Part shown: one piece after another, positions 1 to 32,065 of the stretch
Layout: each line of letters begins with the position of its first letter
Numbering within the stretch: position 1 is the first letter of the stretch
Source: Synergistaceae bacterium
Lineage (GTDB): Bacteria; Synergistota; Synergistia; Synergistales; Synergistaceae
Length of the DNA: 32,065 nucleotides
Reading direction: 5' to 3'
Assembly: GCA_031269915.1 (NCBI GenBank)
Contig: JAISYN010000202.1
Location: forward strand, 1-32,065
Position numbers and translations under genes: made by a program
Notes under the pieces: model-generated
Database searches by the model: none
What the model was told of the DNA's origin: nothing
What the model saw: only the letters and a program-made list of their open reading frames with translations

Positions 1-119
1 TTTTTTGTCTCTTCTCTCAGGAGCGCTGTATTGGTTAAGATTTCGGGTGAAATTGCGGCAGAAATTTTTTTTGTACAATTAGCCCGGCTATAGAGGCTTT
101 TTCAGCGACGACTAAATAA

Positions 120-1947
<1,828 letters not shown>

Positions 1948-1960
1948 GACGAAACCGGTT

Positions 1961-2848
1961 TTATGACAACTTGTTAAGCATCAGTATTTTTTGAGATTTA
2001 TCCCATTTGGCGTCGATTTGTTTTTTATGCTTCTGGTAAACGCACATAAACAGCGTATCCATGATACAAAACTCGGTGACCCGTTTCGATATCGATTCTC
2101 CATGAATGAAAGGATCGAAAGCGGCGGTCGAAAGCATAACATCGCTTCTTTTCGCGATTGGCGAAGAGGGGTAATTGCCTATCGTAATCACTCGTATCCC
2201 CCGGCCGTTAGCGAGTTTTATCACCTCTATCAAGGATTTTGTTTTACCTGAATGCGACACCACGACAAGAACGTCTTCATTTTCCATACTGGATAAAAAA
2301 ACTAACTGCGAATCCAAAGCCTCATATGCGACGCTGTAATAACCGGCTCTCGAAAATTTATATCCTCCCGAAAAGGCCACAAGAAAACTATCCCCCGCGC
2401 CTACGAACAACATTTTTTTCGCGCCTAACAAATATTCCGTAGCTTTTTCCAATGGTTTAGCGTCAAGGTTATTGAGTGTGCTTTCCAACGATTTTATCGA
2501 CGATCCTATTACTTTCGCGGCGATATCTCTCGCATTGTCATGTTCCGAAATGGCCTCGTAAGGATTATAATTCGGGGCTCTGCTCATTTCACGTATGAGG
2601 TTCAGTTTCATATCTCTGTAAGATTCGTAACCGAGCTTTCTCGCAAAATGAACGAGTGTTGAAGTGCTGCAGTCAGCCGAACGAGCGATATCCGTAATGC
2701 TGTATTTGAAAATCGCGTCCGGCCAGTTCAACAGATACGTACAGCCTTTTCTTTCGGCGTTTTTTAAAAACTCAAAAACAGACTTCACCTTCACCGCGAA
2801 CGAATCCGGAAAGTTGCTCAACACTTTTTCCATTTCATCATTGGTCAT
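1961..2848 (-). CDS. MurR/RpiR-family transcriptional regulator (HTH plus SIS domain)
   Basis: N-terminal HTH_6-like region (SITDIARSADCSTSTLVHFARKLGYESYRDMKLNL) and C-terminal SIS domain (LFVGAGDSFLVAFSGGYKFSRAG...VLVVVSHSGKTKSLIEVIKLANGRGIRVITIGN). Confidence 0.93.
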   Translation of the reverse strand: MTNDEMEKVLSNFPDSFAVKVKSVFEFLKNAERKGCTYLLNWPDAIFKYSITDIARSADCSTSTLVHFARKLGYESYRDMKLNLIREMSRAPNYNPYEAISEHDNARDIAAKVIGSSIKSLESTLNNLDAKPLEKATEYLLGAKKMLFVGAGDSFLVAFSGGYKFSRAGYYSVAYEALDSQLVFLSSMENEDVLVVVSHSGKTKSLIEVIKLANGRGIRVITIGNYPSSPIAKRSDVMLSTAAFDPFIHGESISKRVTEFCIMDTLFMCVYQKHKKQIDAKWDKSQKILMLNKLS

Positions 2849-3019
2849 GACATTTATTATCCTCGCGAAACGTAATAGTTGAACCGCTTATTATCTCAAA
2901 TCCTATACTATTTTCAGTTTCGGGTCAAATCGTCGCAAATTAAAGATAATTCAAGATTCTGAATATTATTCACTTTTTGCATACGACTCACCCTCTATAT
3001 TTCTTTATAAAAAATCACT

Positions 3020-4003
3020 TTATTGAACGTTCAATCTATTAATATGCTTGATTTTGACGCTGTCAGCGTACATTGCGATAAATATTATCATGCCTTGAAC
3101 TGTCGGCAAAATATATGGTATGACTCCAATCAGTCCGAGTCCGTTTTCGACTATAGCCATTATCAAGAAACCCACGACTACGCCCGGGAAAACATTTCCC
3201 ATACCGCCGAACAGACTTACGCCGCCCAGAACGGATATCGCTATCGCCTGAAATTCCCAGGAATTACCTATCGTCTGCAAAACGTTACCGAGGTTCGCAG
3301 CACAGTAAAAACCGGCTAATGCCGCACAAACATCGCATATGATAACGCAGGCGAATCTTATGTTGTCGGCATTTACACCAAGCGTACGTGCCGCTCTTTC
3401 GTTGCAGCCTACGGCTACCACGTATTTTCCGAATTGAGTGAGGGAGAGCAGCGCCTGTAAAATTATTATGACCAAAAAAACCAACAAAACCGACGTGGGA
3501 AAACCGAAAACCGTATGAGTCATAAATACCTTTATGGATTCCGGCAGAACCATAATCAAGCTTCCAGTCATCATCATTCCAGCACCTTTTACAACAAGCT
3601 GCATCCCAAGCGTGACAAGCAAAGGGCTCAATTTCAGTTTGACCATCAAAATACCGTTTACCACTCCGACTATGGCGCCGACTAACATACAAATCAGAAG
3701 TCCCACAACCGGATTTAAGGACCAATCTCTCATCGCAAAACTCGCTATGACCATTGACAGATAAGAGATGGAGCCGACGGAGAGATCGGTCAGACCGGTT
3801 ATCAAAACTAAAGCGATTCCCGCTGATATAAGAAGATAGTGGCAATTGTTCACCAACATGCTGGATATATTGCGAAACGTTAGGAAATTTGGAGAAGCTA
3901 TCGCATAAGTTACGCAAAGTAACACTAAAACTATGTAAATCGCGTAGTCAACGACTTTCAATACGTTAATTCTTTTATTATCTGTTGCGAACGATTTTCC
4001 CAT
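3020..4003 (-). CDS. Sugar ABC transporter permease (RbsC/BPD_transp_2 family)
   Basis: 327-aa polytopic ORF with ALVLITGLTDLSVGSI, GIVNGILMVKLKLSPLLVTLGMQ-like region and AIAISVLGGVSLFGGMGNVFPGVVVG signatures of RbsC-type permeases. Confidence 0.92.
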   Translation of the reverse strand: MGKSFATDNKRINVLKVVDYAIYIVLVLLCVTYAIASPNFLTFRNISSMLVNNCHYLLISAGIALVLITGLTDLSVGSISYLSMVIASFAMRDWSLNPVVGLLICMLVGAIVGVVNGILMVKLKLSPLLVTLGMQLVVKGAGMMMTGSLIMVLPESIKVFMTHTVFGFPTSVLLVFLVIIILQALLSLTQFGKYVVAVGCNERAARTLGVNADNIRFACVIICDVCAALAGFYCAANLGNVLQTIGNSWEFQAIAISVLGGVSLFGGMGNVFPGVVVGFLIMAIVENGLGLIGVIPYILPTVQGMIIFIAMYADSVKIKHINRLNVQ

Positions 4004-4006
4004 GCC

Positions 4007-5536
4007 TCAAACCTCGCCCAAACACGCCTTGATAAGACGCTGATTGTTTATTTCCGATTTGGACAATTCCGCTGCAACTGCTCCCTCTCTCAAAACTATT
4101 ATCCGGTCGCAAATTTCCTGAATTTCCTCGACTTCGGACGAAACTACCACGCAAGACACACCCTCGGATGCAAGTTTTCGTATCAAATACTGAATCTCCA
4201 TTTTCGATCCAACGTCTACACCGCGCGTCGGTTCGTCCAAAAACAATATGTCGGATTTTTTAGACAGCCACTTGGCGATGACAACTTTTTGCTGATTACC
4301 ACCCGAGAGTTGCTGTGTCAACATATCACAATCAGGCGAGGCGATTCGCATTTCGCCAATATATTTTTCACCTTCGTTTTTTTCTTTTTTCTTGTTCAAT
4401 ACCCGAAAAAAATTTCGGCTGAAAGTATGGAGATTAGCGCTCGTAATATTTTCCCAAAGCGGCATCGGCAGAAATAATCCGTCAAAATGACGACCTTCCG
4501 TCACATACCCGCACTCTTTAAACAGTTTTTTAGGCTCTATCGGCTCCAGTTCTCCGTTTTTCGTGTATAGAATTTCACCGCTGATTTTTTCGTCGAAACC
4601 CAGAGTCGTCCTTATCGTTTCGCTTCTTCCGGAACCGAGGAGTCCCCATAGCCCAAGGACTTCACCTTTATGCAAATCAAAATTGACGCCTATGGGATAT
4701 TTCAAACCGCTCAAATTCCGTATGCTCAAAACAATTTTTCCCGCGGATGCGCTTTCTATTTTGGAAAAAGAACGCTCCAAAGGCGTCATAAGGTCGGAAA
4801 TTCTTTTTTTGTCGAAATCAAGCGCGTGACCATATCCTACGATTTGGCCATCGCGCATTATTACGACTTTATCGCAAATTTTTTCAACCTCGTCGAGATA
4901 GTGCGTAATATAAATGATCGTTTTTTGGGAATCGCGCAGATGCCGAATTATTTCGAAAAGCTTTTCCTTTTCTTTCATCGACAGGGACGACGTTGGTTCA
5001 TCAAATAATAAAATTTCGCCACCCTGTGAAAGCGCGCGCGCTATCTGTACCATTTGCTGTTCGCCAACTGATAGTGTATTGACTTTTCTGTTCGGATTTA
5101 CATAACATCCCAGCGTAGACAACAGCCCGGCCGCTTTTTCGCGCAACAACTTTTTATCGAGGAACGGCAACATTTTATATTTTTTGTAATCTTTTAAATT
5201 TATCAGAAAAATGTTTTCATAGACCGTCATGTTATAAAAAAGCTGAATTTCTTGTTGGATAAAAGCTATTCCGTATTTTTCCGAATCACGAGGCGATAAA
5301 ATTTTCGCTTCCGTGCCATTTATGAAAATTTCCCCTTCGTCGGCCTGTAGCACCCCCCCTAAAATATTCATCAACGTAGATTTGCCCGCACCGTTCACTC
5401 CCAGCAAAGCTAAAACTTCGCCGGGATAAGCGTCGATGGAAGCGTTTTTCAGCGCGTATACGCCTGGAAAACGTTTATGGTTGTTTCGTATTTTTAATGA
5501 AGCTTCTGATTCCGTACGAGTCATATTCGACTCCAC
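4007..5536 (-). CDS. Sugar ABC transporter ATPase with two tandem nucleotide-binding domains (RbsA/MglA/XylG type)
   Basis: 509 aa; Walker A GVNGAGKSTLMNILGG, LSVGEQQMVQIARAL, LLFDEPTSSL; second domain GLLGSGRSETIRTTLG and LSGGNQQKVVIAKWL...LFLDEPTRGVDVG. Confidence 0.95.
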   Translation of the reverse strand: MESNMTRTESEASLKIRNNHKRFPGVYALKNASIDAYPGEVLALLGVNGAGKSTLMNILGGVLQADEGEIFINGTEAKILSPRDSEKYGIAFIQQEIQLFYNMTVYENIFLINLKDYKKYKMLPFLDKKLLREKAAGLLSTLGCYVNPNRKVNTLSVGEQQMVQIARALSQGGEILLFDEPTSSLSMKEKEKLFEIIRHLRDSQKTIIYITHYLDEVEKICDKVVIMRDGQIVGYGHALDFDKKRISDLMTPLERSFSKIESASAGKIVLSIRNLSGLKYPIGVNFDLHKGEVLGLWGLLGSGRSETIRTTLGFDEKISGEILYTKNGELEPIEPKKLFKECGYVTEGRHFDGLFLPMPLWENITSANLHTFSRNFFRVLNKKKEKNEGEKYIGEMRIASPDCDMLTQQLSGGNQQKVVIAKWLSKKSDILFLDEPTRGVDVGSKMEIQYLIRKLASEGVSCVVVSSEVEEIQEICDRIIVLREGAVAAELSKSEINNQRLIKACLGEV

Positions 5537-6507
5537 TTCGATTTATTCAGGGTATAATCCATGAACGTAGCGAGAATTATTATGACCCCTTTAATCACTA
5601 ACGCCGGATACGCTTTCAGCCCCAAAAGGTTCATCACGTTCGACGTAAGGGCGATTATCAGCGCGCCAATAGCCACGCCGATGATCGTGCCTCTACCGCC
5701 TCGGTCGGATGCCCCGCCAATTACTGCTGATGACAGAATATCGAGTACCATCGATTGTGGACCCATACGAGCCTGTGCCGATCCTATCTGAGTCGAGAGC
5801 ATAATACCTGCGAGCGCCGCCGTCAAAGAACTTATCAGATAAGCTATTATCACAGTAAAACGGACCGGCACTCCGGTGACAACAGAAGCGTTGCGGCTTG
5901 TTCCGACGAAATACAGCCATCTGCCGTATACTGTTTTACCTAGAACAAATTGTGAGACTACTACTATTACGAGAAACGCGATCGAGTAGACTGGAATAAC
6001 CCACACATAAGATCTGAAAAAAGAAGTAAGAATTTTTGGAATGCCGATAACTGTATCATAATTCGTATACCAAGTAGCAAATCCTTGAGCAACAGACATC
6101 ATTGCCAGGGTAACAATCATAGGTGGCATATTGAAAACGGCAACGGCAACGCCATTTATCAAGCCCGCCAAAAGGCATACCATGATCACTATGAGGCAAC
6201 CCACCAGCCAATCTCCGGTAGTCGACATGTATGTTATTCCAACCACGGCTCCGGCTGCCATAACAGGAGGCAACGATATGTCTATTCCGCCTGTTATTAG
6301 TACGAAGGCGAGCCCCACAGCCATCGTTCCATATATTGACGCTTGCGTAATGATATTGAATATGTTGTACGGAGTAAAAAACTTGTCGACTGAAACCGAA
6401 AGTATTATAAAAACTAGAACGCCGCCGAAAAACAAAAATAAATAACGTCTGACGGTCTTCTTCGTATAGTCGTTCCAAAAATTTTTCGTTTCATGAAGTT
6501 CAGTCAT
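5521..6507 (-). CDS. Sugar ABC transporter permease (RbsC/BPD_transp_2 family), second copy
   Basis: Polytopic ORF with AVGLAFVLITGGIDISLPPVMA and SSAVIGGASDRGGRGTIIGVAIGALIIALTSNVMNLLG. ORF is open from 6546; ATG at 6507 (MTELHETKN) has a GGGAG upstream and is the preferred start. Confidence 0.9.
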   Translation of the reverse strand: MTELHETKNFWNDYTKKTVRRYLFLFFGGVLVFIILSVSVDKFFTPYNIFNIITQASIYGTMAVGLAFVLITGGIDISLPPVMAAGAVVGITYMSTTGDWLVGCLIVIMVCLLAGLINGVAVAVFNMPPMIVTLAMMSVAQGFATWYTNYDTVIGIPKILTSFFRSYVWVIPVYSIAFLVIVVVSQFVLGKTVYGRWLYFVGTSRNASVVTGVPVRFTVIIAYLISSLTAALAGIMLSTQIGSAQARMGPQSMVLDILSSAVIGGASDRGGRGTIIGVAIGALIIALTSNVMNLLGLKAYPALVIKGVIIILATFMDYTLNKSKWSRI

Positions 6508-6546
6508 CAAGACACTCCCGATATCAACACGCTTTTCTAAAATCAT

Positions 6547-6576
6547 TCTAGGGAGAAAAACGGCTTTCTCCCTAGA
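6547..6576 (-). promoter_or_regulatory. Intergenic 12-bp perfect stem-loop between the binding-protein and permease genes (mRNA stabiliser/attenuator candidate)
   Basis: tctagggagaaa (6547-6558) and tttctccctaga (6565-6576) are perfect reverse complements with a 6-nt loop (aacggc). Confidence 0.75.
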
Positions 6577-6614
6577 TGTCTTCGGTATTTAACTTCTAAA
6601 ATTCAATTTAAAAT

Positions 6615-7652
6615 CTACTTGTCGAAAACTTTTAGGTCTTCGCCCGAATAATCTTTGGCCCAAACGTGGTCAAACGTTTTGTAATTCTCTTGGTCGAAAA
6701 CACGTCCCTTGATTTTGAAAAATCCGTCTTCAGCAAGTTTTTCGCCTTTTTCGAGAGTGATTATTATATCCGCCGTCTTTTCAGCGCAAAGCCAAACCGG
6801 GTTTTCCGTGCTCGCCTCTTCATATTTCTGAGCGATGTACTTGTATCCATCCGGGAAAACGTCCGTTCCAGCAAGATACACGTGATTTTTTTCGCCGCGT
6901 TTTGCCCATTTTCCTGCACGTTCGAGAGCGGTTTGCACGCCCGGTAACTGAGAATCGGACGGAGTATAAACAAAGTTGGAATCCGGATAAGTCTGCAGCG
7001 CGGTTGTAAGGTTTGTGAGAGCCGTCGACGGATCCCACTGACCGCACGAAACTGTGGTGGCTATCTTTATCCCCGCTTCCTTACACGCATCCTCGACGCC
7101 CTGCTGCCTGTTGATCGCGTTCTGGTCCTGCATGTAACCCATTATGCTTATAAAGTTGACTACTTCGACGCCGTCCTGCTTCATATACTCCAAAGTCCTC
7201 TTCATCGACGTATACGCCTGATCGTAGCTGTCCATGTTGACGGTAGCGTCCGGTTTTTCGCTGCCTGTCGCGCTGGCGTCAGCTTCGCGGCAAAACATTA
7301 TGACCTTCACTCCCGCTGCGTGGGCTTCCTCGATAGAAGCAAAGCACGCTTTGCTGTCTATCGTATTCAGCACTATGTAGTTACAACCGGCCGAGATCAT
7401 ATCTTTGACGTTGGCATTTTCCTGATTTATCGCACCGTCCGACGTAACAGCCACGTATTCGATTTCATACCCAGCTGCCTTACCCGCCGCCTCGACGGCC
7501 TCTCCAACATAATCCTGATACGCTTGGAATATCGGCTCATTGAGCGCGCTAATCACGAAACCGACTTTAATTGACTTTGTTTCAGCGCCAAAAGTTAAAC
7601 AGGGCAACATCACGACAACTAACAAAGCAAGCAATATTTTCTTCATACACAA
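6615..7652 (-). CDS. Periplasmic sugar-binding protein (type 1 PBP, RbsB-like) with Sec signal peptide
   Basis: N-terminal MCMKKILLALLVVVMLPCLTFGAETKSIKVGFVISALNEPIFQAYQDYV; AGCNYIVLNTIDSKACFASIEEAHAAGVKVIMF is typical of peripla_BP_4 proteins; AGGAGGAATT upstream of the start. Confidence 0.93.
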   Translation of the reverse strand: MCMKKILLALLVVVMLPCLTFGAETKSIKVGFVISALNEPIFQAYQDYVGEAVEAAGKAAGYEIEYVAVTSDGAINQENANVKDMISAGCNYIVLNTIDSKACFASIEEAHAAGVKVIMFCREADASATGSEKPDATVNMDSYDQAYTSMKRTLEYMKQDGVEVVNFISIMGYMQDQNAINRQQGVEDACKEAGIKIATTVSCGQWDPSTALTNLTTALQTYPDSNFVYTPSDSQLPGVQTALERAGKWAKRGEKNHVYLAGTDVFPDGYKYIAQKYEEASTENPVWLCAEKTADIIITLEKGEKLAEDGFFKIKGRVFDQENYKTFDHVWAKDYSGEDLKVFDK

Positions 7653-7674
7653 TTCCTCCTCATAATTATTTTTC

Positions 7675-7693
7675 CTATAATTTTTAATTATAG
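7675..7693. promoter_or_regulatory. AT-rich perfect palindrome in the 5' leader of the sugar operon (candidate operator or stem-loop)
   Basis: ctataatt-ttt-aattatag: 8-bp arms, 3-nt spacer, just upstream of the binding-protein RBS. Flanking ttttt...aaaaa extends the symmetry apart from one extra C. Confidence 0.5.
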
Positions 7694-7751
7694 AAAAATT
7701 TATTGCTTAAATTTAATATATTTTTTTACGGCAATTAGAATAGCTGTCACT

Positions 7752-7781
7752 ATTTTAAACATAATGTCATATTGCTGTCAA
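7752..7781 (-). promoter_or_regulatory. Candidate sigma70 promoter of the sugar ABC operon
   Basis: On the minus strand TTGACA (7781-7776), 18-bp spacer, TAAAAT (7757-7752). Confidence 0.6.
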
Positions 7782-7969
7782 GTAAATTTTTATTTTATCA
7801 ATTAAAAACTGAAAATAATTTTTATACTTCTGGGAATATATATATTCAGATGTTACCCAAGTCTGTACAGTGCCCGGCTCGAATTATAAAAATTCAAAAA
7901 TAGGGGTAAAATGGATATGAAGTCGCAATGATAAATAATCGCACGTGGTGAGCGGAAAGGGGGAGCGGT

Positions 7970-8635
7970 TTGTTTTTCAGGCTGGCGCAAATTTTTTTCA
8001 GGATATATTTTTTCATCTATCACCGGGTATCGGTAAAAGGACTGACGGAACTCAAAAAATTTCTTGCCGCGAGGAACGGCAAACCTGTGATTCTGGCAGC
8101 CAATCACGAAAGTTATCTCGACCCTCCGCTCGTTGGGATGCTGTATCCCCGCGCCATCAGGTTCATCGCTTGGGACGGGTTGTTCAAGGTTCCTCTGTTC
8201 GCTTCGTTGATCCGTGCGCTGGGAGCCGTGCCTGTAAACCAACAGAACAAAAACAGCGCGGCTAACCTGCTGCGCGACGTTATCGGATTTATAAGGAACG
8301 GTTACAGCGTGTTGATATTTCCGGAGGGCGAGAGATCGCCGGACGGAAATTTGCGGCCTCTTGAGGGCGGCGTCGCCCTCATCGCCTTGAAAACGGAAAT
8401 CCCCATAGTGCCGGTATGGATAGACGGAACATTCGAGGCGTATCCGATATTACGCAAATTTCCGCGTCCGTACCGCGTGGCCGTGACGTTCGGTGAACCT
8501 ATATTCACTGAAGATCTGCCGGTCGATATGCCTGAAAAAGAACGCCGCCGGACGCTGCTTGATTCGCTGGAACATTCGCTGGAAGCTATGAGGGACGGGA
8601 AATCCCATCATACGCGCGCCGGCGGGGTTTCTTAG
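7970..8635 (+). CDS. plsC: 1-acyl-sn-glycerol-3-phosphate acyltransferase family protein (PlsC-like)
   Basis: VILAANHESYLDPPLVG (HX4D), YSVLIFPEGERSPDGNLRPLEGGVALIALKTEIPIVPVWIDG. TTG start at 7970 preceded by AAAGGGGGAG. Confidence 0.92.
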   Translation: MFFRLAQIFFRIYFFIYHRVSVKGLTELKKFLAARNGKPVILAANHESYLDPPLVGMLYPRAIRFIAWDGLFKVPLFASLIRALGAVPVNQQNKNSAANLLRDVIGFIRNGYSVLIFPEGERSPDGNLRPLEGGVALIALKTEIPIVPVWIDGTFEAYPILRKFPRPYRVAVTFGEPIFTEDLPVDMPEKERRRTLLDSLEHSLEAMRDGKSHHTRAGGVS

Positions 8636-9321
8636 CGTCCGGCGCTCTGCTGGGGCTGATACAGCCACACGGCTGAGGCTTCCGTTATGCCGAAATTTAT
8701 TCCCATGCCGTTCATTGTGAACGTGAAACTGGCGCCTGTCGGCGCTTCCACCTTTTTTATGCCGAATATTTCGACGCCGGGGAGGAAGCCGGCCGCGTTG
8801 AGGCGGCGGTGAAGTTCGTACTGAGCTGTGACGCGGGCTATCACTCCGCTGGAACCGTTTGGCATCAGACACATTGGCGCCGGGAGTTCATTAGCGGAGT
8901 CCAATTTGTCGAGCAATTCCCGCAGCCACGTCTCGTTTCTGCGTTCCGCCTGTGTCAGCGCGTCGGTAAAGGCGGCCAGTCTCATCTCGGTGACCTCGTC
9001 TATCTCGTGTTCCATCACGCAAGCGACGTTCTGCGCGCGTTCCCTGGAGAATCCCAGTATCCGAACGAAGAAATCGGTGAGAAATTCGTGTCTTCTGTAG
9101 ATAGCGAGGGCTTTTTCACGCCCCTCCCGGGTCAGGATCACGTCTCCGTAACGCTCGTGTTCCAGAAGCCCGTCGCTTTTCAGTTTTTTGAGAGCAGCCG
9201 TTATGGTGGCTTTTGTCACGCCCAGGTTTTTCGACATATGGGTGACTGTGGCTATTTCTCCCGACATCTCTATTTCCAATATCGCTTCGAGATAATCTTC
9301 AATTCTGGCGGTCAGTTCCAT
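8632..9321 (-). CDS. DtxR/MntR-family metal-dependent transcriptional regulator with C-terminal FeoA/SH3-like domain
   Basis: MELTARIEDYLEAILEIE...VTHMSKNLGVTKATITAALKKLKSDGLLEHERYGDVILTREGREKALAIYRRHEFLTDFFVRILG...VACVMEHEIDEVTEMRL is the DtxR signature. Confidence 0.93.
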   Translation of the reverse strand: MELTARIEDYLEAILEIEMSGEIATVTHMSKNLGVTKATITAALKKLKSDGLLEHERYGDVILTREGREKALAIYRRHEFLTDFFVRILGFSRERAQNVACVMEHEIDEVTEMRLAAFTDALTQAERRNETWLRELLDKLDSANELPAPMCLMPNGSSGVIARVTAQYELHRRLNAAGFLPGVEIFGIKKVEAPTGASFTFTMNGMGINFGITEASAVWLYQPQQSAGR

Positions 9322-9340
9322 ATTTTTCCCTCCATATCAG

Positions 9341-10417
9341 TCATTCAAATACAAGTTCGACATATTCCGACGTCGAACATGCCAACATCGCTGGATAAAG
9401 CGGCCTGAAGCTCAGCGTGTCTCCGGGTTCGCATCCCACCCCGCAATCCGCGTCGGTCATGTCTATTATAAGGTGATCGCTCGAAGCCGTCACGATCTCG
9501 ACGCCATCCTCGATCGGCTCGATTCTGTCGATGTTCACGTCCTGACGTCCTATTCCCAGCAGAGCGCGTTTCCTCACGCCCCTGTCCGAGAACACGGGTT
9601 TTTCTCCAAAAGCCTGGAGTCCCACAGTCCCAACCGGGACGCTCGGCTTTAATTTGCATTCCACTATCTCCGCCGTTATGCGCAGGGCGTCCCGCGATAG
9701 ATATGGAATTTTACGGTTGAAGGCTGTATCCATGCCCAGCATCACTCCTTCGCATAATCGAAGGGCGTTCACTTCACGGGGCGCCTGCCCCCTTTCTATC
9801 ACATCCAGGCAGCAAGTCCCCCCGACGCTTATCGTGGGCAGTTCCATACCAGTGATGCCGGCGGCCGTGTCCCTGTACCTCGCGAGTGCCGTCATATTTT
9901 CTGATGTCGGCAGAACTCCCGACGCGCACGCGAAATTGGCCGCCACTCCCGACAATCGCACGCCGCCTTTCAGTTCGCGCAGCAGTTCCGCGGATGCCGG
10001 CAGCTCGTCCGGCCAAAAACCCTCTCGGAGGTCGCCGACGTCCACCATCAACAGAACTTCGTGGGTTGTGCCAAGGCGAACGCAGATTTCGTCTAGCGCC
10101 ATTATCGTAGTCACCTCGGACTGGAGGGATATGCCGGCGATGCCGACGAGTTCCTCCTGTTCGGACCGCATCGCTATTCTCATCAATTGGAGGGGAAGCC
10201 CGCAACCGGAGTCTTTGATTTTTTTCAGGTTGCGCAGCCTGCTGTCCGCGATCCCTTTGAAGCCGGCATCCGCGAATATCGACGCCAGACGGGGATCTCC
10301 GGACAGCCCTTTCGTGACGCCCCATACGGCAATACCGTTGGAGCGGCAGAGTTTCTCCACAGTACGCGCGTTTTCGAGGACTTTCTCCCTGTTAACTATA
10401 AGCGCGGGGTATCTCAT
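9341..10417 (-). CDS. Alanine racemase N-terminal-domain protein; ornithine racemase (Orr)/YhfX-like PLP amino acid racemase
   Basis: ATG at 10417 with AGGAGGAAT; MRYPALIVNREKVLENARTVEKLCRSNGIAVWGVTKGLSGDPRLASIFADAGFKGIADSRLRNLKKI plus VGGTCCLDVIERG...LRLCEGVMLG resembles Orr-type racemases. Confidence 0.85.
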   Translation of the reverse strand: MRYPALIVNREKVLENARTVEKLCRSNGIAVWGVTKGLSGDPRLASIFADAGFKGIADSRLRNLKKIKDSGCGLPLQLMRIAMRSEQEELVGIAGISLQSEVTTIMALDEICVRLGTTHEVLLMVDVGDLREGFWPDELPASAELLRELKGGVRLSGVAANFACASGVLPTSENMTALARYRDTAAGITGMELPTISVGGTCCLDVIERGQAPREVNALRLCEGVMLGMDTAFNRKIPYLSRDALRITAEIVECKLKPSVPVGTVGLQAFGEKPVFSDRGVRKRALLGIGRQDVNIDRIEPIEDGVEIVTASSDHLIIDMTDADCGVGCEPGDTLSFRPLYPAMLACSTSEYVELVFE

Positions 10418-10443
10418 GAGATTCCTCCTTCGTGCCGGGGTGT

Positions 10444-11301
10444 TTAATTTTTCACATCCACTGATACTATCGCTGAATCGAGCGCCTGAAGCCCCTGTGT
10501 GATATCTTCTGGTTTGCAATAAGACCTTTTGGAGAGTTCGTTCGCCGCTATCCACCATACTTTTCTGACGTACTCCCCGTCCGGCGATAGCGTTCCAAAG
10601 GCGGAGTGCAGTTCTCCGCTCACGAGCAGCGTAAACGCTATATTTCCAACCGCGTTCAGAACTATTTCGTCGTGGCGCAGCCTATTATTTTCCACAAATT
10701 TCTTGATCTTCGGAAGGTCTTTGAGGTAGACGTAAACCTCCGACCATAGTTTCTCCGCCTTGCGGTGTTCCCCGATTGCCGGGGAAAGGATCGCCATGAA
10801 ATCGCCGAGAGCGGCGAGGCATTTTTCGGAGTCGTTGAGGGAGATGAGCAATTCATTCTCTGAATTCCCCATTACAGGAGGCATCGAGACGACGCAGTAC
10901 GCCGTGACGTAAGAGAGAGCCGCCCAGGCGATATAGGCGATAACGCTGCCAATCATCGGCAGTGAATTCAGGGTGAACGACCCGGTCGCGAAACCGTAGG
11001 GGATTACGATCAACAGATAGATTGTCGCGTAATGGATACATACGGTAAGTATCGCGCCTCCTCCCGAGATTGGTTTTCGCGCAACCATGGAGCGGGCGAT
11101 TATCGACGGCAAAAGATTGAGCAGAGACAGGGTGAAATCTATTATAAATAAAAATACCACGCTTGCGAAAGTCACCTTTGCCGATGATCCGCGCGCGATG
11201 TTTTCGCCCATGCCGTGCAATATATCAGCCAACACCCAGCACAAGGATGATTCGAAGGAAAAAATTAAAACGCGCTTTATGTTGGTATTATCCAACAACA
11301 A
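10444..11301 (-). CDS. Uncharacterised membrane protein (about four N-terminal TM helices plus cytoplasmic helical domain)
   Basis: ORF open from 11385; probable TTG start at 11301 or 11295 after AGAGGG. Hydrophobic segments VVFLFIIDFTLSLLNLL, ILTVCIHYATIYLLIVIPYGF and MIGSVIAYIAWAALSYVTAY, then a soluble C-terminal half. No family recognised. Confidence 0.65.
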   Translation of the reverse strand: MLLDNTNIKRVLIFSFESSLCWVLADILHGMGENIARGSSAKVTFASVVFLFIIDFTLSLLNLLPSIIARSMVARKPISGGGAILTVCIHYATIYLLIVIPYGFATGSFTLNSLPMIGSVIAYIAWAALSYVTAYCVVSMPPVMGNSENELLISLNDSEKCLAALGDFMAILSPAIGEHRKAEKLWSEVYVYLKDLPKIKKFVENNRLRHDEIVLNAVGNIAFTLLVSGELHSAFGTLSPDGEYVRKVWWIAANELSKRSYCKPEDITQGLQALDSAIVSVDVKN

Positions 11302-11490
11302 CTGGCAACCCTCTTTCCGCAAAACAATTATTGTTGAAATACGTATTTGCGGCAACGATATGATCTTTTCGCATGGCTGACACAACCATTTTTCCGCGTG
11401 GTAAATCGCGGAATCGTATCAATCCAAGATAATTTATGTTACTATACCATAAAAGAGAGGGTTTTGAATGACGCGTCGAGGGGTTTTGCC

Positions 11491-12747
11491 ATGAAACACG
11501 TTAAAATCAAAGGTTCCGTTGCTCCTCTCGCGGGCGTCCTGAGCGGGGCTTCGAGGGAACGGCTCGGGAAAAGCGGCATAGGGGAGATGATATCGCTCAT
11601 AGAGCGTTACGAGGCAATTTCGTTCGGGGCGGGGGAACCATCCCCTGATTTGTTCCCCAGGGAGGAGATTGCTGAAGCGATAGCGAACGCTTTAGGAGAC
11701 GCCGATGTGTGGGGTTACTACCATGATGATTATGGGGACGAGGGTTTACGGGACTGGATAGCCTCCCGCATGAAAGCCGACGGAATCGCGCCGGAGTGGG
11801 TCGATGCAGGCAATATCCTGCTGACTAACGGAGGGGGCGAGGCTATGAGTCTTGTGACAGCGGCTTTTGTCGACCCTGGATCTGTAGTCCTCGTCGAGAG
11901 TCCCACGTATACGGAGAGCTTGCTCGCTTTTCGGGCGGCGGGAGCGTTTTGCCTGCCGGTCCCGTCGGACGGCAGCGGGATAATTCCAGAGAAACTCGCC
12001 GGTATAGTCTCGTCCGTTCCCGCGCGTTTCCTGTATACCATACCGAACTACCAGAACCCCAGCGGGCGAACCATGCCGCGCGAGCGCAGGGTGGAGGTCC
12101 TGGAGATACTTTGTAAGGCCGGAATCGGATTGGTAGAGGACGATCCCTATCACTACCTGGGTTACGACGGCGATCCCCCCGAGTCTTTTCTCGCTCTTGC
12201 GGACGATGACGTCAGGGTCATACATTGCAGCAGTTTTTCCAAGACGATAGCGCCTGGTCTGAGGGTTGGGTGGGCCGTAATACCGCCGTATCTCTCCGAT
12301 ATTTTCGGCGCTCTGCGCGTGTCGTCGGGGTTGGGACGTCCCCTTGCCATACAGAGGGGCATATTGCGTTATCTAGAGAGCATCGATTTTGGGGACAGGA
12401 TATCGTTTCTGCGTACCGAATACAGGAAGAGGCGGGACGAGATGGCGCTCATGTGCGGCAGCTATCTGTCTCCGCTCGGCATAAGGACGAATCTTCCGGA
12501 CGGAGGGTTCTTCGTATGGGGCGAAGTTTCGCCGTCGTACATGAATAATTTTTCGAGTTCACGGTTTGCGCGGTGGGCCGTGGAAGAAGAAAGGGTTGGA
12601 ATCATTCCAGGGACGGCTTTTTATCCGTCCGGCGGGGGAGAGAACGCGTTCAGAATGTCATACGCGAAGATACGCGCCGGGGATATCGGGGACGGAGTGA
12701 AACGCCTCGCCCGCGCGTTTGAAAAATATCGGAACTTGTCGGAATAA
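11491..12747 (+). CDS. PLP-dependent aminotransferase, class I/II fold (2-aminoadipate aminotransferase/LysN/MocR-like domain)
   Basis: ATG at 11491 (MKHVKIKG). FGAGEPSPDLFPREEIAEAI, ILLTNGGGEAMSLVTAAFVDPG, LYTIPNYQNPSGRTMPRERR, VEDDPYHYL, SSFSKTIAPGLRVGW (PLP lysine). Confidence 0.92.
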   Translation: MKHVKIKGSVAPLAGVLSGASRERLGKSGIGEMISLIERYEAISFGAGEPSPDLFPREEIAEAIANALGDADVWGYYHDDYGDEGLRDWIASRMKADGIAPEWVDAGNILLTNGGGEAMSLVTAAFVDPGSVVLVESPTYTESLLAFRAAGAFCLPVPSDGSGIIPEKLAGIVSSVPARFLYTIPNYQNPSGRTMPRERRVEVLEILCKAGIGLVEDDPYHYLGYDGDPPESFLALADDDVRVIHCSSFSKTIAPGLRVGWAVIPPYLSDIFGALRVSSGLGRPLAIQRGILRYLESIDFGDRISFLRTEYRKRRDEMALMCGSYLSPLGIRTNLPDGGFFVWGEVSPSYMNNFSSSRFARWAVEEERVGIIPGTAFYPSGGGENAFRMSYAKIRAGDIGDGVKRLARAFEKYRNLSE

Positions 12748-12826
12748 GGCATTCTGTTATGTTAAAATATTTTAGTTCACGCGCCCGGAGAAAGACGCGC
12801 GATAAAATTGGCTGGAGGTATTGATA

Positions 12827-13276
12827 ATGGCTGTTCCCATGCAAATTAGCCTGGAAGAAGTCATCACCATGTTACTGTCGAGGGTCGAATCCCTCTCGAT
12901 GAGCGACGAGAACGGCAAGACCAGATTCAACGTCGTGGTAAGGGCGCTCTACAAGAAAGGGTTCATCAGCGACGAGGACATTATGGAATCCGTCAGGGAA
13001 GAACACCGTATGCTCGAAGAGCTGGGCATGATTCAGGAAGCGCCTGGCGAAGACGTGGTAAAAGCTGTGGCTGATAACATCCTTCAATGGGTGCGCGGAG
13101 ATGTGGAAGTCATAAAACGCGCGATGGCCGAGTACGATAAAAGGCTCAAGGAGTATGCGCGCGATGAAGCGCGCAAGCCGTCGATAGCCGTCGCTTCGTC
13201 CGACGTGCTTCACCAGTTGGACAGGTTGTCCTCGCCTTCCGGCCCCGGCAATAGAGGCAGTAAACTCATAATTTGA
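12827..13276 (+). CDS. Conserved-looking small protein of unknown function
   Basis: ATG at 12827 preceded by GGAGG (12814-12818); 149 aa, charged and helical; isolated gene-sized ORF with coding-like composition. Confidence 0.65.
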   Translation: MAVPMQISLEEVITMLLSRVESLSMSDENGKTRFNVVVRALYKKGFISDEDIMESVREEHRMLEELGMIQEAPGEDVVKAVADNILQWVRGDVEVIKRAMAEYDKRLKEYARDEARKPSIAVASSDVLHQLDRLSSPSGPGNRGSKLII

Positions 13277-13312
13277 CGTCAAATCCGGTTTTTTATCCGT
13301 GAGGCACACGGC

Positions 13313-15175
13313 TTGAGCGGAAAAATTCTGCGTTTGTGGCTGGCGCTGTCGAGACGTAACAGATGGGTGGCGGTAGTTGATTTGTGTACGCTGGCCTTTG
13401 CCGTGTACATAAGTTTCGCTTTGCGCCTCACGCTTTTGATCTCGCCGAATTTTCGCAATGATTTGATGCTCGCGGCGATAGTCTTTCCCATCTGCGTGAC
13501 GTTCGTTATGTGGAACGCGGGTATTTACCGGATACATTGGCCGCAGGCCAGCGTAGAGGAATACGCCCGGATGGCGCGGGCTTATTTTTGGGGATGCGCG
13601 CTGTTTGGGTGTGTAAATTTTTTCTTGTTTTCACTGAAATCGCTGGTGGTTCCAAGAACGTCGCTTGCCATAACCTTTCTGGGCGGGCTTGTTTTCATCG
13701 GAGCCATTCGCGCGTCGTGGCGCCTTGCGGAATTTTACGTCTCTTCCGCCGACGCGAGCCGAGGGGAATCGAAAAAAACGATAATCATCGGAGCGGGCGA
13801 GGCCGGGGCGTTTCTCGCCCGCGATCTTTTGAGAAACGTGTCGTTGTTTTCCCCGATAGGTTTTATAGACTCCGATCCGCAAAAACGAGGGAAAGTCATA
13901 GCCGGTCTTCCAGTGCTCGGCGACGACGACTGCCTGGTTCAGGTCTGTGCCGAAAACGGGATCAGGGTAGCGTTGATAGCCATACCGTCCGCCAGCGGAA
14001 CCCGGATGCGCAGGTATCTCGATTCGCTCGCTTCCGCCAATGTCGAAGTACGCGTACTGCCCAGTATGCGCGAAATAGCCGGAGGCGGAGTGAAAATTGG
14101 CAGCCTCAGGTCCGTGCAGCTTCAGGATTTACTGCGCAGGGAACCGATTCATCTCGATGAGGCGAGGATATCCTCCGTCATCTTCGGCAGGAAAATCCTT
14201 GTGACAGGGGCAGGAGGTTCCATCGGCGCCGAAATATGCACCCAGATAATGAAACACAAGCCGAGGGAACTTTTGTTATTGGGGCACGGAGAACAGTCGA
14301 TTTACAACCTTATGCAGGATCTGTCTGAATTGGACTCCGGCGTGCCCTACATGCCGATAATAGCCGATATCGCGGACGCGGTCGCCGTGGAACGCGTTTT
14401 CAGGGAACACAGGCCTGAAATTGTCTTCCACGCGGGCGCTCATAAGCATGTCCCGCTGATGGAGGAAAATCCGAGGGAGGCGCTCCGCGTCAACGCCCTT
14501 GGAACATGGACGGCGGCGGATATTGCCGGAAATTATGGGGCGGAGCGGTTCGTCCTGATATCGACCGACAAAGCCGTGCGCCCGTCAAGCGTTATGGGAG
14601 CGACGAAGCGCGTCGCCGAACGCCTGCTTCGCGGCGCGCAGGCTGTTCATTCTTCCGTCGGATATATAGCGGTGAGGTTCGGCAACGTCCTGGGGAGCAG
14701 AGGGAGCGTCGTTCCGCTGTTCGAAAAACAGATAATGCGAGGCGGCCCGGTAACTGTGACTCATCCGGACATGCGCAGATATTTCATGCTCATTCCCGAA
14801 GCGGTGAGCCTCGTTTTACAGGCGGCGTCGATGGGGCGCGGGGGAGAGATGTACGTATTGGACATGGGCGAGCCGGTGAATATCGCCGAGATGGCGGAAA
14901 CGCTGATAAGACTCCACGGTCGTGAGCCGCACAGGGAAGTGAAAATAGAGTTCACCGGAATGCGCAGGGGAGAAAAACTGTTCGAGGAGCTGTTTTACGA
15001 TCCGATTCATGTAGACAATACCAGCCATGAAAAAATCTTTCTTTCCAAATTGGACGAGGAAAACTGCGGCTTGATAGACGAAGTGAGGGCTGTCCTGGAC
15101 TCTGACGCGCAGAGCGAGGAACTGCGGCGCGCGATTTTTTCACTTGCCGGAATCTCCGATTGCCGCGATGAATAG
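13313..15175 (+). CDS. Membrane-anchored nucleoside-diphosphate-sugar epimerase/dehydratase (CapD/WbpM/FlaA1-like)
   Basis: 620 aa; N-terminal TM segments, CoA-binding-like GAGEAGAFLARDLL, then SDR domain GRKILVTGAGGSIGAEICTQI, HAGAHKHVPLMEENPREALRVNALGTW, LISTDKAVRPSSVMGATKRVAE, VRFGNVLGSRGSVVPLFEKQI. Confidence 0.95.
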   Translation: MSGKILRLWLALSRRNRWVAVVDLCTLAFAVYISFALRLTLLISPNFRNDLMLAAIVFPICVTFVMWNAGIYRIHWPQASVEEYARMARAYFWGCALFGCVNFFLFSLKSLVVPRTSLAITFLGGLVFIGAIRASWRLAEFYVSSADASRGESKKTIIIGAGEAGAFLARDLLRNVSLFSPIGFIDSDPQKRGKVIAGLPVLGDDDCLVQVCAENGIRVALIAIPSASGTRMRRYLDSLASANVEVRVLPSMREIAGGGVKIGSLRSVQLQDLLRREPIHLDEARISSVIFGRKILVTGAGGSIGAEICTQIMKHKPRELLLLGHGEQSIYNLMQDLSELDSGVPYMPIIADIADAVAVERVFREHRPEIVFHAGAHKHVPLMEENPREALRVNALGTWTAADIAGNYGAERFVLISTDKAVRPSSVMGATKRVAERLLRGAQAVHSSVGYIAVRFGNVLGSRGSVVPLFEKQIMRGGPVTVTHPDMRRYFMLIPEAVSLVLQAASMGRGGEMYVLDMGEPVNIAEMAETLIRLHGREPHREVKIEFTGMRRGEKLFEELFYDPIHVDNTSHEKIFLSKLDEENCGLIDEVRAVLDSDAQSEELRRAIFSLAGISDCRDE

Positions 15176-15180
15176 CTGAG

Positions 15181-15234
15181 ACGCTGATTAATTCGCTCAA
15201 ACGACATTCCTCCGCTTGGAACACGAACGCCGCA
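15181..15234. repeat. Copy 1 of a ~54-bp intergenic repeat
   Basis: acgctgattaattcgctcaaacgacattcctccgcttggaacacgaacgccgca; matches 16592-16646 with about four substitutions and one 1-nt indel. Confidence 0.85.
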
Positions 15235-15255
15235 TCAGCCTTTCCTAAAATGCGG

Positions 15256-15311
15256 AATATCTCGAAAGATTGGTAAAAACCGTTATATCGTCATCTCCCG
15301 TTCGAGATATT
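15256..15311. promoter_or_regulatory. 11-bp perfect inverted repeat upstream of the FIST gene (candidate operator or leader hairpin)
   Basis: aatatctcgaa (15256-15266) and ttcgagatatt (15301-15311), 34-nt spacer. The right arm overlaps a TATTAT -10-like hexamer at 15308-15313. Confidence 0.6.
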
Positions 15312-15343
15312 ATGTTTAAAAGCGAATGGGAAGTGGTGTTTAA

Positions 15344-16555
15344 ATGTTGAACTCGATAACCGCTGTCACTTATGAATTAGATGATATACAAGCCGGAATT
15401 TCAGAACTCGCGAACGAAACCCTGCGCAATATAAAATTTGGCAGGAACAGTTTCGGTCTGCTGCTGTGCGACTCTTACTCCGATCACAAGGCGCTCGCTG
15501 AGGGGCTGCGGCAAACGCTCGGAATTCCAATCGTCGGTTTTTCGGCCACGGCCGCGTTCAGCGGAAATGGCGAACTTTGTGATTCGGCGGCTATTCTGAC
15601 GGTCGTGACGTCCGACGACGTGCATTTTTCGATTGCGGTGAGCGAACCTCTCACAACGGACAATATCTTGGGGCAGATAGAGTCGACCTACAATAAGGCG
15701 AAGGCGGCCCTCGACGGCGAACCGGCGCTGATAATGGCCTTCCCTCCGTATATCCTCGGCATAATGATAGACATATATCCGCGCGAACTGGGCCGGGTGT
15801 CGGGCGGGCTTCCCGTATTCGGCGGACTGCCCTCTCACGACGAAGTATACGGCGAAAGCGCGGTGTACTGCGGAGACACCGCGGCCAGCGACAGAATGGC
15901 GCTGTTGCTGATGTCCGGGGCCGTGAAGCCTGTTATGACGGTCAAAAACTCGCTGGGCTCCCTTACCAACCTCAAACGCACCGTGACCAGCTCGAAGTGC
16001 AACGAAATATACAGGGTCGGCGACGAAACCTTCGTCTGTTTTCTGGAACGGTTCGGCATCGACGTCGCAAAATTTGCCGATTCTGACGAAAAGACCACAT
16101 TTTTCACATCTTACCCTCTGCTGGTCGAACATTCCGGAGGCGCGGACATGGACGGGATACCGGTCGTGCGTACTCTGCACGGAGTGGATTTCGAAACCGG
16201 TTCCGGAACGGCGATAGGCGAGGTGCCGCAGGGGAGCGTCATATCTGTCGGAATCCTTCAGAAGAGCGATATCGAGATGTCCGCCCGAAACGGCGTAAAA
16301 GACCTGTTGGATAAGATGAAGCTCAATGAGGACGCGGGCTATAAATACTCTATGGTGTTCGCCGTCTCCTGCGTCGCGAGGTATTACGTCATGGCGTCCG
16401 ACTCCACGCTCGAAACCGATGTGTTCCACAAAAATCTGCCGAGGGATATTGCCTTGTCCGGGTTCTACAGTTTCGGCGAGATCTGTCCCACGTCCATACG
16501 TGACAGGGCCAGTAACGCCGCGCATAACGAATCGCTGGTGATGATCGCCTTGTAA
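15344..16555 (+). CDS. FIST (N and C) domain-containing signal-transduction protein
   Basis: 403 aa. FGLLLCDSYSDHKALAEGLRQTLGIPIVGFSATAAFSGNGE, LPVFGGLPSHDE, VFAVSCVARYYVMASDSTLETDVFHKNLPRDIALSGFYSFGEICPTSI match the FIST_N/FIST_C pattern (GxSt/GF, C-terminal GFYSFGEI). Confidence 0.88.
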   Translation: MLNSITAVTYELDDIQAGISELANETLRNIKFGRNSFGLLLCDSYSDHKALAEGLRQTLGIPIVGFSATAAFSGNGELCDSAAILTVVTSDDVHFSIAVSEPLTTDNILGQIESTYNKAKAALDGEPALIMAFPPYILGIMIDIYPRELGRVSGGLPVFGGLPSHDEVYGESAVYCGDTAASDRMALLLMSGAVKPVMTVKNSLGSLTNLKRTVTSSKCNEIYRVGDETFVCFLERFGIDVAKFADSDEKTTFFTSYPLLVEHSGGADMDGIPVVRTLHGVDFETGSGTAIGEVPQGSVISVGILQKSDIEMSARNGVKDLLDKMKLNEDAGYKYSMVFAVSCVARYYVMASDSTLETDVFHKNLPRDIALSGFYSFGEICPTSIRDRASNAAHNESLVMIAL

Positions 16556-16591
16556 TTCCAAATCAAATTACGGTTCATTTTATATAGAAAA

Positions 16592-16646
16592 ACGCTGATT
16601 AATTCGCTTAAACGGCATTTCGCCGCTTAGGAACACGAACGCCGCA
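16592..16646. repeat. Copy 2 of the ~54-bp intergenic repeat
   Basis: acgctgattaattcgcttaaacggcatttcgccgcttaggaacacgaacgccgca; see 15181-15234. Confidence 0.85.
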
Positions 16647-16751
16647 AGGGTTTAACTCTTCGCCCTTCAGGCCTCTGGTAATAAATCAGCCCTGGAGCAG
16701 GGATAACATCGCAGTTGAAAGCCGCACGCCGCGGGGATATTCGAGGTAGTC

Positions 16752-18896
16752 ATGAACACTGAAAACGGATATCGGACTGACGGGCAGAATATGCAAAAAA
16801 TCGTTTCCGAATATCAAAAAGCCTGGAGAAAATTTCACAAGCTGGAGCGCAATTATAACCAGCTTTCGATGATGTACGAACATGTCGAGCATCTGAGGGT
16901 TTTCAACGAAAAGAAGCTTTCGGCTCAATTGCTCTATAACAAGCTTTTGCTCGAAACTTCCCCTATTCTGGTGTTTATCCTGGACAATGAAATGCGGTAT
17001 GTCGTCGGCACCAACAGACTGATGCGATTGTTATCATTTTCGGATCAGAAGGAAATGAACGGACTCTTGTTCCGGGAGATGTTTCTCCGAGTGACGTCGG
17101 AGCCGTGGGTGGCACGGATGGAGGAGTGGTTTCGCAAGTCGCTCGATGAAGCCGCCACTGTCTCCTTCAATGACAATGTGACGCTTACATCCGGCAAAAC
17201 GCTGCGCTTAGAGGGCGGAATTTCTCCGGCTGTCGATTCCAACGGGGCCTGCCTGGGGTTGTCGGTGGCCTTTCACGACGTCACGGAACTGTCGGCGGCG
17301 GTCGAGCGCGCGGAGGCCGCCGACCGGGCGAAGAGTACGTTTCTTGCCAATATGAGCCACGAGATACGCACGCCGATGAACGCCATAAAAGGCATGAGCG
17401 ACCTGCTCCTCCTTACAAAGCTCGACGATGTTCAAAGGGGCTACGCCCAAAGCATAACAAACGCGTCTCATTCGCTGCTCACGATAATCAACGACCTCCT
17501 GGACTTCTCCAAAATAGAAGCCGGCAAACTGGAACTTATCGAAGCCCCGTCTGATCTGGGCGCGCTTCTCACGGACATCTCCGGGCTGATAAATTTGAAG
17601 GCCTCCGAGAAGAACATACGATTCGTCTCTCATATCGATCCGCTCGCGCCGTCTTCGGTAATATGCGATGACATAAGGTTGAAACAGGTTTTACTCAACT
17701 TGCTGAATAATGCTGTGAAATTCACGCATCATGGGCACGTTGGGTTGTCGATGTCGTGCGAACTGGCGAAAGGCGACATGGTCAGGCTGTCTTTCGATGT
17801 GTCCGATTCGGGCATAGGTATAAAAAAGGGCGACATTGCGATGATATTTCAGCCGTTTGCCCAGACGGACAAATATATGAACCGCAGTGTCGAGGGCACC
17901 GGGTTGGGGCTTTCGATAAGCGACCGTCTGGTCAGGAAAATGGGAGGAAAACTCGATGTGAGGAGCAGATACGGAGAGGGGAGCGTTTTTCACTTCTCCA
18001 TAGAAGTCCGCGCCGCGTCGAGCATGTCGCTCGCCTATATTCAGAATCCGGCGTCAAAACGGATTCTGCTGCTGACGGACTCTCCGCGCCTCGACGAGTA
18101 CGGACTCATGCTGAAGGATCTGAGAGTACCGTACGACGCTTGCAGCGACGAGGCCGGATTTGCGAAGTTTCTCGCGGAAAATTCGTACACGCATCTCATA
18201 TACAGGTACGACGCGGGACGGCGCGTAATGGAGGACTATATGGACAGGATACCGCGGTCCTGCCGGATAGTCGCGATCAAAGACATAAGAGCCGCCGCCG
18301 GCCAGCACACGGGGGCAAATATAGAGGTGCTTTTCGAGCCCGTCCTGGTTATCGATATGGCGCATGCCGCGAACGACATGAAATCGGGGCGTGATCTCCG
18401 CGACGGCGTGAACAGAGAATCCATCGGAGCCTTCAAGTGCGTGGGCGCGGAAGTGCTTCTGATCGACGACAACGACATCAACCTGATGGTGGAAAGCGAA
18501 CTTCTGCGCCAGTACGACATAGAGGCCGATACGGCGGAAGGAGCGAAAATCGCTTACGATATGACAAAGGACAAGCGATACGACATCATTTTCATGGATC
18601 ACATGATGCCCGAGATAAATGGCATAGAAGCGACCAGGACATTGCGCGCCACCCCCGGCTGGACGCAAACGGTTCCGATAATAGCCCTCACCGCCAACGC
18701 CATCACCGGAATGAGGGATGCGTATATCTCGTGCGGCATGAGCGATTACATCAGCAAACCGATAGAGATACCGGCGCTCAACAACATATTGCTGAAATGG
18801 CTGCCGAAAGAAAAGATAGTCCCGGCCGCTCCGCCGGACGATACGTGCGCTAACGGCGTCCTTGTTTTACACGGACAAAAGGACGGGGCAGGTTAA
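16752..18896 (+). CDS. Cytosolic hybrid histidine kinase (coiled coil, PAS, HisKA, HATPase_c, degenerate REC, REC)
   Basis: H-box [25 protein letters not shown] (His codon 17358-17360), N-box [45 protein letters not shown]; receiver [10 protein letters not shown]...[18 protein letters not shown] (Asp codon 18597-18599)...TANA...SKPIEI. No obvious TM helix. Confidence 0.95.
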
Positions 18897-18932
18897 TTTG
18901 CGCTTCCGGAAGCCCGGCCTGTCCGTTTTTAT
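18871..18932. terminator. Candidate terminator between convergent histidine kinase and cbiA genes
   Basis: acggaca (18871-18877) pairs with tgtccgt (18920-18926), containing the inner palindrome gcttccggaagc, followed by a T run (gtttttat). The kinase stop codon lies inside the structure. Confidence 0.5.
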
Positions 18933-18959
18933 ATAAGCTGCTCAAAGCAGGCTGTGCCT

Positions 18960-20384
18960 TCATTCGACTTCTTCGCGCCGCGGGCGCGTTTTACACGCGG
19001 CGCGTTTCAGCATCCTTTCCGCCGACTCCGGGCGCGAGTAGAAATTTATGTGAAGGTAGGAGGCGAGCAGCCGGCCGTCTTCCATCACGTATCCGTCCGT
19101 CCATGTTTCGCCGGGACGGGAAAATTTTTTGACCGAGTAAGCGTCGGGTTCCCTTCCATCCAGTCTGGAGTAGTGAAACTCGTGCGCCCGCACCGATTCC
19201 CCGGAGCGCATCAGGAGATTGTCGCGGAGAGCGGTTCCCTCGACGTATCCAAACCGTGACAGCCGCCCGGTCATTTTGACGTCCGCCTCTATGACGCCCG
19301 TCATCGCGCGCTCTTGCCCGCGATACGACATACTTCGCGATAGATACAGCATTCCGCCGCATTCGGCGTAGACGCAGCCTTCGCGGGTGAAATTGGACAC
19401 CGATTTCATAAATTCGGCGTTGCCCGACAGTTCCGCGGAAAATTCCTCGGGATAGCCGCCCGGCAGGATTAGCAGGTCTGTGTCCTCCGGGACGCCGTTC
19501 CCGCGAATGGGGGATATCGTCTTAATTTCCGCGCCCAGGCGTTCCAGCAGCCGCCAGTTTTCGCGGTAATGGAAGCAGAAGGCGTCGTCGTCGGCCACGG
19601 CGGCGCGGACCGGAGCGCCGTCCGGTTTGCGTATGGGCGGGGGAATCTTCGGCTCGATATATTGTCCGGACGGCGCTCCGGCAATCGCCCGCAGCAGATC
19701 GGCGTCGAGATGTTCGCGCAGTGCCCGCGCGTAATTGTCGATTGTAGCGGCGGATGATTTATGTTCGGACGCGGGAACCAATCCGAGATGACGGGATGGG
19801 AAAGAGTCGTCTTTGATGTTGGGCAGCCATCCCAGGAGCGGCAGACCGGTGAATCTGCCGAGAGCTTCCCTTATCAGTTCCGCGTGATGTTCGCCCGACA
19901 CTCGGTTCGCTATGACTCCGGCTATTCGCGGAGCAAGCGGTTTCAAATCGGCGAAGCCCTTCGCGACAGCCGCTACGCTGGTGGCCGCGGAACGCGCGTC
20001 CACCAGCAGGACGACCGGCAGATCAAGGTTGCGGGCGAGCCACGCCGTGGAATATTCGCCGTCGGGCCCCAGTCCGTCATAAAGGCCCATTACGCCTTCT
20101 ATGACGGCTATGTCGGCTGCGGGCGCGTATCCGCAGCTCTCAGCGTAAAAAAACGGCATCAGTTCCGGGCAGGGGAAGCCGTCGAGATTACGGCATGTCC
20201 TGCCCGACGATATAGCGAGATAGGAAGTGTCGATGAAGTCCGGGCCGGTTTTGAACGGCTGTACGGTCATTCCGCTTTCCGAAAGCAGGCGGCATATCGC
20301 CGAAGCCGCGGCCGTTTTGCCGGCGCCGCTGGAAACCGCCCCAAGTATGAATCCCTTCGTATTCGAAAAGCGTGTCATGCGCAA
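18960..20384 (-). CDS. cbiA: Cobyrinate a,c-diamide synthase (CbiA/CobB)
   Basis: GFILGAVSSGAGKTAAASAICRLL, VQPFKTGPDFIDTSYLA, AVIEGVMGLYDGLG, LVDARSAATSVAAVAKGF, and glutaminase half LLILPGGYPEEFSAELS...VYAECGGMLYLSRSM. Confidence 0.94.
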   Translation of the reverse strand: MRMTRFSNTKGFILGAVSSGAGKTAAASAICRLLSESGMTVQPFKTGPDFIDTSYLAISSGRTCRNLDGFPCPELMPFFYAESCGYAPAADIAVIEGVMGLYDGLGPDGEYSTAWLARNLDLPVVLLVDARSAATSVAAVAKGFADLKPLAPRIAGVIANRVSGEHHAELIREALGRFTGLPLLGWLPNIKDDSFPSRHLGLVPASEHKSSAATIDNYARALREHLDADLLRAIAGAPSGQYIEPKIPPPIRKPDGAPVRAAVADDDAFCFHYRENWRLLERLGAEIKTISPIRGNGVPEDTDLLILPGGYPEEFSAELSGNAEFMKSVSNFTREGCVYAECGGMLYLSRSMSYRGQERAMTGVIEADVKMTGRLSRFGYVEGTALRDNLLMRSGESVRAHEFHYSRLDGREPDAYSVKKFSRPGETWTDGYVMEDGRLLASYLHINFYSRPESAERMLKRAACKTRPRREEVE

Positions 20385-20499
20385 TCTTCTCCATTTCAGT
20401 ATTTAAAGCGGTCACGTCCGCCATCCCGCAAAGGCGGGAGGAATATTCTCAGGGTTGAGCCGGCGATAGCCGTAAAAAAATCGGGTTCGCGTTTTTAAC

Positions 20500-20528
20500 T
20501 CCACAAGCGCGCCATCTTTTAGTATAAT
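20500..20528 (+). promoter_or_regulatory. Candidate promoter of the TerB-C/ATPase module
   Basis: TATAAT at 20523-20528 with a weak -35 (TCCACA, 20500-20505) at 17 bp; about 150 nt upstream of the first gene. Confidence 0.35.
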
Positions 20529-20677
20529 GTCAAAAGTATGAAAAGTAAAAATTCGGGAGGCTGTTAGCTTTTCCGCTGCAAGTTTTCCTGAAAATGGTGG
20601 TAAAATCCATTTCAAGAGAAATATGTCGCCAGCGGCAGAAAATGTTGGCGCGATGAGAGTCGGCGAGGGGGACTTGA

Positions 20678-21463
20678 ATGAGTTCTAATAGAACCGTGAA
20701 GCCGCTGACACTTTTGACTATAACAGAGCTGGGAAACCTCCTGGGTATTCGCGCCGGCGGAGAAAGCCTTACGGTCCGTTCGAAACTTGGCCTGTACGAG
20801 GCGGCAAAAGGAGTCGGCTATCTGGTTGTCCCGCACGTTCTCCCCGAATACGCGGATGTATCCGGGGATGATGTCGTCACCATCATGAAGATTAACCCTC
20901 GCGAGGAACTTTCGCAATTCTATCCCTTGGCGCACCTGATGGTAGAGCTGGGGATGTCGGTAGCTATGGGCAACGGCATGTTCGAGCCGTCCGAGATAAG
21001 ACAGTTGTCCTATATAATGGAGAAAAATTTTGACCTTACGGATACGGATGTCCGCGCACTTACCACTCTTAAGGATTTTTTGTCGCTTTATCCTCCCGAT
21101 ATAGATGTGATCGTAGAGCGCCTGCTGAAAATAATACCTCCGGACAAGCGCCGGCGGTTGGCTTGCGCGATAACGACGGTAGGCGCGGCCGGGTCCATAG
21201 GGAGCGGCAAGATAATAGCGCTCCGCAAGCTGTTCGCGGCTCTGGAACTCGACGAACGGGATCTGTATCAGCTCCTGATGGGTTTCCGCTACTCGGCGTC
21301 CGGTATCATAGAGGTCGAGGCGCTCTTTGAACAGCAGCCCAAAAAGCCGGTGGGTCCGGCGAGTTCTATATTGAACATAGACCTCGAAATAGTGGCCCGC
21401 AAGAAAAAAGAAACGGAATCGGTCGGAATGATACTGTCCGAGATTTTCGCGAAAGGTGCTTGA
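20678..21463 (+). CDS. TerB-like/TerB-C domain protein, compact form lacking TerB-N
   Basis: Helical pattern LAHLMVELGMSVAMGNGMFEPSEIRQLSYIME...RRRLACAITTVGAAGSIGSGKIIALRKLFAALELDERDLYQLLMGF resembles TerB (aDGxixxxE... / EikxLrklyxxLgLdxxxlyxxL). C-terminal NIDLEIVARKKKETESVGMILSEIFAKGA resembles TerB-C endings (lDxexIaxkxxEtxxVxxlLxeIF). Confidence 0.65.
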   Translation: MSSNRTVKPLTLLTITELGNLLGIRAGGESLTVRSKLGLYEAAKGVGYLVVPHVLPEYADVSGDDVVTIMKINPREELSQFYPLAHLMVELGMSVAMGNGMFEPSEIRQLSYIMEKNFDLTDTDVRALTTLKDFLSLYPPDIDVIVERLLKIIPPDKRRRLACAITTVGAAGSIGSGKIIALRKLFAALELDERDLYQLLMGFRYSASGIIEVEALFEQQPKKPVGPASSILNIDLEIVARKKKETESVGMILSEIFAKGA

Positions 21464-21466
21464 TTA

Positions 21467-24400
21467 ATGCTTCCCTTGCCTGATACAGATACATATCGAA
21501 GCAGACGGCTGGCCGAGGCCGCTTCGGCGAACAACGGCGCGGTAAAGATAACGCGGCGCGAACGGGACGCCATAGTGAAGTCCCTTTCCGCGGGGGTTGT
21601 GCCGACCATAGGCTTGCAACACATACAGGTCGATAGAAAAGACGAGATAATGGCGATGATAGGCGATTTGGAGCGCGTCCGTGAGGGCGGCGCTTCGGTG
21701 CGCTTCGTCGTCGGAAAGTTCGGTACGGGCAAAAGCTTCTTCCTCAACCTTACTAAAGCTGTCGCTATAGCGGAGGATTTTGTGGTGATGCACGCCGACG
21801 TGACTCCCAAAAGGAGGCTCGCGTCCACGACGGGGTACGCGCGGAATCTCTACGCCGAACTCGCGGCCGGAATGTCCGTAAACGCGAAGCCGGAAGGCGG
21901 AGCTATGGAGTTAGTCATAGAAAGGTGGATAAAAAGCTTTTCGGATCGGCGCCTGGATGGAGAAAACCTGCTTTCCGCCGTAAGAAACGGGCTTAGCCCG
22001 CTGCGCGATATGGTGGGGGGATTTCACTTCTCGGCCGCCATGACAAAGTGCTGCGAGGCGTATGTCGCCGGAGACGAGGACATGTTCGGTTCCGCGATAA
22101 GATGGCTCGCCGGCGGTTTCGGCAAACTGACCGACGCGAGGAACGAGCTTGGGATCGACTCGTTCATCAATGACAAGGATATCTACGATTACCTGAAACT
22201 CTGGGGCGCTTTCGTGCGGATTGCCGGGTTTTCGGGCATGTTCGTACTGCTCGACGAAATGGGGCTGTTCACCCAGGGCATCACCAACCGTGCCGCGCGC
22301 TCGAGCAATTATGAAGTGATTCTCCAGATTTTAAACGAGTGTCTCCAGGGCAGAGCCTCGGGGATAGGTTTTCTGTTCGCCGGCGCGGACTTTTTTCTGG
22401 ACGACCATGAAAGCGGTCTCATGAGCAATGGGGCGCTTTCGAGCCGTCTTGCCCCAAATCCCTTCGCTAGGGAGGGACTCAAGGATTTTTCAACCCCGGT
22501 CATGCGGCTGGGTGAATTTTCTCCGGAGGACCTATACCTGCTTCTCGAAAACATAAGAAACGTATTCGCCCTGGGGGACAGGTCGAAATATCTGATACCC
22601 GACGAAGCGATACGCTCTTTTATGAATCTCTGCGCATGGTCCCTCGGCGCCAAGTTTTACAGGACGCCCAGGGAAGCGGTAAAACTTTTCACGGGATTTT
22701 TGTCCGTCCTTCAGCAGAACGATCACGTCGGATGGCGCTCGCTGCTCGACGAAACCGTAATCGAAAAGGGCGGGGAAGATAACGGGCCCGAACCGGTAAA
22801 CCGCGGCGTACCGAAACCGGCGGATGCGTCGGATTCTGAGGCGGGACCTGACGCGGAGACCGCCGCGGAACCGGATGAAACGCCCGCTCCGGGATCTGTG
22901 CCGTCTTGTGCGGAACCAACGTTTACAATCGACACGGATATCATTGAACCCGTTTTTGCGCCGATGTTTGATCCGGATATGGTTTTTGATTTCGAGCGTG
23001 AAATGGGAATCGCGTTAGAGCCGGAATCGGAATTTGAACCCGCCGCGAAAACCGACAAAGACGACGACGGTTTTGGGTTTGATTTTAGAATGGGACCAGG
23101 CCCGGCTCTCTATGCCGTGAAGTCAAATCCGGCTGTATATGACCCAAATATTCTCTACATTTTACCGGACTCCGGTTCGTCGCGCGAAGTCTCCCTCCGG
23201 CTGCTCAAAACTGAGACGAGAGAGGAACCGGCTCCCGCGCCTGTTTACGACGCGCTTCCGCACGGCGAGGAGGACATGCGCGCGGGACGCGCTCTTTACG
23301 GCAACGAAAACGACCTGAAGGTCTATCTGCCAAATCTGATATCGAGAAATCCGCTCATAGGCATGGAACGCTTATCGCCGAGCGTCCTGAACGATCTGGT
23401 GCGCATGTCGGGGAAGATTCTCATCAACGCCTACAATAGTTACCTGCCGAACGGCTACGAGAAGCTGCTTCTCACCGTGACGCTCGTCAATATAGCGAAA
23501 CGGTGGATATCGGACGACGAGAACAAGTTCTGGAATTTCATAGGGCGCCAGTTCGGTTTTGAGAAAAGCGCGGAGGAAACCCTGCGCGGCACGATGTGCA
23601 ACGCCATTTATGAGACTATGAAATCCAATAACAGATTTTTCTCCATCGATCCCAAAACCGGTAAAAGGGAATACTACGCCACGATAATGGTTCACTCGCT
23701 TGCGCCGCGCGAAAGCATATTCTCGTTTCTCGATTTTCTGGCCGATTTTTACAGAAACAACCTGAGAGGGCTGCTCGTTAAAGGAGATCCCGCTCTTACC
23801 TCCATGACCGGCGAGATGCAGAGGCTGTTCTCGGATTGCCCGAACCAGGGCGCGGTGGAACTCAAGGGCGAATATTCCGGGCTGATGACGGGACTGGTCG
23901 TTCTTCTGCGAAAACGTCCGGTGTTTTTCAGAAATTTTGCCGGGGATATATTGGCCGGGATCGGCAGGCTTAATTCCGTAGGCAGGATTGAGAACAGGAC
24001 ATATCTCGACGAACTGCTGAACTGCTGGTTCCGGGAAAAACACGCCGTCCCGGTGAAGCCGCCTCGGGCGGCGGGATTTCAGACGGTAATGGAATACGGC
24101 GATATACGCCCGTTTTACGAGGTCACGAATTCAGGCGCGATCGAACTCGTCATACCTGATTTCCGCCTTAACCTCGAATCGAACAGCTCTCCCGATGTGT
24201 TCGCCGAGATTCTGTGCGGCGGCGGGTTTTCACGCGAGGCTCTGGGCGTATACGGCGACGGGTTCTCATGGACTGCGGAGGGGAAGAGAAGTCCCCTCTT
24301 TTCCATGTCCGATTTCGCGTCGAGGAACGATTTGCAGATAAGGGTCAAAATTTTCGTGAACGGCGAAACGGCGTATGACTCCGGAACGTCGCTCTGCCGT

Positions 24401-26092
24401 GAAGTCATTGTGTTCGAAGGTTATACGGAACTGCCGGTTCAGAATATCGGATCGGGTATCTTCAGCGTTTTCACGACCGGCGACAGGGAACTGTCCTTCG
24501 ATGAATCCGGCGACGACAGAATCGTACGATCCTCTTCCGGCCAGATGCGCGCTGTCAAATTTACCGAACGGTTCGGGTTATCCCTCGACGGGCATATAGT
24601 ATGCTCCGATTTCAAGGACGAGTCGGTCAAAATTTCCGTATCGGGGGAGCCCTGCGGCGGAGTGACGTACCTGTACCGCGGCGGCGAGTACAAGGTCTAC
24701 GGCGGGAATATTTCCCTCACGGCGAGAGTTCCGAAGGAACATAATCTCGACAGGTACGCTTTCAGGGTGAACGGGAAGAGCTATTCTTTCCGGGAGCGCC
24801 GCGCCGGCGGTCAGGACGAGACAGTGAACTGCGTTCTGGATGTGACCGAAGACATGCTGAACGACGGGTTTCTCGACGCCGTAGTCGCCGACGAGGGGAG
24901 AATCGCTGCGGAAGTCTGCCGTTTCCGTTGCTATGTCATAAGAGATATTCGAACCGTGTTCGACCGGCCGTATTACTTCGGCAGCGCGCACGGCGGAACG
25001 GCCAGGATCGAATACAGAGGCGGACAGACGGATTTTGGCATCTCTGGCGTCGAGGAAGGAGAATACAAGCGAATTCCGTTCGGCGAAGGAGATCTGAAAA
25101 TAAAAATCCCCATAATCAGATGGCGAATGGAGCCGTCATGGCCGGGCGGCGACGCGATCGAGGCCGGGACGGCGGTATGGCGCGGAAATATAACGGACGG
25201 CGCGCGTATCGTGACGATCTGCCCGGAGGAAATAACGTGCAAGCTGAGAATAGGGGAACAGGTAATCGAATGTACAAAACAGAGGGATTCGGCCGTCTTC
25301 GATATCGGAGAGCGCGTCTCGAAATCCGATTTTGCCAGGGACGAGGATATCGTTCCCGTTCAACTTATACTGGACAGCGGGGACGACAGTTCGCGGCGCG
25401 ATCTGTTTTCGATATGCATTAGGGAGACATTCAGGGAGAGCCCGAGGTTTGAAATGCGCGGCGGGACGCTCTCGCTCAAAAACCCGCAGGCTTTCATCGG
25501 CCCCGGCGACGCGAAGTTGGAATATTTCTTCAGGGGGAGAGAGAACGCGGCATACGAGATCAACGCGCGGAATGCAGTCATATCCGACGATTGCACGCTT
25601 CCTCACGGAAACTATCACTACAAGGTATTCTCGCTGTCGGGCGGGCTGTCCTCGGCTGATAAGAAGGTCGTCTGCTCCGGTTCGTGCATTTTGGGCGATG
25701 TGGATATATTCCACTTTGACAACAAGCTGTTGGAGATCAAGCGTGTCCGCGCCGGGTTCAAGGAATTTTTTATACTGCCGGTATACATCGAAAACCTTGA
25801 ATTCGCCGAGACGAAAGAAAAGTACAGTGACGGCGTAGCATACCCCATTTATCGCGGAACGTGCTATTATCTGAACCGCGACGATCAGAAAGTTTATTTT
25901 CCCGGGAGTTTCAATCCGGTTCAGGTCGTGATAATAAACGGGCGCGACATCTGTCTCTACAAGCAGGACGGGAATAAGCCGTATCTCGTATACGAATCGC
26001 GGCATAAGATAATTGATTCGCTCCCGGAAAACGGTAACGTTATCTCATACGTGCCGGATTTCTACGAATATGAGGCGCTGGAAGGGCATTGA
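21467..26092 (+). CDS. Giant BrxC/BrxD-like (DUF2791-type) P-loop ATPase with acidic linker, helical middle and long beta-rich C-terminal region
   Basis: 1541 aa. ITRRERDAIVKSLSAGVVPTIGLQHIQVDRKDEIMAMIGDLERVREGGASVRFVVGKFGTGKSFFLNL (Walker A 21713-21736), MFVLLDEMGLF (Walker B), NYEVILQILNECLQGRASGIGFLFAGADFFLDDHESGLMSNGALSSRLAPN resemble the BREX-associated ATPase head. Starts 3 nt after the upstream gene ends. Confidence 0.75.
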   Translation: MLPLPDTDTYRSRRLAEAASANNGAVKITRRERDAIVKSLSAGVVPTIGLQHIQVDRKDEIMAMIGDLERVREGGASVRFVVGKFGTGKSFFLNLTKAVAIAEDFVVMHADVTPKRRLASTTGYARNLYAELAAGMSVNAKPEGGAMELVIERWIKSFSDRRLDGENLLSAVRNGLSPLRDMVGGFHFSAAMTKCCEAYVAGDEDMFGSAIRWLAGGFGKLTDARNELGIDSFINDKDIYDYLKLWGAFVRIAGFSGMFVLLDEMGLFTQGITNRAARSSNYEVILQILNECLQGRASGIGFLFAGADFFLDDHESGLMSNGALSSRLAPNPFAREGLKDFSTPVMRLGEFSPEDLYLLLENIRNVFALGDRSKYLIPDEAIRSFMNLCAWSLGAKFYRTPREAVKLFTGFLSVLQQNDHVGWRSLLDETVIEKGGEDNGPEPVNRGVPKPADASDSEAGPDAETAAEPDETPAPGSVPSCAEPTFTIDTDIIEPVFAPMFDPDMVFDFEREMGIALEPESEFEPAAKTDKDDDGFGFDFRMGPGPALYAVKSNPAVYDPNILYILPDSGSSREVSLRLLKTETREEPAPAPVYDALPHGEEDMRAGRALYGNENDLKVYLPNLISRNPLIGMERLSPSVLNDLVRMSGKILINAYNSYLPNGYEKLLLTVTLVNIAKRWISDDENKFWNFIGRQFGFEKSAEETLRGTMCNAIYETMKSNNRFFSIDPKTGKREYYATIMVHSLAPRESIFSFLDFLADFYRNNLRGLLVKGDPALTSMTGEMQRLFSDCPNQGAVELKGEYSGLMTGLVVLLRKRPVFFRNFAGDILAGIGRLNSVGRIENRTYLDELLNCWFREKHAVPVKPPRAAGFQTVMEYGDIRPFYEVTNSGAIELVIPDFRLNLESNSSPDVFAEILCGGGFSREALGVYGDGFSWTAEGKRSPLFSMSDFASRNDLQIRVKIFVNGETAYDSGTSLCREVIVFEGYTELPVQNIGSGIFSVFTTGDRELSFDESGDDRIVRSSSGQMRAVKFTERFGLSLDGHIVCSDFKDESVKISVSGEPCGGVTYLYRGGEYKVYGGNISLTARVPKEHNLDRYAFRVNGKSYSFRERRAGGQDETVNCVLDVTEDMLNDGFLDAVVADEGRIAAEVCRFRCYVIRDIRTVFDRPYYFGSAHGGTARIEYRGGQTDFGISGVEEGEYKRIPFGEGDLKIKIPIIRWRMEPSWPGGDAIEAGTAVWRGNITDGARIVTICPEEITCKLRIGEQVIECTKQRDSAVFDIGERVSKSDFARDEDIVPVQLILDSGDDSSRRDLFSICIRETFRESPRFEMRGGTLSLKNPQAFIGPGDAKLEYFFRGRENAAYEINARNAVISDDCTLPHGNYHYKVFSLSGGLSSADKKVVCSGSCILGDVDIFHFDNKLLEIKRVRAGFKEFFILPVYIENLEFAETKEKYSDGVAYPIYRGTCYYLNRDDQKVYFPGSFNPVQVVIINGRDICLYKQDGNKPYLVYESRHKIIDSLPENGNVISYVPDFYEYEALEGH

Positions 26093-26107
26093 TGAACAAA
26101 AATCCTC

Positions 26108-26148
26108 AAACTGCGGGCAGAGCCCGAGGCCTTGAGCCCGCGGTTTTT
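26108..26148 (+). terminator. Rho-independent terminator after the ATPase gene
   Basis: aaactgcgggc (26108-26118) pairs with gcccgcggttt (26136-26146, one mismatch/GU), followed by T residues. Confidence 0.7.
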
Positions 26149-26165
26149 AGGAAAATTTCATTACC

Positions 26166-26193
26166 TTGACAATAATTCAATAGTTGTTACAAT
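26166..26193 (+). promoter_or_regulatory. Candidate sigma70 promoter of the peptide ABC operon
   Basis: TTGACA (26166-26171), 16-bp spacer, TACAAT (26188-26193); about 150 nt upstream of the start codon. Confidence 0.65.
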
Positions 26194-26344
26194 TTCGCAT
26201 TATCAAGCAAGTTATTTTACGCTACGGCCGCTTAAGGAAATGATTAGCGAATCTTTTCAGGCCGATTTGCGGGAGTTATACCAATTTATCGTCAGCGGCT
26301 TAATATTACAGTATCGTTATTAAAACCTGTGAGGAGGAATGAGG

Positions 26345-27928
26345 ATGAAAAAAATACTTTGTGCGGCAGTGTTGGTTTTGACGGCGTTATTTTGCGCGGG
26401 AGACGCGCATTCCGCGCCCAAGGTGCTCAATTATGCCAACGGAAGCGCGCCGGACGTTCTGGAGCCGGTGATGAGCAATTATCTCAAAACTTCATACATC
26501 ATGTACAACATCTACTGCGGACTTTCCAGAACCGGCAGGGACGGAGTCGCCGAACTGGCGTACGCGGAGTCCTACGAGGCGAGCGACGACGCGCTCACCT
26601 ACACGTTCAAACTGCGCCCGAACTCCAAATTCTCCGACGGTTCGCCGCTTACGGCTCACGACTGGGAGGCTTCCTTCAAGTACAAGATCGCTCCGGAGAC
26701 GGCTTCTCCCGGCGGCGACCTCCACATGTTCGTAAAGGGCGCTGAAGCGTACAACCAGGGGAAAGGAAGCGCTGACGACGTGGGAATCAAGGCGCTCGAC
26801 GACAACACCCTGCGTATAACGTTTGAGAACCCGACGCCGTTTTTCCTGGACCTTGTCGCGCGTTACCTGCCGTACAAGATGGACGTTCTGAAAAGCGATC
26901 CCAACTGGTTCAAGAAGCCGGAGACGTATATCACGAACGGCGCTTTCAGGGTGAAATCCGTCGATCCGCAGGTTGGCTTCGTGCTCGAGAAAAACCCTTA
27001 CTATTATGACGCCGAAAACGTGCATATCGACGAAATCAACTACAATTTCATCGACGACATGGCCGTGGCGCTGGAGGCGTACAGGAACGGATCGCTCCAC
27101 ATGAACGACGACCTCAACGCCGAGGCGATAAAATCTTATAAGGGGACGCCGGAACTGCTGTCGTTCCCGAGAATAAACACGGACTATATATCCGTCCACA
27201 CAGGGAACCTGCCGGACGCGCGTGTCCGCAAGGCGCTGTCGCTCGCGCTGAACCGCCCCATTATCGTCAACGATATTCTGGGCCAGACGTACACGCCCGC
27301 CGAGGGCCTCGTCCCCTACGGGATTCACTGGGGTGACAAGGAATTCCGCGAAGTGGCGGGTTCTCTTATAAAGACCGATGTGGAGGAAGCCAAAAAACTG
27401 CTCGCGGAGGCCGGATACCCCGACGGCGAGGGGTTCAAGACCATCCGCATAATCACGATAAACAGCCAGGATGATATAGACAGCGCTCAGGCGTGGCAAT
27501 CAATGTGGAAGCAGATAGGCGTCAAGAGCGAGATAACGGTCTATGAGCGTTCGGTTTACTGGGATGTTTTTTACACGAACGACTGGGACGTGGCGCGGGA
27601 CGGATGGACGGGAGACTACGACGACCCAAAGACGAACCTGTTCCTCTGGATGGCCTACAAAGAGGGGCCGGATACGGATGTTCGCTGGTACGACACTCCG
27701 AACGCGAAAAAATTCGATGAATTGATGCGTGCAGCCGACAAGGAGACCGACAAAGAGCAACATCTGCGGCTCTACTTGGAGGCCGAACGTGTAATTCTGG
27801 ACGACATGCCGATCATCCCGGTGTGGCACCGCGACGAAACTATTCTTGTAAAACCGGAGGTATCGGGGATAGTCAAAAACAACATAGGCTATATCTCGTT
27901 CAACTTCGCGGACATCAAAACAGATTGA
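26345..27928 (+). CDS. oppA: Peptide ABC transporter substrate-binding protein (SBP family 5, OppA/DppA-like)
   Basis: MKKILCAAVLVLTALFCAGDAHSAPKVLNYANGSAPDVLEPVMSN...; YTFKLRPNSKFSDGSPLTAHDWEASFKYKIAPETASP; VRKALSLALNRPIIVNDILGQTYTPAEGLVP. ATG at 26345 has better GAGGAGG spacing than the ATG at 26339. Confidence 0.94.
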   Translation: MKKILCAAVLVLTALFCAGDAHSAPKVLNYANGSAPDVLEPVMSNYLKTSYIMYNIYCGLSRTGRDGVAELAYAESYEASDDALTYTFKLRPNSKFSDGSPLTAHDWEASFKYKIAPETASPGGDLHMFVKGAEAYNQGKGSADDVGIKALDDNTLRITFENPTPFFLDLVARYLPYKMDVLKSDPNWFKKPETYITNGAFRVKSVDPQVGFVLEKNPYYYDAENVHIDEINYNFIDDMAVALEAYRNGSLHMNDDLNAEAIKSYKGTPELLSFPRINTDYISVHTGNLPDARVRKALSLALNRPIIVNDILGQTYTPAEGLVPYGIHWGDKEFREVAGSLIKTDVEEAKKLLAEAGYPDGEGFKTIRIITINSQDDIDSAQAWQSMWKQIGVKSEITVYERSVYWDVFYTNDWDVARDGWTGDYDDPKTNLFLWMAYKEGPDTDVRWYDTPNAKKFDELMRAADKETDKEQHLRLYLEAERVILDDMPIIPVWHRDETILVKPEVSGIVKNNIGYISFNFADIKTD

Positions 27929-27984
27929 CCGGAACCCGCCGCGCGGCTTCGGGCATTACCCGGGGCCGCGCCCGGTGATATGCC

Positions 27985-28911
27985 GTGGCAAGATACATAG
28001 TTAAGCGCATTTTCGCGGCGATTCTCTCGATGTTCATACTCGTCACCGCGACGTTTTTCCTGATGCACGCCGGTCCCGGCAACCCGTTCACCCAGGGGGA
28101 GCAGAAGAACGTTCCCGCGCGGGTGCTCGAAAGCCTGCGCGCGAAATACGGGCTGGATCAGCCAGTGTGGAAGCAGTATATTTCGTACATGAAGGGCGTG
28201 CTCCGCGGCAACCTGGGGTATTCGTTCAAAAAGCTGAATTACACAGTAAACGAGCTGATAGAGAGCGGTTTCCCCGTGTCGGCGCTGGTCGGTTTTCTGG
28301 CGGTAACCGCCGCGCTCCTTATAGGCATACCGCTCGGGATAACGGCGGCCCTGAAACGGGGCGGGTGGATGGATTGGTTTTCCATGATACTCGCCACCAC
28401 GGGCGTCTCCATGCCGGCGTTCGTCATCGCGGTTCTCATGATGTACGTCTTCGCCATGAAACTGAAACTTCTGCCGGTGTACGGTTACGGCTCCGCAAGC
28501 CATCTCGTGATTCCAGTCACGTGTCTCGCGCTGCTTCCCATCGCCTATACGACGAGGCTGATGCGTTCCTCCATGCTGGAAGTCTCGCGGCAGGACTTCA
28601 TCCGCGCGGCCAGGGCGAGGGGCGTAAGCGAGTTCATGGTTATAGCGAAGCATGGCGTGCGAAACTCTATTCTGCCGGTGGTGACGTATGTCGGCCCTCT
28701 TATCGCCGTCATCATGACGGGAAATTTTGTGGTGGAGCGTCTTTTCATGATACCGGGAATCGGGCGCTATTTTGTCTCGGCGGTCTCGGAGCGCGATTAT
28801 TCGGTGATATTGGGCATAACGGTTTTTTACGGCGCTTTCATGCTGGTCTGCACGCTGGCGATGGATATCATTTACGCCATGATAGACCCGCGCGTCAGAT
28901 TTCATAAGTAG
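27985..28911 (+). CDS. oppB: Peptide ABC transporter permease (OppB/DppB)
   Basis: MARYIVKRIFAAILSMFILVTATFFLMHAGPGNPF, LRAKYGLDQPVWKQYISYMKGVLRGNLGYSF, EAA-like loop RAARARGVSEFMVIAKHGVRNSILPVVT. GTG start. Confidence 0.95.
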   Translation: MARYIVKRIFAAILSMFILVTATFFLMHAGPGNPFTQGEQKNVPARVLESLRAKYGLDQPVWKQYISYMKGVLRGNLGYSFKKLNYTVNELIESGFPVSALVGFLAVTAALLIGIPLGITAALKRGGWMDWFSMILATTGVSMPAFVIAVLMMYVFAMKLKLLPVYGYGSASHLVIPVTCLALLPIAYTTRLMRSSMLEVSRQDFIRAARARGVSEFMVIAKHGVRNSILPVVTYVGPLIAVIMTGNFVVERLFMIPGIGRYFVSAVSERDYSVILGITVFYGAFMLVCTLAMDIIYAMIDPRVRFHK

Positions 28912-28923
28912 GGAGGAGCTGAA

Positions 28924-29889
28924 ATGCGGAAGAACGCCGGCATGTTTCCCGATCGGCCGGAGCCCGTCTTCAATGGAGAAATACCGGACTGTATGTTCGA
29001 ACCTCTCGGGGAGGAATCTCGCGAAACTGACGTCATAAACAGGAAAAGCCTCTCTTACTGGGGGCAGGCCAAGATGAAAATGGCCTCAGACCCTCTGGCT
29101 ATGGCGGGGCTCGCGGTGATAGCGCTGATGATACTGCTCGCGGCCCTCGGCCCGGTTATGAGGCCCTTTCAATACGACGAACAGAATTATTCCGCCATAA
29201 ATCAGACGCCGAACGCGGAACACTGGTTCGGAACCGACAAGTTCGGCCGCGACCTGTTCGTGCGGGTAGCCTACGGAGCGCGGATAAGTCTGACGGTCGG
29301 CATAGTGGCCGCGTTCGTTAACGTGACGATCGGGGTGATTTACGGGGGTATCTCCGGTTATCTGGGCGGAACGGCGGACATGATAATGATGAGGATAGTC
29401 GATATCATGGACACGATACCGACGCTCCTTTATATAATTCTGGTGATGATCTTTCTCGGGGCGAACGTGCGAAGCATCATAACCGCCCTCTGTCTGTCGT
29501 ATTGGCTCAACACGTCTCGTATGGTGAGGGCGCAGGTTCTTTCGATCAAAGGGCAGGATTTCGTCATGGCGGCCCGGGTCGTCGGAGAAAGCGGCTGGCG
29601 CATATTGACGCGGCACCTGATACCGAACAGCATAGGCCCCATAATCGTCATGGTGACTTTTTTGATACCGCAGGCTATTTTCTACGAGGCTTTTCTGAGC
29701 TTCATCGGGATAGGGATATCCGTTCCCGTGGCCTCGTGGGGAACTCTCGCGAACGATTCGCTCTCCAACATGAACATGTATCCGCATCTCACGATATTTC
29801 CGCTCGCCGCGATAAGCGTCACGATATTCGCGTTCAACTTCGTGGGCGACGGTCTCCGCGACGCGCTCGACCCCAGGCTGAAGCGCTGA
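28924..29889 (+). CDS. oppC: Peptide ABC transporter permease (OppC/DppC)
   Basis: HWFGTDKFGRDLFVRVAYGARISLTVGIVAAFVNVTIGVIYGGISGYLGG; VMAARVVGESGWRILTRHLIPNSIGPIIV; GDGLRDALDPRLKR. Confidence 0.95.
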   Translation: MRKNAGMFPDRPEPVFNGEIPDCMFEPLGEESRETDVINRKSLSYWGQAKMKMASDPLAMAGLAVIALMILLAALGPVMRPFQYDEQNYSAINQTPNAEHWFGTDKFGRDLFVRVAYGARISLTVGIVAAFVNVTIGVIYGGISGYLGGTADMIMMRIVDIMDTIPTLLYIILVMIFLGANVRSIITALCLSYWLNTSRMVRAQVLSIKGQDFVMAARVVGESGWRILTRHLIPNSIGPIIVMVTFLIPQAIFYEAFLSFIGIGISVPVASWGTLANDSLSNMNMYPHLTIFPLAAISVTIFAFNFVGDGLRDALDPRLKR

Positions 29890-29905
29890 GGCCCGTCATT
29901 ACGGC

Positions 29906-30889
29906 ATGGCCGGCGGTTCCCTGCTAGAAATAAAAAACCTCAGAACGAGTTTCCGCATATCCGGCGGAGTGGTGCAGGCCGTGCGGGGAGTCGGCCTCTC
30001 GGTCGGCGAAGGAGAATTTTGGGGCATAGTTGGCGAGAGCGGCTGCGGGAAGAGCGTCACGATGCTCTCGGTCATGGGGCTTCTGCCGGAAAACGCGGCT
30101 ATAAGGGCTGATGTCATGGCGTTCGGGGGCAAAGATCTGCTCCGCGCGTCGCCGAGGGAGATGCGAAGCGTCCGCGGAAACGAAATAGGGATGATATTTC
30201 AGGATCCGATGACCAGCCTCGACCCTCTCTACACGATAGGCAATCAATTGATGGAGCCGCTCCGGATACACGGAAAGATGAGCGCGCGCGAGGCGGAGCG
30301 CAGGGCCGTCGAAATGCTGGAGCTGGTGGGGATATCGAGCCCGGCGTCCAGGCTCAAACAGTACCCGCACGAATTTTCCGGCGGGATGCGTCAGCGCGTG
30401 ATGATAGCGATAGCCATGAGCTGCAATCCCAAACTGCTCATAGCGGACGAACCGACGACCGCCCTCGACGTGACCATCCAGGCGCAGATACTCGAGCTGA
30501 TGAAGGACATGAAGGAAAAATCGGGGACGGCGATGGTGCTGATAACTCACGACCTCGGCGTCATAGCCTCGGTCTGTTCGCGCATCGTCGTGATGTACGG
30601 CGGTTTGATCATGGAGGAAGGGGAATGCGAGGACATTTTTTACAGGCCGTTGCACCCGTACACTAAAGGGCTTCTCGCCTCGATTTCGGGCATGGAATCC
30701 GGTACAAAAAAGAAACTCGTCCCCATACCGGGAAGCCCCCCCGATCTGATGAATCCCCCGGCGGGGTGTCCGTTTACCGCGAGATGCGCGTGGGCGATGA
30801 GGATCTGCGCTGCTGCGGCGCCGCGCTCCGCGAACGCGGGCGGGCATTCGGCGGCCTGCTGGCTGTTGCATGGGAGACGCGCGGCATGA
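29906..30889 (+). CDS. oppD: Peptide ABC transporter ATP-binding protein (OppD/DppD)
   Basis: [82 protein letters not shown]-terminal [15 protein letters not shown]. Confidence 0.95.
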
Positions 30890-31869
30890 ACGGAGAACTG
30901 CTCGGTGTGCGCGATTTAAAAATGTATTTCGGGATAAGGGACGTATCGTCGTGGTTTGGCCCGCGCCGCATCCTCAAGGCGGTGGACGGCGTTTCCTTCG
31001 GAATCGGGCGCGGCAGGACGTTCGGGCTGGTGGGCGAGAGCGGCTGCGGTAAGACCACCGTCGGCCGGACGATATTGCGTCTCTACCGCCCGACCGGAGG
31101 CGAGATTTTCTTCGGCGGAACCGATATCACGTCCCTCTCCGAGGGGGAATTCTTCCCGTACCGGCGCACAATGCAGATGATATTTCAGGATCCTTTCACC
31201 TCGCTCGATCCCAGGCAGACGGTGGGCGAGATAATCGGCGCGCCGCTGTCGGTTCACAAACTCGTCTCGAACCGCGCCGAACGGAATGAACGGGTGAGAG
31301 AACTTGTCAGCATGGTCGGGCTCAGGAACGATCATATCGGCAGATACCCGCACGAGTTTTCCGGCGGACAGAGGCAGAGGATAGGCATAGCCCGCGCGCT
31401 CGCCTCCATGCCGGAGTTCATAGTCTGTGACGAGCCGGTCAGCGCTCTCGACGTATCCATTCAGGCGCAGATAATCAATTTGCTGGAAGAATTTCAGGAC
31501 ATGTTCGGCCTCGCCTACCTTTTCATCTCCCACGATCTTTCCGTAGTGCGCCATATTTCACACAGGGTGGGCGTGATGTACCTTGGCAACATGGTCGAGT
31601 CGGCTGAAGTGAACGAGCTTTATGGAAACATGCTGCATCCGTACACTAAATCGCTGATGTCCGCCGTCCCTGCGGCGGATCCGATCGCGGCGAAAGCCCT
31701 CCGCAGGATAATACTCGAAGGCGACGTTCCGTCGCCCATCGATCCTCCGTCGGGCTGCCCGTTCCGCACCAGATGTCGCGAGGCCTCGGACGTGTGCGCG
31801 GAGCGAAATCCGCGTATGGCGGACGCGGGAGCGGGGCATATGGTGGCCTGTCACAATGTGACGGCTTGA
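30886..31869 (+). CDS. oppF: Peptide ABC transporter ATP-binding protein (OppF/DppF)
   Basis: ATGA overlap with the oppD stop; [99 protein letters not shown]. Confidence 0.95.
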
Positions 31870-31898
31870 GATATTAAAAACGAAGGGATGGCTGAGAT

Positions 31899-32065
31899 AT
31901 GGCGGAAAAATATCCGATAATCGGCATAGGAGCGAATGTCGACGACGATGCGCCCGGCGTTCAGAACATTTACGAGAGTTACGTGGACGCGGTTTACAAC
32001 GCGGGCTGCCTTCCTCTCATAATACCTCTTCCGAACATTTTGCTCAAACGCGAATACGAGGCGCT
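31899..32065 (+). CDS. Class I glutamine amidotransferase/peptidase C26 (gamma-glutamyl-GABA hydrolase PuuD-like), 5' part only
   Basis: My translation from ATG 31899: MAEKYPIIGIGANVDDDAPGVQNIYESYVDAVYNAGCLPLIIPLPNILLKREYEA; the (P)IIGI...Y..A...AG.LP..IP start is typical of peptidase C26. Runs off the window. Confidence 0.75.
   Translation, partial: MAEKYPIIGIGANVDDDAPGVQNIYESYVDAVYNAGCLPLIIPLPNILLKREYEA

Follow-up and report, generated by a model that had tools for sequence, protein, structure and literature searches.

The gene pair at positions 20678 to 26092 of a 32,065-nucleotide stretch of DNA from a Synergistaceae bacterium (the whole of this stretch is called the window below) raises the question of whether it is a new NTPase system or an altered form of one already described. 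The original prediction, made from the sequence, depicted a TerB/TerB-C-like protein followed by a BrxC/BrxD-type ATPase with a very long extension, under its own promoter and closed by a terminator. The two open reading frames agree exactly with that description: sngA' (20678..21463, 261 aa) and sngB-X (21467..26092, 1541 aa) lie on the plus strand and are 3 nt apart. The three ATPase motifs are likewise all present, namely the Walker A GKFGTGKS (residues 83-90; 21713..21736, +), the Walker B VLLDEMG (residues 260-266; 22244..22264, +) and the BrxC/D-family motif NYEVILQILNECLQGRA (residues 281-297; 22307..22357, +). Both Walker motifs were recovered in all six species carrying the pair, with N for K as the second Walker A residue in G001, and the third motif was matched in four of the six. 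An intrinsic terminator hairpin (26104..26154, +, within the region of about 26100-26155 3' of sngB-X; z -3.48) closes the pair, and shuffled sequences never fold as well. In contrast to the terminator, the promoter did not stand up: the promoter-like TCCACA-17-TATAAT (20500..20528, +) is a 10/12 match, seven such sites were found versus about four expected by chance, and the site is therefore unproven. In addition, no membrane-span-type hydrophobic stretch was found in either protein, and the suggestion of a large chaperone-like or surface-stress machine gained no support.

The ATPase domain (residues 28-429; 21548..22753, +) was assigned to the SngB / BrxC-BrxD group by Pfam, PADLOC and a phylogenetic tree. 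Pfam BrxC_BrxD (PF10923) spans the domain with an E-value of 1.4e-112, and PADLOC scored the 1541-aa protein as SngB, the ATPase of Shango, at 6.6e-128 versus 3.2e-32 for BrxD. The ATPase is a member of PF10923 of the SngB type, not of an unrelated ATPase family. Its NCBIfam BREX_BrxD score is 109.4 bits against a cut-off of 350, and with SngB far ahead of BrxD these scores rule out BREX membership; meanwhile, reading by eye recognised no PglX, PglZ, BrxL or other BREX gene among the open reading frames of the window. In a maximum-likelihood tree of 24 SngB ATPase domains, the six long ATPases form a single clade (100/100) with a long stem branch (0.59), nested among ordinary SngBs of Synergistota, Cetobacterium, Arthrobacter and Alphaproteobacteria. 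Most of the ordinary SngBs around this clade come from SngA-SngB-SngC operons, and the closest relatives of the long ATPase are Shango ATPases in such three-gene operons, often plasmid-borne. The long form is therefore the derived one, and the derivation of the pair from Shango is well supported. Shango comprises a TerB protein, an ATPase and a helicase, and has anti-phage activity (PMC10250203); the papers found do not describe its mechanism. Since this parent is already described (sngABC), calling the pair an undescribed NTPase system is too strong for the ATPase half, but the term fits the C-terminal module, here named X. Read from the sequences, the change is a loss of the helicase and of the two outer SngA domains and a gain of the ATPase extension. 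This agrees with the original prediction, which took the pair for a streamlined or repurposed form of the TerB / DUF2791-ATPase / helicase systems that had lost TerB-N and the helicase and gained more than 1000 aa.

The partner gene gave weak matches to PADLOC SngA (1.7e-4) and Pfam TerB (E 0.006). A SngA profile built locally from seven full-length SngAs, however, matches the 261-aa protein at 2.7e-17 over SngA positions 376-602 of 706, that is, over the TerB domain and the hinge. In full-length SngAs, Pfam detects TerB_N and TerB_C. When the protein was tested for TerB_N, TerB and TerB_C, neither TerB_N nor a TerB_C fold was found, TerB and the hinge being what is left, and the alignment shows the first ~25 residues of TerB_C as a remnant. 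The TerB half of the predicted TerB/TerB-C likeness thus stood, while the TerB-C half mostly did not. SngA' is SngA cut to its central TerB domain (residues ~90-195) and a hinge, NIDLEIVARKKKETESVGMILSEIF (residues 233-257; 21374..21448, +), which is common to full-length SngA, for example NMDLIRLRQEETRQVSGVLREIF in G073. The structural model of SngA' is poor (pLDDT 66) and had no match in the PDB. Short orphan TerB proteins akin to SngA' (L116 7533-8354, L117 7862-8638, L118 8126-8800 and L119 3059-3844) occur in two other genera, with the hinge missing and in genomes without SngB.

The third Shango component, the SngC helicase, is not encoded in the window, and none of the six pair-carrying species has an ortholog of it. 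The best genome-wide SngC matches in the 11 genomes of the genus have E-values of about 1e-47 to 1e-42 (2e-19 in G001) and occur with or without the pair; a true SngC, that of G151, scores 5e-268. In the window's genome the best match is a helicase of the MrfA/YprA type with MZB and HRQ1 winged-helix domains, and DruE gave no match at E <= 1e-30 in this genome (G000) or its congeners. SngC and DruE belong to one clade of SF2 helicases (PMC12278908), and in a mycobacterial Druantia III other DruE homologs from mycobacteria can take the place of DruE (PMC13316683). Elsewhere, other arrangements of the Shango genes were seen. In G151 (L074 / L122) roughly 11 kb containing other genes separate SngA-SngB from the SngC gene downstream, and on a Yoonia plasmid (L125 142-4002) an IS3-family element splits the SngA gene, leaving SngB and SngC intact downstream. 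Four loci (L079, L082, L083 and L084, in G145, G140, G144 and G141) contain SngB-SngC pairs with no SngA detected nearby; therefore, Shango parts have been lost in more than one way in Synergistota.

What the ATPase has gained is a variable, acidic and proline-rich linker (residues ~436-605; 22772..23281, +; 23% D/E, 14% P), fast-evolving and with an EPEPEP repeat in one species, and C-terminal to it the ~930 aa of module X. The predicted extension of more than 1000 aa is real. ATPase and X are continuous in four independent assemblies (G000, G001, G003 and G006), while the gene is cut by a contig break in G005 and G007. In two sub-clades dN/dS is 0.12-0.16 for the ATPase and 0.16-0.26 for X, so both halves are under purifying selection. 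Module X has no match by sequence in Pfam, NCBIfam, PADLOC or the PDB. With X as the query, 188 Synergistota genomes yielded two distant proteins (E 3e-50), a stand-alone protein of 1003 aa in G092 and one of 1537 aa in G093, which belong to two other genera of the phylum and align with X over its full length at 23% identity. Both genes lie directly upstream of a DruE-type helicase gene. In G092 the helicase is of the PADLOC DruE1 type (4e-183) and is followed by a NERD-UvrD protein (operon at L072 802-10676); in G093 it is PADLOC DruE (1.6e-77), the copy being truncated by the contig end (L073 101-7157). These operons are Druantia-like, the protein in the DruH position being not DruH and having no PADLOC model match. 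Beyond these two, X was found in no further DruE locus of Synergistota.

No X was found outside the phylum among 392 genomes, which is weak evidence of absence as about half of them come from other phyla. The contig scan, queried with genus-specific peptides, matched the genus only, and because of that choice of query X may be much more widespread. Viral contig and plasmid collections yielded no X, and the sole match in the 'phages' collection is an X fragment (HMM 1e-24) in MT836674.1, a human-gut scaffold deposited as phage, where it adjoins tyrosine recombinases; AbiEii and type I R-M genes were also read by eye. With its two tyrosine recombinases, this scaffold (L188) resembles a mobile element of bacteria, and the X remnant starts just past the second recombinase.

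A structural model of X built from six sequences (pLDDT 46) is all-helical over residues ~613-860 (23303..24046, +; predicted secondary structure, low confidence) and continues as a long series of beta strands (residues ~861-1541; 24047..26089, +). The best PDB matches found by Foldseek are multi-Ig or FN3 proteins (E 1e-5 to 1e-3, low TM-scores), and the matches in a viral library are similar, as obtained with the same low-confidence model. The beta part is probably a string of Ig-like sandwiches, a fold that is weakly supported because the model is poor. Among the residues invariant in all eight X sequences, aromatic and hydrophobic ones predominate, and no catalytic cluster can be recognised. 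In Druantia III, DruH, with its three Ig-like domains, is probably the sensor, and DruE is the helicase-nuclease effector (PMC13192584). X as a DruH homolog was rejected: PADLOC gave no DruH match, and no profile-profile signal was seen against one or seven DruH sequences (hhalign probability 0.1% with the seven-sequence profile), whereas the control comparison of the genus X with the stand-alone X gave 100% and 7e-57. Since X and DruH show no sequence homology, we claim no more than that X would work like DruH.

Of the 11 genomes of the genus, six contain the pair; those without it are up to 96% complete. The Synergistaceae genomes concerned are MAGs, perhaps from gut samples. Upstream lies cobB in G000 and G007; directly downstream lies a Peptidase_C26 (puuD-like) gene in G001, G003 and G005, which in G000 is found past the dpp operon (starting at 31899). 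In the window the setting consists of metabolic and transport genes and not of a defence island, while PIN, AbiEii, PemK/SocA and Fic genes are near the pair in G003 and G005. With flanks that vary among congeners, a fixed ancestral locus was ruled out, and the pair is not a fixed feature of all relatives. Beside cobB stand a FIST-like gene and, after it, a PAS-type sensor gene (window 15344-18896, named by eye); several congeners have the same block close to cobB.

On balance we favour, with slightly better than even confidence, a two-gene system descended from Shango, most likely anti-phage, in which X is the recognition part and the helicase is supplied in trans. A defence role of the pair is likely, given its relatives in Shango and Druantia, its patchy distribution and its neighbouring genes; the earlier suggestion of defence was right as a possibility. 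X is likely the infection sensor, because DruH, in the same place beside DruE, is the likely sensor and because X is without obvious catalytic residues. A helicase acting in trans is suggested by the replaceability of DruE by homologs, by the single clade of SngC and DruE, and by the MrfA-type helicase that the genome encodes. In such a system X, with its helical domain and Ig-like sandwiches, would bind a component of the phage or a DNA-protein structure linked to infection, as proposed for DruH, and the binding signal would be relayed via the linker to the ATPase. The ATPase would be the switch, kept ready by SngA' through the hinge, and ATP hydrolysis would in turn bring into play a DNA-processing helicase provided in trans, for which the best candidate is the chromosomal MrfA/YprA-type helicase of the window's genome. 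A bolder proposal, which we offer tentatively and consider rather doubtful, is that X is a transferable infection-sensing module in at least two unrelated defence chassis (SngB here, DruE in G092 and G093), and that SngA'-SngB-X is a helicase-less defence class borrowing a housekeeping MrfA/YprA helicase in trans.

The division of labour might also be reversed, X binding and cutting or blocking DNA in place of the lost SngC, with SngA' and the ATPase as the sensing parts. Exactly where X is found, SngC is lacking, and the Ig-bearing DruH itself is reported to have dimer-dependent nuclease activity (PMC13192584). However, the invariant residues of X described above do not look catalytic, and beside the X relatives the DruE helicase and, in G092, the NERD nuclease-helicase already provide enzyme activities, so that an effector role of X seems unlikely to us. 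We think it similarly improbable that the pair is a TerB-linked stress or DNA-repair machine serving the cell's own DNA, with no part in defence. The position on the chromosome, which in the window is among metabolic genes, would suit such a machine, as would the recurrence of similar neighbours (puuD or cobB) within the genus and the SngA-like/SngB pair that ends a ter cluster including TerD in G031; but a machine of this kind is hard to reconcile with the absence of the pair from five of the 11 congeners, with nearest relatives that are Shango ATPases of three-gene, often plasmid-borne operons, and with the toxin-antitoxin and Abi genes near the pair in G003 and G005. Very little credence is due to the idea of a decaying Shango remnant that drifts without SngC. 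It could appeal to the missing SngC, the two missing SngA domains and the orphan TerB genes without SngB in related genera, yet the frames are open in six species, the Walker motifs are intact, the addition is large and conserved, and dN/dS of 0.12-0.26 in two separate sub-clades led us to reject decay of the pair.

If the preferred reading of a Shango-descended defence pair holds, a variant that lacks the helicase and two SngA domains but retains ATPase, TerB core and hinge would show which parts make up a minimal switch. What is genuinely new is module X, together with its occurrence in both an SngB and a DruE context. The module ties Shango to Druantia-type systems, is in none of the family libraries searched, and is therefore a concrete target for finding the triggers of these systems.

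Compared with known systems, the pair is closest to Shango, sharing the gene order, an SngB-type ATPase nested in the Shango tree and an SngA-derived TerB protein directly upstream. It differs in lacking SngC, in an SngA' without TerB_N and TerB_C, and in an ATPase that bears the linker and the ~930-aa X; since the test for SngC was negative, the pair falls outside the definition of Shango. With BrxC/BrxD of BREX the ATPase shares the Pfam family PF10923, but its 109 bits fall far short of the 350 that NCBIfam requires for BrxD, and no other BREX gene was noticed in the window. At the end of the ter cluster of G031, which has a TerD-domain gene, an SngA-like protein and an SngB form a pair (L023 11646-14285) that resembles ours in having a TerB_C-type protein followed by an SngB-type ATPase and no helicase; there, however, the ATPase is short, the partner has GYF and TerB_C domains, and ter genes flank the pair. 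From Druantia III the pair differs in that homology between X and DruH is undetectable in sequence and that the genus has no DruE at E <= 1e-30; however, in G092 and G093 the X protein holds the position of DruH, immediately 5' of a DruE-type helicase, and X, like DruH, probably has Ig-like domains.
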